Below, in pieces: positions 1-64,000 of a stretch of DNA of 64,000 nucleotides. The stretch is from Synechococcus sp. Nb3U1 (GTDB lineage: Bacteria > Cyanobacteriota > Cyanobacteriia > Thermostichales > Thermostichaceae). Each line of letters begins with the position of its first letter. The first letter of the stretch is position 1. A program made the position numbers and the translations under genes. The notes under the pieces are model-generated. The model ran no database searches. It worked only from the letters and a program-made list of their open reading frames with translations, and was not told the origin of the DNA. Location: contig NZ_JAKFYQ010000001.1 of the NCBI RefSeq assembly GCF_021533835.1, positions 315,001 through 379,000 on the forward strand. Direction: 5' to 3'.

Positions 1-66
1 GATTCTGAGCTGGATCAGTTGGTGCATCGCTATCTTGAGCAGACCTTATCTCACCTGGCCTATTGA
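1..66 (+). CDS. 3' end of an upstream gene (partial)
   Basis: Frame 1 is open from the first base to a TGA at 64-66 and encodes the last 21 residues of a protein whose body lies outside the window. The visible tail (ending HLAY) has no motif that I recognise. It reads in the same direction as the phosphodiesterase gene that follows about 160 bp later. It could equally be a chance open frame. Confidence 0.4.
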   Translation, partial: DSELDQLVHRYLEQTLSHLAY

Positions 67-223
67 GCCTATTGATTGGATTGATCAGAATTAGGGGTTT
101 CACCTTTCAGGATCTCTATCCCTGCGCCTAAGTAGACTCGGGCTAAGGTTAAGAGAAGCTCATAGCCCTCAGGTCGCTTATTGACTATGATCCGGGCGTG
201 AGGTGTGAATAAGTACTCAGCCG

Positions 224-1147
224 ATGGCAACCGAACGGATTCGCTTTGCACAGGTCTCGGACATTCATCTGATGCCGGAGACGGGGTGCCGCTGTTGGTG
301 GATGTCGGACTCCCCCCGTCGCCAGTTGGAAGCAGCCATCGCCCACCTCAACCAAGTGCCGGATCTGCGCTTTGTGGTTTTGACTGGGGACTTGGTGGAT
401 CAAGCGGATCCCGTCAGTTTTCAGTGCTTTCAAGAGATCCTCTCCGAGCTGCGGATGCCCTACTACCTCAGCCTTGGCAACCACGATATTGACACGCTAG
501 GGCGAAAGGGGCGCTTCAACCGAGAGCAGTTCATCCGTTGGTGCCAAGACCAATTTCCGCTGTCACCGGCCCCAACCGGCTACGTGGATTACAGCCTTTC
601 CCCTCTGCCTGGGATCCGGTTGATCGCTCTCGATGCCAGCTTGGGGCGCTTCCCGTTGCCTCAAGGGATGTTGCGCCCAGCCCAACTGCACTGGCTATCA
701 GAACATTTGCAATCCGTGCCGGAGGAATGGCTGATCCTGCTCATTCATCAGCCCCCCTTTACCTCCGCTAGACAGATGGACTCGGTATTGTTCCGCAAGT
801 ATCGAGTCTTAACCGAGCAAGCCCTAGCCCTACACGAGATCCTGGCCAGCCATGGCCGCGTGGTTGCGGTGTTGAGTGGGCATCTGCATGTGCCGAAGGT
901 GTACGTACGAGACGGGATCCCCTACATGACTGCCCCCCCTTTGGTCGGGCCTATCTCGGCTTTGCGGGTGTTCGAGTTGGAGGTGAATCCGCGACGAGGG
1001 GTGTTGCGCTACCAGTGGGTCAACTTGCTGGAGCTGGATCCCAGCCCCCTTTGGCATGGCTTAGTGATGGGGATCCGGCGGGATCGCTGGGGGCAAATTC
1101 CGCTTAAAGGATCCCAATCGCTACCCCTACCTGTTGCTATCCGCTAA
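224..1147 (+). CDS. Metallophosphoesterase, cyclic-nucleotide phosphodiesterase (CpdA/Icc-like)
   Basis: A 307-residue cytosolic calcineurin-like metallophosphoesterase. All family metal-binding motifs are visible in order: D13-x-H15 near the N-terminus, GD at 55-56, GNHD at 85-88, an isolated His in LIHQPP, and the C-terminal GHLH. Length and motif spacing fit the CpdA/Icc branch, which hydrolyses 3',5'-cyclic nucleotides or related phosphodiesters with two metal ions. The substrate cannot be read from sequence. No signal peptide is present. The ATG at 224 gives a protein that begins just before the first motif, as usual in the family. The gene appears monocistronic and is followed by cysH after a 72-bp gap. 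Confidence 0.85.
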   Translation: MATERIRFAQVSDIHLMPETGCRCWWMSDSPRRQLEAAIAHLNQVPDLRFVVLTGDLVDQADPVSFQCFQEILSELRMPYYLSLGNHDIDTLGRKGRFNREQFIRWCQDQFPLSPAPTGYVDYSLSPLPGIRLIALDASLGRFPLPQGMLRPAQLHWLSEHLQSVPEEWLILLIHQPPFTSARQMDSVLFRKYRVLTEQALALHEILASHGRVVAVLSGHLHVPKVYVRDGIPYMTAPPLVGPISALRVFELEVNPRRGVLRYQWVNLLELDPSPLWHGLVMGIRRDRWGQIPLKGSQSLPLPVAIR

Positions 1148-1219
1148 CTCAAAAACCCCTAAAATCTGACCGAATTAATGTAGATTAAAAAGATATCCAT
1201 AACTTTGTGTTTTTACCCC

Positions 1220-1966
1220 ATGACAGCAACCCTTTCTTCCTCAAGCCGCTGGGAAATGGCGGCCCAAGCGCTGCAAGAACAGTATCAACCCCAAGTTGTG
1301 TCTTTAAGCGAACAGTTCGAGCCTCTGGATGCAACCGCCCTACTGAGCTGGGCGGAGCGGGAGTTTGGGGATGGGTTGTTGCTGGCCTGTAGCTTTGGCC
1401 CGGAAGATGTGGTGCTGATCGATCTGCTCACCGCTATTCGCCCTCGGGCCCGCGCCTTTTTCCTGGATACAGATTTTCATTTCCCGGAAACGCTGCAACT
1501 GCGGGAACAAATTTTGGCCCGCTACCCGCAACTGCAACTGGAGAGCCTGAAACCCTTGCTCACCCCCGAACAGCAGGTAGCTCAATATAAGCCAGAGCTG
1601 TACCGCTCTAACCCCGACCTCTGCTGCGGCATTCGCAAAGTGGAACCTTTGAATCGTGCTTTGGTCAGTTGTACCACCTGGATCACGGGTATGCGTCGGG
1701 AACAATCCCCTACCCGCGCCGATATTGGCAAGGTGCAATGGGATGGCAAACGGAACCGCCTTAAGCTCAACCCTCTCGCCGACTGGACGGAAACCCAAGT
1801 GTGGGACTACATTCGTGCCCACGGGATCCCCTACAACCCCTTGCACGACCGCAACTACCCCAGCATCGGCTGTATTCACTGCACCGCTCCTGTTGCTCCG
1901 GGTGCAGATCCCCGTTCAGGCCGCTGGCAGGGCAAGGCCAAAACCGAGTGCGGTCTGCACACCTGA
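1220..1966 (+). CDS. cysH: Adenylylsulfate/phosphoadenylylsulfate reductase (assimilatory)
   Basis: Reduces activated sulfate (APS or PAPS) to sulfite with thioredoxin or glutathione as donor, in the cytosol, for cysteine synthesis. The 248-residue protein has the nucleotide-binding CSFGPED segment (57-63), the FLDTDFHFPET segment (81-91), TGMRREQSPTR (156-166) and the catalytic ECGLH tail with C244. It also has C135-C136 and C218-x2-C221, the cysteine set that binds a [4Fe-4S] cluster in APS reductases and is absent from enterobacterial PAPS reductases, so APS is the likelier substrate (inference). The frame is open from a TTG at 1205, but the ATG at 1220 is preferred. A CysQ-type phosphatase of the same pathway is encoded at 9456-10271. 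Confidence 0.92.
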   Translation: MTATLSSSSRWEMAAQALQEQYQPQVVSLSEQFEPLDATALLSWAEREFGDGLLLACSFGPEDVVLIDLLTAIRPRARAFFLDTDFHFPETLQLREQILARYPQLQLESLKPLLTPEQQVAQYKPELYRSNPDLCCGIRKVEPLNRALVSCTTWITGMRREQSPTRADIGKVQWDGKRNRLKLNPLADWTETQVWDYIRAHGIPYNPLHDRNYPSIGCIHCTAPVAPGADPRSGRWQGKAKTECGLHT

Positions 1967-1969
1967 CCC

Positions 1970-2281
1970 ATGAGCACTTCCCCCGTTCTTGAGGTGGCTT
2001 GGCTTGAAATTACCCCAGGCTCGGAAGCTGTTTTCGAAGCCGCGATTGTCCAGGCCTTTGTGTATCTGCAGCAAACCGATGGCTACCGACAGCACCAGCT
2101 GCAACGCTGTTTAGAGCACCCTCAGCACTACTTGCTGCTGATTCAGTGGGGATCCCTGGAGGCCCATCTGGTGAATTTCCGCCAATCGGAAAACTTCGTC
2201 CAATGGCGTGCCCTGATTGGCCCCTATTTTGCCCAGCCCCCGCAGGTACTGCATTATCAGTTGCTGACGAGATCCCCTTGA
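1970..2281 (+). CDS. Antibiotic-biosynthesis-monooxygenase (ABM) fold protein
   Basis: A 103-residue protein that fits the dimeric alpha+beta ABM/quinol-monooxygenase-like fold: an N-terminal beta strand (LEVAWLEITPG), a helix, a central strand (HYLLLIQWGS), and a C-terminal segment typical of the family (ALIGPYFAQPPQVLHYQLL). Small single-domain members act on quinones, haem or unknown metabolites, and the substrate here is unknown. It starts 3 bp after the cysH stop, so it is very probably cotranscribed with cysH. A role connected to sulfur or redox metabolism is therefore possible but not shown. Confidence 0.72.
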   Translation: MSTSPVLEVAWLEITPGSEAVFEAAIVQAFVYLQQTDGYRQHQLQRCLEHPQHYLLLIQWGSLEAHLVNFRQSENFVQWRALIGPYFAQPPQVLHYQLLTRSP

Positions 2282-2388
2282 GTCAGCTCAAACGACCGCC
2301 ATCTTGCCTCCCCTACCGCCAAACTCACTAGGGAACAGATGTGATATCATCGATTTCCGATTCGGTGACATGAATTCGGGCGGAACAG

Positions 2389-2460
2389 GGGCTGTTAACT
2401 CAGAGGTAGAGTACCACCTTGACACGGTGGGAGTCGCTGGTTCAATTCCAGCACAGCCCA
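2389..2460 (+). tRNA. tRNA-Val (anticodon GAC)
   Basis: Full cloverleaf: acceptor stem GGGCTGT/ACAGCCC, D-stem ACTC/GAGT, anticodon stem CCACC/GGTGG around loop TTGACAC (anticodon GAC at 2421-2423), T-stem GCTGG/CCAGC with loop TTCAATT, and discriminator A2460. The 3' CCA is not encoded. It reads Val codons GUC/GUU. It is convergent with the permease gene ending at 2480. Confidence 0.95.
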
Positions 2461-2479
2461 TTGACCAAAATCAGGGATT

Positions 2480-3403
2480 TTAGTTGTGGTAGACCTTGCC
2501 CAGGGCTGCCGGCGGACGGGCCTGACGAATCCGACTCAACATTCCGGATAGAACCAACATCGTCAACACAAAGGGCAAAGCCTGGATCAAAACCGGCGGC
2601 ATTACATCCCCCCCCTGCAGTTGAATCGCCAGAGCATCGGTGGCTCCAAACAGCAGCGTTGAGCCCAGGATCCCAAGGGGATGCCATTTGCCAAAGATCA
2701 TTGCGGCCAAAGAGATAAAGCCCTTCCCCGCCGACATATTGCGGACAAACTGGTTCAAAAAGCCAATCGAGAGATAAGCCCCCGCCAAGCCCCCCAACAG
2801 ACCGGATAACATTACCGCCCCATAGCGCATGCGCAGGATATCCACCCCCACCGTATCGGCAGCCTGCGGATGTTCCCCCACCGCCCGTAGCCGCAGGCCC
2901 CAGGGGGTTTTGAACAGCAACCACCAAGAAACCGGTACCAACAGAAAGGCCAGATACACCAATGGGCTGAAGCCATTCCACAGAGGCAGCCGATTGACAA
3001 TTTCTTGAGAGTTGGTGGTGTTGCCGTAGAAATATTGCAGCACCAGTGAAGGGACGCTCAAGGCCAACAGGTTAATAGCGGTGCCGCTGACAATCTGATC
3101 GGCTTTGTAGTGAAGACACACCAGCGCATGAACAAAAGCAATGGCTACTCCGCCCAAGGCCCCTGCTAGCAGCCCCACCCAAGGGATCCACACTACTCGT
3201 GCTGCTGGAGTTTGCGCCAGGATGGGGGCCTCCAGTTGTTGGGTGGTAACAGCCGCCGCCAAGGCCCCAAACAAGATGATCCCTTCTAGGGCGATATTGA
3301 CCACACCGCTGCGCTCCGAGTACATCCCCCCCAGGGCGGTGAGCAAAAGCGGGGTTGTGGAGCGAAGGGTGGCCGGGATCAGGGCCAAAAAAAGGGTAGC
3401 CAT
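2480..3403 (-). CDS. ABC transporter permease, nucleoside/BMP type (NupQ/YufQ-like)
   Basis: A 307-residue inner-membrane permease with about eight hydrophobic segments. Family signatures are the N-terminal TALGGMYSERSGVVNIALEG segment and the cytoplasmic coupling region around LRAVGEHPQAADTVGV. Proteins of this group form one half of the channel of BMP-dependent importers of purine nucleosides and related compounds. The other half is encoded directly upstream, with a 24-bp gap. Neither an ATPase nor a binding protein lies beside this pair. A BMP protein, a twin ATPase and a further permease are encoded at 45.5-50.3 kb, so components may be shared between loci (inference). Confidence 0.87.
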   Translation of the reverse strand: MATLFLALIPATLRSTTPLLLTALGGMYSERSGVVNIALEGIILFGALAAAVTTQQLEAPILAQTPAARVVWIPWVGLLAGALGGVAIAFVHALVCLHYKADQIVSGTAINLLALSVPSLVLQYFYGNTTNSQEIVNRLPLWNGFSPLVYLAFLLVPVSWWLLFKTPWGLRLRAVGEHPQAADTVGVDILRMRYGAVMLSGLLGGLAGAYLSIGFLNQFVRNMSAGKGFISLAAMIFGKWHPLGILGSTLLFGATDALAIQLQGGDVMPPVLIQALPFVLTMLVLSGMLSRIRQARPPAALGKVYHN

Positions 3404-3427
3404 GGGGGGTTTCTACTCAGAGGAGGT

Positions 3428-5338
3428 TCAAGATTGCGGTTGTGGGGTGGAAGGTGGGCCAGAGCTCGGCCCTAAAGGGATCTCTTCTTTTTCGCCAGAG
3501 GGGGCAAGGGCTCTTTGCGCATCCATTTCCACCTGAGCCGCCTGCAAGGGATCCGTGAAATAGGTGGGCAACAATCCGCCGGCCGCGATGAACAGGACAA
3601 TCAAGGCTTGTAATGTCGTGACCAATTCTCGGCTGATGCCCAGTTCCAAATTCAGTTGTAAGCCGCCCGTGAGCAGCACCCCAAACAAAAGGGCAGTGAG
3701 GGTAATGCCTAGGGGGGAGTTTTGCCCCATCAGAGCCACAGCAATGCCATCAAAACCGACATTGGCAGGCAGAGACTGTTTGAGGCGATATTCCTCAATG
3801 CCCGCTCCCAAAACATAGTGGGTCGCCGCCAACCCCGCCAGCGCTCCAGAAACGGCCATGGCCAAGATCTGCTTTTGGCCCAGGTTCACCCCAGCATATT
3901 CCGCCGCCTTCGGGGAAAGGCCCATGGCCCGCAGCTCATAGCCCTCGATCGTCCGCCACAGGTAAAAATTCACCACCGCCACCGCCAAGAGGGCGATTAA
4001 AAACGCCCCGTTGAAACGGATCACCGCCAATCCCGCCGGGACTTCTACGGGCCAACCGGGCAGGATCCCCCCCAGCAGATACCCCAGCAACCCAACCGCC
4101 AGGGATCCGATCAACCGCCGTTGAATCGGCCAGCGTCTCCAGAACAGATAAAAGCTCACCCCCGCCAACAGAGCCAAGGGCCAAGCCCAGGAGAGTTCTC
4201 CCGCACCGGATCCCTGCAATCCCAGTAACTCCAGCACCGTTGGGAGCCGCGATTCGGGGCGAATTTCATAGCTGCGGGCTTCTGGGCCGGGGGCTTTGAA
4301 GGGCAACGTGACGGGATAACCAAAGAACCGGTATTGGTTGGCGGAGATCAAAAACAAAAAAATCGAGGCGGCGATGTAATTCATCATGATTGTGTTGATC
4401 ACCTCGTGGGTGCCAAAGCGAGCCTTCAGCCAGCCAGGGATCCCGCCCCACAGGGCCCCCCCCGCTGCCGCCGCCAAAATCGATAGCGGCAAAGTCAACC
4501 AACCCGGCCCCGACAGGTATACCCCCACCAGCATCGTGGCAATTGCCCCCATCGTCAGTTGCCCAGGGGCACCGATATTGAACAAGCCCGCCTGGAAACC
4601 AAAAGCCACCGCCAACCCCGTAAAAACCAAAGGAGTAGCCAAGAGCAAACTTTGAAACAACCCGGACAAATGGGTGAGGGGGCTAAACAACAACTGAAAC
4701 GTGTAGGTGATCAAATCCAACTTAGTGGTCAGGTTCTCAAAGAGCGTCAGATCTGGCGAAGCCCCCAACCCAGGCCGCAAAATCCATACCACCACCGCCC
4801 CTACGGCCACTGCCAAGCCCAACGCACTCAGGGGTACTACGATCTGCCGCCACCGCACCAAAAAGGCCTTGCCTCCCGGCAATTGCAGCCGCCCCAACAG
4901 CAACAGCAGCAAAGCATAGGCAAAACTGGCGTAGCAGGCTAGAGAAGGGCTAAACCGTCGTAACGGCAAGCGAGCCGGTAGGATCCCTTCCGCCAAGGCC
5001 ACCCCATTCACCGCCCCAATCGCTCCATAAAACCGCAGCAAACCTAGCCCAAATAGCAGCAGCCCTCCTATTCCCAAGCTGTACAGCCAGCGGGCCCGCA
5101 ACTGCCGCTCCCGGATTAACAGAGCCCAACTGGAGCATAGAGCCAACAGCACCCAAGCCCCACTCAACCAAGGGATCCAACCAATAGCCAAGCTGTCTGG
5201 GATCCCCAGTTCCTGCGGGTCGATCACCCCAAAAGTGCCCGCCAGCACCCCTGCCCCACCAAACTCCCGTTTGAGAACCCACCAAGGGCAGGACAAAAAC
5301 AGTGAAACAGCAATCAGATTGGCCAGCAACAGCAGCAT
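3428..5338 (-). CDS. ABC transporter permease, NupP/YufP-like, with long N-terminal membrane extension
   Basis: A 636-residue permease, against about 350 for typical members. The C-terminal part carries the family signature: a FGFQAGLFNIGAPGQL segment, the THEVINTIMMNYIA segment, and a coupling region around ELRAMGLSPKAAEYAGV. The first 190 or so residues add several predicted transmembrane helices not found in standard members. There is also an extra hydrophobic stretch between the THEVINTIMMNYIA segment and the coupling region. It is the first gene of a two-gene operon with the YufQ-like permease. Substrates are probably nucleosides or other purine-like compounds by family. The function of the extension is unknown. 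Confidence 0.85.
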   Translation of the reverse strand: MLLLLANLIAVSLFLSCPWWVLKREFGGAGVLAGTFGVIDPQELGIPDSLAIGWIPWLSGAWVLLALCSSWALLIRERQLRARWLYSLGIGGLLLFGLGLLRFYGAIGAVNGVALAEGILPARLPLRRFSPSLACYASFAYALLLLLLGRLQLPGGKAFLVRWRQIVVPLSALGLAVAVGAVVVWILRPGLGASPDLTLFENLTTKLDLITYTFQLLFSPLTHLSGLFQSLLLATPLVFTGLAVAFGFQAGLFNIGAPGQLTMGAIATMLVGVYLSGPGWLTLPLSILAAAAGGALWGGIPGWLKARFGTHEVINTIMMNYIAASIFLFLISANQYRFFGYPVTLPFKAPGPEARSYEIRPESRLPTVLELLGLQGSGAGELSWAWPLALLAGVSFYLFWRRWPIQRRLIGSLAVGLLGYLLGGILPGWPVEVPAGLAVIRFNGAFLIALLAVAVVNFYLWRTIEGYELRAMGLSPKAAEYAGVNLGQKQILAMAVSGALAGLAATHYVLGAGIEEYRLKQSLPANVGFDGIAVALMGQNSPLGITLTALLFGVLLTGGLQLNLELGISRELVTTLQALIVLFIAAGGLLPTYFTDPLQAAQVEMDAQRALAPSGEKEEIPLGPSSGPPSTPQPQS

Positions 5339-5389
5339 ACAGATCCATCGGTACCTACTACAGCTTATGGGGTCTAGTTCCTTGTCTGA

Positions 5390-7084
5390 TCATGGGTTCG
5401 GGGCCAGTTGGATCTGTTCGGGCGTCAGCTCTCGAATCAAGGTGGTACGCAGCGGAGCAGGGGTGAGCGCCTCGGCGTAGGAGGAGTTCAGATAAGCTGC
5501 ATAGGCTTCTGAGTCTGTCTCTGCCTGCAAATATGTTTTGAAAAAGGCTGTCGTCAAGCCCTTGAGCAAAGGTCGAGCAGCCTGGGGATCCGGCCCGATC
5601 AACTCCTGGGGCACCGGAAACGCCCCCTGACCACCCCCGCCCAAAAAGGTGAAATGAGTGGATCCCTCCACCATCACCAGATACCGCTGCTGGGATCCCA
5701 ACCAGGTAAAAGGTTCAATCTGCTCAGGCAAAGAAGGGGCAAAATAATCTTCGCTGCCGGCCATAATCATCACTGGAATCCCCACTTGGCCTAATCCTTC
5801 CGGGCCGAACACCGTGCTAGTGAGGGGGTTCAGGGCAAACACCGCCTGGATTCGTTTATCTACCAGTTGCTCCACCTGTTCCGTCAGGAGGGGATCCTGA
5901 AACAGATCCAGCGCCCGGCATTGCAGCAACAAAGAAGCATTCAGGGTCAGGCCCAAAGAAGAATTGGAAGTTTGGCAGTTTTCCTGCAATTGGGCCGAAC
6001 TGAGGCCAGCCCCCGCTGTCGCCAACACTGTGTATCCTCCAAAGGATTGGCCAAACAGCCCCACCGATTCTAGATCCAGTTGGCCCCAACGGCTTGGGTT
6101 CTGTTGGGCTTTCTGCTCCAGCTCATCTAACAGCAGAGAGATATCTTTGGGTCGTGCCACCCACTCATAGGGCCCCGGCAAAGAGCCAAACCCCGACAAA
6201 AAGCTGCGCACTCGCTCCACACTGGTGCCAGGATGCTCCAACACCGTCACCCCCAAACCCTGGGAGGCCAAATGGCGAGCCAAATAGGCAAAGGTATTGC
6301 GATCCGAGGCAATGCCGTGAGAGATCACCACCAACGGGATCCGCCCTATCCTCTCCGGCAAATACACATCCACCGGCACAGGGGTGTCTCGCTCAGGGTT
6401 GGCAAAGCGGAAACTCTCCACCTGCCACTCAAACGCTCCGGGTTGCTCGGGGTTAAGGCTGGACTGGGCCGAGTTTTGGGATACCAAGTTGGAAGAGTCC
6501 AAATAGGCCAAGGAAGCCGACTGATCTGCTTGCGTGGCTTCCTGTCGCAGCCCTGCGATCGCTAGATCCCGCTGGCGAAACAGTTGGCTGGCCTCTCGCA
6601 CAATGCGAATGCTCATATCCAGATCAATCTGCAGCTTCTCCAGCGGGTAGTAGCGCAGGATGTTGGCCAACGTCAGCCCCTCGGGATCCCCTGCCGCCAA
6701 AATCAGGGCCGCCCGCAAAGCATAGAACTCCGCCTCTCCCTCGCTAGAAGAATGCAACACCAAGGTCAACCGCCGCAGCAGATCTTCCCCAATCGCAGAG
6801 TAGGTGAACTGGCTCACCGTCACCTGGTTGAGGTTGAAGTCTCGCGTCAGCAAATCCGCCAAAGCGGCCTGTTGCTCGGGGGTGAGCCGCCGCAGATAAA
6901 AACCCAATCGCCGACTGACGGTGCCATTGCGAGCAAATTGAGCCAAATCCTCCACAGGCAAGGAGACCTCGATCAAGGGGGGCAAAAACACTGCCAAGCG
7001 CTCGGCGCCCCACACCTGACCCAGGCTGGCCAAAACCGTCCCCAATCCCAGGCCCAAGGCCAACAGCCCTCGCGACCAACCCAT
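5390..7084 (-). CDS. Exported alpha/beta hydrolase with N-terminal DUF1400 domain
   Basis: A 564-residue protein. An N-terminal signal peptide (hydrophobic to about residue 26, ending near VWGAE) is followed by a DUF1400 domain to about residue 165, a module largely restricted to cyanobacteria. An alpha/beta-hydrolase domain comes next. It shows the nucleophile elbow GQSFGG, an acid-bearing loop in MAGSEDYFAP, and a late His in STHFTF, consistent with a Ser-Asp-His triad, probably an esterase or lipase. The substrate is unknown. Its ATG lies 2 bp after the hisB stop on the same strand, so the two are likely cotranscribed, without an obvious functional link. Confidence 0.85.
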   Translation of the reverse strand: MGWSRGLLALGLGLGTVLASLGQVWGAERLAVFLPPLIEVSLPVEDLAQFARNGTVSRRLGFYLRRLTPEQQAALADLLTRDFNLNQVTVSQFTYSAIGEDLLRRLTLVLHSSSEGEAEFYALRAALILAAGDPEGLTLANILRYYPLEKLQIDLDMSIRIVREASQLFRQRDLAIAGLRQEATQADQSASLAYLDSSNLVSQNSAQSSLNPEQPGAFEWQVESFRFANPERDTPVPVDVYLPERIGRIPLVVISHGIASDRNTFAYLARHLASQGLGVTVLEHPGTSVERVRSFLSGFGSLPGPYEWVARPKDISLLLDELEQKAQQNPSRWGQLDLESVGLFGQSFGGYTVLATAGAGLSSAQLQENCQTSNSSLGLTLNASLLLQCRALDLFQDPLLTEQVEQLVDKRIQAVFALNPLTSTVFGPEGLGQVGIPVMIMAGSEDYFAPSLPEQIEPFTWLGSQQRYLVMVEGSTHFTFLGGGGQGAFPVPQELIGPDPQAARPLLKGLTTAFFKTYLQAETDSEAYAAYLNSSYAEALTPAPLRTTLIRELTPEQIQLAPNP

Positions 7085-7086
7085 CG

Positions 7087-7707
7087 CTACAGCACCCCCT
7101 TCGAGCTGGGGATCCCTTCTTGTCGGCGGGGATCCCGTTCTATGGCCATGCGCAGGGCACGGGCAAAGGCCTTAAAACTGGCCTCAACAATATGATGGGC
7201 ATTGATCCCAGCAGCCTGACGGATGTGGAGGGTGAGCTGAGCGTGGTTCACCACCGCCTGATAAAACTCCCGTACCAACTGGGTTTCGTAGCGACCAATC
7301 CGTTCACTGGTCAACTCTAGGCCGTAGCTGAGGTGGGGGCGACCGGAAAAATCCATCACCACCTGCACCAAGGCTTCATCCAAAGGGGCCCAAAAATGGC
7401 CGAAGCGCTGAATGCCCCGCCGATCTTGCAAGGCTTGTGCCAGGGCTTGCCCGAGGGTAATGCCCACATCTTCATTGGTATGGTGATCGTCGATGTGCAG
7501 ATCCCCGATCGCTTTGACAGACAGATCGATGAGGCCATGGGTACTCAGTTGCGCCAGCATGTGATCCAAAAAAGGGATCCCGGTAGCGATGTCGTGGTGG
7601 CCATTGCCATCTAAATTGAGCTGGATCTGAACGTCGGTTTCGCCGGTGCGACGATGAACGGAGGCAATTCTTGGCTGAAGCAGACGGGGAGAGTCGATAG
7701 CAGTCAT
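7087..7707 (-). CDS. hisB: Imidazoleglycerol-phosphate dehydratase
   Basis: Catalyses the dehydration of imidazole glycerol phosphate to imidazole acetol phosphate, the sixth step of histidine synthesis. The 206-residue monofunctional enzyme shows both Mn-binding His clusters, GIPFLDHML followed by IDDHHTNED, and [20 protein letters not shown] near the C-terminus. There is no fused phosphatase domain, as usual in cyanobacteria. Other his genes in the window are hisF (10.3-11.1 kb) and hisIE (36.2-36.9 kb), so the pathway is dispersed rather than in one operon. Confidence 0.97.
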
Positions 7708-7875
7708 GAAGAATTAAAAAAGAGAGGCAACAGGCCTAAGCCCAGCTACAGGATCGCACAAGCCCCCGAACTTCGACATCTCTAGCCCAGGGATCCGCCC
7801 TCTTGAGCTTAGGAGCCAGCCAATACTAACCTGCACTCCCAGAGAGACCCGCTTTCAGGTTCTTGATAAATCTCC

Positions 7876-7903
7876 TTGGATCTCGGCTGGGGATCCCTAT
7901 ACT
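7876..7903 (+). promoter_or_regulatory. Candidate promoter of the vipp1 gene
   Basis: TTGGAT at 7876-7881 and TATACT at 7898-7903 are separated by 16 bp, 70 bp before the vipp1 ATG. The -10 hexamer is a good match and the -35 is weak. A GGGATCCC palindrome lies inside the spacer. Confidence 0.35.
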
Positions 7904-7973
7904 GGAGTAGAGACACTGGAAAGCGTCGAGACGGCGAGGGTAGCATTAGGTCAGACTGCTAGGGAGAGATCAG

Positions 7974-8735
7974 ATGGGATTGTTCGATCGGGTCAGCCGA
8001 ATCATCAGATCCAATATCAATGCGCTGGTCAGTAGCGCCGAAGATCCAGAGAAAATCCTGAACCAAACCATCCAGGATATGTCTGAGGATCACTTCCAGA
8101 TGCGGCAGGCCGTCGCCCAGGCCATTGCCAGCCAAAAGCGGATGGAGCGACAGTACGAGCAGGCCGTGCAAAGCGTCAACGAATGGCAAAACCGCGCTGA
8201 GTTAGCCCTGCGCAACAGCAACGAAGCCCTAGCCCGCGAAGCCTTGGTGCGCAAAAAAACTTTCAGCGAGACCGCCCAGAGCATGAAGCGGCAGTTGGAT
8301 GAGCAGACCAAGCAAGTGGAAATCCTGAAAACCAACATGACCAAGCTGGAGAGCAAGATCTCCGAAGCCAAGACCAAGAAGGACATGTTGATCGCCCGGG
8401 CACGCTCGGCCAAAGCTTCTCAGCAAATCAACGAGGTGATCGGGCGGGTGAACACCACCAATGCCTTCTCTGCTTTTGAGCGGATGGAAGAGAAGGTGAA
8501 CACTCTAGAAGCTCAGTCTGCGGCGGTGGCAGAGCTAGCGGTAGATACCCTTGAGAACCAATTTGCTGCCTTGGAGGCAGGCGGATCCGACGTGGATCAT
8601 GAATTGTTGATGCTCAAAGCCTCGGTACAGGGCCAGTTGCCCCCTGGAGAGCTAAAAACCCCGAACCAGGAATCCAGCGGTGATGAAGTGGATCTGGAAT
8701 TGGAAAATCTCCGCAAAGAGATCGACCAGCTCTGA
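7974..8735 (+). CDS. vipp1: Vipp1/IM30 (PspA-family ESCRT-III-like membrane protein)
   Basis: A 253-residue, almost entirely helical, highly charged protein. Residues 1-220 are the PspA/IM30 coiled-coil domain, starting with the amphipathic MGLFDRVSRIIRSNINALVS helix that binds membranes. A linker and a separate C-terminal helix (DEVDLELENLRKEIDQL) extend beyond PspA length and distinguish Vipp1 from PspA. Vipp1 forms large rings and rods on thylakoid and plasma membranes and is needed for thylakoid biogenesis and membrane stress repair. The start is well defined by the conserved MGLFDR sequence. A candidate promoter lies 70 bp upstream. Confidence 0.93.
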   Translation: MGLFDRVSRIIRSNINALVSSAEDPEKILNQTIQDMSEDHFQMRQAVAQAIASQKRMERQYEQAVQSVNEWQNRAELALRNSNEALAREALVRKKTFSETAQSMKRQLDEQTKQVEILKTNMTKLESKISEAKTKKDMLIARARSAKASQQINEVIGRVNTTNAFSAFERMEEKVNTLEAQSAAVAELAVDTLENQFAALEAGGSDVDHELLMLKASVQGQLPPGELKTPNQESSGDEVDLELENLRKEIDQL

Positions 8736-8826
8736 ACCAATAGGGTGCTATGTATTTCCTAGCCCCTGAGGATTCCCTTGTGTTGAATTGAATCTGGGCA
8801 TGGGTTGGTCTTGGCTGCGACAGGGG

Positions 8827-8860
8827 GTGGTAAGCTAACCAACGTGGTAAGCTAACCAAC
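8827..8860. repeat. Two tandem 17-bp near-palindromic repeats
   Basis: GTGGTAAGCTAACCAAC occurs twice head-to-tail (8827-8843 and 8844-8860). The inner GGTAAGCTAACC is a 12-bp inverted repeat with one mismatched pair position on each side. It lies 82 bp before the pentapeptide-protein ATG, so it could be an operator; no regulator is known. Confidence 0.6.
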
Positions 8861-8941
8861 AAGGACTCCGGCCTGCCTCTGACAGGGTTGAGGCCTAGTT
8901 TGAGGTAGCCCACCTGCGGTTTTGCGAGAGAACATACAGCG

Positions 8942-9406
8942 ATGACGACAGCGAGTATCAAGCCCCTCCTTAATGCCAAGCAACTGTTGCAGGCTTATGC
9001 CTCTGGCCAGCGGGATTTTTCGGGATCCAATCTGAGTGGGGCCCAATTGAGCGGGGTAAATTTGAAGGGCATTATCCTGCGGGACGCCAACCTGAGTGGG
9101 GCAGATTTGCGCGAGTCGGATTTGTCAGGGGCGGATCTCACGGGTGCTGATCTGCGCGGGGCCAAGTTGCGGCGGGTCAACCTGATCGGGGCCAAGTTGG
9201 TCAAAGCAGACTTTCGCGGGGCCAATCTCTATCGGGCCAAGTTGCTCAGATCTGATTTGACCGAGGCAGAACTGAACCGGGCCGATTTGCGCATTGGGGC
9301 GGATCTACGCGAAGCCATCATTACCAACACCCATTTTCGGGGTGCCCTTTACGACGAGTACACCAAGTTCCCGGATGGCTTTAACCCAGCTGAGATGGGC
9401 ATGTAG
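8942..9406 (+). CDS. Pentapeptide repeat protein
   Basis: A 154-residue protein. After about 25 residues it consists of consecutive A(D/N)LxX pentapeptides (for example LSGANLSGADL-type units) to about residue 130, followed by a short C-terminal tail. Such repeats fold into a right-handed quadrilateral beta helix. Cyanobacteria encode many of them, mostly of unknown function, and no catalytic or targeting motif is visible here. There is no signal peptide, so it is probably cytosolic. The start is supported by the ATG shortly before the repeats. The tandem 17-bp repeat upstream may regulate it. Confidence 0.87.
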   Translation: MTTASIKPLLNAKQLLQAYASGQRDFSGSNLSGAQLSGVNLKGIILRDANLSGADLRESDLSGADLTGADLRGAKLRRVNLIGAKLVKADFRGANLYRAKLLRSDLTEAELNRADLRIGADLREAIITNTHFRGALYDEYTKFPDGFNPAEMGM

Positions 9407-9455
9407 GGCCTGGCCTTGCAACGGCCGTCGAAATCACAATCTGGGCAGAATCCAT

Positions 9456-10271
9456 TTACCCGAGCAGATCTTGCCACAACTGAGCTGCATCCTGAGCTGC
9501 CACCACAAAGGGTGGGTTGTGCAGATCAGGTTTGTTGTAGCGCAAGGGATCCCCTTTCAAGTTGGTAACTTTCCCCCCAGCCTGCTCGACGACACATTGA
9601 GCGGCGGCAGTATCCCATTCCATAGTGGGACCAAAGCGGGGATAGAGATGGGCAGATCCCTCTGCTACCAGACAAAATTTGAGAGAGCTACCGAGGGAGC
9701 TGACCTCCAGTGGGCCGTAATGGGTTTGCAGCCGGTTTAAGAATTGCTCGGTTTCGGGATTGGCGTGGGAACGGCTGGCCACCACCTTGAGGGATCCTTC
9801 CGGGTAAGGGCGGGTGCAAAGCCGTGTCTCTCCTTTGTAGGCGCCCACCTTTTGAGCAGCCGTATAGGTGAGATCCAAAACCGGCGCATGAACCACCCCC
9901 AAAATCGGGATCCCTTCCTCCACAAGGGCGATATTCACCGTGAACTGGCCGTTGCGCTGAATGAACTCCTTGGTGCCATCCAAGGGATCCACCAGCCAGA
10001 ACTGCCTCCAAGCCTGCCGCTCAGCGTAGGGGATCCCACCGGATTCTTCTGATAGCACCGGGATTGCTGGGGTGAGTTCCTTCAGCCCGTGCACAATCAG
10101 GTGGTGAGAGGCCAAATCCGCCTCGGTGAGGGGCGAATGATCCGCCTTGGCACTCACATGTATCTGCTCTTGCCGGTAGACCTGCAAAATGGCCTGCCCT
10201 GCGGCTTTCGACAAACGAGCGATATGAGGTAACCAATCGGCTAACTCGCTGCCTTGGAGATTGTTGAACAT
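9456..10271 (-). CDS. cysQ: 3'(2'),5'-bisphosphate nucleotidase / inositol-monophosphatase family (CysQ-like)
   Basis: A 271-residue Mg-dependent, Li-sensitive-type phosphatase. Visible metal-site motifs are the LSEESG Glu pair, WLVDPLDGTKEF (the DPxDGT motif), and EWDTAAAQCVVEQAGG near the C-terminus. The family removes the 3' phosphate of PAP, a by-product of PAPS-dependent reactions, or hydrolyses inositol phosphates; the DGTKEF variant favours CysQ. The frame stays open far upstream into hisF, but the ATG at 10271 gives a family-length protein and a 32-bp gap after the hisF stop. That places it in a hisF-cysQ transcription unit. Confidence 0.88.
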   Translation of the reverse strand: MFNNLQGSELADWLPHIARLSKAAGQAILQVYRQEQIHVSAKADHSPLTEADLASHHLIVHGLKELTPAIPVLSEESGGIPYAERQAWRQFWLVDPLDGTKEFIQRNGQFTVNIALVEEGIPILGVVHAPVLDLTYTAAQKVGAYKGETRLCTRPYPEGSLKVVASRSHANPETEQFLNRLQTHYGPLEVSSLGSSLKFCLVAEGSAHLYPRFGPTMEWDTAAAQCVVEQAGGKVTNLKGDPLRYNKPDLHNPPFVVAAQDAAQLWQDLLG

Positions 10272-10303
10272 CGGCGAAGTCCTCTCAAATATCGCTGCCA
10301 GGT

Positions 10304-11065
10304 TCAGGTGCGCACCAACAGTCCATGCGCCGCCAAGTCTGCCTTGATCTGGGGGATCGTCAATTGACCATAGTGCAACAAAGAAGCCAAAAGCGCCGCT
10401 TCTGCTCCCCCTTCCTGCAGGGCTTGCCGAATATGGGTACATTCCCCTGCTCCCCCCGAGGCAATCACCGGCACCGATACCGCATCCGCCACCTGACGGG
10501 TCAAGGCTAGGTCGTAGCCCGCCTGCGTGCCATCCGCATCCATACTGGTGAGCAAGATCTCTCCGGCCCCCCGCTCTGCCATGGTTTTGGCCCATTCGAT
10601 CGCATCCAACCCCGTCGGCTGCCGCCCCCCGCGCACATACACTTCCCAGCCCTCTCCTCCTGCTTTGGCCCGGGCATCGATGGCCACGACAATACACTGG
10701 GATCCGAACCAACGGCTGGCCTGACTGACCAAATCTGGATCCTTCACCGCCGCAGAGTTGAGACTGACTTTATCCGCCCCCGCCCGCAACAGTTGTCGCA
10801 CACCCTCGAGATCGCGGATCCCGCCCCCGACCGTGAGGGGAATGAACACCTGCTCTGCTGTCCGCTGCACTACCTCCAGCAGAATAGCCCGTTCTTCGTG
10901 GGTGGCGGTGATATCCAAAAACACCAGCTCGTCTGCCCCTGCTTGGTCGTAAGCTTGGGCCAGCTCTACTGGATCCCCGGCATCCCGCAATTGCACAAAT
11001 TGAATCCCTTTCACCACACGCCCTGCTGCCACATCCAGACAGGGAATGATCCGCTTGGCCAGCAT
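10304..11065 (-). CDS. hisF: Imidazole glycerol phosphate synthase, cyclase subunit
   Basis: A 253-residue TIM barrel that uses ammonia from the HisH glutaminase to convert PRFAR to imidazole glycerol phosphate and AICAR. The start [12 protein letters not shown] carries the catalytic Asp, and the second catalytic Asp lies in SMDADGT. Phosphate-binding loops VGGGIR and ASGGAG are present. Length and start agree with the family. It is followed by cysQ. hisH is not in the window. Confidence 0.97.
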
Positions 11066-11200
11066 GTTGTTTTCATCCTCTTGTGGTTATTGTCCGCCCA
11101 TAACTTATTCCTGTTGATCCAAATCATCATTTACAGCCTTTTCCAGCGTTATCTGATACAGCAGATCTCTAGCAGATCTCTATTAAGTAAGGTTTTTTGC

Positions 11201-11432
11201 CTAGCTCAAGGGCCCGCGTGAAGTCGGAAAAGGCTGTATCCAAGCCTCGGGAACCTGTTCCAGCTCACCGAGAAAGAAATACCCCCCATGGGAGCCTGCT
11301 GCTCTAGCTGAGCCTAGGGTTCCAGGCACCCAATTGATCCCAAGGCGGTAAATTAGAATCCAATCCACAAAAGGCAAACCAAAAATGCCCCTGAGCTTGC
11401 AGCTCCTCGGCTGAATAAACCAGCTTAGCCAA
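11201..11432 (-). pseudogene. Possible small frameshifted ORF downstream of get3d
   Basis: The 359 bp between hisF and get3d hold no complete long ORF but show coding-like sequence on the minus strand in two frames. From a TTG at 11432, overlapping the get3d stop, a 42-codon frame runs to TAG at 11304. In another frame a coding-like tail, YFFLGELEQVPEAWIQPF, runs to TAG at 11201. Joined, they could be one conserved protein of about 75 residues interrupted by an indel. I do not recognise the family and see no clear ribosome-binding site. An 11-bp tandem repeat, AGCAGATCTCT, lies just beyond at 11160-11181. Confidence 0.25.
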
Positions 11433-12528
11433 AACTGATGATCAAAAAGGGTTCTTGAAACTTGGCTCCAGCCACTTGTCGGCCTGCCAAACTGGGCGGC
11501 AAAAACAAATTGCGCCGTTGATCGCCGGCAGTGATTGTCAGCTCCGGCCCCGACTGGCTCAGCTCGATTTGCGTTTTATTAAAGCCCGGGATAAACAGCT
11601 TCACCGTACGGGATCCCTCGTCAATTGCCAAGGGCGGGGGCACATCCGGCACAGTGAACACACCGCCCACCGCAGCCTCCAAAGCAGACCAATCGGATTC
11701 CTGGCGCACAGGTAGAGAACGCACCGTCAGGGGAGCAAACTCCGCTGTCGGCACCGGCCCCGAACCAATCGGTGTTACCCAAAGGCCACCCACCGTCAGC
11801 CCCACCATTTGGGCACTCCCCCAGAGGTAACGGGCGGTTTGGATCGCCATCGGATCAAGAGTGGTGACCAAATGCGCCAAGACTCGGCGCGGATCCGCAA
11901 TCGCCTGTCGCCCCTGCTCCAAAATGTTGGTCATGCCCCCCATGCGATCCGGCAGGTCTTCTAGAGAAGAAAACTCGACATTGCTGACCGAACGCAACAG
12001 CGGCTCGGCAAACGGTCGCAGGGTTTTGGCCAAATCGGATCCCAGAAAGGCTTTGGAAGCCCGCCGCCAGTACCAACTGGCCACCTCAGGGATCCCGAAC
12101 GCCCGCAATGTGGTCAGATCCCCCGGCCCATCGTAGAGAATGCAGTCGTATTGGCCGCTGGCATCGTAACGGCGTAGTGCCTCCAGGGCCAGGGCCTGAT
12201 CCATTCCCGGCAATACCCCCAGCTCCTGCCCGTAGATTTCCCGGAAAAAGGGGGTACGCACGTACTGGGCTTCCAGCTCTTTGGCCGCCGTCCAGTTCTG
12301 CTCCAAGAGCTGGGTAGTACGGAGCTGTACCACACTCAAATTGGCCGCAATCGTCAGAGGTTCCCCCGACAGCGGGATCCCACCCAAGAGCATTTCCAGC
12401 CCTGGCCCCGCCTGGTGTCCTACCAGGAGTACCCGCCGCCCCTGTTGGGCAGCAGCGCGTGCCGCCGCCACCGCCAAGGTGCTGCGACCCGTCCCCCCCT
12501 TGCCCAAGAACGTGAGAATCTGGCTCAT
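11425..12528 (-). CDS. Get3d-type ArsA/GET3 ATPase with C-terminal alpha-crystallin domain
   Basis: A 367-residue P-loop ATPase of the ArsA/Get3 group. It has a deviant Walker A, GKGGTGRST (9-17), with the signature Lys10. Residues from about 285 to the end form a small beta-rich domain (FIPGFNKTQIELSQSGPEL and the tail PFLIISFG) resembling the alpha-crystallin/Hsp20 fold. That combination characterises Get3d, the Get3 homologue of cyanobacteria and chloroplasts, rather than arsenite pumps. By family it may bind hydrophobic segments of membrane proteins; its clients are unknown. Its ATG overlaps the khpA stop by 4 bp, placing it third in the rpsP-khpA-get3d operon. Confidence 0.85.
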   Translation of the reverse strand: MSQILTFLGKGGTGRSTLAVAAARAAAQQGRRVLLVGHQAGPGLEMLLGGIPLSGEPLTIAANLSVVQLRTTQLLEQNWTAAKELEAQYVRTPFFREIYGQELGVLPGMDQALALEALRRYDASGQYDCILYDGPGDLTTLRAFGIPEVASWYWRRASKAFLGSDLAKTLRPFAEPLLRSVSNVEFSSLEDLPDRMGGMTNILEQGRQAIADPRRVLAHLVTTLDPMAIQTARYLWGSAQMVGLTVGGLWVTPIGSGPVPTAEFAPLTVRSLPVRQESDWSALEAAVGGVFTVPDVPPPLAIDEGSRTVKLFIPGFNKTQIELSQSGPELTITAGDQRRNLFLPPSLAGRQVAGAKFQEPFLIISFG

Positions 12529-12800
12529 TCCCGCCCCTCCCGACTCCGTTCCCCACCATCTCCATAGACTTCAATGTGCAGAGATTGCCCGGCCAACTGA
12601 GCCGCCGCCATCATCACCTGCCGAATCGCCTGCATAGTGCGTCCTCCCCGACCGAACACTCGTCCGCGATCTTTCGGGTCAAAGGCCAGCCGCAGCCACA
12701 CTTTTTGCCCAGCACAGGTGGTTTCTAAGTCCATCTGCAACTGAGCGGGGCTAATCAACGGCTCGATCAGAAGATAGGCAAGAGCTTTGTAGTCTGGCAT
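12525..12800 (-). CDS. khpA: KH-domain RNA-binding protein KhpA
   Basis: A 91-residue single KH domain. The RNA-binding GxxG loop reads GRGGRT in RVFGRGGRTMQAIRQ. KhpA-type proteins bind many RNAs and are usually encoded next to rpsP, exactly as here (54 bp downstream of rpsP). The C-terminus is short and charged (GERSREGRE). Translation of get3d is coupled through an ATGA overlap. Confidence 0.9.
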   Translation of the reverse strand: MPDYKALAYLLIEPLISPAQLQMDLETTCAGQKVWLRLAFDPKDRGRVFGRGGRTMQAIRQVMMAAAQLAGQSLHIEVYGDGGERSREGRE

Positions 12801-12854
12801 GGGAGAAAAACCGGTTAAGGCCAGGTTTAACCGAAAGCGTAGCCGAATGTGGCG

Positions 12855-13340
12855 CTAAGCCTCAGCCGCTTCCTCAACTTTAGGCTCTGCCGGGGTTTCC
12901 ACTTCCGCCACAACGGGCTCTCCTTCTTCTGGTTGGGCTGTTTCAGGCTCAGCGACAGCAGCCACTTCAGCAACAAGCTCAGCAGCCTCAGCTTCAGCAG
13001 TTGCAACGGCAGGCTCTTCAGCTACCTCAGGGATCCCAACTTCGGGCTTAGCCATGGCCGGGATCCGAATCGATGCGACGACCCCACCTTCGCCCGCTTC
13101 CAACATGTTGTAAATGCCCGCTTTTTTGAGGATTCCTTGCAAGGTATCGGTGGGCTGAGCGCCGCAGCGCAACCATTTCAGCAGGCTACCCGTTTCCAAA
13201 ACGGTTTCCTTGGTGCGGGGGTTGTAGTAGCCCAGCTCCTCCAGTGGACGGGCTTCACGGCGAGTTTTACTCTCGATGGCGATGATGCGATAGCTGGGTT
13301 GTTGCTTCTTTCCGTAGCGCTTGAGCCGCAATTTTACCAT
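12855..13340 (-). CDS. rpsP: 30S ribosomal protein S16 with a long acidic C-terminal tail
   Basis: Residues 1-85 or so are a canonical S16 (MVKLRLKRYGKKQQPSYRI, followed by ELGYYNPR), a small-subunit protein needed for assembly of the 16S 5' domain. The remaining 75 residues are an Ala/Glu/Val/Pro-rich, strongly acidic, low-complexity tail absent from ordinary S16 proteins of 80-90 residues. It is first gene of the rpsP-khpA-get3d operon. The stop at 12855 is supported by continuous coding character throughout. Confidence 0.96.
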   Translation of the reverse strand: MVKLRLKRYGKKQQPSYRIIAIESKTRREARPLEELGYYNPRTKETVLETGSLLKWLRCGAQPTDTLQGILKKAGIYNMLEAGEGGVVASIRIPAMAKPEVGIPEVAEEPAVATAEAEAAELVAEVAAVAEPETAQPEEGEPVVAEVETPAEPKVEEAAEA

Positions 13341-13586
13341 GGGGTGATCTGCTCCTTAGGGGTGCTCCGCAAGCTGTAGAGAATCAAAGAAAGGGAGGAA
13401 AATAAACGAAGAAGTATTCGACTCGCCAAGTCTGCCAAAGCTCCCAGGTCTTGGCGGTTCGGCGAATAAACACAGGCTTTCTATTCTAAGCGATTTTTTC
13501 ATGGTTGAAAAACACCCATACCAGTTTCAGAGAGCAAGCTTCGTGGCAGAGTAAATGAGGAAACACACATTCAGCCGGTAGCCATC

Positions 13587-14009
13587 ATGGTCAACTACGC
13601 CGATCTCACAGACGCGCAGCGCCAGCTCTACCTCAAGGCTCTGATCGCAGTAGCCCGAGTGGATGGCCAATTAGACGAAGAGGAAACCAGCTTTTTTACC
13701 CAAGTGGCGGAAGGAGTAGGGTTAGATGCCCAACTGGCTCAAGCCTATTTGACCGATGAAGCGGGGACAGCTTTGGATATCAGCGGGATCCCGGCCATGC
13801 GTAACCCGGTGGGGGCACTCATTTTGCGGGATCTGGCGGCGATGGCGGTGGTGAATAGCGAATTGGTGGAGAAAGAAGAGGCGCTAATCTTTGAGATCGG
13901 CAAAGCAATGCAGTTCAGCGTTGAGGAAGTGAACGAGTTTCTCGATTGGGCCTTTATGGGGCTGCAGTGGCAACTGAAAAGTACGGCTTTGCTGGAACGT
14001 TACGCCTAA
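13587..14009 (+). CDS. TerB-like helical protein
   Basis: A 140-residue all-helical acidic protein with TerB-family features: an N-terminal segment with an ARVDGQLDEEE acidic turn and a second matched acidic turn (VVNSELVEKEE). TerB-fold proteins bind divalent metals near such acidic turns and are found both in tellurite-resistance clusters and as stand-alone genes in cyanobacteria. No ter cluster surrounds this one, so a tellurite role should not be assumed. It has no signal peptide or membrane segment. It is convergent with the CsoR/InrS gene (stops 15 bp apart). Confidence 0.7.
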   Translation: MVNYADLTDAQRQLYLKALIAVARVDGQLDEEETSFFTQVAEGVGLDAQLAQAYLTDEAGTALDISGIPAMRNPVGALILRDLAAMAVVNSELVEKEEALIFEIGKAMQFSVEEVNEFLDWAFMGLQWQLKSTALLERYA

Positions 14010-14024
14010 GTAGACTTGACCAGC

Positions 14025-14426
14025 TCATCCAATAAAGCGATCCAAGGCCCGTTGCAGTTCTTCGAGTTCCACTTCGATATTGCCGGTTTCGATGGCATGG
14101 CGGATGCAATGGCTAATGTGGTCATCCAAAATCAGCCGTGCCACCCGATCCAGTGCCCCCTTGACGGCGGCAATTTGTAGCAGTACATCCGGACAGGGCT
14201 GATCCTGCTCGATCATGGAGCGGATCCCGTGTACATGCCCTTCGATACGCGCTAGGCGATTCACCAATTTGCGGCGTGACTGCGGGTCATGCTGGTGGGG
14301 GTGAGCCCGCCCAGACAAAGGTGGCTGTTCCAAAGCCAGTTCCCAATCTTCCTGCCAATCGGGTTCCGGCTGCGTAGGGATCGGGGGGGCAGAATGGGAG
14401 TGGAAGGGGGGAATGGGATCCGGCAT
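14025..14426 (-). CDS. CsoR/RcnR-family metal sensor, InrS-like (probable nickel repressor)
   Basis: A 133-residue DUF156 four-helix repressor. Candidate ligands are C78, H103 and C107, plus H46 in a His-rich N-terminal extension. Their spacing (32, 25 and 4 residues) reproduces the H21/C53/H78/C82 nickel site of Synechocystis InrS, so a Ni(II)-responsive repressor is likelier than a Cu(I) CsoR. N-terminal H9, H11, H42 and H44 add to the metal-rich extension. InrS normally controls a nickel exporter, but none is adjacent. The divergent neighbour is the prenyl diphosphate synthase 114 bp away, so the target gene is probably elsewhere. Confidence 0.85.
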   Translation of the reverse strand: MPDPIPPFHSHSAPPIPTQPEPDWQEDWELALEQPPLSGRAHPHQHDPQSRRKLVNRLARIEGHVHGIRSMIEQDQPCPDVLLQIAAVKGALDRVARLILDDHISHCIRHAIETGNIEVELEELQRALDRFIG

Positions 14427-14489
14427 AGAACAGGCGAGATGCTGTTTGCATGATACTGCTCGGTTTCCCCTGAGAACGATGGGGTGCTC

Positions 14490-14495
14490 TACAAT
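14490..14495 (+). promoter_or_regulatory. Candidate -10 element for the prenyl synthase gene
   Basis: TACAAT lies 46 bp before the ATG at 14541, in the divergent intergenic region shared with the InrS-like gene. The -35 region is weak. Confidence 0.3.
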
Positions 14496-14540
14496 AAGAA
14501 GAGATATGAAATTTTGTAAAACCTCTCATACTGCGGCTCC

Positions 14541-15512
14541 ATGACCTCTGTGCTTTCCCCTTTTGGCCCTGTAGAAGCGGATCTGGAGCGTTTACGCCAG
14601 AACCTAACCCGGTTGGTAAGTGCCAAACACCCAATTCTGGCCACAGCTGCCGAGCACCTCTTTTCGGCGGGGGGGAAAGGGATCCGACCGGCGATCGTCC
14701 TGTTGATCGCCCGTGCCACCACCCCGGATGGGGAAATTACCCCACGGCATTGGCGCTTGGCGGAAATTACCGAGATGATCCATACGGCCAGCTTGGTGCA
14801 CGACGATGTGATCGACACAGCCGATGTGCGGCGCGGCATCGATACGGTCAATACCCTCTTTGACAATCGGGTGGCGGTGCTGGCAGGAGATTATCTGTTT
14901 GGGCAGGCCGCTTGGTACTTGGCCAATTTAGACGATTTAGAGGTGGTGAAGCTGCTCTCCAAGGTAATCATGGATCTGCCGGAGGGAGAGGTGCGCCAGA
15001 GCCTGACTCGCTTTGATCCAGATTTGTCGATGGAAGACTACCTGGCCAAGAGCTTTTACAAAACCGCTTCGCTCATGTCCGGCAGTTCCAAAGCTTCAGG
15101 GATCCTGAGCGGCGTAGATCCTGAGGTGGCGGAGCGATTGTTCGATTTTGGCCGTGACCTGGGGATTGCCTTTCAAATCGTCGATGATTTGCTGGATTTC
15201 ACCGCCTCGACGGAGGCACTAGGCAAACCGGTGGGATCCGATCTCAGCCAGGGCAACCTGACCGCGCCTGTCCTGTTTGCTCTACAGGAGTTTCCCCAAA
15301 TGCGGGAGCTGATTCTGACTGAGCTAGTCGATCCACAAGCCCTGAAGCAAGCCCTAGAGTGGGTGTATCAAAGCCAAGGGATCCCGCGCTCCCGTCAGTT
15401 GGCCCGCGACTATGCTCATCGGGCTGCCGATGCTCTGCACAGTTTGCCCGACTCCCTAGCCCGGCGTGCCCTGTTTCAGATGGTGGACTACGTGCTGGAG
15501 CGGCTACGCTAA
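14541..15512 (+). CDS. Long-chain polyprenyl (solanesyl) diphosphate synthase
   Basis: A 323-residue trans-isoprenyl diphosphate synthase that condenses IPP units onto an allylic primer. Both aspartate-rich motifs are intact: D88-D-V-I-D92 and D215-D-L-L-D219, together with GGKGIRP near residue 45 and GDYLFGQA near 117. The small residues (A83, S84) before the first motif and the overall similarity to IspB/SdsA favour a long-chain product. In cyanobacteria that is solanesyl diphosphate for the plastoquinone side chain. Exact chain length is inferred, not shown. Confidence 0.92.
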   Translation: MTSVLSPFGPVEADLERLRQNLTRLVSAKHPILATAAEHLFSAGGKGIRPAIVLLIARATTPDGEITPRHWRLAEITEMIHTASLVHDDVIDTADVRRGIDTVNTLFDNRVAVLAGDYLFGQAAWYLANLDDLEVVKLLSKVIMDLPEGEVRQSLTRFDPDLSMEDYLAKSFYKTASLMSGSSKASGILSGVDPEVAERLFDFGRDLGIAFQIVDDLLDFTASTEALGKPVGSDLSQGNLTAPVLFALQEFPQMRELILTELVDPQALKQALEWVYQSQGIPRSRQLARDYAHRAADALHSLPDSLARRALFQMVDYVLERLR

Positions 15513-15563
15513 GGAGTTCCTGTCGGGATCCCATTCCATGATCTCAGGCCAGAGCGTTAGCGC

Positions 15564-16262
15564 TCAGCTGCCCCCATCTTGAGGGGGAAGATTCCTCACT
15601 TGGGCTTCTGAAGGCAACTCCGGATACTCTTGTGTGGCGAAGAAATGCAGGCGATTCGGGGGCCAAAAGCGGAAGATGGTATTGCCGATAATGTTTTCTT
15701 CTGGCAAAAAGCCCCACACATGGGAGTCTTGGCTGTCGTTGCGGTTATCCCCCATCACAAAATAGGAAGCAGGCGGCACTACAAAGTCGGATCCCTGAGC
15801 CCTCACCCCTGGGCAGCGATCGCCGGGACAAGAGTAGTTGGGCGGGGCATAGATATAGTCTTCCTGGAGGGGGATCCCATTGATGAAGACCTCGCCATCG
15901 TCAATGCGAATGCGATCCCCTGGCAGACCGATCACCCGCTTGATGTAGGCACCATCGAAGTTCAACTTAGCGGGCGGGTTGAAAACAATGATATCGCCCC
16001 GTTGGGGGGAACCAAAGCGGTAGCTCACCTTTTCCACCACCAGCCGATCTCCTTCCTCCAGCGTCGGCAACATCGAATCCGACGGGATCCAGCGTGCTTC
16101 GGCCACAAAGGTACGAATGCCAAAGGCCAGCAATAGCGCCAACAAAATGGTTAGCAGGTTCTCCCGTTGGCTCTGCCACCAGCTGCGGGATCCCGAATGG
16201 GTAGGAGGCTTCGATTCCGGCAGCTTGGGCTGGGGCAGAGAAGCAGGATCTTCTGGCGGCAT
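15564..16262 (-). CDS. lepB: Signal peptidase I
   Basis: A 232-residue membrane-bound Ser/Lys protease that removes signal peptides from exported proteins. A Pro-rich cytosolic N-terminus is followed by one transmembrane helix (about 35-52). Nucleophile S63 lies in PSDSMLPTL and general base K108 in YIKRVIGLPGDRI. The conserved GDNRNDSQDSH segment sits near the C-terminus. Length is typical of cyanobacterial LepB paralogues. It is transcribed convergently with the prenyl synthase. Confidence 0.95.
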   Translation of the reverse strand: MPPEDPASLPQPKLPESKPPTHSGSRSWWQSQRENLLTILLALLLAFGIRTFVAEARWIPSDSMLPTLEEGDRLVVEKVSYRFGSPQRGDIIVFNPPAKLNFDGAYIKRVIGLPGDRIRIDDGEVFINGIPLQEDYIYAPPNYSCPGDRCPGVRAQGSDFVVPPASYFVMGDNRNDSQDSHVWGFLPEENIIGNTIFRFWPPNRLHFFATQEYPELPSEAQVRNLPPQDGGS

Positions 16263-16479
16263 GGATACTCAACGCACAAGACTTCACGATCCCAAGATTA
16301 TCGCACCCAACTTAGATCAGCAGGATGGGATCCCGTCCCATTCAACCTACACTGGAGGGCCAAGTGGCAATGAGTTGTGCAGAATCAGTATCTTCTGATA
16401 CATTGTCCTAATGGCCAACCCCCCTGAGAATTTGACCTTAAGATTTCAACAGAAGAGCGCCTAGTTTGGGTGGAAAAGT

Positions 16480-17523
16480 TCACTTGCTAGAATTCAGTTT
16501 TTCCCAATCCTGTTGATAGGCGGCGATCATCTGAGCTTGGACTTGAATTGCTGTCAGGGTTTCCGTCATCAGGGGCCAGTCGGTATTGGGGGGGCTGGGA
16601 TACTGCTTTAACTTATCAACCGTGCTGCTCAGGGTCATTTGCAGTTGTTGCAGCATTTGATGGGCTTGTTGTGCCAGCGCCAGAGTTTCTGTGACACGGC
16701 CATTGTTCTGGTTCTGCTGATATTTCTGTAGGGCCTCCCCCCGCAAAATATTCAGGATTGCCCCTTCCTTAGAGCGCTGTAGGATCACCCGCAACTGCAA
16801 CACCAAAGGTTCACCTTTATACATCCGCTCCACTTCCGCCTGCTGGGGTTCTCCAATCAAGTCAGGATCCAAGGCCATCATCCGCTTCATGGAGGCCAAC
16901 AATTTGGAGCGCACCGATTCGGAAAGTTCTCTGAACAGATCCCGCAAAATGCCCTGCTGACGATAGCGCACTCGACACAACACCCCCTCTTGGGGCTCCA
17001 CAAAAATTTGATCGGCCTTCTCGTCTAGAGCCCGTCGCAGCATCGAGTTGAGCAACTGCTGAACTGTTTCTTCCGATTCGCTTGGGGGGGCAGGGGGAGA
17101 GGTTTGGCTAGCAGGAGACGGTACAGCCGGAGCCATCTGAGTTTCTGGCCCACCTTTGGGAGTGGGCACCTCTCGGGTAACCCGGTTGGCTTGAGCTTGC
17201 AACCGCAATTGAGCCACCTCTGCCGGATCAGGGGGATGGCTGAAGTAGTAGGCGATCAGATCTTGCTGCTGTTCAAAGGTGAGGGGGATCGGCTCGACCG
17301 AAATTTGCGAGTAGGCCAGCATTTTGCCCACATAGTCCAGCGCCGCCAAATCCTGGGGATCCACCATGCCCAAAATCAAGCTGTCGGTATCCAGGGCAAC
17401 CGGCACCACCTGATAGTAGATGCAGATCTCGACGGGCAGATACTGAGCAATCAAGGCCGGTATCCGCGTCCGGTCGATTTTGGTGTGTCGTCCTACCGCC
17501 AGAGAGGCATCTGGATCAGTCAT
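16480..17523 (-). CDS. PilB/GspE N-terminal-domain protein lacking the ATPase domain
   Basis: A 347-residue protein. Residues 20-100 or so resemble the GspE/PilB N-terminal (MshEN-like) domain (PALIAQYLPVEICIYYQVVPV, then LGMVDPQDLAALDYV). A Pro/Ser-rich linker follows, then a second part resembling the PilB N2 region before the motor (LLNSMLRRALDEKADQIFVEPQ). It stops before any Walker A motif and ends in a helical Gln-rich tail. It therefore cannot be a motor. It could bind c-di-GMP, as MshEN domains do, or pilus ATPases (inference). No pilus genes adjoin it. Confidence 0.65.
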   Translation of the reverse strand: MTDPDASLAVGRHTKIDRTRIPALIAQYLPVEICIYYQVVPVALDTDSLILGMVDPQDLAALDYVGKMLAYSQISVEPIPLTFEQQQDLIAYYFSHPPDPAEVAQLRLQAQANRVTREVPTPKGGPETQMAPAVPSPASQTSPPAPPSESEETVQQLLNSMLRRALDEKADQIFVEPQEGVLCRVRYRQQGILRDLFRELSESVRSKLLASMKRMMALDPDLIGEPQQAEVERMYKGEPLVLQLRVILQRSKEGAILNILRGEALQKYQQNQNNGRVTETLALAQQAHQMLQQLQMTLSSTVDKLKQYPSPPNTDWPLMTETLTAIQVQAQMIAAYQQDWEKLNSSK

Positions 17524-17689
17524 GGCAAGCCCGGATCCCGCGTAGGCGAGACATCGTTCCTAATCACTGTAGTCTATGGAGCGATGTGTGATCCCCATCG
17601 CCCTCAAGACTCGTCCAACCGGCTCAAATTGACTAAAGTGTAATATTAGGACGACTCTTAATCCTCTCACTACAAAAGAAGCGAAGGCC

Positions 17690-18427
17690 TTGTTAAGTCT
17701 TGGAGTCAACATTGATCACATCGCCACTGTTCGACAGGCGCGCCGCACGGTAGAGCCCGATCCGGTGGCAGCAGCGGTGATTGCGGAGTTGGCAGGCGCG
17801 GATGGCATCACGGTGCATTTGCGCGAAGATCGCCGGCACATTCAAGATCGGGATGTACGCCTGCTGCGGCAAACCGTGCGTACCCACCTCAACCTGGAAA
17901 TGGCGGCTACAGATGAGATGGTGGCAATTGCCCTTGAGGTCAAACCCGACTATGTCACGTTGGTGCCGGAGCGGCGGGAAGAAGTGACCACCGAGGGGGG
18001 CCTGAATGTGGCCGGGCAGGTGTCGCGCCTCAGCGATGTGGTGGGCCAGTTACAGGGATCCGGCATTCCCGTTAGCCTGTTTGTCGACCCGGATCCGACC
18101 CAAATTGCGGCAGCCGCCCAGGTGGGATCCCAGTGGATTGAACTGCATACGGGGCGCTATGCTGAAGCCTCCTCAGCAACCGAGCGGGAGGTGGAGCTCA
18201 ATCACCTGGAAGACGCCAGTCATCAGGCTATCGACCTGGGCCTACGGGTGAATGCGGGGCATGGGCTTACCTACTGGAATGTCGGCCCCGTGGCACGGAT
18301 CCCGGGCATGGAGGAGTTGAATATCGGCCATAGCATTGTCAGTCGGGCGGTACTGGTGGGGTTGGACCGGGCGGTACGAGAGATGCGTCAAGCAATGGGA
18401 TTAGGCTTTGGGGTAGGCCCGACATGA
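17690..18427 (+). CDS. pdxJ: Pyridoxine 5'-phosphate synthase
   Basis: A 245-residue TIM-barrel enzyme that condenses 3-amino-1-hydroxyacetone phosphate with deoxyxylulose 5-phosphate to form pyridoxine 5'-phosphate, in the DXP-dependent vitamin B6 route. Signatures are [16 protein letters not shown] at the N-terminus, [20 protein letters not shown], and [10 protein letters not shown]. Translation starts with TTG at 17690, preceded by a GAAGG ribosome-binding site; no in-frame ATG exists upstream. It overlaps the following DUF3318 gene by 4 bp. Confidence 0.96.
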
Positions 18428-19056
18428 ACTCGGATTACTACGGCTACGAAAACCACATTCTCGAGCAGGCTGAGATTGATCGTCTGTTGGATCTGCTCCC
18501 TGCTAGCATGCGGGAGAGCGTGAAAATCTTGCCTGCCTCAGAGCGGCAAACCTTGGTGATCAAAGGTCGTCGGCAAATGCCTTGGGATCGGCAGATGCAG
18601 CTGTTCATTAAGCCCTATGAGTGGCGACAATTTACGCCAGTACAGCGGGCGGGGTTGTTCCTACACAAGGTGGGCTACTACAGTCGGGCAGTGTCGCGCC
18701 AGATCGACTTTTACCTGGCCGTGGCGGCGCTAGGGGGGTTGAGCTTGATCTTCGAGGCTGTCCAACAAGATCCCGTGGGGGCGACGGTTTCGGGGGGCTT
18801 GAGTGGCTTGGCCCTCTGGCAGTTGCGCCGCGATCAAACCAATGACCGACGCTTGTTGGCTGCCGATGCCTATGCGGTCGATCGCATGGTGCTGCGGGGG
18901 ATCCCTCGACTACAGGCGGTGGAAGCCCTGGGACAGGCTCTGCACGTGGAGGCGCGCTTGGAGGGGCGCTCAGGCAATGAGCTGCTGGATATGTTGCGCT
19001 ACCAAAATCTGAAGCGGTTGGCCCAACGTCCGGCGGAAGATATCGTGCTGAGCTGA
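18424..19056 (+). CDS. DUF3318 membrane-associated protein
   Basis: A 210-residue protein of the cyanobacterial DUF3318 family. The N-terminal half is soluble and charged. Residues 98-140 or so contain two hydrophobic segments that may form a membrane hairpin. The C-terminal part is helical, with [12 protein letters not shown]. Function unknown. Its ATG overlaps the pdxJ stop (ATGA) and it is followed by birA at an 10-bp gap, so pdxJ, this gene and birA probably form one cofactor-related operon. Confidence 0.78.
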
Positions 19057-19066
19057 TTTGGGGCAG

Positions 19067-19918
19067 ATGTTATCGCCGTCACGACTGGGATCCCTGGTGG
19101 GGCGAGGGGCCTGGGGACAACATCTGTTGCAGGTGGCCACGACCGATTCCACCAACCGGCTGCTTCTGGACTGGGGCCGTCATTTTCCCCAGCCGCTCCC
19201 ACTGGGCACCGTTTTGGTCAGTACCCGTCAACGGGCTGGGCGGGGACAACATGGACGGGTTTGGCAGTCTGAGCCGGGGGGGCTGTATTTGTCGGTATGG
19301 CTGGGCCCGCCAGGACCCGGCAAGTGGGAATCCCCAGAATCGGATCCCTCGTTGCTGGAGCTGACTTTGGCTTTGGCTTGGGGAGTTGTCAGGCAATTGC
19401 GGCAAACCCTGGGGATCCCGCTGGGGTTGAAGTGGCCGAATGATTTGGTTGTGGTGGATGAGGAGCATTCTGAGCGCTTGCTAAAGCTGGGGGGGATACT
19501 ACTCCAGAGTCGCTTTGGTGGGGCAGGACAGCTGCTGGGTTTGGTGGCTGGCTGCGGGCTGAACCTGAATAACGGAGTGCCACAGGGGGCGATCTCGTTG
19601 TCACAACTGCTGGGATCCCGGCAGGATCGCACTTGGGTGGGATCCCTGGTTTTGCGGGGTATGGAGCGCGGCTTCCGCACCTGGCAGCAGTCGGGGTTCC
19701 AGCCCATTCGCTGGGAGTATGAGAGCTGGATGATCCCCACGCAAGTCGATTGGCCAGAAGCAGAGGCTGTCGCCACGGTTTTGGGCCTTGCCGAGGACGG
19801 GAGGATCCGGGTACAACCACAAGGGGAGCTACATTCCCAACAGCGGCAGTCCATTCTGACGCTTTCGCCCGACCAAGTGCGTTTGAGCTATCACATTCCC
19901 GTTCGCGGCAGCCTGTAG
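19067..19918 (+). CDS. birA: Biotin--[acetyl-CoA-carboxylase] ligase
   Basis: A 283-residue monofunctional biotin protein ligase that activates biotin with ATP and transfers it to the biotin carboxyl carrier protein of acetyl-CoA carboxylase. The biotin-AMP loop GRGQHGR and the LKWPNDL segment are present. A C-terminal SH3-like domain ends the protein. There is no N-terminal DNA-binding domain, so it is not a BirA-type repressor. The frame opens at a TTG (19058); the ATG at 19067 is preferred. Confidence 0.93.
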   Translation: MLSPSRLGSLVGRGAWGQHLLQVATTDSTNRLLLDWGRHFPQPLPLGTVLVSTRQRAGRGQHGRVWQSEPGGLYLSVWLGPPGPGKWESPESDPSLLELTLALAWGVVRQLRQTLGIPLGLKWPNDLVVVDEEHSERLLKLGGILLQSRFGGAGQLLGLVAGCGLNLNNGVPQGAISLSQLLGSRQDRTWVGSLVLRGMERGFRTWQQSGFQPIRWEYESWMIPTQVDWPEAEAVATVLGLAEDGRIRVQPQGELHSQQRQSILTLSPDQVRLSYHIPVRGSL

Positions 19919-19950
19919 TTTTTCTCGTGTGGCCTGTGTTGAAACTGGTG

Positions 19951-20907
19951 ATGGATCCCCTATTCGCGGCCTTGCGGCTCTCTTTTGCGCGATCTCGACA
20001 GTTGCGACGGCTAAGCTTTGGGCTGGGGCTGGGGCTATGTCTGCTCTGGTTTTATCCCAGTGCCCTTTTGGCGCAAACTCAGCCGGAGAGCCTACCTCCA
20101 CCGCCTGTGGTTGAGCCGGCTTTAGATACCCCTGGAGCGGCGGCCCTGCTTCTAGACGGAGCCATTCCGATGCCAGAGACTTCTCTAGAAGCTGCAACAT
20201 CCCCCGCAGCAGCCGATGAGCCCCTGACCCTGGAAGCCGAAACCCGTACCGAGACGGTGGTGGGTCGGGAAATTGTCATCGAGCCGGAGGAAACCCGCCA
20301 CTTGGCTGCTCCCCCGGATTCCGGCGACCCAACTGGGGTGCCGATTGTGCTGATGGAACGAACCTCCGGTCGGCGCATCATCATTTCTCCCGGACAAGAG
20401 ATTCGCATTGAGGATCCCAGCCAAGTCCAAGAGGCAGACCCCGAACCTCCGACCCGACCAGAGCTAGCAGCAGGGGATGAGCGGTTGTTGTATCCCTTAC
20501 CGCGCCCTGTGCCGATTACTTCCGGGTTCGGCATGCGCATGCACCCGATTCGCGGACAGCCGGAGTTTCATGCTGGTGTAGATTTGGGGGCCAGCATGGG
20601 CACACCGATCCTGGCCTCCTTCAGCGGCAAGGTGGTGGCTTCTGGATCGTTGGGGGGATTGGGGATTGCCGTGGTACTGGAACACGCGGGTCATCAGCGC
20701 ACTCGCTATGGCCACATGTCTGAGGTGGCAGTGGCTACTGGAGAACGGGTGGAACAGGGATCCGTGATTGGCTATGTGGGTGCATCTGGGGAGGTGACCG
20801 GGCCGCATTTGCATTTTGAGCTGTGGAAGCGGGCCACCGCTCAAGACTGGGTGGTGTTGGATGCCACAGATGACCTGAAGATCGCCGTGGCTCAGTTACC
20901 GGGTTAG
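19951..20907 (+). CDS. Exported M23-family (LytM) peptidoglycan peptidase
   Basis: A 318-residue exported protein. A signal sequence (hydrophobic to about residue 50, ending SALLAQ) is followed by a Pro/Glu-rich linker region of about 120 residues. A C-terminal M23 domain follows. Its zinc ligands are visible in EFHAGVDLG (His and Asp) and in GPHLHFEL (HxH). Such enzymes cut peptide cross-links in peptidoglycan, or activate amidases if degenerate; here all ligands are present. The open frame extends far upstream inside birA, but the ATG at 19951 fits the signal peptide. GTG codons just upstream remain possible. Confidence 0.9.
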   Translation: MDPLFAALRLSFARSRQLRRLSFGLGLGLCLLWFYPSALLAQTQPESLPPPPVVEPALDTPGAAALLLDGAIPMPETSLEAATSPAAADEPLTLEAETRTETVVGREIVIEPEETRHLAAPPDSGDPTGVPIVLMERTSGRRIIISPGQEIRIEDPSQVQEADPEPPTRPELAAGDERLLYPLPRPVPITSGFGMRMHPIRGQPEFHAGVDLGASMGTPILASFSGKVVASGSLGGLGIAVVLEHAGHQRTRYGHMSEVAVATGERVEQGSVIGYVGASGEVTGPHLHFELWKRATAQDWVVLDATDDLKIAVAQLPG

Positions 20908-20958
20908 CAGTGCCTGAGTTAATATCAGTGAGTGGGATCCCGGTTGGATCTGGTTTTT

Positions 20959-21039
20959 GCGGACGTGGCGGAATGGCAGACGCGCTAGACTTAGGATCTA
21001 GTGCCGCAAGGCGTAAGGGTTCAAGTCCCTTCGTCCGCA
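20959..21039 (+). tRNA. tRNA-Leu (anticodon TAG)
   Basis: Class II tRNA with acceptor stem GCGGACG/CGTCCGC, anticodon stem CTAGA/TCTAG around loop CTTAGGA (anticodon TAG), a long variable arm, T-stem AAGGG/CCCTT and discriminator A21039. CCA is not encoded. Its 3' end overlaps the end of the convergent dehydratase gene by 19 bp. Confidence 0.95.
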
Positions 21040-22001
21040 TAGGGATTAGGCCTGTTTAGGGCTAGGGTCAGGATCTCAGTATCCACATTGCCTCCGGAGA
21101 GAATCACCCCGATCCGTCGTCTGGGCAAAACTATTTTTTGGGCCAGAAGAGCGGCAATTCCGACTGCACCCGTCGGTTCAATCACCAGCTTCAGGCGCGT
21201 CAGCAACAGCTGCATCGCACGTAGAATGTCGGCATCGCTTACCAGCACCACCTCATCCACATAGCGCTGAATGACGGGGAAAGTGTGTTGCCCCGGATAA
21301 GAGGTACGAATGCCATCCGCAATGGTGTTGGGCACCGGGATCCGCACTCGTTCCCCTTTTTGCAAAGACAGAAAATAATCGTTGCCGGTCTCCGGTTCTA
21401 CCCCATAGAGGCGCATTGTGGGGTTGAGAGCCTTAGCCACCAGCGCACAGCCGCTGAGCAACCCGCCGCCACCGAGGGGCACTACCAACGCATCCAATTC
21501 CGGCACCTGCTGCAAAAACTCCAGCGCACAAGTCCCCTGCCCGGCCATAATGCGAGGCTCATCATAGGGTGGAATGAGAAGGGATCCCTGTTCGGTCGCG
21601 ATTTGCTGGGCTAAAACCTCTCGGTCTTCCGTTTGCCGGTCGTAGAAGCGAATTTGCGCTCCATAGCTTTGAGTGGCTTGTATCTTGGCCTGCGGGGCAT
21701 CCTCCGGCATGACAATCGTGGCCGGGAGCTTGAATTCTGCTGCCGCAATTGCTACCCCCTGAGCGTGGTTTCCAGAAGAAAACGCCACCACTCCCTGCTG
21801 AAGGGATCCCTCTTCTAGGCTGGCGAGAAAGTTGAGTGCCCCGCGCACCTTGAACGAGCCGCCCCGCTGAAAGGACTCCGCTTTGCAAAACACCTGAGCA
21901 CCCATCCGACGATCTAGGTAGCGGCTGGTGTGAATGGGGGTACGGTGGACTCGCTGGCCAATCCGGCTCTGAGCCAAACAAACATCCTCCAGGCTAAGCA
22001 T
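21021..22001 (-). CDS. PLP-dependent threonine/serine dehydratase (serine racemase-like)
   Basis: A 326-residue fold-type II PLP enzyme. The cofactor lysine is K51 in GGSFKVRGA, the substrate loop is SSGNHAQG, and the phosphate cup is PLGGGGLLSG. There is no C-terminal ACT-like regulatory domain, so it resembles catabolic threonine dehydratases and serine racemases rather than the full-length biosynthetic IlvA. Likely reactions are L-threonine to 2-oxobutyrate or serine to pyruvate. The last residues are encoded by the antisense strand of the tRNA-Leu gene. It lies 3 bp after the GT9 gene stop on the same strand. Confidence 0.88.
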   Translation of the reverse strand: MLSLEDVCLAQSRIGQRVHRTPIHTSRYLDRRMGAQVFCKAESFQRGGSFKVRGALNFLASLEEGSLQQGVVAFSSGNHAQGVAIAAAEFKLPATIVMPEDAPQAKIQATQSYGAQIRFYDRQTEDREVLAQQIATEQGSLLIPPYDEPRIMAGQGTCALEFLQQVPELDALVVPLGGGGLLSGCALVAKALNPTMRLYGVEPETGNDYFLSLQKGERVRIPVPNTIADGIRTSYPGQHTFPVIQRYVDEVVLVSDADILRAMQLLLTRLKLVIEPTGAVGIAALLAQKIVLPRRRIGVILSGGNVDTEILTLALNRPNPYADEGT

Positions 22002-22004
22002 GAC

Positions 22005-23012
22005 CTAGGCAGGGAAGATCACCTGCAGAATCTGTTCAGCCGGAATCGAATCGATTACCCCATCAGCGGCAGTGACCGCCCGAAAAGGCCCTTCTGATGG
22101 CAATAACCGCGTCGGATCGGTGGGACCAAACAGAGCCACCAGAGGGGTTTGAGTGGCAACTGCCAAGTGCATCGGGGCACTATCCGTACACAGCAGCAGC
22201 GTTGCTCCTGCAATCAGAGCCGCCAGTTGTCCCAATTGGGCAGGCCGACTGACCCACAAATCCGGCAGCTGCGATAGGAAGCCATCCGCCAGCTTTTCAT
22301 CCTCTGGCCCCAACACCAACACCAGGGGCAATTCGGGCCGTTTTTCCCGGAACCCCTTGATCACCTTCACCCAGTTGGCGGGGGGGTAAACCTTCAGGAT
22401 CCCTTTTTGTAGCGACAGTTGGCTGGCTCCGGGGTGCAGCAGCACGTAGTCTTTGGCCGGATCCCCAAGGAGGCGCTTGCGTTCTTGTTCTGCCCATTCC
22501 AAGTGGCTCTTTTTCAGGCGAATTTGCGGGATCCCAGCCTTGGAGAAAATGCCAAACCCCTGCAACAGATCGTGGTACATTTCCGCTGCATACTCGGCGG
22601 GTTTCAAGGGCACCGGATCGGTGAGCCAGGGCTTTCCTGGGGGGGCATATCCCACCCGCTTCGGGATCCCGGTCAACCAGAGCAGTAGCTTTGCGCCCAT
22701 GCCTTTTCCCAAGCTCAGCACCGCATCGTACTGACGCTCCCGAATCCGCCCTAGCAAATCGCTGAGATCTCCCAGGGAGACTTGTTCCTTGAAGGGGAAG
22801 GTCAACACCTTGTTCACCGAAGGGCAGATCTCGTAGGCGGAAACCGCCCGAGGCTCCACCATCACCTCAATCTCAGCCTCCGGAAACCGTTGCCGCAGGC
22901 CTGCCAAAGTGGGGAAAAAGAGAATTTGGTCGCCGATCCCTCCAGGGACAAGGGCAAGAATTCTGGGTGCCAAGGGGGCACTGCCGCGAACTTGTGGAGA
23001 AGCAACCTGCAT
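22005..23012 (-). CDS. Glycosyltransferase family 9 (heptosyltransferase-like)
   Basis: A 335-residue GT-B fold enzyme related to ADP-heptose:LPS heptosyltransferases. Features are LALVPGGIGDQILFFPTLAGLR at the N-terminus (Gly-rich loop plus catalytic-type Asp), LLHPGASQ in the middle, and the nucleotide-sugar region LLCTDSAPMHLAVA with ALFGPTDP. It probably adds a sugar to lipopolysaccharide or another envelope glycan; donor and acceptor are unknown. It is cotranscribed with the dehydratase gene downstream. Confidence 0.86.
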   Translation of the reverse strand: MQVASPQVRGSAPLAPRILALVPGGIGDQILFFPTLAGLRQRFPEAEIEVMVEPRAVSAYEICPSVNKVLTFPFKEQVSLGDLSDLLGRIRERQYDAVLSLGKGMGAKLLLWLTGIPKRVGYAPPGKPWLTDPVPLKPAEYAAEMYHDLLQGFGIFSKAGIPQIRLKKSHLEWAEQERKRLLGDPAKDYVLLHPGASQLSLQKGILKVYPPANWVKVIKGFREKRPELPLVLVLGPEDEKLADGFLSQLPDLWVSRPAQLGQLAALIAGATLLLCTDSAPMHLAVATQTPLVALFGPTDPTRLLPSEGPFRAVTAADGVIDSIPAEQILQVIFPA

Positions 23013-23164
23013 AGAGCATCCTGATAGATGGCCATATCCAGCCGATGGGATCCCTGACCAGGGACATACCGCGTTAACTCTATCTCAGATTCGGATCGGG
23101 ATGGGATCCAATCGACACACCAAGAAGATAAGCTACGAAAGAACGATCTAAAGTCAAACCCCGC

Positions 23165-23560
23165 ATGGCCAGTGCCAGTCCAGAAAGTCGGCTTGATCGA
23201 ATAGAGCAACTGCTTGGGCAAGAGGCTGAAGCAATCCGGCAACTTCGTCAAACCCAAGCCGAAGAGAGTGAATGGATACGTTTAGCTCAAGAGCAAGAGA
23301 GTCAGCGGATTTGCCACATTCGGGAACAGAATCGGGCTGAAGAACAAAAGCTCATGTCCGATTTGCGAACCCAACAAGCACTCTTGGATGAGAGCGTGGC
23401 AGGAGTTATCCCTGCTGTTGAGGATAGGCACAAAGCTCTACTGGAATTTGGCCAGGTGATTCCCGAGGCAGTTGAAAAGTTAAGAGCTTCTCATCGTAGG
23501 CAGAATCACATCCTTGATGATTGGATGGGGCAGCAACCTCCCCGAGAGGGAGAGCCATGA
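23165..23560 (+). CDS. Predicted coiled-coil protein, unknown function
   Basis: A 131-residue, Gln/Glu/Arg-rich protein predicted to be nearly all helix, with heptad-like spacing over residues 8-65 and again near 100-120. It has no signal peptide, membrane segment or recognised motif. Its stop overlaps the DegT aminotransferase ATG (ATGA, 23557-23560), so the two are translationally coupled. It may therefore belong to surface-sugar metabolism or assembly (inference only). Confidence 0.6.
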   Translation: MASASPESRLDRIEQLLGQEAEAIRQLRQTQAEESEWIRLAQEQESQRICHIREQNRAEEQKLMSDLRTQQALLDESVAGVIPAVEDRHKALLEFGQVIPEAVEKLRASHRRQNHILDDWMGQQPPREGEP

Positions 23561-24714
23561 CGGATGAACCTATCCCACTTTTGGATTTGACCCTGCAATA
23601 TCGTGCTCTGGCTAGTGAGCTTCAGCCTCAGGTGCAAGCGCTGCTGGCCTCTGGGCAATACATTGGTGGGGCTGCTGTCCGGCATTTTGAGGAGCTGTTT
23701 TCCCAGTTTTTGGGGGGCGGGGATCTGGAGACCATTGGCTGCAATTCTGGAACGGATGCGTTAGTGCTGGCCTTACGGGCCCTCGGGATCCAGCCGGGGG
23801 ATGAGGTGATCACCACGGCCTTCAGTTTTTTTGCCTCTGCCGAAGCGATCGATCTGGTGGGGGCACGCCCCGTTTTTGTGGATGTGGATCCCCATACCTT
23901 TAACCTCGATCCGGCTCTCCTGGAAGCCAAAATTTCTCCGCACACCAAGGCAATCATCCCGGTGCATCTGTTTGGTCAAGCAGCCAACATGACCGAGATT
24001 CTGGCGATTGCACAGCGGTATGGATTGGCGGTCATTGAAGATTGTGCCCAAGCGGTTGGGGCCTGCTGGGGGGGCAAACCCGTGGGTGCCTGGGGGGATG
24101 TGGGCTGTTTCAGCTTCTTCCCCACCAAAAATCTGGGGGCGGCTGGGGATGGGGGGGCAGTGGTCACCCGCAACCCGGAATTGGCCCGCCAAGTACGCAT
24201 CCTCAAGGAACACGGCCAAGCTCGGCAATACCAACATGATCAAATCGGTATCAACAGCCGCCTCGATGCGCTGCAAGCGGTGATTTTGTCGGTTAAGTTG
24301 CCCCATTTGCGGGAATGGAACTGGCGCCGGCAGGGGATTGCGGAGGTTTACCATCGCCTATTGCAAGGGATCCCTGGCTTGATCCTGCCCAGGGTGGCGG
24401 TGGGAGGGAACTCCGTTTGGCATCAATATACGGTGCGGGTTGCCGGGGCTGACCCGACGGATCCCCATCGCCGGGATTCTTTACAACAGCACCTGAAGGA
24501 TCGGGGCATTAGCAGCCGTATTTACTACCCCATCCCCTTACATCGACAACCGGTGTACCAAAAACTGGGGTATAAACTTGGGGATCTGCCCCACGCCGAA
24601 ACCTGTGCGGCCCAGGTCTTATCTTTGCCCTGCTTCCCTGAACTGACCACCCAACAACAAGAACGTGTGGCGGAGGCCATCGCAGAGATGCTCAGAGAGG
24701 AAATGGGTTTATAA
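23557..24714 (+). CDS. DegT/DnrJ/EryC1-family nucleotide-sugar aminotransferase
   Basis: A 385-residue fold-type I PLP aminotransferase that transfers an amino group to a keto position of a nucleotide-linked sugar. Signatures are GCNSGTDALVLALRALGI, the Asp in VIEDCAQAVGA, and the PLP lysine K191 in FFPTKNLGAAGDGG. The frame is open from 23521, but the ATG at 23557 overlaps the previous stop and starts the family homology. With the neighbouring GT9 and GT2-GtrA genes it suggests synthesis of an amino-sugar-containing surface polysaccharide. Confidence 0.9.
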   Translation: MTDEPIPLLDLTLQYRALASELQPQVQALLASGQYIGGAAVRHFEELFSQFLGGGDLETIGCNSGTDALVLALRALGIQPGDEVITTAFSFFASAEAIDLVGARPVFVDVDPHTFNLDPALLEAKISPHTKAIIPVHLFGQAANMTEILAIAQRYGLAVIEDCAQAVGACWGGKPVGAWGDVGCFSFFPTKNLGAAGDGGAVVTRNPELARQVRILKEHGQARQYQHDQIGINSRLDALQAVILSVKLPHLREWNWRRQGIAEVYHRLLQGIPGLILPRVAVGGNSVWHQYTVRVAGADPTDPHRRDSLQQHLKDRGISSRIYYPIPLHRQPVYQKLGYKLGDLPHAETCAAQVLSLPCFPELTTQQQERVAEAIAEMLREEMGL

Positions 24715-25035
24715 CTCTTGAAGTTAAAATCTTGAAGTAAAAAACCTCGATTGTTGCCGAGAAAATAAGTCCATCCTTAGCTGTTGGGCGGGTAGACCAG
24801 AGGGCGTTCCTAGCCCCGCGCTCTATCCCGCAGTCGTAGTACCGAGATTTTAGGGTTGGAGCACTGCAATGAATCTTGGTAGGTGGAGAAAAGCCTAGCT
24901 CTGAAGGTCATCCATCGGTAGGATATGGGATCAATTGCGGATCGGGTCAGCCGCCTGGCTTGAGTTCGGCCTGTGTTCACGCTCTCATGTTGCAATTTTT
25001 ACTGACCTTGTTGCTCTTTCTCGGATGCTCGCTGA
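24715..25035. other. Intergenic region without recognisable gene
   Basis: These 321 bp lie between the DegT aminotransferase and the GT2-GtrA gene. A short imperfect direct repeat (TTGAAGTTAAAA / TTGAAGTAAAAA) follows the upstream stop. I see no tRNA, terminator with a strong T-run, or convincing ORF. A promoter for the GT2-GtrA gene is expected here but none stands out. Confidence 0.5.
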
Positions 25036-26259
25036 ATGCCTCATGCCACTCCCGCTTCATCCACGCATCCCGAATCCCCTCTCGTCCCCATCCGGATTCC
25101 GTTCCTACCCCAGCTCGGCCCCATCCAACTTTCGCTGGTCATTCCCACCTACAACGAGGCCTCTAGCATTCGCGACCTAGTCAGCCAGTTGTGCGCCCAC
25201 CTGGATGCCAACCTGTTTGGGGCCTATGAGCTGATCGTGGTGGACGACGATAGCCCCGATTACACAGCCAAGCTGGCTCAGGAGCTGCAACAGGAGTTCC
25301 CGCAATTAAAAGTGATTTGTCGCCATCAGGAACGGGGCTTAGCTACAGCCGTGCTGCGAGGGTGGCAGGCCGCTCAAGGGGAAGTGTTGGGGGTGATTGA
25401 CGGGGACTTGCAGCATCCACCGGAGATGATCCTCAAGTTGTGGCAGCAGATGCAAAGGGGAGCAGACTTGGCAGTGGGCAGCCGCTACGCGGAGTCAGGC
25501 GGGGTAAGCTACTGGAGTTTGGGCCGACGCATTATTTCTCGTGGAGCACAACTGATTGGGTTGGCCGTCCTGCCAGGGATCCTAGGGCGTGTTTCGGATC
25601 CCTTGAGTGGGTTATTTCTGGTTCGGCGCAAATCCATTGCCGGGATCCCGCTCAACCCCAAAGGCTACAAGCTGCTGATCGAGGTGCTGGCTCGGGGCAA
25701 AGTGGGAACTATCGAAGAAGTTGGTTATATCTTTCAGGAGCGCCAAAACGGCCAGAGCAAGATCCAACTGCAAACTTGTATTCAGTACCTGCACCATCTC
25801 ATTTACCTGCGCTTCTCGTTAGGGCCATTAGGATCCTTTTTGCGCTTTAGCACGGTGGGGCTTTCCGGTACCTTTGTGGATATGGCTTTGCTCTATTTGC
25901 TGCATGACCCAACCAATTTGGGCTGGGGTCTCATGGCCAGCAAACTGATCTCTTCAGAAGTCGCTATCCTAAATAACTTCCTTTGGAATGATCTATGGAC
26001 GTTTCGCAGTGTAACCAAGCTGCAACCCGGTGCATTGAATCGGCTGAAGCGACTGGTCAAGTTCAATATCATCTGCCTGATTGGCCTGTCGCTCAACTCT
26101 TTGTTGTTGATTTTGCTGAGTGAGCGTCTCGGCATCCATTACCTGTTAGCCAACCTGATCGCCATCGGTATCGTCGTGTTTTGGAACTTTTACCTGAATT
26201 TCAAACTGAGTTGGCGAGTCACGGAAGTCAAACCTAACCCTGACAAGAACAACCTCTAA
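25036..26259 (+). CDS. GT2 dolichyl-phosphate-mannose-synthase-like transferase fused to GtrA-like membrane domain
   Basis: A 407-residue bifunctional membrane protein. Residues 30-260 or so are a GT-A glycosyltransferase (LSLVIPTYNEASSI, VVDDDSPD, and DGDLQHPPE, a DxD-type metal site) of the DPM1/polyprenyl-phosphate type. Residues 265-395 carry four hydrophobic helices of the GtrA family (FLRFSTVGLSGTFVDMALLY and onward), which flip or anchor polyprenyl-phosphate sugars. It likely makes an undecaprenyl-phosphate sugar for envelope glycans. It starts at ATG 25036; no clear ribosome-binding site is visible. Confidence 0.88.
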   Translation: MPHATPASSTHPESPLVPIRIPFLPQLGPIQLSLVIPTYNEASSIRDLVSQLCAHLDANLFGAYELIVVDDDSPDYTAKLAQELQQEFPQLKVICRHQERGLATAVLRGWQAAQGEVLGVIDGDLQHPPEMILKLWQQMQRGADLAVGSRYAESGGVSYWSLGRRIISRGAQLIGLAVLPGILGRVSDPLSGLFLVRRKSIAGIPLNPKGYKLLIEVLARGKVGTIEEVGYIFQERQNGQSKIQLQTCIQYLHHLIYLRFSLGPLGSFLRFSTVGLSGTFVDMALLYLLHDPTNLGWGLMASKLISSEVAILNNFLWNDLWTFRSVTKLQPGALNRLKRLVKFNIICLIGLSLNSLLLILLSERLGIHYLLANLIAIGIVVFWNFYLNFKLSWRVTEVKPNPDKNNL

Positions 26260-26280
26260 GCCACAAAGCTATACCAGCAG

Positions 26281-26311
26281 AAGGCAGGTTAACTCTACGC
26301 TGACCTGCCTT
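26281..26311. terminator. Hairpin between GT2-GtrA and the Nif11 peptide cluster
   Basis: AAGGCAGGT (26281-26289) pairs perfectly with ACCTGCCTT (26303-26311) around a 13-nt loop. The T-run is weak. Lying between convergent genes, it may terminate transcription from either side. Confidence 0.5.
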
Positions 26312-26409
26312 TACTAGTTTAGTAATGAATAAATGTAGCAATGAACAAATGGATCCCAAAGACGAACTCCAGAAGTGAACCTGAAGACCCTAATAGCAGT
26401 GAAAGGAAA

Positions 26410-26760
26410 CTACCACTTCGGCTTAGGAATTTTGATTTGAGGAGTCAAGGGAATCACCGCTGATGCGATTGTACTAATTGTAGCAATTACCGCAGTAGCA
26501 ATTACAGCTTCACCACCCGCTACAGCTTCCAGCTCTTCATCAGAGAGTTCACCCGCATCTTGACGCTGGGAGAAATCAGCTTGGCGCTTTTGCACTTCTT
26601 CCCAAAGCTCATCAGGAGTCACTTCATAGCCCTTGCTAATGGCTAGCTGGGCGGCAGCACCCCGATCATCCTCAGCTTCCAGAGCCTTGGCTAACTCTTC
26701 TAGCAGAGAAGCATCTTCACCAACCTTATCCAGGAACTCAGCAGCAGCTTGAGTGCTCAT
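26410..26760 (-). CDS. Nif11-leader RiPP precursor, copy A (hydrophobic core)
   Basis: A 116-residue precursor-like peptide. Residues 1-82 or so are a Nif11-type leader (MSTQAAAEFLDKVGED, then AISKGYEVTPDELW) ending in ELSDEELEAVAGG, a double-glycine cleavage motif. The remaining 33 residues form a Cys-free, Ala/Ile/Val/Thr/Ser-rich hydrophobic core that ends in TPQIKIPKPKW. The family predicts cleavage after GG by a peptidase-containing transporter and enzymatic modification of the core; neither enzyme is in the window. The frame is open 24 nt further upstream, but MSTQ aligns with the other copies. The leader and 64 bp upstream are identical to copy B, so this is a recent tandem duplicate (offset 586 bp). 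Confidence 0.88.
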   Translation of the reverse strand: MSTQAAAEFLDKVGEDASLLEELAKALEAEDDRGAAAQLAISKGYEVTPDELWEEVQKRQADFSQRQDAGELSDEELEAVAGGEAVIATAVIATISTIASAVIPLTPQIKIPKPKW

Positions 26761-26912
26761 ATTGAAGATCCAATAAACGAACAAAGATAATCTACCATCA
26801 AACAGTCGGAATCGATTGTTAAGAATTGTCTGAGATCTAAGATATAAGATAATAGAGAGGGCAAACTCCTACGTCAATCGAGGTGGATGTAGACTACCAC
26901 AATAAAGAAACA

Positions 26913-26939
26913 GGCAGGCCAGAGAATCTCTAGCCTACC
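26913..26939 (-). terminator. Terminator-like hairpin downstream of Nif11 copy B
   Basis: A 12-position stem with 10 pairs and a 3-nt loop. On the minus strand it is followed by a T-rich stretch (TGTTTCTTTATT). It lies between copy B and copy A, so each copy may have its own transcript. Confidence 0.5.
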
Positions 26940-26995
26940 TCTTAAGTATGTATCCATAGAAAATAGAGCAAGTCAGTCTCTTGAAGAAAAACAGA

Positions 26996-27346
26996 CTACC
27001 ACTTCGGCTTAGGAATTTTGATTTGAGGAGTCAAGGGAATCGCCGCTGAGGCAATAGTACTAATGGCACTGATAATTGCGGTAGCAATTACAGCTTCACC
27101 ACCCGCTACAGCTTCCAGCTCTTCATCAGAGAGTTCACCCGCATCTTGACGCTGGGAGAAATCAGCTTGGCGCTTTTGCACTTCTTCCCAAAGCTCATCA
27201 GGAGTCACTTCATAGCCCTTGCTAATGGCTAGCTGGGCGGCAGCACCCCGATCATCCTCAGCTTCCAGAGCCTTGGCTAACTCTTCTAGCAGAGAAGCAT
27301 CTTCACCAACCTTATCCAGGAACTCAGCAGCAGCTTGAGTGCTCAT
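26996..27346 (-). CDS. Nif11-leader RiPP precursor, copy B (hydrophobic core)
   Basis: A 116-residue precursor-like peptide with the same leader as copy A, residue for residue, up to the double-glycine motif VAGG. Its core differs from A at a few positions, all exchanges among small or hydrophobic residues (A has AVIAT and SAV where B has AIISA and SAA). It ends in the same tail, TPQIKIPKPKW. There is no Cys, so lanthionine chemistry is unlikely. The frame stays open upstream for 82 more codons into copy C. MSTQ at 27346 is chosen because copies A and D start there. A hairpin that could terminate its transcript lies at 26913-26939. Confidence 0.88.
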   Translation of the reverse strand: MSTQAAAEFLDKVGEDASLLEELAKALEAEDDRGAAAQLAISKGYEVTPDELWEEVQKRQADFSQRQDAGELSDEELEAVAGGEAVIATAIISAISTIASAAIPLTPQIKIPKPKW

Positions 27347-27454
27347 ATTGAAGATCCAATAAACGAACAAAGATAATCTACCATCAAACAGTCGGAATCG
27401 ATTGTTAAGATTTGCTTGAAGTCTGAGAAAACGGACAGCTTGTGAGAGGCTGTG

Positions 27455-27804
27455 CGCTCTATCAGCCATTCCTACACAAAGAAGAAAATTATCACTTGGG
27501 CCGGGGTAAGGCCCAAGTAACCCTAAAGGAGATGCCAGCGATGGGGTAATTGCAACCTCTCTAGCAACAGACTTTAGCTCTTCATCAGACAACTCACTTT
27601 GATCTGACTCTCAGCTTGGCGCCTTTGCACCTCCGCCCGCAATTCATCCGGGATCACTTCATAGCCTTTGCGAATGGCTAGCTGAGTCACAGCTGCACGA
27701 TCATCCTCAGCTTCCATCGTTCGTGCCAGTTTATTCATCAAGTCCTCATCCTGGGCCACTTTTTTTAGGAAACCACCAACTACTTCTAAACTTATAATTT
27801 TCAT
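27455..27804 (-). pseudogene. Frameshifted Nif11-leader peptide gene, copy C
   Basis: From ATG 27804 the frame encodes a Nif11 leader (MKIISLEVVGGFLKKVAQDED, then IRKGYEVIPDEL) but hits a stop after 76 residues (27574). The expected ELSDEEL motif follows in another frame. Removing one AG from a GAGAG tract (plus-strand CTCTC, 27608-27612) restores QAESDQSELSDEELKSVA, so a 2-bp duplication is the likely lesion. The double-glycine has decayed (SVAREV instead of SVAGG) and the KIPKPKW tail is absent. After correction the frame runs without a stop into copy B, so the original 3' end may have been lost when B was inserted. The low-coordinate limit given here is approximate. Confidence 0.7.
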
Positions 27805-27889
27805 TCACTCCCTAAATAGATATGCAGTTCTCTTGTAGTTCTCTGCCGACAACCCACAACAGTAAATCGCAAAACTGAAAATGCCTATA

Positions 27890-27924
27890 GGGTAACTCAG
27901 AGAAGATATTTCTCCAAGTCACCC
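27890..27924 (-). terminator. Long hairpin downstream of Nif11 copy D
   Basis: GGGTGACTTGGAGAA pairs with CTTCTCTGAGTTACCC on the minus strand: about 15 pairs including a few G-T. It lies 60 bp past the copy D stop. A weak T-rich stretch follows, so it may be a terminator or an RNA-stabilising hairpin. Confidence 0.5.
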
Positions 27925-27956
27925 CATCAACTTATCTCACTCAGGTCTCATTCTAA

Positions 27957-27986
27957 ATTAGAGAATTTCTAATTAGAGAATTTCTA
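27957..27986. repeat. Perfect 15-bp tandem repeat at the copy D stop
   Basis: ATTAGAGAATTTCTA occurs twice in a row (27957-27971 and 27972-27986); the second unit contains the stop codon of copy D. Confidence 0.85.
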
Positions 27987-28310
27987 CCACTTGGGCTTAG
28001 GAATTTTGGGCAAGGGGAAAGGAAGTCCACCACCACCGCCAGGGAATCCTGGAAATCCTGGGATCGGGAAGAGGAATCCACCAGCCACAGACTCCAATTC
28101 TTCATCACTCAATTCGGTACCTGCTTCTGATTGGCGCTTTTGGACTTCCGCCCACAATTCATCGGGGGTTACGTCATAGCCTTTGCTAATAGCTAGCTGA
28201 GCCACAGCCGCGCGATCGTCCTCAGCTTCCATTGCCTGTGCTAACTCACCCATCAAAGCCTCATCCTCTGCAACCTTCTTGAGAAAGTCGTTAACAGCTT
28301 CTGCACTCAT
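27984..28310 (-). CDS. Nif11-leader RiPP precursor, copy D (Pro/Gly/Phe core)
   Basis: A 108-residue precursor-like peptide. The leader (residues 1-78 or so) is clearly Nif11 type and ends in ELSDEELESVAGG. The core is quite different from copies A and B: FLFPIPGFPGFP, a five-glycine run, then LPFPLP, built from Pro, Gly, Phe, Leu and Ile. The last seven residues are again KIPKPKW. Sharing of the tail between unrelated cores argues that it is a functional element (recognition site, export tag or active part) rather than leftover homology. It is the first peptide of the minus-strand series and is divergent from the metallo-hydrolase gene across 384 bp. Confidence 0.88.
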   Translation of the reverse strand: MSAEAVNDFLKKVAEDEALMGELAQAMEAEDDRAAVAQLAISKGYDVTPDELWAEVQKRQSEAGTELSDEELESVAGGFLFPIPGFPGFPGGGGGLPFPLPKIPKPKW

Positions 28311-28694
28311 GGCAAATACCTCAAACTAGCCTACGAGTGAACTATAACACTGGCAACCCAATTTCAGTCAAAGGAAAGGTTAAGAAACTTTTGTGTTGTC
28401 GGCCTCAAGACATATTCGGTAAAATTAGCCTCTAGAACCTACAAATCCGCAGTATTCTGACTGGTTCGTTTAGTTTAGAAACCGATTTCGATGAAGAATT
28501 GAAGAAGAGGAAGATTTTGACAAGGGAAGCTTCATTAAGGCTTTATGCAGCTATTTATTTCCTGAGATGCTGGCATGATAACATCAAGATAATATCAAGC
28601 GCTATTCCACTAGGTTTTCATGAGTCGGCCTGCGGGTAACTTGTTTCCAATGTATCCAAAATGTTGTTCTGATGGAGTTTAGAATTTCTTTGAA
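28311..28694. promoter_or_regulatory. Divergent intergenic region between peptide cluster and MBL gene
   Basis: 384 bp, clearly more AT-rich than the rest of the window, with no ORF I can support on either strand and no GGATCC site. It must carry the promoters for copy D (minus) and the MBL-fold gene (plus). I cannot assign hexamers with confidence. Confidence 0.5.
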
Positions 28695-30164
28695 ATGAGT
28701 GACATCCTTACTTTTGCTCGGGGATCCCAGTTCTTGGCTGTGAATGGCAACGACCAGATTTGCTATACTGTGCAGCCATTGATACAGGCACTGTTGCAGG
28801 ATTTTGTAGATACCCATGACTTGGGGCTTTCCATTCAGCGGGGGTTGCAGGTGCAGCCGGAGGTGGCGGAGGCTTTGTTCGATATTGATATAAGCTCGCC
28901 AGAGCCATTCTCTCTCAAGCCGCAGTTTCTGTTCCCGGAGACGAACCCGCTCCTCGGCCTTTTCTTTAGCAACACGCGGATCCCGTCCTTTTTGCGCCGG
29001 GAGGGGCGAGAGGTGATTCAGGATGAGGCGATCTTGCCTGCTATTCATCAGTTGCTGGCGCAGTGTGGTCGGGGTACCCAAACCCGTCAACAGATTCTCG
29101 AGCAGGTGCCAGAAGCGGTTCATCCCCTGCTGGAAAAGCTGATGGCCTCGCAAGTCTTGGTGGGGCAACCACAGGCACCGATTGCTGCCACCCTGGGATC
29201 CGCTGGGGTTTATCGCCTGCAACATGCAGCGCTCCTTTACCGCTCTGGCAGCACGGGTATTTTGGTGGATCCGCAGTTTCACTCCAACTACGGGCGGGAA
29301 GGTCTAAAGGGGGATATCACCCGCGCCATGGTGGAAGGCCAAGTGGATGCCATTCTTATTTCCCACAGCCATTACGACCACTGGCATTACCCCACCCTGA
29401 TGATGTTTCCTGCGGATATTCCGGTGATTGTGCCTAAGGTGCCTCGGCCCAGCTTAATGTGCGAGGACATGGAAGGACGCTTGCGCAGCCTAGGGTTTGA
29501 GCGGGTGATCGCGGTGGATTGGTACGCCGATCCCATTTGCATTGGGGATATTGAGGTGCATGTGCTGCCGTTCTATGGGGAGCAGCCTTTGGTGCCTCGC
29601 TTCGACAGCCCACAACACCCGGATCTGCGCAATTGGGGCAATACTTACCTATTGCGGGGTGAGGAGTTTACCTCCTGGTTTTTGATCGATGCGGGGTTTG
29701 AGCCGGCGGCTTCGATGGTGGAGGTGGCGGAATATGTACGGGATCACTTTGCCCCCTTGGATCACCTGATCAGCAATTTCCAAGCCCTCTCCTACAATTC
29801 CATTGGCACCGACCTCTCCAGTTGGGGGATCGATATTGTTGCCAACCTGCTCAGTAACCCGCGCATTTTTTCCGTCACCAACGAGCAGGAGGGCGGCTAC
29901 ATTGCCACTTTAGGGCCAGCGGGAGTGGCGGAGCTGTCTAGCATTACCCAAGCGAAAGCCTGTTTGCCCTATGCCGATAGCTGGTCGGATTTGGGTACCC
30001 CAGGGATCCATGATCAAGAATTGATTGAGGCCACCCTCACCGAACTGAAGAAACGAGGCGCGGCAACGGAGGTGATCCCCTGGCACATTGGGGATGGCTA
30101 TGTGCGTCCGCAGCCGGGATCCCCCCATCAACTGCTTCGGAATGCCATTCGTCCGGGCCGGTAA
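28695..30164 (+). CDS. Metallo-beta-lactamase-fold hydrolase with N-terminal winged-helix-like domain
   Basis: A 489-residue protein. The MBL domain starts near residue 175 and carries the zinc motif H224-S-H226-Y-D228-H229. Further candidate ligands are Asp in WFLIDAGFEP and His in PWHIGDG. Residues 1-170 or so are not part of a standard MBL protein. Part of them (PSFLRREGREVI, a helical stretch, then QILEQVPEAVHPLLEKLMASQVLV) has the strand-helix-helix pattern of PqqD-like winged-helix RiPP recognition elements. With its position, divergent from the Nif11 peptides, that suggests a maturation enzyme, but this is inference. A stand-alone metabolic hydrolase is the alternative. Confidence 0.75.
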   Translation: MSDILTFARGSQFLAVNGNDQICYTVQPLIQALLQDFVDTHDLGLSIQRGLQVQPEVAEALFDIDISSPEPFSLKPQFLFPETNPLLGLFFSNTRIPSFLRREGREVIQDEAILPAIHQLLAQCGRGTQTRQQILEQVPEAVHPLLEKLMASQVLVGQPQAPIAATLGSAGVYRLQHAALLYRSGSTGILVDPQFHSNYGREGLKGDITRAMVEGQVDAILISHSHYDHWHYPTLMMFPADIPVIVPKVPRPSLMCEDMEGRLRSLGFERVIAVDWYADPICIGDIEVHVLPFYGEQPLVPRFDSPQHPDLRNWGNTYLLRGEEFTSWFLIDAGFEPAASMVEVAEYVRDHFAPLDHLISNFQALSYNSIGTDLSSWGIDIVANLLSNPRIFSVTNEQEGGYIATLGPAGVAELSSITQAKACLPYADSWSDLGTPGIHDQELIEATLTELKKRGAATEVIPWHIGDGYVRPQPGSPHQLLRNAIRPGR

Positions 30165-30183
30165 TATCCTGTTAGGGATCTCT

Positions 30184-30211
30184 TAGTAGGACTACAGGTA
30201 GTAGGACTACA
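30184..30211. repeat. Two 13-bp direct repeats upstream of the EAL gene
   Basis: TAGTAGGACTACA occurs at 30184-30196 and 30199-30211, separated by GG. Function unknown; possibly a regulator site or slippage product. Confidence 0.6.
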
Positions 30212-30348
30212 CGTTTTACTCGCAAACTTTGCCGATGAGCTTTAATCCGCTCTTAATCTTAACCTCTCCGAAATTTCCCTTGGAATATCAAGATATTCTG
30301 GTAAAATGGGATACATGATGTGAATGTGAGTCTCTCAGCAATCTCCCT

Positions 30349-31470
30349 ATGTCTTGTTCCGCCTGTGAAACTCTGCCAACCCTGCCGCAAGGACGGGGAC
30401 GGTTGTTTCTTTGGGTGCCGATTCCCCATAGCCACAGTAAATTGCTGAACGCTCTAACTGCAAAGCCTACAGGCCCCCAAACGCCTGTACAGCTAGATGT
30501 CCAAGCGCTGGAGGATCTGGGATTGGCCATCTCCATTGCCGAGGGCAGTCTTAAATCCACTTTGGAACACATTGCCGGGATCCTGGCTATCGAAGAAATG
30601 CACTCCAGTCGCGCCTTGTTTTTGCCGGGGGATAGGGAGCCACGATGGCAGGATTGTGGGCGGGTGGAGCTGTTGCCACAATTGTTACACCGCGCCCATG
30701 CGGAGCTTCTATTGCAGGTTTTGGCGGAGAATCGACTAACCAGCCATTTTCAGCCCATCGTCTGTGCACGGGATCCCAACCAGGTGGTGGCCCACGAAGC
30801 CCTGATGCGGGGGATCACTAGCCATGGGGATTTGATTAGCCCTGGCTCGTTGTTTGAGATGGCTCGTGCGGCTCATTTGCTGTACCAGTTGGATTTGGCT
30901 GCCCGCCGCACCGCCATTCAAGCGGCAATTCAACACAACCTAGCAGGGGATCTGTTCATCAATTTCAACCCCACCGCCATTTACGATCCGGCCTTTTGTC
31001 TGCGCTCCACCGTTTGGGCCATTACTCGATCCGGGATCCCACCCGAGCGGATTGTTTTTGAGGTGAGTGAATCGGATCGCAGCCAGGATATTCGACATTT
31101 ACAGGAGATTTTACGGTTTTATCGGGAGGCGGGCTTTCGCGTTGCCCTCGATGACCTCGGCTCTGGCTATGCCTCGTTGAACTTAATCCATCAATTACAC
31201 CCTGACTTGATCAAGCTGGATATGCAGTTGATCCGGGGGGTAGATCGGGATCCCTACAAGGCTGCCATCGCCCGAAAGATCCTAGAACTGGCCCAAAGCC
31301 TGGAGATCACCACTGTTGCAGAAGGAGTGGAAACTCCTGGTGAGTTGCAGTGGGTGCAAGAGCGGGGAGTGGATTTGGTGCAGGGTTTTTTGATGGGCAA
31401 ACCCGCTCCGGTTCCCATTCGTCTGACCCCAACCGGGATCCCTTGCACCACAGCCCACGCGCACTCCTAG
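30349..31470 (+). CDS. EAL-domain cyclic-di-GMP phosphodiesterase
   Basis: A 373-residue cytosolic protein with a C-terminal EAL domain (about 122-360) that hydrolyses c-di-GMP to pGpG. All catalytic residues are visible: E150-A-L, N207, E238, D268-D269, K289 and E325, with QGFLMGKP after them. The enzyme should therefore be active. The N-terminal 120 residues hold no recognised sensor domain; they start MSCSACE and include a CG near residue 103, so redox or metal sensing is possible but unproven. No GGDEF domain is attached. Confidence 0.9.
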   Translation: MSCSACETLPTLPQGRGRLFLWVPIPHSHSKLLNALTAKPTGPQTPVQLDVQALEDLGLAISIAEGSLKSTLEHIAGILAIEEMHSSRALFLPGDREPRWQDCGRVELLPQLLHRAHAELLLQVLAENRLTSHFQPIVCARDPNQVVAHEALMRGITSHGDLISPGSLFEMARAAHLLYQLDLAARRTAIQAAIQHNLAGDLFINFNPTAIYDPAFCLRSTVWAITRSGIPPERIVFEVSESDRSQDIRHLQEILRFYREAGFRVALDDLGSGYASLNLIHQLHPDLIKLDMQLIRGVDRDPYKAAIARKILELAQSLEITTVAEGVETPGELQWVQERGVDLVQGFLMGKPAPVPIRLTPTGIPCTTAHAHS

Positions 31471-31502
31471 CTTTATCCTCTGAGCTGGGAGCCTCTAGAA
31501 GA

Positions 31503-32654
31503 CTACAGCAGAGCTACCAGAATGACCACCCCCAACCCTTGTGCCGACACTGAGAAGATTACCAAGCCCCGCAAAGACCAATCGTAAAGAACCCCCATCA
31601 GGGCGCTGCCCAAAAACCAAGCCAATCCATAGGCACTGGTGAACAGCCCAAACGCCAAGCCCCGCCGCTCAGGAGCCACCATCCCGGCCACGGCTGCCTT
31701 CATGATCGACTCCTGTGCCCCCATGCCAACCCCCCAGAGGGTCATGCCCAGCAACGCCAGATCGTAGCGACCGGAAAAAGCCAGAGGCGCAAAGCCACAG
31801 GCCACCCCTACCGCCCCCACCAAGCTCCACAGCCCGACCCGATCAAACAGCCTCCCACATAGCAGCGCTGCCACCGCATCCACCCCCATGGCCAAGGCAT
31901 AGAGCAACGGGATCCTCACGCCGTCACTCCCCTCCGCATTGACCTGCTGTAGATGCAACGCGATCAAAGGAAAATCTGCAAACCCCATCGCCACAGCAGC
32001 GGCAGCCAGCAAATACAGCCAAAACACCTTCGGCAAGCCTTTCGTTTCTGGTGCCGGAGAATGGGGTTCAAACTCCCTCGGGTTAGGATAGAGCCATTGC
32101 CCAAGACCCAGCACCCCCAGCCCGATCAAAGCGGGGATCCCGAGCACCCAAAACCCGCCGCGAAACCCGTACCCAGCCCAGATCATCGCTGCCACCATCA
32201 GCGGCCCACCCACAGCCCCAATCTGATCCATTGCTTCGTGCAGCCCGAACCCAAAGCCCCGCCCCACCTGCATCGCCGCATGAGAGAGCAACACATCCCG
32301 CGGGGGGGTGCGGATCCCTTTGCCCGTGCGTTCTGTCAGCAAGAGAAGGGCCGCCACAGGCCAACTGCCCACCCAGGCCAAAGCAGGGATCACAGCCGTG
32401 TTGATCAGGTAGCCCAAGGTGGTGAGCTGCCAGTAACGCCCGCTGCGATCGCTCAAAAAGCCCACCCCCAAGCGCAGCCCATAGGCCAACAACTCTCCGC
32501 CACCTGCCACCAACCCGACAACGGTTCCGCTTGCTCCCAGGGATCCCAAAAAAGCACCAGAAATACTGCGCGCCCCTTCATAGGTGGCATCCGCGCACAA
32601 GCTGACGATCCCCAGCAGCAGAATAAAGTGCAGGGCACTGGGTGAAGGGGGCAT
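31503..32654 (-). CDS. Major facilitator superfamily transporter
   Basis: A 383-residue membrane protein with about 11-12 hydrophobic helices. The loop between helices 2 and 3 carries GVGFLSDRSGR, an MFS motif-A variant, repeated in the second half as LLCGRLFDRVG. A conserved ERTGKGIRTPPRDVLLS segment follows helix 4. The substrate is unknown. It is transcribed after the DUF190 gene (36-bp gap), so it may belong to the fluoride-responsive operon, or be an unrelated final gene. Confidence 0.85.
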   Translation of the reverse strand: MPPSPSALHFILLLGIVSLCADATYEGARSISGAFLGSLGASGTVVGLVAGGGELLAYGLRLGVGFLSDRSGRYWQLTTLGYLINTAVIPALAWVGSWPVAALLLLTERTGKGIRTPPRDVLLSHAAMQVGRGFGFGLHEAMDQIGAVGGPLMVAAMIWAGYGFRGGFWVLGIPALIGLGVLGLGQWLYPNPREFEPHSPAPETKGLPKVFWLYLLAAAAVAMGFADFPLIALHLQQVNAEGSDGVRIPLLYALAMGVDAVAALLCGRLFDRVGLWSLVGAVGVACGFAPLAFSGRYDLALLGMTLWGVGMGAQESIMKAAVAGMVAPERRGLAFGLFTSAYGLAWFLGSALMGVLYDWSLRGLVIFSVSAQGLGVVILVALL

Positions 32655-32690
32655 GAACGGCTCCTGGGGAATCTTGAAGTGGATTTTGGG

Positions 32691-33035
32691 TCAAGGTCTG
32701 GGTTGGGGGACATGGTGCAAAATTTCTACCCTATGAACAGTGACCAAACCATCGGAAATCATGGTTTTGACCTCGGGTAGGAAGGCTTCTATTTTTGCTG
32801 CTTCGTCAATGAACGTAACCAAAATCGGCAGGTCGGTCGAAAGCTCCAGAAGGCTGCTACTACGAATCCGGCTGTTGCGACCAAAGCCCGCGATTGCTCT
32901 CATCACAGTGCCCCCGGCCAAGCCTTGCTGACGGGCCAATTCCAAGAGAGCCAAGTAGAGGGGCTTACCCTGCCAACGATTGGATTCGCCGATGTAGATG
33001 TCCAGCTGGTAAACGGTCGCTTCGTTGTCGAACAT
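32691..33035 (-). CDS. DUF190 (PII-like) protein linked to fluoride export
   Basis: A 114-residue protein of the DUF190 family, which has a PII-like ferredoxin fold. Signatures are QLDIYIGESNRWQGKPLYLAL and GLAGGTVMRAIAGFG. DUF190 genes are frequently adjacent or fused to crcB/fluC. Here crcB lies 117 bp upstream in the same direction. By analogy with PII proteins it may regulate the transporter by binding a nucleotide, but this has not been shown for this protein. Confidence 0.87.
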   Translation of the reverse strand: MFDNEATVYQLDIYIGESNRWQGKPLYLALLELARQQGLAGGTVMRAIAGFGRNSRIRSSSLLELSTDLPILVTFIDEAAKIEAFLPEVKTMISDGLVTVHRVEILHHVPQPRP

Positions 33036-33152
33036 AAGATGTAGCCTTTTCTCCAGTCAGCCAGCACAGCAAATCTTGCCAATCAGTTGCTCATCACAGG
33101 ACATAAGCACAGGCATCATCCTAGGGAACCCGTGAAAGGGTTGTATCTCCAG

Positions 33153-33590
33153 CTATTTCCAGAATCGTGCCAAGAGAATGCCGAACTCCATAGCCAAAGC
33201 CCCAAATAGGGAGGAGCCGAGCCAATAGAAAAGCCCAATGCCAAAGCGATGTTGTTGCCAGAGGCTAAAGCTATCCAGCTCATAGGTGGAAAAGGTGGTG
33301 TAAGACCCCAGAAATCCAACTCCTACCAAGAGGCGCACCTCCGGTGAGAGGCTGGCGCGTTCCATAGCCAGGGTCATAAACCAACCCATTGCCCCACAGC
33401 CCGATAGGTTGATGATCAAGGTTCCATAGGGAAAGCTGGGGCCAAAACGCTCGGCAAACCAAAGGGATAGATAGTAGCGGCTCAGGGATCCACCGATAGC
33501 CCCCAACCCAATGGCAAACGGGACTCTCAAGCTGAAAGATGCCAGGGAATGGCTCAGGTAAGTCCACAGCGGTTGCATCCAGAGGCCCAT
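33153..33590 (-). CDS. crcB: Fluoride channel Fluc/CrcB
   Basis: A 145-residue, four-helix membrane protein that dimerises in dual topology to form a fluoride-specific channel. Conserved features are [20 protein letters not shown] with the pore Asn, and the Phe/Thr pore segment [12 protein letters not shown] around the central Na site. A single gene implies a homodimer. It starts 12 bp after the antiporter stop, with a GAGAGGAG ribosome-binding site. The operon leader contains a fluoride riboswitch. Confidence 0.95.
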
Positions 33591-33602
33591 GTCTGCTCCT
33601 CT

Positions 33603-35309
33603 CTAGTGTTCTTTAGTGTTCTTTAGTGTTCTTTGGGCAGCAACGTGTCCGCTGGGTAAAGCTTTCGGGCTGGGAGCACGACCCGCTATAAGGCCGTTCT
33701 CTTCCACCAAAATGACCGGAATTGGGCTGGTTTCCAATACTGCTTGCGAGGTGGATCCCACCAACACCTGTTCCCAGCCGCGATGGCCACGTTTGCCCAT
33801 CACCACATCCGTTACCTGTCGTTCACTGGCCATCTCCACGATCGTTTCCGCCAGGGGCCCAGAGCGCAGGCAAAATTGGTAGCGAATATCCGCCAAAAGC
33901 CGTTGGCTTAACTGCTGCAACTGTTGGGCAGGGATCCCCTGGGGATCATCTGTTACATGCAGCACAATCACCTCGCCATCGACACGCCGGGCCAAATCCG
34001 CCACCTTGCGCAGCACCGCCTCCGCCAGAGGAGAGGTATCCACTGCCGCCAAAAAGCTGACCTTGCCCTGGCTGCCCACCTTAGTGGGATCCACTTCCCC
34101 CTTTTCCAGTAGTTTGGGGGCAAACCCCTGGGTGGACCAAGCCCCGAGGGGAGCCGTCACCAAAATCGACAAAGCCGCCAGGGCCAAGATTGTCTCTCCT
34201 CCCGCCAGCCCCTCCGCCAACGGGATCCCACCAATCGCCGCCTGTACCGTCGCCTTGGCCATATTTCCCGGCAGCAAAAACAGGCGCTCCCGCAGGTTCC
34301 AGTTGCTCCCCAACGTCGAAAGCCACCAGCCTACGCCCCGCCCCAGCAGGATCCCCAAGCTCAACAACAGGATCCCAGGCAAGAACACGGATCCCAGCAC
34401 CGACAGATTCAAAGCTGCCCCTAGCAGCACAAACAAAACGATCTCTGCCACCGTCCAAAGCGCATCAAAACCACTGCGCAGCCGCCGCGCCAAAGGGGTA
34501 TCCAACTCGATCAAGAAAAAGCCCATGGCCATCACCGCCAAATACCCAGAAAAATACGGCCATACCCGCGGGAAAATCACCAGCCACAGAGCCATACAGG
34601 CCGCCAGCAGCACATCCTGCACCGTGTTGCGCGTCCAGTTCTGCCGGGTAAGCAACGACACCAAAGCCCGCGCCCCCAGGTAGCCCATGACCAAGCCCAT
34701 AGCAATTTCGATTACCACCTGAAAAGGCAGCCATTGCAAGGGAGATAGCTGCATCCCCAGTAGATTCAGGCTCTCCTCTGCTCCCTGCCCCAAAAAGCTA
34801 AGCAACAGGCTAAACACCAACAGCAACAGCACATCCGAAAGAGCACTACCGGTCAAAATCGCATCCGGGATCCCTTTGGTCACCCCCCAACCCAAGCTTT
34901 TCAGGCGCAGCATCCCTGGCACGATCACCGCCGGCGACTCTGCCCCGATGACACAGCCGAGCAATAAACCGGTGGGGAAGTCCAACCCAAACAGGCCCAT
35001 CCCCAGCAGCGCCACCACCACCGCCTCGCAGGTCGCCGGCAGAAAGCCCAAACGCAGCGCTACGGATCCCTGTTGGGCCAATTTCTCCCGATCCAGCCCC
35101 AAGCCCGCCTTCATCAAAATGATCATCACCGCCAGCACCCGCAGGTCATCAGCTGCCGCCAGCACCTCTCCAGACAAAACATTTCCCATCTGGGGCCCCA
35201 GCAGGATCCCGACGCCAATCATCCCCAGTAACGGGGGTAAGCCCAGCCGACCGACGATCTGGCCGACAAAAAACCCCATCCCCAAAATCCATAGCCAACT
35301 GCCCAGCAT
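33603..35309 (-). CDS. CPA2-type cation:proton antiporter with C-terminal universal-stress domain
   Basis: A 568-residue membrane protein. Residues 1-390 or so form 11-13 helices of the monovalent cation:proton antiporter-2 family, including GCVIGAESPAVIVPGML with the transport-site acidic residue region. Residues 415-545 are a cytosolic universal-stress-protein (UspA-like) domain ending in the nucleotide-binding loop VMGKRGHRGWEQVLVGSTSQAVL. It is the first gene behind the fluoride riboswitch and precedes crcB, so it probably helps export fluoride or restores pH and ion balance under fluoride stress (inference). The C-terminal codons lie in a 10-bp tandem repeat. Confidence 0.87.
   Translation of the reverse strand: MLGSWLWILGMGFFVGQIVGRLGLPPLLGMIGVGILLGPQMGNVLSGEVLAAADDLRVLAVMIILMKAGLGLDREKLAQQGSVALRLGFLPATCEAVVVALLGMGLFGLDFPTGLLLGCVIGAESPAVIVPGMLRLKSLGWGVTKGIPDAILTGSALSDVLLLLVFSLLLSFLGQGAEESLNLLGMQLSPLQWLPFQVVIEIAMGLVMGYLGARALVSLLTRQNWTRNTVQDVLLAACMALWLVIFPRVWPYFSGYLAVMAMGFFLIELDTPLARRLRSGFDALWTVAEIVLFVLLGAALNLSVLGSVFLPGILLLSLGILLGRGVGWWLSTLGSNWNLRERLFLLPGNMAKATVQAAIGGIPLAEGLAGGETILALAALSILVTAPLGAWSTQGFAPKLLEKGEVDPTKVGSQGKVSFLAAVDTSPLAEAVLRKVADLARRVDGEVIVLHVTDDPQGIPAQQLQQLSQRLLADIRYQFCLRSGPLAETIVEMASERQVTDVVMGKRGHRGWEQVLVGSTSQAVLETSPIPVILVEENGLIAGRAPSPKALPSGHVAAQRTLKNTKEH
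33605..33634. repeat. Three 10-bp tandem repeats at the antiporter 3' end
   Basis: AGTGTTCTTT is repeated three times perfectly (33605-33614, 33615-33624, 33625-33634). It encodes the last residues of the antiporter and contains its stop. Because 10 is not a multiple of three, copy-number change would alter the tail and the distance to crcB. Confidence 0.9.
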
Positions 35310-35394
35310 GAACGGATCCCTCTCCTTCAGTTGTGGTGTTGAGGGGCAATCCAGTGGGTAAAGTCAAAGGTCTCCGTTCAGCCGACGCAAAACC

Positions 35395-35434
35395 AAAAAC
35401 CCCTACCCCCTGGACAAGCCCAGAAGCGTAGGAG
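35395..35434 (-). terminator. Riboswitch expression-platform terminator
   Basis: On the minus strand CTCCTAC (35434-35428) can pair with GTAGGGG (35406-35400), with an inner CTGG/CCAG helix, followed by TTTTT. The 5' arm is the conserved 3' end of the fluoride aptamer. Ligand-bound aptamer and terminator are therefore mutually exclusive: fluoride should give antitermination. Confidence 0.75.
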
Positions 35435-35497
35435 TCATCAGCCTCTTGATGCAGTGAAACCTAAAAACTTGAGGCGGTTTCGGTGAACTCCATCACC
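35425..35497 (-). promoter_or_regulatory. Fluoride riboswitch (crcB motif)
   Basis: On the minus strand GGTGATGGAGTTCACC (35497-35482) matches the conserved 5' element of the fluoride aptamer. A GCCTC/GAGGC stem follows. The 3' element TGATGACTCCTACGC closes it; its ACTCC can pair with GGAGT of the first loop as the diagnostic pseudoknot. It lies about 115 bp before the antiporter ATG, in a leader that also contains a matching terminator. Confidence 0.92.
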
Positions 35498-35566
35498 TGT
35501 TGCTAAAGCAGGCTCTTAAGCCCGCTCACAACCCATTTGCCTCACAGGGTATCACACCCTTCTCCC

Positions 35567-36220
35567 TCAATCCACCGCAACCAAGCGATAGGGATGTCCA
35601 GGGCGCTCAATGGAGCGATAAAAATCGGAACAGACATTGTGGGTCAGGCGGTCGCTCATGCTGCGAGTGACCTGTTGAACCACCTGATTGGCTACCCGAC
35701 AAACCAACTTGTGGGGGAGTACCTGCAAAAACCCGGGCAAAGCCAGCCAGATGTCCAGATGCAGATCCCAGTGAACCCGAGTGGTGGGCGGGTGCTCAGG
35801 GGATCCCCTCAGTTCCTCTAGTCGGAAGGCCGCTCGACAATCGACACGGTAGGGCATGGCAGCATCGCCGGGCAGCTCGATCGAGGTGAGACGAAACACA
35901 TCATTCTCGTCAGGCCAAATTTTCACCCCGAAACAGGGCTCTAGCTCGAAGCCCAAACCGCCAATGCGAAAGAACTCCAGCCTGTAGCTATCTGCCGACA
36001 AAGCCTCCACCTGCAAGGGTCTGAAGCAGTGTTGGATCCATTGGGAATGGCCCCGCAAGTAGTGCGCCAGGGTTTCTCGATCCGTTTCCAGATCCACCTG
36101 TCCGCGCCGTGTTGCTTGTAAATCCAAATGGGCTTTGGCTAGTTGCTGCTGTTCAGAGGCTGCATCGCAATCCTGACAATCACTTGCCGGAACGACGGGC
36201 TTGGAGCTGGCGATAGACAT
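35567..36220 (-). CDS. DUF1997 family protein
   Basis: A 217-residue soluble protein of DUF1997, a family shared by cyanobacteria and plastids with unknown biochemistry; its beta-rich pattern is reminiscent of START/SRPBCC-like ligand-binding folds. Segments such as [22 protein letters not shown] and the C-terminal [12 protein letters not shown] are typical. A short N-terminal stretch has a CQDC pair. The open frame reaches further upstream, but ATG 36220 is the most economical start. Even so it overlaps the end of hisIE by 41 bp in a different frame, suggesting coupled translation. Confidence 0.75.
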
Positions 36221-36926
36221 CTTTGATATCCACCTGATGATGTGCGAGAGCCACAAGACAGTGGTACCAGAGGTCTGCAACCTCGCTGGCAATCGCTGTC
36301 GGCTCTTGGTCTTTGACGGCCATCACCACCTCGGCGGTTTCCTCACCGAGCTTTTTGAGGATGGCATTATCTCCTTTGGCCAGCAAGTTGCTGGTGTAGG
36401 AGTTGGAGCTGGGATCCGCCTGACGGGCTTTGATCACCGCAAACACTTGGGAAAGCGTATCAGCTGCGGAGGGAATGTTACTTGCGCTTTTCAGCAAGGG
36501 CCGAAAGAAGCAGCTACGCGCTCCGGTATGACAGGCTACATCCCCCACTTGTTCTACTGTGATCAGTAGAGCATCGCTGTCGCAGTCGTAATGGATTTGT
36601 TTGACCCATTGCACATGCCCAGAGATTTCTCCCTTGGCCCAAAAGGCTTGGCGAGATCGACTCCAAAACCAGGTGCGGCCCGTTTCCAAGGTCTTTTGCA
36701 GGGATCCCCGGTTCATCCAGGCCATCATCAACACCGTCCCGTCCAGATAATCCTGAACGATGGCGGGGATCAGGCCCTGCTCGTTGTAGCAAAGACCGTC
36801 TAAACAGGCCAGCTCCTCTGGTGACAGAACCCCGATCTCTGCAGAGTTAGACGGATCAGCCCCGCTAAACCGGAGGTTATCAGCAGCCGAAACAGGAACC
36901 ATGGAATGGAGATACTGAAAAGACAT
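36180..36926 (-). CDS. hisIE: Bifunctional phosphoribosyl-AMP cyclohydrolase / phosphoribosyl-ATP diphosphatase
   Basis: A 248-residue fusion that carries out steps 2 and 3 of histidine synthesis. The HisI half (about 45-145) has [13 protein letters not shown], the metal-site segment [10 protein letters not shown] and [11 protein letters not shown]. The HisE half (about 155-245) is a MazG-like helical domain with [16 protein letters not shown] and [13 protein letters not shown]. About 40 extra N-terminal residues precede the HisI domain. It overlaps the DUF1997 gene by 41 bp. Confidence 0.96.
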
Positions 36927-36982
36927 GAGTGCAGGATAACAGGGTAGACCATCCCTGGGGTATCCGCCATTTCGCCGGCCAT

Positions 36983-37246
36983 TCAGGTCGCGGGTAATAA
37001 CTCGGGCGCAGACAAAGACAGTAATACCCCCTCCCCCTGGTGATCACTGGGAATGGTCACCAACCAGCGATCGGCATTCTCGCGGGCAGTAATGATCCCC
37101 AGGGCCCCCCGAACGTAGGGAGGATACAGCACCTGCACCCACATTCCCGGCACCAACTGAACTGCGGCCTGCAACAGACCGCTCTCTTGGCCAACACTCT
37201 GTAGCGCTTCCGCGCTTTGAGTTTTCTTTGCAGAAGTCCGTGCCAT
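36983..37246 (-). CDS. Small conserved-looking protein, unknown function
   Basis: An 87-residue soluble protein from the ATG at 37246 ([11 protein letters not shown]), preceded by AGGG; an ATG at 37285 would add 13 residues. The C-terminal part ([35 protein letters not shown]) has the pattern of a small SH3/KOW-like beta barrel. No catalytic motif is visible. It lies 56 bp upstream of hisIE on the same strand, so cotranscription is possible. Confidence 0.55.
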
Positions 37247-37423
37247 GGGATCCCTCACCACCACTACTCCTAATTTGCCCATCATCCCCTACTGGGGGTG
37301 ACGAGATTTGAGCCTCAACACACCACCCGTAGCAGCAACCCCAAGCTCCACTACTAAAGGTAGGGCAAGCAGCACTTGCCTAGACAGGATAGAAACGATT
37401 TGAGGGGATGACTGTGTCGTAGG

Positions 37424-39868
37424 TCACGAACCCAACTGAGAAGTTGCGCTAGGGGCTATCCGTCGGGCTTCTGCCGCGAGGCTGGGCAGAGGTTTGCGCT
37501 CCGGCTTGCGCTCCAGGGGTAGGGCTTGTCGTTCCAGCCTCGTCTCCACCAACACCGACGGCGGTGCCAGCTTGACCCGATCCAGCAGTTGTTGCAGCAG
37601 TTGGGCGTTGATCTCTTCTACACCGCGGGGGGCAGTTGTTGGGGCCGTTCCGACCACCAAGGGGGTAGGAGTCGCTTGCGGGATCGGATCCAGGGATCCA
37701 TTGGAATTCGTAGAACTTATAGGAATAGGAGCAGGATCCGCCAGCACCAACTCCGCCATCGCCTGGGCCACCTCGTTGCCGTACACCCCATCGGGGCCAG
37801 AGGGGAGCAAATCCGCCCGTCCCTGTTTGGTGGCCAATCGGCTCAAGCCCAGTTGCAAAGCTACCACCGCCGAGCCGCGATCCCCTCGCTTCAGGGTGCG
37901 CTGGCCGGCCAGAACACTGTTCAGATAGGCTTTGGCGGAGTCCTGCTCGCTGGTGGGCAGCAGATGCACCAATCCCTCCACATCAATGCCCGCCTGGGGA
38001 GTGGTGGGTGTCGCGGAGCGGGGATCCCCAGCCCAGAGCTGGGTCATATCGTAGAGCAAAATGGCATGGGGAACCGGGCGGCTGGGTTGGTTGGGGCCCG
38101 CATGGCCGGTGGCCAGGATCTCCCCCTCGTAGAGCAATGAGGTACTAAAGCCGGAATCCAAAAGAATGGCCTCGCGGATGCCGGTTTTGGGCAAAATGCG
38201 GGCCAAGATGGCAGCATTGACGTGGGTTTTGGTTACCCCGATCACCACTTGGTCTTGGTCATCGATGCCAAAAAAGGCCCTGGGGCGAAATTCCTCGGCA
38301 CTGGAGAGGCGAAACGAGTCGATCTCTGTCTGACTGAGAGCCTGACCATCCTTTACCAGCCACAAACCGGCCACAAACAGATCGGTGACATCCGGCATCA
38401 GCTCTTGAATGCTGGCCAAGTTGGTCATGGTATCGGGGTCGAAGGGGACGAAGCGAACCCGATCTTTACCTATCAACACCAAGGGGCGACCCCGCACCAC
38501 CCTGTCATCCTCTGGGCGACCGGGAATGAAGGTTTTGTGGTTGGCGGCCATGACCGGCCCGACCATGATGTTACTGGCGGAGTTAATCCAGGGGATCGAG
38601 AAAAAGCTGCCGTTGATGCCCGCATCCGCTTGATAGCGCTGCGCCAGGGTGCTGACCTCATACCGACGCTCCGCATGAACCGTGGCAGCCCGCCCACCGC
38701 GAATGGTGAGGGTGCGCACTTGATCGATCACTTCATCGGTCAAAGCCAGCGGTTGGGTCACGTCTAGCAAATAGTCGGGACTACGGCTCAGGTTGATGGT
38801 TTTGGCCCCGATGATCGCCTCGGTAATCCGGAATTGGTTAAACCGACGCACCTCCAGCAAATTGGGGGATTGCCCGGTAAAGCCGGGATCCATGGTGAAG
38901 GACATCAAGTAACCCGCATCCGCCAGGTATTGCATCACCCGCTCGTCCCGGTTCCCTTCCGGATAGGCGAAGTAGTCGATGCGGTGGCCCAGTTCTTCTT
39001 CTAACTTGGTTTTGCAGTCAAACACTTCCCGGCGCAGGCGGGCATCATCCAACACCCGCAGATCGGGGGGATGGTTGACGGTGTGGGCGGCAAAATCAAT
39101 GAGGCCGCTGGCGTCCATCTCCCGCATTTGCTCCCAGGTAAAGTGATCTTTGCTGGTGGGTACGCCGACAAAGCCCGTTTGCACAAAATAGGCAGCGGGG
39201 TAGTTGTACTCCTTCAGGAGGGGGTAGGCATTTTCGTACAGGCCCAGATAGGCATCATCGAAGGTGAGAAGGATGGCCTTCTCGGGCAAGGGATCCCCAT
39301 CTCGCAGGTGTTTGTAGAGCTGATCGATGTGAATCGGGGTGACCCCTGCCTGTTTGATCGCCTCGAAATGTTGTCGCAACTCCGCCAGGGTGGTGTCGAA
39401 CCAGACTTCTTTACGGCTGGCCACCACATCGTGGTACATGATCGAGGGCACGTAGGAAAGGCTGGCCAAGGGATCCAAAGCAAAGGGATCCCGTTCCAAC
39501 TGGGGCTCTTTGACAATGGGTAGGCGTTGCTGTTGAGCGGCTTTGGCAGCAGCACGGGGGGCGGGTAGCTCGGCGATCGGATCCGACAGTCCTGGCAAGC
39601 GACTAGCCCAATCGGGGTTGGCAATTCCCCAGGCCATCAGAGCCCCGGCACTGAAGCCCAACAGGATCACCAGCACAGCCACAAAGCGGAACAGCCTGAA
39701 GCGAGACTTCACCCGACGGGGGGGATAGGAAAAGCTTTGTCGTGGGGCAGGCCCCTGTGGCAGACGAACCTGGGATCCCCTTGGTGCCCCGCCGCTGACG
39801 GGGTTGCGGCCTGGATTGCCTGGCGACGGCAACCCTCCCAGGCGCGTCGGATGCTGTCGAGATGTCAT
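37424..39868 (-). CDS. Membrane-anchored polysaccharide deacetylase fused to a phosphodiester-glycosidase domain
   Basis: An 814-residue envelope protein. After a basic, Pro-rich cytosolic start and a transmembrane helix (about 60-80) comes a NodB-type deacetylase domain: YHDV near 145, the metal Asp pair in TFDDA near 202, and HTVNHP near 260. Residues 385-640 or so resemble the phosphodiester glycosidase (NAGPA/DUF2233) domain, with NGSFF and AILLDSGFSTSLLYEG. A short peptidoglycan-binding-like segment (LKRGDRGSAVVALQLGL) and a Pro-rich tail follow. It probably remodels N-acetylated or phosphodiester-linked cell-wall glycans. ATG 39868 is chosen because GGGGAGGA lies just upstream. Confidence 0.85.
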   Translation of the reverse strand: MTSRQHPTRLGGLPSPGNPGRNPVSGGAPRGSQVRLPQGPAPRQSFSYPPRRVKSRFRLFRFVAVLVILLGFSAGALMAWGIANPDWASRLPGLSDPIAELPAPRAAAKAAQQQRLPIVKEPQLERDPFALDPLASLSYVPSIMYHDVVASRKEVWFDTTLAELRQHFEAIKQAGVTPIHIDQLYKHLRDGDPLPEKAILLTFDDAYLGLYENAYPLLKEYNYPAAYFVQTGFVGVPTSKDHFTWEQMREMDASGLIDFAAHTVNHPPDLRVLDDARLRREVFDCKTKLEEELGHRIDYFAYPEGNRDERVMQYLADAGYLMSFTMDPGFTGQSPNLLEVRRFNQFRITEAIIGAKTINLSRSPDYLLDVTQPLALTDEVIDQVRTLTIRGGRAATVHAERRYEVSTLAQRYQADAGINGSFFSIPWINSASNIMVGPVMAANHKTFIPGRPEDDRVVRGRPLVLIGKDRVRFVPFDPDTMTNLASIQELMPDVTDLFVAGLWLVKDGQALSQTEIDSFRLSSAEEFRPRAFFGIDDQDQVVIGVTKTHVNAAILARILPKTGIREAILLDSGFSTSLLYEGEILATGHAGPNQPSRPVPHAILLYDMTQLWAGDPRSATPTTPQAGIDVEGLVHLLPTSEQDSAKAYLNSVLAGQRTLKRGDRGSAVVALQLGLSRLATKQGRADLLPSGPDGVYGNEVAQAMAELVLADPAPIPISSTNSNGSLDPIPQATPTPLVVGTAPTTAPRGVEEINAQLLQQLLDRVKLAPPSVLVETRLERQALPLERKPERKPLPSLAAEARRIAPSATSQLGS

Positions 39869-40123
39869 GATGTCCTCCCCACTCCCCAAACCAAAGTTCA
39901 ACCTAATGGCGGCAAAACCAACGCCAGCCTACCATCCCTGTCTTCGGGTTGGGGATGCCCAGAGCCGTAGCCCATAAAAACATTGCAGGGATGTTGCTAT
40001 GGATCCCTGTAGGCCAGCCCTGCGAGGCTACCCCCCTATCATGTCAATCTCTGTGCCAATCGCTTGGGATGAGCATTGGAACGAACATCTGTCTAAACAT
40101 CCATCAGGGCAAGTGAACGCCCC

Positions 40124-40615
40124 TCAATTGAGGTTGCTCAAGACATTGGATTCCGAAATGCTGAGGATTTGCCCGCCCATTTTGGTGATGCGCTTAACCT
40201 CCTGAGAGAGGCGGCTAAAGGGCACCTTGTACTCGAGGACGCTTTTGCGCACGCCTCCCCCTACCACGCCAGATACTTTGATGGTGAAGGTTTTATCGCC
40301 GTTGGCTAACAATGACTCTGAGGTGCTGACGTGAGCAGGGCCAGATTCTGAAGCGGGAGCGACCTCGGCGGCAGGGGCAGCACCATCCCGTTCTAAGAGC
40401 AGCCGCCAGGTGCGTGGGTAGGCAGGGGCAAGCCGGTAGACCACCTTATAGGAGCCGGCCAGGTTGCCATCCTCCGACTCCACCTTCACCACAGCCCCAA
40501 CCGGAACCTCCAGCTTGGCCCCGGTGGACATGACTTTAATTCCAGGCCAGTCGGTGGGTACATCTGCAAGTGGCTCCACCTCGAAGGATTGATCCCCCAG
40601 CAACAACTTGGCCAT
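40124..40615 (-). CDS. Protein with C-terminal CpcD-like phycobilisome linker domain
   Basis: A 163-residue protein (165 if the ATG at 40621 is used; GGAG spacing favours 40615). Residues 108-155 or so form a CpcD-like domain: TFTIKVSG, a basic stretch, then YKVPFSRLSQEVKRITKMGGQILSIS. This is the module that caps phycobilisome rods and tethers ferredoxin-NADP reductase. The N-terminal 80 residues (LLLGDQSFEVEPLAD onward) match nothing I recognise, and an Ala/Ser/Glu-rich linker joins the parts. It is neither a normal 80-residue CpcD nor FNR. A role in docking a protein to the phycobilisome is plausible. Confidence 0.7.
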   Translation of the reverse strand: MAKLLLGDQSFEVEPLADVPTDWPGIKVMSTGAKLEVPVGAVVKVESEDGNLAGSYKVVYRLAPAYPRTWRLLLERDGAAPAAEVAPASESGPAHVSTSESLLANGDKTFTIKVSGVVGGGVRKSVLEYKVPFSRLSQEVKRITKMGGQILSISESNVLSNLN

Positions 40616-40794
40616 GTCCATAACTCCGTTCTGCCCAGCGCTCAGTGGCCGAGACTATGACTACAACCACCGCTTTACCGTCAGCCATTCTACCGTTGCC
40701 CGGCGTCTACCTGGAGCATCCTGCCAACTTGTGTAGTTTAAAGTAGATTTGTTAAGAAAACCGTGGATTCGTTGTGGGTATGGAGGGGAATGCA

Positions 40795-41346
40795 ATGGAC
40801 TTGTCGAGCTTGGCTTTGCCGGATCTATCCGGTTGGTCGGAGCAGTTGACTGCCGCTTTGCAGCCGGTGGCCCAGGTGTTTGCCGGGCTGGATCTGCCAC
40901 AGCCGATTGTGCAATGGGGGCACCCCTTGATGATGGGCATTGTGGTGGTGGTGATGGGCAGCTTTGTCGGCCTGACGGGTTGGCGGGGACGGGCCTTGCG
41001 CTTGGCGGCAGAAGCCGCAGGTGACTTGGAGGGATCCCAATCGGCCCAGAAACATCTGTTTGACCATCGTAAGTTGGCTCCCTGGATGGCGACGTTTTTG
41101 GCATTGGGCTACACAGGCGGCATTCTGTCTTTGGTGATGCAAGGGGAACCCCTGTTGAGCAGCCCCCATTTTTGGACGGGATCCCTAGTGTTACTGTTAT
41201 TGGGGGTGAATGGGGCTTTGTCCATCACGGGCTTTGGGGGCAACCGCGCTGCGTTGCGAACCACCCATGCCTATGTGGGCAGCCTGATTCTCTGTGTGCT
41301 GGTTGCTCATGCAGCGTTCGGGATTAAGTTGGGCCTGTCCTTGTAA
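40795..41346 (+). CDS. DUF4079 membrane protein (first of two)
   Basis: A 183-residue membrane protein with four or five hydrophobic helices and spaced membrane histidines (GHPLMMG, HKLA-type segment, TTHAYVGS, AHAAFG). The pattern resembles cytochrome-b561-like haem ligation, although haem binding has not been shown here. The family is cyanobacterial and uncharacterised. ATG 40795 is preferred over earlier in-frame starts because GGAGGGG precedes it. A second DUF4079 gene lies at 51444-51938. Confidence 0.78.
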   Translation: MDLSSLALPDLSGWSEQLTAALQPVAQVFAGLDLPQPIVQWGHPLMMGIVVVVMGSFVGLTGWRGRALRLAAEAAGDLEGSQSAQKHLFDHRKLAPWMATFLALGYTGGILSLVMQGEPLLSSPHFWTGSLVLLLLGVNGALSITGFGGNRAALRTTHAYVGSLILCVLVAHAAFGIKLGLSL

Positions 41347-41390
41347 TCCTCAGTCCCCTCCCAGTCCACGCTCATCGGGGATCCCGTCTT

Positions 41391-42983
41391 TTGCCTGCGA
41401 TTGTCCTGCTGATTTTGGTGCTCAGCCTGATCCTGCGTCTCCTGATTGCGGCTGGATTGCCCCCTGGCTTTGACGAGGCCTACTACTACCTCTACACTCG
41501 CCATCTGGATTGGAGCTATTTCGACCATCCGCCGTTGGTGGCTTGGGTGACCGGCTTTGGGCCCCTCTTGACCGGGCAGGTATCAGCCCTTTCTATCCGT
41601 CTGGGATCTATGCTGTTGTTCACGGGATCCTCGCTATTGCTCTACCAGAGCGGGGTTCACCTCTTTTCAGTCCGAGCGGGGCTGATCAGCTTGGCGGTGG
41701 CCAATATTGCCCCGATTTTGCTTGTGGGGTTCGGGGTGCTGACGCTGCCGGATAGCCCACTGATTTTTTTTATGTCGGCGACGTTGTGGGTGTGTAGCCG
41801 AGAATTTTTCCCTCTCCCTGCTCGCAGTATGCAGGGTCAGTTCGGGCTATACGGGGCCACTCGTTATCAGCCGGGGCCAAGACTGGCGCTGATCGGGTTG
41901 CTGGTGGGCCTGGCCGGTTTGGGGAAATACCACGGGTTGGCGTTGGGGTTTGGTCTGGTGTTGTTTTGTTTGCTTAGCCCTCATCACCGTCGTGCCTTGG
42001 GGTCGGGATGGACGGTCATGGCTGTGCTGGGTTTTTTGCTGGCCCTCAGCCCTGTGCTGTTTTGGAATGCCCAACAGGATTGGGTTTCCTTCCGCTTTCA
42101 GGGGGGGCGGGCACTGCCGGAGGCGGGGTATCGGTTGCTGGATCTGGCCCTGACGGTTTTGGTCGGGATCCTGTATTTGCTGCCCAGCTTGGGGATCCCG
42201 CTATGGCGGGTGAGTTTGGTGGATAGCGGACGGATTGCGCTGCAGATAATGCAAGGACTGCGCCTCACGGACGGGGATCTGAAGCGGCTACTGATTCTGG
42301 CCTGTGGGTTGCCGTTGGTGCTGGGGTTTACGGTGATGGGGGGGTATCGCCAGATTCTGCCCACTTGGCCGATGCCGGGGTTTTGGGTATTGACCTTGTT
42401 GTTGGGATCCCGCTGGGAAGGGTGGAGACGGGTGGGGCGTGGGTTGATTGCTTCACTGCTGATCGGGGTTTTGCTGGTGGGCTTGGGGTTGGCCCATGTG
42501 CGGTACGGCCTGTTGCAGGCGCCGGGAGGGTTGGGGCTGTGGCCGGTAGAGAAGGATCCCTCGACTCAGCTCATCGAGATCGAGCCGTTGCGGCGGGCGT
42601 TTCAGACGGATCCCGACTTGGTTCAGGCCCTGGCAGAAGCGGATTTTGTCTTTACCAATGCCTACTTTTTGGCAGGACAGATCGCTATGGCTCTGGCTCC
42701 ACTGACGGATAAACCCCTCACCTGCTTGGATGAGGATCTGCGGGGGTTTGCCTTTTGGTCGGAACCCCAAGATTGGCTGGGACAGAATGGGCTGTTGATC
42801 ACCTCAGAGCTGTTTCGACCTAGCGCAGGGATCCCGGCCACCTACGGTGACTATTTTGTCAGCCTCGAACCCGTGGCAGAGATTCCCCTTTTGCGGGCGG
42901 GGGCGGTGGCGCAAACCTTTCAGGTGTACCTGGCTCGCCAAATGCTCAGGCCCTATCCTCGTCCTTATTCTCGCTTGCGGTAA
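41391..42983 (+). CDS. GT39/ArnT-like membrane glycosyltransferase
   Basis: A 530-residue multi-pass membrane protein with 10-12 helices. The first periplasmic loop carries the acidic GFDEAYYYLYTRHLDWSYFDHPPL segment typical of GT39/GT83 enzymes that use polyprenyl-phosphate sugars as donors. It probably glycosylates lipid or protein at the outer face of the plasma membrane; the GT2-GtrA protein at 25-26 kb could supply such a donor (inference). Translation starts at TTG 41391. Its 3' end overlaps the convergent DHFR-like gene by 19 bp. Confidence 0.85.
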   Translation: MPAIVLLILVLSLILRLLIAAGLPPGFDEAYYYLYTRHLDWSYFDHPPLVAWVTGFGPLLTGQVSALSIRLGSMLLFTGSSLLLYQSGVHLFSVRAGLISLAVANIAPILLVGFGVLTLPDSPLIFFMSATLWVCSREFFPLPARSMQGQFGLYGATRYQPGPRLALIGLLVGLAGLGKYHGLALGFGLVLFCLLSPHHRRALGSGWTVMAVLGFLLALSPVLFWNAQQDWVSFRFQGGRALPEAGYRLLDLALTVLVGILYLLPSLGIPLWRVSLVDSGRIALQIMQGLRLTDGDLKRLLILACGLPLVLGFTVMGGYRQILPTWPMPGFWVLTLLLGSRWEGWRRVGRGLIASLLIGVLLVGLGLAHVRYGLLQAPGGLGLWPVEKDPSTQLIEIEPLRRAFQTDPDLVQALAEADFVFTNAYFLAGQIAMALAPLTDKPLTCLDEDLRGFAFWSEPQDWLGQNGLLITSELFRPSAGIPATYGDYFVSLEPVAEIPLLRAGAVAQTFQVYLARQMLRPYPRPYSRLR

Positions 42984-43495
42984 TGGCTGAGCACCACGCC
43001 ACTTGGAAAAGAGTGTGCCTTGAGCAACTGCCAATGTTGGGTTGGATAGCCCGGTTGAAATAGGCGGATCCCATCCCCAATGAGCAGGGGCATGCAGGCC
43101 AAAATCAACTCGTCGAGCAAGTTTTGTTGGAGAACCTGACCTACCAGTTCGGCCCCGCCCACCAACCAAAGATCTCCGTCAGTGTGCTGGCGAATTTTTT
43201 GCACAAGGGATCCCACATCTCCGGCATAGGCTTGAATCGTTGGACGAGGCGGATCCCCCAGCGGCTGTCGGGTGAGCACATAAGTGGACCTATCTCCGTA
43301 AGGCCAGCTTCCAAAGCCGAGCACCTGTCGGTAGGTTTTGCCTCCCATAATCAGAGCACCTAATCGCTGCCAGAGTACGTCGTAGCTGTAATCTTCCCCT
43401 TGCTCTTCGAAAGGCTGGAGCCAATCCACCGAGCCATCGGTCTCTGCAATGTAGCCATCCAAGCTGATGGCAATGTAGAGGATGACTCTTCCCAT
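42965..43495 (-). CDS. Dihydrofolate reductase / RibD C-terminal domain family protein
   Basis: A 176-residue NADPH-binding reductase fold with VILYIAISLDGYIAETDG at the N-terminus, ALIMGGKTYRQVLGFG, and DLWLVGGAELVGQVL (the Gly-rich nucleotide loop). It belongs to the broad YwjB/YyaP-like branch rather than to true FolA. Function is unknown; a pterin or flavin precursor is a possible substrate. The PadR regulator lies upstream on the same strand with a 20-bp gap, so the two probably form an operon. Confidence 0.85.
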   Translation of the reverse strand: MGRVILYIAISLDGYIAETDGSVDWLQPFEEQGEDYSYDVLWQRLGALIMGGKTYRQVLGFGSWPYGDRSTYVLTRQPLGDPPRPTIQAYAGDVGSLVQKIRQHTDGDLWLVGGAELVGQVLQQNLLDELILACMPLLIGDGIRLFQPGYPTQHWQLLKAHSFPSGVVLSHYRKRE

Positions 43496-43515
43496 AGTGA
43501 TTGGGTTAGAGTGTT

Positions 43516-44112
43516 TTATCCTAGCGCGGATGCTGCTTCTCTGAGAGGGGCAAGTTGTTCTTGTTCCGGCTGCCTAACCAATCCCTTCAGCCACTCCAGG
43601 GTTTCATCGCACCAAGCCACCCAATCGGTCTCGTAGTGGATGCCGCGACGCAGGGTAAGGTACATAAATTGCTTGGGCAGTGGGGCAGCCTCTAAGTTCT
43701 GAAAATACGCCTTCTCCATTTGGTGGTAGTGTTCCAAACGGGCTTGATGGTATTCCCGTCGCCGTTGCACCTCCGCCTGAATCACGAGCGGATCCACTAG
43801 ATAACCCGCCAGCACCTTTACCAACAGTTCTTCTCGAATTGCTGCTGGATCAGAGGGCTGTGCCACCCATTCTTTGAGGGCCTGCAATCCTGTGGGGGTG
43901 ATGCGGTAAAGCTTTTTATTGGGCCGGTCAGTTTGGATCACCCGTTCTCCTGCGATCCACCCCTGTTCTTCCAGGCGGTTGAGTTCCCGATAGATCTGTT
44001 GTTGGCTGGCTTGCCAGTAGCAGGCAATACGCTCGTTAAAGTCTTTCACCAGTTCGTAGCCGCTGCTGGCCTCTTCGACGAGGCTGGCCATGATGGCATG
44101 GGCAAGGGACAT
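43516..44112 (-). CDS. PadR-family transcriptional regulator
   Basis: A 198-residue regulator. Residues 1-90 or so form the PadR winged helix (AIMASLVEEASSGYELVKDF, then QQQIYRELNRLEEQGWI, with a wing ending KLYRITPTGLQAL). The C-terminal helical Vir-like domain mediates dimerisation. The ligand is unknown. It is followed by the DHFR-like gene and may autoregulate the pair. Confidence 0.9.
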   Translation of the reverse strand: MSLAHAIMASLVEEASSGYELVKDFNERIACYWQASQQQIYRELNRLEEQGWIAGERVIQTDRPNKKLYRITPTGLQALKEWVAQPSDPAAIREELLVKVLAGYLVDPLVIQAEVQRRREYHQARLEHYHQMEKAYFQNLEAAPLPKQFMYLTLRRGIHYETDWVAWCDETLEWLKGLVRQPEQEQLAPLREAASALG

Positions 44113-44210
44113 GCACTGTTGAGATAAAGGGCTATTTCTAGGATAGCCCGGTAGGAATATTCTACAAGTTGAATAAAAAGCATTAAATCAGAGTGGAGAG
44201 TCCAGTTCTT

Positions 44211-44870
44211 CTAGCGACTTAGCCAATCCAGCAGAGTTGTTCCCCCCAGCCATAGCCCCACCAAAATCGAGGTTGTCAGTAATCCACCCCCCACACAAAT
44301 CAGGGATCCCAGGCTGCACAGGATCCCGTCTTCTTCCATGAGGCCAAAGGCAGTGACAAAGACCCCAATTGCAGGCAGAGTATTGGTACCTGGGATCGGG
44401 ATGATCATGGAAATCCCCATCAGACTGATCAGAGTGCCCAAAACCCCTTGGCCAAGGCGAGTCCTACACAACCATGTCCAGCGAGGGTGGGAAACTTTTT
44501 CAATGCGCTGCAACCATGGGATGCCTGCGCGCACCAGCTTTTGAAATTGAGTTAACGGAATGCTTTTTTGTAGGATCCGTTCCGGTAACCAAGGAGTGGT
44601 TCGCCCCGCCACCAACTGAGCCGCCAGCAGGAGAATGAAAAAGCCAAAGGGGGTGGAATAACCAGGAGCGGGCAACGGTAACGCCGAGGGCAGAGAAAGA
44701 ACCACTAGAAACAAACCAAAACTGCGCTCACCTGTCAGTTTTAGAATCTGTTCGACACGGATTGTTTCCTGGGGATTCAAGGATCCGATGACTTCAGAGT
44801 GGAGATCCGATGGCTCTAGGCCGTCGTGAAAGCGCGAAAACTGGGCCAGCTCTTGGGACAGACGAGCCAT
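44211..44870 (-). CDS. ExoD-family membrane protein
   Basis: A 219-residue membrane protein of the ExoD (exopolysaccharide synthesis D) family. The central LSLPSALPLPAPGYSTPFG and the late IPIPGTNTLPAIGVFVTAFGLMEEDG are family signatures, with about four or five hydrophobic helices. In rhizobia exoD affects exopolysaccharide and alkali sensitivity; the molecular role is unknown. The ATG at 44870 (MARLSQ) is preferred over a TTG at 44900. Confidence 0.85.
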   Translation of the reverse strand: MARLSQELAQFSRFHDGLEPSDLHSEVIGSLNPQETIRVEQILKLTGERSFGLFLVVLSLPSALPLPAPGYSTPFGFFILLLAAQLVAGRTTPWLPERILQKSIPLTQFQKLVRAGIPWLQRIEKVSHPRWTWLCRTRLGQGVLGTLISLMGISMIIPIPGTNTLPAIGVFVTAFGLMEEDGILCSLGSLICVGGGLLTTSILVGLWLGGTTLLDWLSR

Positions 44871-44997
44871 ACAAGGTGTTGAGAGGGAGAAGACCAGCAA
44901 ACAGGCTCCTCCGCACGCACAACCGGGGGAGCCATCGATAGCCTACTGCAAATTCTGTTGGATATTCTGAACGAATGGGTGGTTCTGGAGAGGTGGC

Positions 44998-45402
44998 ATG
45001 AACGATGTGGACATTAGCAGGCCGGGGCGCCTGAAGAATCTATCTCAGCCTTGCAAAAAGGGACGCAGAATCGGATGGATCCTGCTGCTGGGATCCCTAC
45101 TGGTGTTGGGGAACGGTCTGGCCTTTGCGCAATTGCAGTTGGATTTGGGAACTTCCACCACGATACCGCCGGAGAAGGCACCGCCGGTGTTGCCGCCACC
45201 GCCGGTGGGAGTACGACAAATTTCTATAGATACCGACCCCGCTCAAACGGCAGATATGCCCCTGTCTCTGATGGGGGAACATGTGCTGGAGGCGGTGTGC
45301 GAGGCCCAAATTGACGCCCAACGGGCCTTGGCTCTGATGCCAGATTTAAGTGAATCCCATATCCGTGCTGCTTGCCCGAAACGACTGATCCCCAAAAGTT
45401 GA
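44998..45402 (+). CDS. Hypothetical exported protein
   Basis: A 134-residue protein with a basic start and a hydrophobic signal sequence (about 25-44, ending AFAQ). A Thr/Pro-rich stretch with PPVLPPPPVG follows, and the C-terminal domain is short and includes two cysteines (AVCEAQID and AACPKR). The family is not recognised. A GGAGAGG ribosome-binding site supports ATG 44998. It precedes the BMP transporter gene by about 90 bp in the same direction. Confidence 0.65.
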   Translation: MNDVDISRPGRLKNLSQPCKKGRRIGWILLLGSLLVLGNGLAFAQLQLDLGTSTTIPPEKAPPVLPPPPVGVRQISIDTDPAQTADMPLSLMGEHVLEAVCEAQIDAQRALALMPDLSESHIRAACPKRLIPKS

Positions 45403-45490
45403 GGGCCGAAAAGCGTAGCCGAGAATACATTGGCTACTAGGCGCGAGTGGTACTCAATGTGTGTATCGATTTCTTCAGGGATCCTCTTGT

Positions 45491-46519
45491 ATGTCTCGGT
45501 TGGACTTCTCTTGGCTGGGTTGGAGTCGGGAATGGCTTTCACGGTTAACCTTCGCACTTGCCATGCTCAGCCTCTTCGTTTTGGGACAGACAACCCAGGC
45601 GCAATCCAACAGTGATATCAGCGGCATGAAGCTGGCGATCATTTTGGGGGGAACTGCCAACGACGGCTCTTGGAACCAAGTGGCTGCCGATGCGGGTAAA
45701 GCCCTACAGGCCAAGGGGGTAGAAGTGGCGATCATAGAACAGATCCCGGATCCGGATGTGGAGCGGGTGTTGCGCCAGTATGCCGAGCAGGATTTTGACC
45801 TGATTATCGGCCATTCGTTTAACCATCAGGACGCTGTGTTTGCGGTGGCAGAAGACTTTCCGGAGGTGAACTTTTCTTGGGGAGGGGCGATTGGTCGTGT
45901 CAGTGAGAATGTCTCAGATTACGATCAGCCTTTTCACGAGGGGGCCTATCTGGTGGGGATCCTGGCGGGAGAACTGAGCCAAACCGGCAAGCTAGGGGCA
46001 CTCTACGGCTTTGAGATCCCGGTGTGTAAAGCGATGGGCAATGCCCTTTGGGCAGGGGCGCAATTGGTGAACCCAGAGGCAACGCTCACGGATGTAGCGG
46101 TGGGGGATTGGTACGATGTTGGGCGGGCCAAAGAAGCCGCTCTGGCCCAGGCGGAAACCGGCGTGGATTTTTGGATTGGCTGCGGGCAAGGCCCCACCTG
46201 GGGATCCATCGAAGCGGCCAAAGAGATAGAAGGCTTTAGCACCGGCTATGTGGGCAACATGACGGAGTTGGGGCCGGAGGTGGTGGTCACCAATATTGTT
46301 TGGAACCTGGAGCCCACCTTTGAACAGATGTTGAAAGATATCCAGGCGGGCACCTACGCGGAGCAGTACTATTCGCTGGGGGTCGCAGAGGATGCTGTGC
46401 GGCTAGAGTTTAACCCTGCTTTCGAAGGACGCATCAGCCCGGCAACCCTAGCCCTTTACGAAGCAACCCTGGCCAAGATTCAGAGTGGCGAATTTGAGGT
46501 GCCCTTCCAGCCCAACTAA
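45491..46519 (+). CDS. BMP-family ABC transporter substrate-binding protein
   Basis: A 342-residue periplasmic binding protein. The signal peptide (to about residue 37, ending TTQAQS) leads into a BMP/PnrA-like fold with KLAIILGGTANDGSWNQVA, DFDLIIGHSFNHQDAVF and GAYLVGILAGELSQTGKLG. The family captures purine nucleosides and similar compounds for ABC import. ATG 45491 gives the signal peptide; a GTG at 45461 is also in frame. It heads a cluster with a Rieske oxygenase, the twin ATPase and a permease. Confidence 0.9.
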   Translation: MSRLDFSWLGWSREWLSRLTFALAMLSLFVLGQTTQAQSNSDISGMKLAIILGGTANDGSWNQVAADAGKALQAKGVEVAIIEQIPDPDVERVLRQYAEQDFDLIIGHSFNHQDAVFAVAEDFPEVNFSWGGAIGRVSENVSDYDQPFHEGAYLVGILAGELSQTGKLGALYGFEIPVCKAMGNALWAGAQLVNPEATLTDVAVGDWYDVGRAKEAALAQAETGVDFWIGCGQGPTWGSIEAAKEIEGFSTGYVGNMTELGPEVVVTNIVWNLEPTFEQMLKDIQAGTYAEQYYSLGVAEDAVRLEFNPAFEGRISPATLALYEATLAKIQSGEFEVPFQPN

Positions 46520-46576
46520 CAGACCCACTCCGTTCCCGTCAGCCGGGGATCCCCAAGCAACACAGAGGTGCTGGTC

Positions 46577-47605
46577 ATGAGCGAACGATCTCGGGATCCC
46601 ATCCCCAAAGCGCCAACAGCAGCGCTGGATCCGACGCAGGATCCCCTAATCCGAGGGGATTGGCATGCGGTGGCACGGGTGCAGGATCTGGAGACCACCT
46701 CTCAGCCTGTGGCAGTACGGCTGCTGGAGGAAGATCTGCTGATTTGGAAAGCGGAAGGGGGGTGGCGCTGTTGGCAGGATCGTTGCGTCCATCGCGGTAC
46801 GGCCCTATCCTTGGGCACCGTCAAAGAATCCACCCTGATCTGCCCCTATCACGGCTGGGTGTTCGATGCGCAGGGGCAGTGTATTCATATTCCCGCTCAC
46901 CCGGAACAACCCCCGCCGAGACGGGCCTGCATTCCCACCTACGCCGTACAGGAGCGCTATGGGCTGCTTTGGGTATGTTTAAGTGAGCCGCAACAGCATA
47001 TTCCCCCTTTCCCGGAATGGGAGGATCCCAGCTTTCGGCCCCTGTCCTCTCCTGGCTATCGCGTTCGCGCCTGTGGTACCCGGGCCATTGAAAACTTCTT
47101 GGATGTCAGCCATTTTCCTTTTGTGCATAAGGCGATTTTAGGGGATCCCGCCCATCCGGTGATTCCTGACTATCGGGTGCAGATCACCCCAGACGGCGTG
47201 CTAGCGGAAAATGTGCGCGTATATCAGCCGGATCCCTATGGCACGGGGGTGGGGGATACAGTGTCTTATACCTACCGCGCCCTGCGCCCCCTGACGGCCT
47301 ATTTGCGCAAAGACTCGGCGGAGCAGTGTGTGGCCATTCTGCTGACGGTGACCCCCCACTCGGAGCAAGAGAGCACCCTGTGGATGTTGATGGCCATGAA
47401 CTACGCCCACAACACCCCAGCCCAGGAATTGCTGGACTGGCAGGAGGCGATCGTGCTGCAAGATATCCCGATCTTGGAGTCGCAGCGGCCTGTGCAACTG
47501 CCTTTGGATCCCCAACAGGAGCTACACCTGGCCTCGGATCAATCCGCCATTGTCTATCGGCGCTGGCTGAAGACCTTGGGCTTGCAGTTTGGAGTTTTGC
47601 CCTGA
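46577..47605 (+). CDS. Rieske-type mononuclear iron oxygenase
   Basis: A 342-residue oxygenase. The Rieske [2Fe-2S] ligands are C70-x-H72 and C89-x2-H92. The catalytic domain has the mononuclear iron triad region NFLDVSHFPFVH with D176 bridging, H179 and H184. Similar enzymes demethylate vanillate or methylxanthines, or open chlorophyll catabolites; the substrate here is unknown. Its place between the BMP binding protein and the ATPase suggests that it acts on the imported compound, perhaps by N- or O-demethylation (inference). No reductase is adjacent. ATG 46577 has AGAGG nine bases upstream. Confidence 0.88.
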   Translation: MSERSRDPIPKAPTAALDPTQDPLIRGDWHAVARVQDLETTSQPVAVRLLEEDLLIWKAEGGWRCWQDRCVHRGTALSLGTVKESTLICPYHGWVFDAQGQCIHIPAHPEQPPPRRACIPTYAVQERYGLLWVCLSEPQQHIPPFPEWEDPSFRPLSSPGYRVRACGTRAIENFLDVSHFPFVHKAILGDPAHPVIPDYRVQITPDGVLAENVRVYQPDPYGTGVGDTVSYTYRALRPLTAYLRKDSAEQCVAILLTVTPHSEQESTLWMLMAMNYAHNTPAQELLDWQEAIVLQDIPILESQRPVQLPLDPQQELHLASDQSAIVYRRWLKTLGLQFGVLP

Positions 47606-47663
47606 TGGCACTGGCCTGCCCTCACAGAGCTGTTTTTTGTTGTTTTGTTTTCGACCCTCACCT

Positions 47664-49232
47664 ATGCAGCTTTCTCACGTTGCTTCTGGCCGCACCGGGA
47701 TCCCCACAGACACGCCACTGGTGCAGATGCAGGGGATCCGCAAATCTTTTCCGGCGGTACTGGCCAATGACGGAGTGGATTTTGAACTGCGCTCAGGGGA
47801 GATCCACGCCCTCTTAGGAGAAAATGGAGCCGGCAAAACCACCCTGATGAACATCCTGGCTGGCCTCTACCAACCGGATGAGGGAAAAATTTGCCTGCGC
47901 GGCCAATCGGTGCAAATCAAATCCCCGCGCCAGGCCATCCAGATGGGAATTGGCATGGTGCATCAGCACTTTATGTTGGTACAAAGCTTCACGGTGGCGG
48001 ACAACATCGTTTTGGGGCAGGGCTTGCCAAGGCTCGACAAGCAGAGATTCGGCTGGCTTCAGGAGGATGCCAAACAGCTACACCAAGAGTTGCGGCAACT
48101 GGCGGAGCGCTACGGATTGCAGGTGGATCCGGCGGCTCGGGTGGCCGAGCTTTCGGTGGGGGAGCAACAGCGGGTGGAGATCCTCAAGGCGATCTATCGC
48201 GGTGCCGATATTTTGATCTTGGATGAGCCGACGGCGGTGCTGACCCCCCAGGAAGTAGAGGAGCTGTTGCAGACGCTGCGGGCTTTGGCTGCTCAGGGGG
48301 CGGGCATCGTTTTTATTTCCCACAAACTGAAGGAGGTGCTAGCCCTCTGTCATCGGGTCACGGTGCTGCGGGATGGCAAAACGGTTGCTACGGTGGCAGT
48401 AGCCGAACATCTGCAAACTTTGGGATCCGCAGGATGTGAACGGCTGCTGGCCCAGAGGATGGTGGGGCGGGAGATCCAACCAGCCTCTTGGGGGGGGGAA
48501 CAATGCTCGCCGGGGGATCCTATTCTACGGTTGGAGGGGGTGGTGGCCTTGAGTAACCGGGGTTTGCCCGCGTTGCAAGGGATCCACTTACAGGTGCGCG
48601 CCGGAGAAATTGTCGGGGTGGCGGGGGTGGATGGCAACGGCCAACGGGAACTGGAGGAAGTCATCGCCGGGTTACGGCCCATCCAAAGTGGCTCGGTGCA
48701 GTTTGCCGGATCAGGAGCAGTGAACTTGGCTCATATTCCCTCGGATCGCTACAGCATGGGCTTGCTCTCAGACTTTAGCGTGGCAGAAAATGCCGTGTTA
48801 CGGGATATAGAGCGGGATCCCTATTGTCGGCGGGGTTGGCTGGATTGGCGGGCAATTGCCCGATTTGCACAGCAGTTGGTGCTGCAATTTACGGTGAAAA
48901 CCCCTTCGATTCAAACGCGGGCCGGGAAACTCTCGGGGGGCAATGCGCAAAAGTTGGTCTTGGGGCGAGAGCTAGCCCGACAACCGCAGTTGATTTTAGC
49001 GGCCCAACCGACGCGAGGGCTGGATATTAGCGCCATTGAATATGTACATCATCAACTGTTGCAACAACGGCAGGCGGGGGCGGGCATCCTGCTCATTTCC
49101 ACAGAACTGGAGGAGATCCTGCAACTGAGCGACCGGATCGTGGTGCTCTACGAGGGGAAAATTCGCGGCGAAACCTCGGCAGAAACAGTGGATATTCATC
49201 AATTGGGCCTGTGGATGGCGGGGAGAGACTAG
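47664..49232 (+). CDS. ABC transporter twin ATP-binding protein, nucleoside/sugar type (NupO/YufO-like)
   Basis: A 522-residue protein with two nucleotide-binding domains in one chain. The first has Walker A GENGAGKTT, signature LSVGEQQRVEI and Walker B ILILDEPTA. The second lacks a standard P-loop (GVDGNGQREL), as normal for the RbsA/YufO group, and has signature LSGGNAQKLVLGREL. It energises import by a BMP-type transporter. ATG 47664 is chosen inside a longer frame. The permease ATG follows the stop directly (49233). Confidence 0.93.
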   Translation: MQLSHVASGRTGIPTDTPLVQMQGIRKSFPAVLANDGVDFELRSGEIHALLGENGAGKTTLMNILAGLYQPDEGKICLRGQSVQIKSPRQAIQMGIGMVHQHFMLVQSFTVADNIVLGQGLPRLDKQRFGWLQEDAKQLHQELRQLAERYGLQVDPAARVAELSVGEQQRVEILKAIYRGADILILDEPTAVLTPQEVEELLQTLRALAAQGAGIVFISHKLKEVLALCHRVTVLRDGKTVATVAVAEHLQTLGSAGCERLLAQRMVGREIQPASWGGEQCSPGDPILRLEGVVALSNRGLPALQGIHLQVRAGEIVGVAGVDGNGQRELEEVIAGLRPIQSGSVQFAGSGAVNLAHIPSDRYSMGLLSDFSVAENAVLRDIERDPYCRRGWLDWRAIARFAQQLVLQFTVKTPSIQTRAGKLSGGNAQKLVLGRELARQPQLILAAQPTRGLDISAIEYVHHQLLQQRQAGAGILLISTELEEILQLSDRIVVLYEGKIRGETSAETVDIHQLGLWMAGRD

Positions 49233-50303
49233 ATGCAGGGGTGGCTTTCGCGTTCGGCTGGATTGGGCAAGGGTGAGCCGGACTTTGGCTCGTGGAGATC
49301 TCTGCTGGGCTTGCCACTGTTGGGGGCGGGGGTGGCGCTGTTGTTGGGGGCACTGTTGATCCCTCTGGCAGGGCATAACCCGTTTCTGGCCTATGGGGTG
49401 ATGCTTCAGGGGGCTTTTGGCAGCCAACGCTCCCTCACAGAAACGGCATTGCGGGCAACTCCGCTGTTGATCATGGGGTTGGGGTTGACGATTGCCTTTC
49501 GCTGCAAGGTGTGGAATATCGGCGCTGAAGGGCAGTATCACCTGGGGGCCTTGGCGGGGGCGGTGGTGGCCCTGAATATGGCGGAGCAACCGGCTTGGCT
49601 AGTGCTGCCGCTGATGTTGCTGGCGGGGATCGCTGGGGGCTTGCTGTGGAGCGGTTTGGCGGGCTGGCTGCACCTGAAGCGGGGTATGAATTTGATCATC
49701 GTCACCCTGATGCTGAACTACATCGGCATTTTGTGGGTGCGCTACATGGCTCGTAGCCCCTTGCGGGATCCTAGGGGTTTTTTGCCGGAATCGGCCCAGT
49801 TTGCGGCGGTGGCCCGCTTGCCCCGGCTGCTGGATACGCGGCTGCACCTGGGGGTGGTAGTGGCGGTGCTCTTAGTTGGGATCCTCTACGTGCTGTTGTG
49901 GCGAACACCGTTGGGGTTTCAGTTGCGAGCGGTGGGATCCCGTGCCAGTGTGGCTCGCACGATGGGGATCCCGGTAGAACGAACGATCTGGATCGCCCTA
50001 TTGATTAGTGGCGCGCTGGCGGGCTTGGCAGGCATCATTGAAGTTAGCACCACCATCACCCGTTTGAAGGGAACGATTTCTGACCATTACGGGTTTAGTG
50101 CCATTTTGGTAGCTTTGTTGGGGCAATTGCAGCCGCTGGGAGTGTTGGTGGCGGCCTTTTTGTTTTCGGCCTTGAACATTGGGGCGGAGGCATTGCAGGT
50201 GCGGATGCAGATCCCGGCGGCGGTGGCTCAGGTGATTCAGGCACTGGTGGTACTGCTGGTGTTGGCGGGGGATGCTTTGGCCAGGAATCAAGGCAACAGG
50301 TGA
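49233..50303 (+). CDS. ABC transporter permease, NupP/YufP-like
   Basis: A 356-residue inner-membrane permease with 8-9 helices. Family signatures are LGLTIAFRCKVWNIGAEGQYHLG, MNLIIVTLMLNYIGI and the coupling region QLRAVGSRASVARTMGI. It starts on the base after the ATPase stop, so the two are tightly coupled. Members of this family normally pair with a YufQ-type permease encoded next door, but the following gene is an unrelated kinase. The YufQ-like protein encoded at 2480-3403 could be the partner. Confidence 0.9.
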   Translation: MQGWLSRSAGLGKGEPDFGSWRSLLGLPLLGAGVALLLGALLIPLAGHNPFLAYGVMLQGAFGSQRSLTETALRATPLLIMGLGLTIAFRCKVWNIGAEGQYHLGALAGAVVALNMAEQPAWLVLPLMLLAGIAGGLLWSGLAGWLHLKRGMNLIIVTLMLNYIGILWVRYMARSPLRDPRGFLPESAQFAAVARLPRLLDTRLHLGVVVAVLLVGILYVLLWRTPLGFQLRAVGSRASVARTMGIPVERTIWIALLISGALAGLAGIIEVSTTITRLKGTISDHYGFSAILVALLGQLQPLGVLVAAFLFSALNIGAEALQVRMQIPAAVAQVIQALVVLLVLAGDALARNQGNR

Positions 50304-50377
50304 AAGATCGATTGAAAGATCCTACTAAAGGATACTAAAGTCATCCTACGGTGTGTTGACTGACGGATCCCCTGCCC

Positions 50378-51364
50378 ATGCCTGACCTCACCTGGTTGGA
50401 GCCCCTCACTCAGCACTTTCAACTGGGGGATCCCGAGCCCCCTCAACCGATCCAAATCGGTCTTATTCACCAAACCTGGAAACTCGGCACTCCCCAGGGA
50501 TCCTTCATCGCCCAGCGCCTGCACCCCATATTTGATCCCGCTGTCACCGAAGACGGCCAAACCATCAGCCAATGGCTACGACACCAGGGCTTCCCTACCC
50601 CTCATTTCCGCCGTGCCCGCGATGGATCCCTGCATTTGACCTGGGCAGGAGGACTGTGGCGTGTAATGGAGTGTTTGCCGGGATCCTGTCATCAAACCCC
50701 TCCCGATTGGGGTTACTTGGAACAGGCGGGGGCAGCGATTGGGCGATTACATCAGCTCTTGGCTCAGTTTGAACACCAGTTTCGCTTTCGGATCCCGCAT
50801 TTTCACGATACCGCCCACATTTGGCGGCAGCTACACCGGTACAGTCCCACTCCAGAAGTGCAGGCGGAATGGCAGTTTTTGATTGAAACGGTACCAACAC
50901 TATTCTTGCCCTCAGGGATCCCGACCCAAATCATCCATGCTGATCTCAAGTTCAACAACTTTTTGTTCGATGAGCAGGGGCAATTTGTCGGCCTGCTGGA
51001 TCTCGATACCTTTATGCACCACAACCTATACATCGAATTGGGAGATGCTCTGCGCTCTTGGGGCAAGCAAGGGGAAACCATCCAGGCCGAAGCGATCTTG
51101 GCGGGGTTACGAGGATATGCCCAAACCGGGAATCTACGCGCCCTGCAGCCGGAGCTTATCCTACAAGGGATCCAACTGATCACCCTAGAGTTGGGCATGC
51201 GCTTTCTGCAGGATTGGTTTGAAGACTCCTACTGGAACTGGGATCCGCAGCGCTACCCCAGCCGCAAAGCCCACAACCTCGCCCGGTGCCGACAGCAAAT
51301 CCGCCTTTATCAAGCCCTAAAAGCAGTAGCGCCACAGTTGCTGGGGTCGATCCATGCCCTTTGA
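50378..51364 (+). CDS. Aminoglycoside-phosphotransferase-fold small-molecule kinase
   Basis: A 328-residue kinase-like protein. The catalytic loop reads IIHADLKFNNFLF and the metal-binding segment LLDLDTF, both intact, so activity is likely. The overall pattern resembles the homoserine-kinase/N-acetylhexosamine-1-kinase branch of the APH family rather than antibiotic-resistance enzymes. The substrate is unknown. It sits 74 bp after the BMP-Rieske-ABC cluster in the same direction and might phosphorylate the imported compound (weak inference). Confidence 0.83.
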   Translation: MPDLTWLEPLTQHFQLGDPEPPQPIQIGLIHQTWKLGTPQGSFIAQRLHPIFDPAVTEDGQTISQWLRHQGFPTPHFRRARDGSLHLTWAGGLWRVMECLPGSCHQTPPDWGYLEQAGAAIGRLHQLLAQFEHQFRFRIPHFHDTAHIWRQLHRYSPTPEVQAEWQFLIETVPTLFLPSGIPTQIIHADLKFNNFLFDEQGQFVGLLDLDTFMHHNLYIELGDALRSWGKQGETIQAEAILAGLRGYAQTGNLRALQPELILQGIQLITLELGMRFLQDWFEDSYWNWDPQRYPSRKAHNLARCRQQIRLYQALKAVAPQLLGSIHAL

Positions 51365-51443
51365 ACCCTTTGCAGACAAAAGGAAGGAGGAGGTTAACTT
51401 ATGTTAATTTAGGGACATCTTCACCTTCGTTTTCGCCCTCCCT

Positions 51444-51938
51444 ATGAGCACTCAACTCCTCCACTGGCTTGAGCTAGCCCTGCCCTTCTTTCATCCGGTT
51501 CTGATGATTTTGGCCTTTGCTCTCGCCCTTTATGCCCTCTACCTCGGGATCCAGGCGCGGCGAGTGCGTACCGTTTCAGCGGATGAGCGCAAAGTGTTGA
51601 TCAAAGGGAAATTTGGCCAGCGGCATTTTTTGGTTGGATCCCTGTTTCTGCTGCTGATGGTGTTTGGGGCGATTGGCGGCATGGGAGTCACTTATCTCAA
51701 CAATGGCAAGCTGTTTGTTGGGCCGCACCTGTTAGCGGGGTTAGGCATTGTAGCGTTAGTGGCCACCTCTGCTTCCCTGGTTCCCCTTATGAAAGATGGG
51801 CAAAAAGTCTGGGCGCGCAATGTGCATGTTGTCTTGAATGTGGTGATCCTAGGGGTACTCGGTTGGCAAGCGGTGACCGGGTTTCAAATTGTGCAGCGTA
51901 TCCTCACCCAGATGCTAACCACGCCCCAAGTAGCCTAA
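51444..51938 (+). CDS. DUF4079 membrane protein (second of two)
   Basis: A 164-residue membrane protein with four main hydrophobic helices and conserved His positions (FFHPVLM, GQRHFLVG, GPHLLAG, NVHVVLN), the spacing seen in b-type haem-binding four-helix proteins. Haem binding is an inference. It is shorter than the DUF4079 protein at 40.8 kb and diverged from it. It lies 60 bp before lipA. Confidence 0.78.
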   Translation: MSTQLLHWLELALPFFHPVLMILAFALALYALYLGIQARRVRTVSADERKVLIKGKFGQRHFLVGSLFLLLMVFGAIGGMGVTYLNNGKLFVGPHLLAGLGIVALVATSASLVPLMKDGQKVWARNVHVVLNVVILGVLGWQAVTGFQIVQRILTQMLTTPQVA

Positions 51939-51998
51939 GCCTTGCCCCGCCTCAGATCTGGATCGCACAATGGATTCCAGTCTGTTGCGGTTCCCCTT

Positions 51999-52853
51999 AT
52001 GTCTGTTAGCCCCCTACCTGCTTGGGTCAAGCGCTCCATCGGCAAAGCCAGCGATACTTCCGTCGTACAGCAGGTGATCAAACAACGGGGCCTGCACACC
52101 ATTTGCGAAGAGGGGCGCTGCCCGAACCAAGCGGAGTGCTACAGTCAAAAAACCGCCACCTTCCTGCTCATGGGAGGGGTTTGTACCCGTGCTTGCTCCT
52201 TTTGTCAGGTAGAAACTGGGCGGCCTGGGAAGTTGGATGCGGATGAGCCGGAGAAAGTAGCTGAGGCAGTGCAGCTTTTGGGATTGAGCTATGTGGTACT
52301 TACCTCTGTCGCCCGCGATGATCTGCCGGATCAGGGATCCGGTCGGTTCGTAGAGGTGATGCAAGCCATTCGGCAGCGTTGTCCTGGTACCCTTATTGAA
52401 GTGCTCACCCCCGACTTCCGGGGCGACCGCGACTGTATTGCCCGAGTGGTGGCGGCCCAACCCATCTGCTACAACCACAACATCGAAACTGTGCGCCGAC
52501 TTTCGCAGGCCGTGCGCCGTAGTTCAGGCTACGATCTCTCCCTAAAGGTGTTGAAAACTGTTAAGGAATTGGCTCCGAATTTAGCAACCAAATCTGGCTT
52601 GATGCTGGGCCACGGCGAAACCCGCGCAGAAGTGCTGGAAACCCTTCAGGATCTACTGGCGGTGGGCTGCAACCGTCTCACCTTGGGACAATATCTCCAA
52701 CCCTCCCTGGCCCATCGCCCGGTAGAACGCTACTGGACACCCGAAGAATTTCAAGAATTGGGGCAAATAGCTCGCCAGATGGGCTTTCAGCAGGTGCGTT
52801 CGGGACCATTGGTGCGCAGCTCCTACCACGCTTCCGAAATGGGGCAGGACTAA
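51999..52853 (+). CDS. lipA: Lipoyl synthase
   Basis: A 284-residue radical-SAM enzyme that inserts two sulfurs into protein-bound octanoyl chains to form lipoate on dehydrogenase E2 and glycine cleavage H proteins. The auxiliary cluster motif is [12 protein letters not shown] near 40-50, and the radical-SAM motif is CTRACSFC. The terminal RSSYHA Ser ligand is present. The open frame starts upstream at a TTG (51942), but ATG 51999 fits the family start. Confidence 0.95.
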
Positions 52854-52867
52854 TTCACCCGCCAAGG

Positions 52868-53182
52868 CTAGGCCATGCCCATTTCGTTGCTAGCAGAAAA
52901 GCGCTCCATGAAGCGCAGGAAGCGCTCCCACTCTGCCTCGTTGCTCATTTCATAGGTTACTTCTAGGGCCTTAAATTCTCCATTCAAGAACTTGGCTTTG
53001 ATGTCGCGGGTGGTCAGTTCCCCTTCCTCATCGATCATCGTCATGCCGAGAATATTTTGGGTATCGGAGTTCACATCCTCAAAGCGGAAAATAGCGGCTC
53101 CCCGGCTACTCGTCTTGGATTTCAGTACCCGCACATTGGTGGGCACCTCTTGGATTCCGGGGGAGAACTCGATACTGGCCAT
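52868..53182 (-). CDS. psb28: Photosystem II assembly protein Psb28
   Basis: A 104-residue soluble protein that binds transiently to the cytoplasmic face of assembling photosystem II near CP47 and cytochrome b559. Typical segments are IEFSPGIQEVPTNVRVLKSK, GAAIFRFED, and the C-terminal NEAEWERFLRFMERFS. Length is as expected. A TATAAT box lies 30 bp upstream. It is convergent with lipA (stops 14 bp apart). Confidence 0.95.
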   Translation of the reverse strand: MASIEFSPGIQEVPTNVRVLKSKTSSRGAAIFRFEDVNSDTQNILGMTMIDEEGELTTRDIKAKFLNGEFKALEVTYEMSNEAEWERFLRFMERFSASNEMGMA

Positions 53183-53211
53183 GATGTCCTAAAAAACAGG
53201 TTATTCGGGCT

Positions 53212-53217
53212 ATTATA
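53212..53217 (-). promoter_or_regulatory. Candidate -10 box of psb28
   Basis: A perfect TATAAT on the minus strand, 30 bp before the psb28 ATG and overlapping the glycerate kinase stop. No TTGACA-like -35 is visible. It predicts a leader of about 20 nt. Confidence 0.45.
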
Positions 53218-54421
53218 CTTCGGTGCTCTCCCCTCCCGGTTGCAGAAGTTCCTGGAACTTCTGGGTTGTCAATTGCTCTAGATATAGACTGGCCCGCCGC
53301 AGTACTTCTGCCCCATCCGGGATCCGCTTCTGCTCCGCAAGGCCCAGAGAGCCATCACAGATAACGCCAATATGAGTTGGGATAGGGTAAGTTGCCAACC
53401 CAGCTCGCGCAGCTGAGGTCGCCTGTCCACACAGAATCAAAAGAGGTTTTTGGGCCAAAACCGCCTGTTCTAGCACGCCCCACACCACTTTCCCCATGGA
53501 GCTTTGTTCGTCCAGGCGGCCTTCTCCGGTCACGATCAGGTCGCAGTGCTGAATATGCTCCTGCAGGGAGGATTGCTGCAACAGCAAGCGGATTCCAGAC
53601 TCTAGGGTGGCCCCTAGAAAGGCAACCAACCCCGCCCCCGCTCCCCCTGCCGCTGCCGCTCCAGGGATCCGATCCACAGTTCGGCCCAAATCGCGTTCCA
53701 CTCGGGTGGCCCAATGCCCCAGGGCTTGATCCAACTGTTGCACCTGTAGGGGTGTCGCCCCTTTTTGCGGCCCAAATACTACAGCTGCTCCCAACGGCCC
53801 AGTGAGAGGATTCTGAACATCACACAGACCACGGATACGTTTTCCTTGCCAAATTCGGTGTGCGGGTGGCTCAATGTGCTCCAAGCGGGTCAGTTCTCCC
53901 CCACCTAGGCCAATCAGCTCCCCGGCTGCATCCAGCAATCGGTACCCTAGAGCCTGTGCCATCCCTGCTCCGCCGTCCACTGTGGCGGAGCCTCCGAGCC
54001 CCACCCAAATCTCTGGGATCGGTTCCTGGCAGACAGCCCGCAACAGCTCCCCCAACCCATAGGTGGTGGTCCGGGTGGGATCCCGCTTTTCCGGAGGAAC
54101 CAACGTCAGGCCTGCCACTTGGGCCAGTTCCAACAGAGCCAGCTGACCGGAGGCCAGCACCCCATACTCTACCCAGACCGGATCCCCTAGTGGACCAGTC
54201 ACCCATAAGCCTTTTTTTTCTCCCCCCAACGCCATCAGCAACGCTTCTAGGGTGCCCTCCCCCCCATCCGCCAACGGGATCTGCTCCACTTCAGCAGCCG
54301 GCAAGACCTGGCGGATCCCTCTGGAAATGCTCTCCGCGGCCGCTGTTGCCGTTAGGGATCCCTTGAAACTATCCGGACAGACCAAAATCCGCTGAGGTAC
54401 GGTGCCCAATCCGGATCCCAT
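53213..54421 (-). CDS. Glycerate kinase (GarK/GlxK family)
   Basis: A 402-residue kinase phosphorylating D-glycerate, in cyanobacteria the closing step of photorespiratory glycolate recovery. Signatures are ILVCPDSFKGSLTA, IPLADGGEGTLEAL, GLGGSATVDGGAGMAQALG and CDLIVTGEGRLDEQSS. It is transcribed after the aminopeptidase P gene (6-bp gap). GarK/GlxK type I kinases yield 2-phosphoglycerate, unlike the plant-type GLYK; which product applies here is inferred from family. Confidence 0.92.
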   Translation of the reverse strand: MGSGLGTVPQRILVCPDSFKGSLTATAAAESISRGIRQVLPAAEVEQIPLADGGEGTLEALLMALGGEKKGLWVTGPLGDPVWVEYGVLASGQLALLELAQVAGLTLVPPEKRDPTRTTTYGLGELLRAVCQEPIPEIWVGLGGSATVDGGAGMAQALGYRLLDAAGELIGLGGGELTRLEHIEPPAHRIWQGKRIRGLCDVQNPLTGPLGAAVVFGPQKGATPLQVQQLDQALGHWATRVERDLGRTVDRIPGAAAAGGAGAGLVAFLGATLESGIRLLLQQSSLQEHIQHCDLIVTGEGRLDEQSSMGKVVWGVLEQAVLAQKPLLILCGQATSAARAGLATYPIPTHIGVICDGSLGLAEQKRIPDGAEVLRRASLYLEQLTTQKFQELLQPGGESTEV

Positions 54422-54427
54422 TACCTT

Positions 54428-55813
54428 TCACCCCAAGACCCAAGTTTCGATCGCCTCCGGGTGAGAGGGCAAAGCCGCCGTTAGCACCTCACAGCCGGTT
54501 GGGGTAATCAGCACATCATCTTCAAGGCGAATGCCGCGCACATCGGCAAACTGAGCCAACCGTTCCCAATTCACACAATCGTCGTAGCGTTGTCGCCGCA
54601 CGGGATCCTCCAGAAGGGCTGGCACTTGATAGAACCCTGGCTCGATCGTCACCACCATACCCGCTTGCAAAGGCCGATCCAGCCGTAGGTAGCCTAACCC
54701 AAAGCGCTCACTCCGTTGCCGCCCTGGCGCATACCCGGCCCGATCCCCGAGATCCTCCATGTCGTGCACATCTAGCCCCAGCAAATGTCCTACCCCGTGG
54801 GGAAAAAACAGAGCATGCGCATCCCGTTCCACCAGCGTATAGGGATCCCCGCGCAAAATGCCCAACTCCACCAGCCCAGCCGCGATGACCGTAGCGGCCA
54901 GCAGGTGTAGATCCCGGTACTCCACTCCCGATGCTGCTTTGGCAATGCAGGCATCATGGGCCTGTCGCACCACTTCGTAGAGTTCCCGTTGTGTGGCGGA
55001 AAAGTGTCCCGAAACCGGCCAGGTGCGCGTGACATCCGCCGCCCACCCCAATGGACTTTCTGCCCCCACATCCGCCAACAGCAGATCCCCCGGTTGCAGC
55101 GCGTGATGATGGGCCTCGTTGTGTAAAACCTCGCCATGCACCGTCACAATGCTGCTGTAGGCAGGGCTCATCTGTTGAGCGCAGATCCGCTCCTCCATTG
55201 CTGCTCGCACTTCCGACTCGCGTTTGGCCTGAAGGCTAGCCGCCATCCCCGCTCTGTGGGCCTCCACCGTGACCGCCGCTGCCGCCCTCATTTCCTCCAG
55301 GGCAAAGGTATCCTGACAGAGGCGTAGCTGCACCACAGCTTGAGCCAGAGGTTCATCCTCAGGATGGAGATCGGGTGCGGGCGGGATCCTTCGGTTCAAA
55401 CTGTGGGATTGCTGGATTCGGGTTGCCGCATCCTGTACGCCTAGGGTGAGGGCTTCACCAGAGAAAGATCCCAGTTCAGCCAGGGGATAAGCAGCATCAG
55501 CTCCCATTTGGGCTGCTAGCTCCTCTCGCGTCGGGCTCGGCCCATGCCACAGAGCAGCAGCGGGGGAGGGATCCTCAACGAACAGCTCCAACCGACCCGC
55601 CTGCAGGCGAATCACCGCATGTTCAATCGGGATCCCGGCAAAGTAGAGAAAGTGGCTGCTGGCTCGGTAGGGATAGCCATTGTGGGGGAAATTACGCGGG
55701 CTACGCCCCCCTGCCCAAAGCAACACCGGAGCAGGGAGCAGCTCCCCTAGCCGTTGCCGCCTGTGCTTCAGGATTCCTCGCTGTTCCTGAGTCAGTGCTA
55801 GATGTGCAACCAT
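54428..55813 (-). CDS. pepP: Xaa-Pro aminopeptidase (aminopeptidase P)
   Basis: A 461-residue M24 metallopeptidase cleaving N-terminal residues that precede proline. The N-terminal creatinase-like domain (to about 175) is followed by the pita-bread catalytic domain. Metal ligands appear in LLADVGAE and AADVTRTWPVSG (two Asp), HGVGHLLGLDVHD (His), VVTIEPGFY (Glu) and RLEDDVLITPTG (Glu). All are present. It is probably cotranscribed with the glycerate kinase gene. Confidence 0.92.
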   Translation of the reverse strand: MVAHLALTQEQRGILKHRRQRLGELLPAPVLLWAGGRSPRNFPHNGYPYRASSHFLYFAGIPIEHAVIRLQAGRLELFVEDPSPAAALWHGPSPTREELAAQMGADAAYPLAELGSFSGEALTLGVQDAATRIQQSHSLNRRIPPAPDLHPEDEPLAQAVVQLRLCQDTFALEEMRAAAAVTVEAHRAGMAASLQAKRESEVRAAMEERICAQQMSPAYSSIVTVHGEVLHNEAHHHALQPGDLLLADVGAESPLGWAADVTRTWPVSGHFSATQRELYEVVRQAHDACIAKAASGVEYRDLHLLAATVIAAGLVELGILRGDPYTLVERDAHALFFPHGVGHLLGLDVHDMEDLGDRAGYAPGRQRSERFGLGYLRLDRPLQAGMVVTIEPGFYQVPALLEDPVRRQRYDDCVNWERLAQFADVRGIRLEDDVLITPTGCEVLTAALPSHPEAIETWVLG

Positions 55814-55877
55814 CCTCAGCGTTGCCCCCTACCCCAGATGAGCCAGATTGAATCGATATTGGGTTGATCCTGAACTC

Positions 55878-56243
55878 CTACGGGTTACCTTCTTCCGGCT
55901 GAGCAGGGGCTACAGAAGTTGGTGGATGTCCCAGGGCTTGTTCTAGGGCTAAGCGCTCCTCCATCACCCGCAGAAAGTAGCCGCCCATCATCGCGCCAGA
56001 GAGCATTTTGGCCAAGCTCTCCCGATTGGTGACCACTTGAACCCCAAAGTGTTCTGGAGGCAACCCCCCCACGAGGCTGCGGATGTTGTGGCCCAAGATC
56101 TCCAACACTTCAGGAGAAGAGTTGCGAGCGATATCTTGAAAGATGTCGGGATCCTGGGTTTGCAGATATTGCCAGAGCTGATTATCGGGGCTAGGAGACT
56201 GCACTGCCTCAAAACCAGGGATGAAGTTAATTGGGCTCGACAT
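55878..56243 (-). CDS. DUF760 family protein
   Basis: A 121-residue soluble helical protein of DUF760, shared by cyanobacteria and chloroplasts. Typical elements are LWQYLQTQDPDIFQDIA, EVLEILGHNIRSLVGGLP and SGAMMGGYFLRVMEERLALE. The function of bacterial members is not established. ATG 56243 (MSSPINF) is preferred over a start 13 codons upstream because it begins the family pattern. Confidence 0.82.
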   Translation of the reverse strand: MSSPINFIPGFEAVQSPSPDNQLWQYLQTQDPDIFQDIARNSSPEVLEILGHNIRSLVGGLPPEHFGVQVVTNRESLAKMLSGAMMGGYFLRVMEERLALEQALGHPPTSVAPAQPEEGNP

Positions 56244-56537
56244 GGAGTAAACAAGCTCCACAGATACAGCAGATGCAACCAAATCAGAATCTGTCGGGCT
56301 GATCCCGCAGGGTGTTACAGTTCTGAAATTTTGGTTAAGTTAAAACTAACACCCAATCCTCACCCGCTTCGGTACGGGATCCCACCCCTCTGAAGAGGCA
56401 AATGCCGCACTTTAAAGGATCCCAAAAAAGATCCCAAGGTCAACCCAATGTCGAATGTCCAGAGTATTGCGGACGGTAGATCCTCGTGCTCCCCGAGCCG
56501 TCTGGGTATGTGAACTCCTAGCAGCTGACCCCCAGCC

Positions 56538-57131
56538 TCAAGTCGGGGATCCCTTTGGAGTGGGCACAGCGACTTCAGCTGCAGGCGTTGGGATTGGTTC
56601 TAGATCTACTGTTTCGGCTGTTTCGGCAGGAGGCAACTCAAGGGGCGGTGCAGGCTGGGGCAAAAAATCGATGATTTCCCACATTTTGGAGTCTGGGGTG
56701 GAATAGGCCAATAGCCAGCGCTCCGGCAGGGTTTCCGGGCCTTGGGTTTGTTCTTTTTGGTGGGCAAGGGTGAGCTGAAAGGGATCCCCTTTGCGGCGAT
56801 AAGGACGACGGGATCCCGGCAGCTTCACAGAGAGGGAATAGGTACCGCTGAGGTGATGGCCCTCCACTGTTTCTCCGGAGGCCAATAGAAACGGCTCGCG
56901 GCGATCCCGGCGGATCTTCACATCCTGCAATTCCAACCGGGTCAGCAACTGTTCACTCCCCACCAGGGATCCCACCTGAGCTGGCAGATGGGAAATTTGA
57001 TAAGCCAAAGCCTGCTGCACAATCGGTTTTGGGGCTCTAGGGCCACAGCCACTCAGCAACCCCATCAGCAATGTTGCCACAATACACAGAGCCCACCCCC
57101 TGTAGTGATGGATCCCCTCTGGCTTTGGCAT
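56538..57131 (-). CDS. Hypothetical lipoprotein
   Basis: A 197-residue exported protein. The signal peptide ends in the lipobox LLSGC (Cys near residue 29), predicting a membrane lipoprotein. The body is beta-rich (LELQDVKIRRDRREPFLL, GTYSLSVKLPGS) and the C-terminal 40 residues are Pro/Glu-rich low complexity. The family is not recognised. It stands alone between DUF760 and ilvN. Confidence 0.72.
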   Translation of the reverse strand: MPKPEGIHHYRGWALCIVATLLMGLLSGCGPRAPKPIVQQALAYQISHLPAQVGSLVGSEQLLTRLELQDVKIRRDRREPFLLASGETVEGHHLSGTYSLSVKLPGSRRPYRRKGDPFQLTLAHQKEQTQGPETLPERWLLAYSTPDSKMWEIIDFLPQPAPPLELPPAETAETVDLEPIPTPAAEVAVPTPKGSPT

Positions 57132-57219
57132 GGCTTCCTCCCTATGATCTCCAGCCGAACGAGCAAGCGGGCCTTAGATTCCCTGGGTTTTTTAGGATAG
57201 ATGAGAGATAGAAAACCCA

Positions 57220-57777
57220 TCAAACTGAAGCCAAGGCGGGCTGTTGCTTCAAATACTCCGTATTTACCCCCGACTCACGGGTAAGGGCCACCAGGCCGGT
57301 GCGGGCGATCTCGCGGATGCCGAAGTTGGTTAGCATTTTAATAATCGCCACCATTTTGCCGGGATCCCCGGTCACCTCTAGAGTCAGAGACTCTTCCGCC
57401 ACATCCACAATGCGGGCCCGAAACATCTGGGCTACATCCATAATGTCGGAGCGAGTATCGGGGCTAGCATTCACCTTGATCAGCATCAGCTCCCGTTCCA
57501 CACAGGGGACATGGGTGATGTCAGTTACCTTGAGCACATCAATGAGCTTGTAGAGCTGCTTGGTCATCTGCTCCACATCCTGTTCATCCCCCGGTACCAC
57601 CATGGTGATGCGGGAAATCCCCGGACGTTCGGTAGAACCAACGGTAAGACTATCGATATTGAAGCCCCGACGGGCGAACATACCTGCAATGCGGGTTAAA
57701 ACGCCAGGCTGATCCTGCACAAGGGCGCTGAGGGTGTGTTTCACGGCAACAAAAGCGGTAGATAAAGGTGTGTTCAC
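57220..57777 (-). CDS. ilvN: Acetolactate synthase small (regulatory) subunit
   Basis: A 185-residue regulatory subunit of acetohydroxyacid synthase, which binds branched-chain amino acids and activates the catalytic IlvB subunit. The N-terminal ACT domain shows [31 protein letters not shown]. The C-terminal domain has [16 protein letters not shown]. Length matches the IlvH/IlvN family. The catalytic subunit is not in the window. Confidence 0.95.
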
Positions 57778-57819
57778 TGTACCTGAGCGACTTTTATTGT
57801 GTCACAGGGCGGGATCCTT

Positions 57820-58926
57820 CTAGGCAGATTGTTCAGTGCCCAGATCTGAGTTGGGATCCCTGCTGTTGAGCCGCAGCAAAGACCGATGCACTTGCTTGGC
57901 CAAAGCCAGATTGTGGTGCTTGCGGCAGACCACCAGAGCCGCTTGCAAATCGGAAAACGCCGTCACTGGATCCCCCATGTTGCAGTGGGCTAATCCCCGC
58001 CCATACAGGCCATGCTCATCCGAAACATCCACCTGATTCAGATCCGCCTCGATGCGAAAGGCACGGTCATAGTCATCCAGGGCGGCTTTCAGCTCACCCA
58101 ACTCGTAGAGGGCGTTGCCACGGTTGTAGAGGGCTTTGGGCTGTTGTGGCTCTACTGCTAGACTGTGCCCCAGATCGGAAATAGCCTCCGCATAGCGATC
58201 GGCACAGTAATAAGTCACGCCACGGTTGTAGTAGAGGGCGGGGCTGGGATCCAACCGGATCGCCTCCGACCAATCGGCCAGAGAGGCATCCCATTCTCCT
58301 ATGTAGCCGTGTAAGCTGGCCCGCTGGAAATAGCCATCCGCTGAGGTGGGATCCAACTGAATCGCCTCATCCAGATGGGTGAGGGCAGCAGTTAGGGATC
58401 CCTGCTGAGCCAATAGACCGGCCAAGCCAAGATGGTAAGTCGCGTTTGGATGCAGACTCACCAACTGGGTGAAATCCGCGATGGCCCCTTCCGTATCCGC
58501 TTGGCTGATTCGCATCAGGGCACGGTGGTAATAGGGTTCCGGCTGACGGGGGGCTAACTGGATTGCCCGGTCAAAATCCGCCAAGGCTTGGGAAACCTGG
58601 TCGAGGGCAAAGTAGGCTTTTCCCCGCAAAAGGTAGGCATTGGTCAAATAGGGATCCCGCTGCAAAGCCAAGCTGAGCTGCTGGACTGCCCCCGGCATAT
58701 CCTGCTTTAGCCAGCGTTCCCGACCGCGGTTGTAGGCCAAAATAGCTGGGCGAGTAAACACGGAAATGGCTGCCGCACTAGCCAACCCCATCATCGCCAG
58801 TACCCGATCCTGCCGCCAACTGAGCATACCCCCCACCAGCAAAGTGGCAATGATCAAAACACGCAAACCAGTGGAAGAGTGGACTTTGGGCATGGCATCC
58901 AACCAAGGTTTGTTTTCATTCTGCAT
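57820..58926 (-). CDS. TPR-repeat protein
   Basis: A 368-residue protein. A short start is followed by one or two hydrophobic segments (about 25-55), suggesting a membrane anchor. Then come about eight tetratricopeptide repeats: units such as AYFALDQVSQALADFDRAIQ and YYNRGVTYYCADRYAEAISD. TPR arrays scaffold protein complexes. The partner is unknown. The frame is open to 59148, but that extension runs antisense through the 54-residue ORF upstream, so ATG 58926 is preferred. Confidence 0.82.
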   Translation of the reverse strand: MQNENKPWLDAMPKVHSSTGLRVLIIATLLVGGMLSWRQDRVLAMMGLASAAAISVFTRPAILAYNRGRERWLKQDMPGAVQQLSLALQRDPYLTNAYLLRGKAYFALDQVSQALADFDRAIQLAPRQPEPYYHRALMRISQADTEGAIADFTQLVSLHPNATYHLGLAGLLAQQGSLTAALTHLDEAIQLDPTSADGYFQRASLHGYIGEWDASLADWSEAIRLDPSPALYYNRGVTYYCADRYAEAISDLGHSLAVEPQQPKALYNRGNALYELGELKAALDDYDRAFRIEADLNQVDVSDEHGLYGRGLAHCNMGDPVTAFSDLQAALVVCRKHHNLALAKQVHRSLLRLNSRDPNSDLGTEQSA

Positions 58927-59056
58927 GATCTGGCAGTGGAGAACACCAAGAACCGGAGTGCCATCGGCGGTCAGATGGGTCAGGCTGGAGCCGGAACAAC
59001 ACAAAGGGGTTTTGAATCTTTGTTGTGTTGTTGTCGAATAGGTGTGAGAGGACGCT

Positions 59057-59221
59057 GTGAACGACAACATGCTCAAAAACACCCTGCCGCTCTTGGCCCT
59101 CTTGGCGGGGTTTGTCCTGCTTGGCCCTACCCTGATTTTGGAGGCCACCGATTTTATCCTTGGCTACCCCGTCGATTTGATTCGGGTGCAGGAAGGGGAC
59201 AACAGCCAGCCGCTGCAATAA
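59057..59221 (+). CDS. Small single-helix membrane protein
   Basis: A 54-codon ORF with a GTG start at 59057 preceded by GAGAGGA (ATG 59069 is an alternative, giving 50 residues). One strongly hydrophobic stretch (LPLLALLAGFVLLGPTLILE) is followed by a polar C-terminus ending NSQPLQ. It is divergent from the TPR gene (130-bp gap). The length and topology recall the small subunits of photosynthetic membrane complexes, but it matches none that I know. Confidence 0.55.
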   Translation: MNDNMLKNTLPLLALLAGFVLLGPTLILEATDFILGYPVDLIRVQEGDNSQPLQ

Positions 59222-59328
59222 TCCTCCCGTTGGGTAGAGGTAAGCGCTGAGGGATCCCCGCCATCTCCAGGCCAAGATCTACAGGATCTAAAAAATCTAG
59301 ACAGAATTTGGGGATCCCAACCTGTGGT

Positions 59329-61929
59329 CTAAGCCCAGAGCATCAACCGCATTTCGTAGGGATCGTGCATATCTGGGTGGAACGGCATCACCCGCAACGC
59401 CAACCCCTGCAAGCCGCTGGCATCATAGCGAATTTGCCCCGAGAAAATCGCTCGATCCTCCACCATCTCCACGTAGTGCATTGGGGTGGCTTGCCCCTGC
59501 TGAATATAGCCACTATCGTCTACCGGGCCTTGGTAGGCTTGCACAATGACATCTTGGGGTTGCAGGGATCCCAGGCGAAGCTCGGCAGTCACAGTGAGGG
59601 GTGCCCGGGCCATCACAGCACTGCTATCCGGCTGGACAGAAACACTAGGGGCCGAAGATAGTGGCTGGGTTTCGACGTGGACATTCAGCACCTGAATGCC
59701 GTACCAATTCTCCTGCACATGGCTACACCAACGGGTGAAGTGTCGAGCCGATTCAAAATGGTCGGTGCGCATACGGCCGTAATAGCCACTCAAGGGAATG
59801 TAGGCCCGCTCGGCATATTCCTGCACCATGCGCTGGGTGCTAAACAGCGGCGCATTCAGGCGAATTGACTGCTTCATGCGCCGGATCCACGAGTGGGGCA
59901 GGCCATCGCTATTGCGCTGATAAAAAGTAGGTGCCACTTCTTTTTCCAGCAAATCGTAGAGGGCGTTCGACTCCACCTCATCTTGGTAGGCCCGATCCTC
60001 GTATTCCTCACCACGACCAATCGGCCAACCGGTTTGGTAATAGTCAGCCTCATCCCACCACCCATCCAAAATACTCAGGTTTTGTCCCCCATTTGCGGCT
60101 GCTTTCATGCCGCTGGTGCCACTGGCCTCGCGCGGGCGCAGCGGATTGTTTAGCCATACATCCACGCCGGCCACCATCATGGCGGTGACGTGCATGTCGT
60201 AATCTTCGATAAAGACCAAGTGATGGCGAAGCTCTGGCTGCCGTGACAACTGCACAATTTGCCGAATCAGCTCTTTGCCGGGGGTATCGCGAGGGTGAGC
60301 TTTACCCGCAAAGATGAACTGCATTGGGTATTTTGAATGAGTCACCAGGGCTTCGAAGCGTTTCGGATTCCGGAATAGCAGGGTGGCGCGTTTATAGGTG
60401 GCAAAGCGTCGGGCAAACCCAATCGTGAGCACCTCTGGATTCAGGGCTTCGGAGGCCCGCTGAATTTCGACGGCCGAGGCTGCCCGTTTTTGCAACTGCG
60501 CCATCAGGCGTTCGCGGGTAAAGCTAATCAAGCGGGAGCGACTGCGCTCATGGGTACGCCACAGCTCGCTATCAGGGATCCGCTCCACCTTCTGCCAGAT
60601 TGGATCGGAGGGGGGGGCTGCCGGCCAATCGGGCCCTAAGTAGCGATCGTAGAGGGCTTGGTTTTCTTCTCCCACCCAGGTACGGGCATGTACCCCGTTG
60701 GTAATGGACGTGATCGGCACTTCTTCAAGAGGGATCCCTGGCCATAGCCGACTGAACATTTTACGGGAAACTGCTCCATGCAACTTGCTCACTCCATTCA
60801 CAAAAGAAGCCATATTGATGGCCAGCACCGCCATGCTGAATTGCGACTGAAAATCGCCAGTGTTCTCTCGGCCTAAGGCCAAAAAGCGCTCCCGACCTAG
60901 GCCCAGTTGGCTGTAGTAGGAGCCGAGGTAATAGTCGATTTTATCGGGGGGAAACAGGTCGATTCCAGCAGGCACTGGCGTGTGGGTGGTGAACATTTGG
61001 CTGGATTTAGCCACCTGCCAAGCCTCCTCAAAACTCAGCCCCTGCTCAGTCATGAACAGACGAATTCGCTCCACCGCCAAAAAGGCTGAGTGCCCTTCGT
61101 TCATGTGGTAAACAGTGGGTTGGATCCCGAGGGCTCGCAGGGCTCGCACCCCGCCGATCCCTAGCATGATCTCTTGGTGAATGCGCAGATCTTGGTCGCC
61201 GCCGTACAGCTCATCGGTAATATCTTGGTCGTACTGGCTGTTGGGCTCGATGTTGGTATCTAGCAAGTAAAGGGGCACCCGTCCCACATTGATCTTCCAA
61301 ATGCGGGCAAACACCTTGCGGTTGGGGTAGTCTACCTCAATGCGAATCTCTTTGCCCTGGGTATCGGTTTGCAGCTCCAAAGGCATATTAAAAAACTCGT
61401 TGATCGGGTAGCGTTCCTGCTGCCAACCATCGGGGTTCAGGTACTGGCGAAAATACCCCTTCTGATAAAGCAAGCCCACCCCCACCAAGGGTAAGCCTAG
61501 GTCGCTGGCGGCTTTTAGGTGATCCCCAGCTAAAACCCCTAAACCACCGGAATAAATGGGCAGGCAGTCGGCCAGGCCAAACTCGGCGGAAAAATAGGCG
61601 TAGCACTCCCCTTCTACCGCTTGGGCAGAGCGATGTTTGCGGTACCAGGTGTCTTCTTGTAAGTAGGTGCGCAGCTGTTGATGGGCCCGTTCCAATTGGG
61701 CCAAAAAGCCGGGATCCTCCGCCAACTCATCCAGCCGTTCCTGCCGGATCTGGCCCAGAAGGGCAATCGGGTTATGGGCACAGGCATCCCAAAGATCGGG
61801 ATCCATGCGATGAAACAAATTGCGAGTTTCGACATTCCAACTGAAATGCAGGTTGTAGGCCAGAAAACGCAGACTTTCCAGAGCAGCAGGTAGATAAGGG
61901 GTGACCTTAAAGGTGCGTAATGGCTTCAT
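59329..61929 (-). CDS. glgP: Alpha-glucan (glycogen) phosphorylase
   Basis: An 866-residue PLP enzyme releasing glucose-1-phosphate from glycogen. It belongs to the GlgP branch with an N-terminal DUF3417 region (LRFLAYNLHFSWNVETRNLF), then FSAEFGLADCLPIYSGGLGVLAGDH, VYHMNEGHSAF and the PLP lysine region EASGTSGMKAAANGG. About 130 C-terminal residues form an extra beta-rich domain that follows the catalytic core. ATG 61929 (MKPLRTF) matches the family; an upstream TTG at 61980 is also in frame. Confidence 0.94.
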   Translation of the reverse strand: MKPLRTFKVTPYLPAALESLRFLAYNLHFSWNVETRNLFHRMDPDLWDACAHNPIALLGQIRQERLDELAEDPGFLAQLERAHQQLRTYLQEDTWYRKHRSAQAVEGECYAYFSAEFGLADCLPIYSGGLGVLAGDHLKAASDLGLPLVGVGLLYQKGYFRQYLNPDGWQQERYPINEFFNMPLELQTDTQGKEIRIEVDYPNRKVFARIWKINVGRVPLYLLDTNIEPNSQYDQDITDELYGGDQDLRIHQEIMLGIGGVRALRALGIQPTVYHMNEGHSAFLAVERIRLFMTEQGLSFEEAWQVAKSSQMFTTHTPVPAGIDLFPPDKIDYYLGSYYSQLGLGRERFLALGRENTGDFQSQFSMAVLAINMASFVNGVSKLHGAVSRKMFSRLWPGIPLEEVPITSITNGVHARTWVGEENQALYDRYLGPDWPAAPPSDPIWQKVERIPDSELWRTHERSRSRLISFTRERLMAQLQKRAASAVEIQRASEALNPEVLTIGFARRFATYKRATLLFRNPKRFEALVTHSKYPMQFIFAGKAHPRDTPGKELIRQIVQLSRQPELRHHLVFIEDYDMHVTAMMVAGVDVWLNNPLRPREASGTSGMKAAANGGQNLSILDGWWDEADYYQTGWPIGRGEEYEDRAYQDEVESNALYDLLEKEVAPTFYQRNSDGLPHSWIRRMKQSIRLNAPLFSTQRMVQEYAERAYIPLSGYYGRMRTDHFESARHFTRWCSHVQENWYGIQVLNVHVETQPLSSAPSVSVQPDSSAVMARAPLTVTAELRLGSLQPQDVIVQAYQGPVDDSGYIQQGQATPMHYVEMVEDRAIFSGQIRYDASGLQGLALRVMPFHPDMHDPYEMRLMLWA

Positions 61930-62162
61930 AGGAATCCCGGAGGAGCGTTGCCACTGCCAAGCTACCTTGGCCTCTGTCAAATCTCGGGGCTTTTTAGCTT
62001 GAATGCTGATTTGTCATAACCCTATCGATCCGGGATCTCACCCAAACTCAAGAGAGCGATCCCGAGAGAATTTGCCGGATCTAGTGCCTCCCTTGCCGAT
62101 GTCGGGTAGATTTGGCGGTACGGGGTAAACGCCTACAGCACGCTACGCGAACGGTTAATGCT

Positions 62163-62906
62163 ATGAAATGCCCGATTCAGGATGCTAATCCATCTTCAAC
62201 CAATCCAAAGTGCAGCCGGCGGAGAAGACTTTCTCTCCCAGGTTTGGGCCTGGGCTTGTTTCTGGGATCCCTGATGTTGGGGTGGGCGTTCAACCCCTTG
62301 GCTTGGGCGCAAGAGGCGGAGCCGGAAGCCGAGGCTTTTGTGCCAGGGGCTAATATCGATCCGCTCTCGCAAATCCGGGTACGCAATGAACTGGTGACGA
62401 TCTGCGGCGATTACCGTTGTGAAGGCTATCGCTTTCCGGTGCGGGTGTTGATCAGCCCTGATGACACCTTGGAAACTCTGTTGGAGCGGCTGGATACGGA
62501 GATGCTGCGGGAAGTGGATCGGGTGTTTCAAACTCGGTCGGATCTGAATCGCGTCATTGTCGATGGCTATGTCTTTTCAGGGACTCCTACCTTTGTCAGC
62601 CGGGAGGTGTTGCTGCAAACGATGTTTGTCCCCCGACACCGCTGGGAGGTGGGCCGCTTTGGGTTGGAGCAGGATGCGGTTTTTTACGCCGAGTTGCTAG
62701 GGCAGGTTACCCCGCTCCTCACCCCACCCCCACCTCCGGAGTCAGAACCGGAAGAAACCTTGCCACCGCTGCCGGTTCTACCGCCTGTTGCGCCTGAACC
62801 GTTGGAGACACCGGCTCCGGAAGAAACTCCCATTCCGCAAGAGACCCCAGAAGCGCCGCCCCCGCCGGAGGGAGATATCATTGAGCGGCAGCCGATTCAA
62901 CCGTAA
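62163..62906 (+). CDS. Hypothetical exported protein with proline-rich tail
   Basis: A 247-residue protein. A basic start and a hydrophobic signal (ending LAWAQEA near residue 50) precede a folded domain with two cysteines (TICGDYRCEGY). The last 65 residues are Pro/Glu/Thr low complexity, typical of cell-wall spanning or disordered tails. The family is not recognised. ATG 62163 is used; the frame opens earlier at a TTG (62112). Confidence 0.68.
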   Translation: MKCPIQDANPSSTNPKCSRRRRLSLPGLGLGLFLGSLMLGWAFNPLAWAQEAEPEAEAFVPGANIDPLSQIRVRNELVTICGDYRCEGYRFPVRVLISPDDTLETLLERLDTEMLREVDRVFQTRSDLNRVIVDGYVFSGTPTFVSREVLLQTMFVPRHRWEVGRFGLEQDAVFYAELLGQVTPLLTPPPPPESEPEETLPPLPVLPPVAPEPLETPAPEETPIPQETPEAPPPPEGDIIERQPIQP

Positions 62907-63047
62907 TGGGGTTGGGGGCTTCCATCCCTTTGCAACAACCTGTGTAGGCAACTCCTCCATTGCCCGGTTGAGTCCTGGGCTAGGGTGATCTAGGCTTCAA
63001 AAGAAGGGGATCCCTTCGATTCGATTGCTCTACCAGTGTGCGGCAGC

Positions 63048-63797
63048 ATGGCAGGACATAGTAAATGGGCCAATATTAAGCGGCAAAAGGCCCGTGTAGA
63101 TGCCAAGAAAGGCAGTGTGTTCACCAAACTTTCCCGAGCGATTATCGTGGCGGCTCGCAGTGGTTTACCGGATCCAGACGGGAATTTTCAGTTGCGAGCA
63201 GCGGTGGATAAGGCCAAAGCAGCGGGTATGCCCAACGAGAATATCGAACGGGCGATCGCCAAGGGATCCGGCAATTGGAGCGACGACAGTGCCCTCGAAG
63301 ACGTCCGCTATGAGGGCTACGGCCCTGCGGGGGTAGCCGTTTTGATCGAGGCGATGACCGACAACCGCAACCGGACTGCGGCAGAAGTGCGCGAGGCCTT
63401 CAGCAAAACTGGCGGTAGCCTGGGGGAAACCGGCTGTGTCAGTTGGATGTTTCAGCAAAAAGGGGTGATCAGCCTCGAGGCGGTACCGGATGAAGAAGCC
63501 TTGCTCTTGGCTGTGGCCGAAGCCGGCGGAGATGACCTGAGTACCGATGGCTTGGAAGCAGAAGTGTACTGTGACTACACCCTGTTGGAGCAGGTGGCCA
63601 CCCATCTCAAAAAAGAGGGCTACCACGTTCAGGATGTGGGTATTCGCTGGATCCCGTCCAACGGGGTGCAAGTGGACGATGCCGATACCGCCAAGCTGGT
63701 GCTCAATCTGATGGAGCGCCTGGATAACCTGGACGATGTGCAAAATGTCTATGCCAATTTTGAGATCGATGAGGCAGTCATGGAGAGCCTGGTCTAA
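63048..63797 (+). CDS. YebC/PmpR-family regulatory protein
   Basis: A 249-residue protein of the YebC/TACO1 family. The start MAGHSKWANIKRQKARVDAKKG is diagnostic, with NENIERAIAKGSG and YEGYGPAGVAVLIEAMTDNRNRT following. Members act as transcriptional regulators or as ribosome-associated factors helping translation of proline stretches; which applies here is unknown. The frame opens at a GTG 12 bases earlier, but the conserved start is ATG 63048. Confidence 0.95.
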   Translation: MAGHSKWANIKRQKARVDAKKGSVFTKLSRAIIVAARSGLPDPDGNFQLRAAVDKAKAAGMPNENIERAIAKGSGNWSDDSALEDVRYEGYGPAGVAVLIEAMTDNRNRTAAEVREAFSKTGGSLGETGCVSWMFQQKGVISLEAVPDEEALLLAVAEAGGDDLSTDGLEAEVYCDYTLLEQVATHLKKEGYHVQDVGIRWIPSNGVQVDDADTAKLVLNLMERLDNLDDVQNVYANFEIDEAVMESLV

Positions 63798-63975
63798 AAT
63801 AGGTGTTTCCAGCTCCTGCAGAAGGCCACAATCAGGGCTAACTTCTAACTTAAGGCAACAGCACGAGGGCCTCTCCAGAGGGAGAAAGGCTGCGTAGTGC
63901 TGATCTTGGGAATCCCCACTGGGAACCTTCAGCTATCGTGAAGGACAGTTTGCAACAAGGACGACTGCACGACTG

Positions 63976-64000
63976 ATGACGGAAGAACTATTTCGGGCAG
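63976..64000 (+). CDS. 5' end of a downstream gene (partial)
   Basis: ATG at 63976 begins an open frame (MTEELFRA) cut by the window end. Too short to identify. The 178 bp before it hold no other feature that I can support. Confidence 0.3.

Follow-up and report, generated by a model that had tools for sequence, protein, structure and literature searches.

A terminal Lys-Trp on cyanobacterial Nif11-leader peptides co-occurs with a CmlA-like MBL-fold protein

Why should peptides with unlike cores end in the same seven residues? The question is raised by a locus of Synechococcus sp. Nb3U1, within the 64,000-nt stretch of contig NZ_JAKFYQ010000001.1 that we analysed (the window, positions 315,001 to 379,000 of the forward strand), where four Nif11-leader precursor genes, A to D, lie in tandem on the minus strand. 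Precursor A (116 aa, 26410..26760) consists of an 83-aa Nif11 leader ending in ELEAVAGG and the core EAVIATAVIATISTIASAVIPLTPQIKIPKPKW, precursor B (116 aa, 26996..27346) carries the core EAVIATAIISAISTIASAAIPLTPQIKIPKPKW, and precursor D (108 aa, 27984..28310) has the Pro/Gly/Phe-rich core FLFPIPGFPGFPGGGGGLPFPLPKIPKPKW. These three genes are intact, and C is broken. The sequence-only reading of this DNA had described A, B and D as intact precursors with a Nif11 leader and a double-Gly site, with unlike, Cys-free cores in front of a constant KIPKPKW, and we could confirm each of these points. All three have a Nif11 domain above the Pfam cut-off, a VAGG site and KIPKPKW followed by a stop codon, Cys is absent from their cores, and the core of D contains neither Ser nor Thr. 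The tails are exact pattern matches on the minus strand at 26413..26433 in A (G000:C1:341413-341433 in the numbering of the window genome, G000), 26999..27019 in B and 27987..28007 in D. Precursor A matched Pfam Nif11 at 1.8e-9 and TIGR03798 at 4e-10, and D matched Nif11 at 3e-11; the TIGR03798 scores of A, B and D (39.8, 39.8 and 45.3 bits, curated cut-off 32.3) place them among the N11P precursors. In the alignment of the leader subfamily the Gly-Gly cleavage motif follows ELSDEELEAV, and G77 and G78 are invariant. Against the CTB family bacteriocin model NF038167, the three precursors scored 20-21 bits, below the curated cut-off of 32. A scan of the window with a RiPP-enzyme marker set found none besides an MBL-fold protein of 489 aa (28695..30164, plus strand), which probably belongs to the CmlA-like diiron-oxygenase family and is encoded divergently from D.

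In DNA, A and B do not differ at all in leader plus 5' flank (about 330 nt) or in the 47 nt that include the tail; the 13 nucleotide differences between them all fall into a 39-nt block of the core (26456..26494 in A, minus strand). Judged by this comparison, A and B (window 26410-27446) are a recent duplicate or conversion pair and a natural case of core-only diversification. The pseudogene C (about 27482-27804, minus strand) has an intact Nif11 leader start and frameshifts on both sides of the cleavage region; its last codons read TWALPRPK and are followed by TGA, where TGG would encode Trp.

A search of the Nb3U1 genome for KIPKPKW with up to two mismatches returned the three known tails and four others. 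One of the four is a leader-damaged Nif11 peptide ending in KPPKPKW at a second locus (contig C2), where it lies beside an intact peptide ending in APKVKW. KIPKPKW followed by a stop was matched only 4 times in 84,980 genomes, with no match in cyanobacterial records, a number close to that expected by chance according to our estimate, and the exact heptapeptide was confined to this genus among the genomes searched. A profile search recovered relatives in distant cyanobacteria, with several kinds of cores and with ends such as PKPKW, PPIKW, SKIKW, TTKVKW and NAKW. Lys-Trp (KW) formed the exact terminus of 51 out of 52 distinct intact precursors of the leader subfamily from 17 cyanobacterial genomes in six families, a tally that rests on a profile (A1) whose input sequences were KW-tailed and which may be slightly biased towards peptides of this kind, and on an automatic list from which B is missing, though B also ends in KW. 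I, P, A or V predominate at position -3 of the KW tails, and 31 of the tails have Lys at -4; a single Cys occurs in four of the 51 KW cores. The sole intact member with another end in the KW genomes is encoded in Nb3U1 itself (L016:9550-9954; G000:C1, near 1589633), and its core end reads ...GSKAWWGDDYGC, with ...WWGDDYGC. By this tally the conserved element is the terminal Lys-Trp, and KIPKPKW is the genus version of a stricter rule. The heptapeptide that the sequence-only reading had proposed to follow through other genomes together with its neighbours was thus found, among the genomes searched, in this genus only; it was Lys-Trp that recurred among the relatives, and with it a partner that the sequence-only reading had not named, the MBL-fold protein.

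In a draw of 390 genomes, 12 have the MBL protein (presence threshold E<1e-100), and exactly these 12 have the KW-tailed subfamily; the MBL homologues from other families are 53-60% identical. G376, the thirteenth genome to match the leader subfamily strongly, had neither MBL nor KW. In a follow-up of one further family (218 genomes), each of the five new genomes whose MBL gene is intact has KW tails, and none of five more MBL-negative genomes does, some of which have near-identical leaders. In G587 a stop codon interrupts the MBL homologue, and the precursor lacks KW and ends in IKFSF. Overall, KW was found in 17/17 genomes with the MBL protein versus 0/6 leader-subfamily genomes without it, or in 51/52 versus 0/10 peptides, counts that come from related genomes and are not independent draws. 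In the LanM tree, G457, which has both KW and MBL, is nested with full support within a clade of genomes that have neither (G376, G570, G486 and G492), indicating that the tail and the enzyme changed together more than once. A second test, in family f13, found MBL and KW in the same three genomes; it adds little, the genomes being mostly ones already covered. We therefore rejected the explanation that the tail is merely inherited and has no role: KW is absent behind near-identical leaders in genomes that lack the MBL gene, and there was more than one change of state. The sequence-only reading had reckoned with the case of a general C-terminus of the subfamily with no conserved role; general it is, but the absence of a role is contradicted by the co-occurrence with the MBL family. 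Its suggestion of a conserved role for the tail gained support from the same co-occurrence with one enzyme family, although the unit to which it applies is Lys-Trp and not KIPKPKW.

Comparison with the sister species G005 shows the same two elements being retained. Its syntenic locus (L049, G005:C16:43000-62999) has B-like and D-like genes and the MBL gene, keeps the KIPKPKW tail and also carries a relic with LPRPKW. Omega was 0.04 for B versus its G005 counterpart B' and 0.057 for the MBL gene, and the last 13 codons of both the B and the D pair differ only synonymously, while the core of D is rewritten between the species (FLFPIPGFPGFPGG... versus FLGPTLTVPVTIPGFPGG...). On these substitution patterns, the tail and the MBL protein are kept under purifying selection. 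A chance origin of the tail was ruled out by the synonymous-only changes between species together with KW in 51/52 peptides. LanM, C39 and the 2OG enzymes described below were looked for in the 120-contig draft of G005 and not found.

In several other genera, the genes follow the operon order LanM, precursor(s), MBL protein, 2OG-Fe(II) oxygenase, a second, larger 2OG enzyme and a 600-aa protein, and an MDR dehydrogenase, another MBL protein and a JmjC_2 protein are often encoded there too. Most members come with LanM and C39/HlyD genes. In Nb3U1 all parts of this module are present and dispersed: 2OGb-unk7-MDR-MBL2-JmjC form one gene run (about C1:962,900-970,500), 2OGa is on C4, and HlyD-PCAT(C39)-ABC-LanM is on C3. 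The 600-aa protein has no Pfam family and no PDB relative, and a profile of 2OGb gave no match in the PDB. We regard it as highly probable that the tail is functionally part of the MBL/2OG module, and as likely that this MBL-centred oxygenase module, within a cyanobacterial RiPP pathway, modifies the tail or docks on it. The MBL protein itself would, on balance, be the component that acts on or binds the tail, but the tail tracks the whole module, and its reader may be the 2OG enzymes or the 600-aa protein rather than the MBL protein.

Lys-Trp could also be a docking handle (a follower), with the module modifying Pro, Val, Ile or dehydrated residues of the core and leaving the tail unchanged, perhaps to be trimmed later. 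A constant tail with variable cores is what would be expected of a recognition element, the module contains several oxygenases (two 2OG, one JmjC and one MBL), and the Pro-rich core of D would suit prolyl hydroxylation, with D-type Pro/Gly-rich cores recurring in G300 and G323. However, two residues are little for several enzymes to hold on to, given a leader of 78-83 residues, and KW is at the extreme C-terminus in all 51 cases, so that we consider this arrangement rather unlikely. Improbable, in our view, is a membrane-active peptide (a hydrophobic helix with an interfacial Lys/Trp anchor) that has the tail as its functional end, the module serving this product but leaving the tail untouched. 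Many KW cores do have a hydrophobic Ala/Ile/Val-rich stretch followed by a cationic end, and a passage of PMC11356792 cites enhanced haemolysis from a C-terminal Trp on hydrophobic peptides. Yet the same end is found on D-type Pro/Gly-rich cores, for which a helix is unlikely, the cores of the KW-less relatives are as hydrophobic as the KW ones, and an anchor would need neither the exact terminal K-W order nor co-variation with one enzyme.

Pfam and NCBIfam call the MBL protein only Lactamase_B or metal-dependent hydrolase, and the MBL superfamily consists mostly of hydrolases, which would suit an enzyme that trims or deamidates the C-terminus with KW as its cleavage signal. The comparison with solved structures argues against such a hydrolase, to which we give little probability: a profile of 15 family members had its best match in CmlA (4jo0, 5kik; 8e-15), followed by another diiron monooxygenase (8a90, 9e-11), whereas the best hydrolase, NAPE-PLD, reached only 0.0035. 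The match to CmlA spans residues 175-298 only (about 124 residues), and within it five iron ligands align. H224, H226, D228, H229 and E296 are invariant in the 15 sequences, the last being the CmlA-type Glu, and their counterparts are, as we take it, the CmlA iron ligands H305, H307, D309, H310 and E377; at the aligned E377 position, the printed alignment shows GD in place of GE for entry 5kil. D332 is also invariant but lies beyond the CmlA-aligned part. No invariant His follows it in the alignment of the 15 sequences, so CmlA H432, presumably a further iron ligand, is without an invariant His counterpart in this family. AlphaFold, run on the MBL protein alone and without an alignment, gave a pLDDT of 37, too low for use. 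Judging from its relatives and the aligned ligands, the MBL protein is probably an oxygenase. CmlA and FrsH beta-hydroxylate amino acids while these are bound to an NRPS (PMC7794379, PMC7785958). The window protein shares with them the MBL-fold, HxHxDH and the Glu of the iron site, but their substrates are amino acids tethered to NRPS carrier domains, and the similarity extends over the 124 or so residues given above. None of the papers searched linked RiPPs or precursor peptides to the MBL fold, and no RiPP member came up in them. To our knowledge, action of CmlA on peptides is not known, and a CmlA-type MBL-fold diiron enzyme acting on the tail would be the first to act on a ribosomal peptide. 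A second CmlA-like MBL protein, about 33% identical, is encoded in another genome (L208:9552-11129, G107:C52) beside a bacteriocin-type ABC transporter and another MBL protein, with no Gly-Gly precursor found nearby; similar matches of this second type (L164-L170) occur in several genomes of family f32.

LanM is present in nearly all genomes with the KW pathway, that of Nb3U1 included. In all KW-associated LanMs examined, the cyclase zinc ligands are gone, with WA/T.G or FSQG and.WG replacing WC.G and C[CH]G and the first zinc Cys changed to A, T or S. The dehydratase residues DxH, K, DxHxxN, D and RxT are kept in every KW-associated LanM aligned, and the only substitution of a dehydratase residue in the alignment is in an outgroup. 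Within the same search, zinc ligands persist in the LanMs of most cyanobacteria outside this set. Among the hallmarks of class II lanthipeptides, the dehydratase residues are therefore found here, while the three zinc ligands and, in A, B and D, the core Cys are missing, and the loss of the ligands agrees with cores that are mostly Cys-free. From a cyclase without zinc ligands, dehydration without lanthionine rings is to be expected, and D, having no Ser, Thr or Cys, cannot be a substrate or product of LanM. The earlier judgement that lanthipeptide chemistry is unlikely thus stands as regards the rings, but it had not reckoned with a LanM in nearly every one of these genomes. The same LanM without zinc ligands, and related leaders, also occur in the KW-less relatives G376, G486, G492 and G570; loss of the ligands therefore follows the leader subfamily, and the tail follows the MBL module. 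For the same reason, and despite the LanM and C39/HlyD genes found with most members, it is very improbable that the tail is a tag for export or leader processing, read by LanM or by the C39 transporter (the sequence-only reading had suggested an export tag): none of these four relatives has KW, not even G570, where HlyD-C39-ABC genes of the same kind adjoin the zinc-less LanM locus, and the sister species keeps KW where no LanM or C39 was found. At L205 (G486:C1), a LanM gene that keeps its zinc ligands (WCHG) adjoins one that lacks them (WANG/LCWG), and the pair lies beside Nif11 precursors.

LanM enzymes bind the leaders of their precursors, and C39 proteins cut at Gly-Gly during export. 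A to D would accordingly be precursors of a cyanobacterial RiPP pathway in which the leader is read by a LanM-type dehydratase with a zinc-less cyclase, Ser and Thr, where present, are dehydrated by LanM and perhaps then reduced by the MDR enzyme, and the C39 exporter cleaves at Gly-Gly during export. The oxygenase module, made up of the CmlA-like MBL protein, two 2OG-Fe(II) oxygenases and the 600-aa protein, would use the C-terminal Lys-Trp, and its most likely chemistry would be an oxidation (by analogy with CmlA, a beta-hydroxylation) of the terminal Trp or the adjoining Lys. Hydroxylation of Trp (or Lys) as the actual reaction is a tentative proposal drawn from that analogy. A modified cationic-aromatic end could be placed on any upstream core, and the cores would be free to diversify. 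The peptides may even form a new RiPP class, linear and for the most part Cys-free, with Ser/Thr dehydrated by a cyclase-dead LanM, the products reduced by MDR, and a universal Lys-Trp tail oxidised by a CmlA-type MBL-fold diiron enzyme, though we hold this to be somewhat doubtful.

Several parts of this picture have precedents. N11P precursors (TIGR03798) and their LanM and C39 partners were described previously (Haft et al. 2010, PMC2887384; PMC3140520), and the leader, the ELEAVAGG motif, the paralogous arrays and both partners are common to the family of A to D. In contrast, N11P cores are low-complexity, Cys/Gly/Ser-rich sequences whose similarity stops at Gly-Gly (PMC2887384), whereas the cores described here are nearly free of Cys and share a conserved Lys-Trp end. 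Cyanotins (lanthipeptide precursor family II 26; Walker et al. 2020, PMC7268733) likewise combine a cyanobacterial Nif11 leader, diverse cores and a LanM neighbourhood, and passages of that paper describe some precursors without Cys. These traits are seen in the relatives, while the LanM of the window genome is on another contig; neither a tail rule nor an oxygenase partner is given in the parts of PMC7268733 available to us, supplementary logos aside. Closest is Pseudanabaena galeata CCNP1313 (2024, PMC11356792), for which the consulted part of the report describes a zinc-less LanM (A/M/W) and a Cys-free Nif11 precursor with Lys at -1 and a C-terminal Trp. Its LanM motif is that of G116/G157/G198. 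The report deals with one strain, and that part of its text does not note the Lys-Trp conservation, the MBL/2OG module or the co-occurrence. The prochlorosin system resembles the present one in its Nif11 leaders, in the many precursors per LanM and in precursors far from LanM; in the same search, CCG-type LanMs, to which we take ProcM to belong, keep the WCxG and CCG zinc motifs, which the KW-associated LanMs lack. No link between KW and an oxygenase was found in the text of the papers searched. N11Ps without Cys, and a LanM without zinc ligands, had thus already been described; what the co-occurrence suggests is a pathway of peptide modification, as yet undescribed, that recognises or changes the tail.

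The conserved tail becomes a testable pairing of one enzyme family with one two-residue sequence, with natural controls that have nearly the same leaders and lack both. If the MBL protein does act on the tail, a two-residue C-terminal rule would be useful in peptide engineering. The pathway also helps to explain the coexistence of Cys-free Nif11 precursors with LanM genes, an open point for cyanotins. Another kind of C-terminus was seen in a different Nif11 array (L069, G089:C17), whose peptides end in RGW, RQW or GSGW, have W-x-N-x-R-like motifs and are possibly radical-SAM (triceptide-type) substrates.
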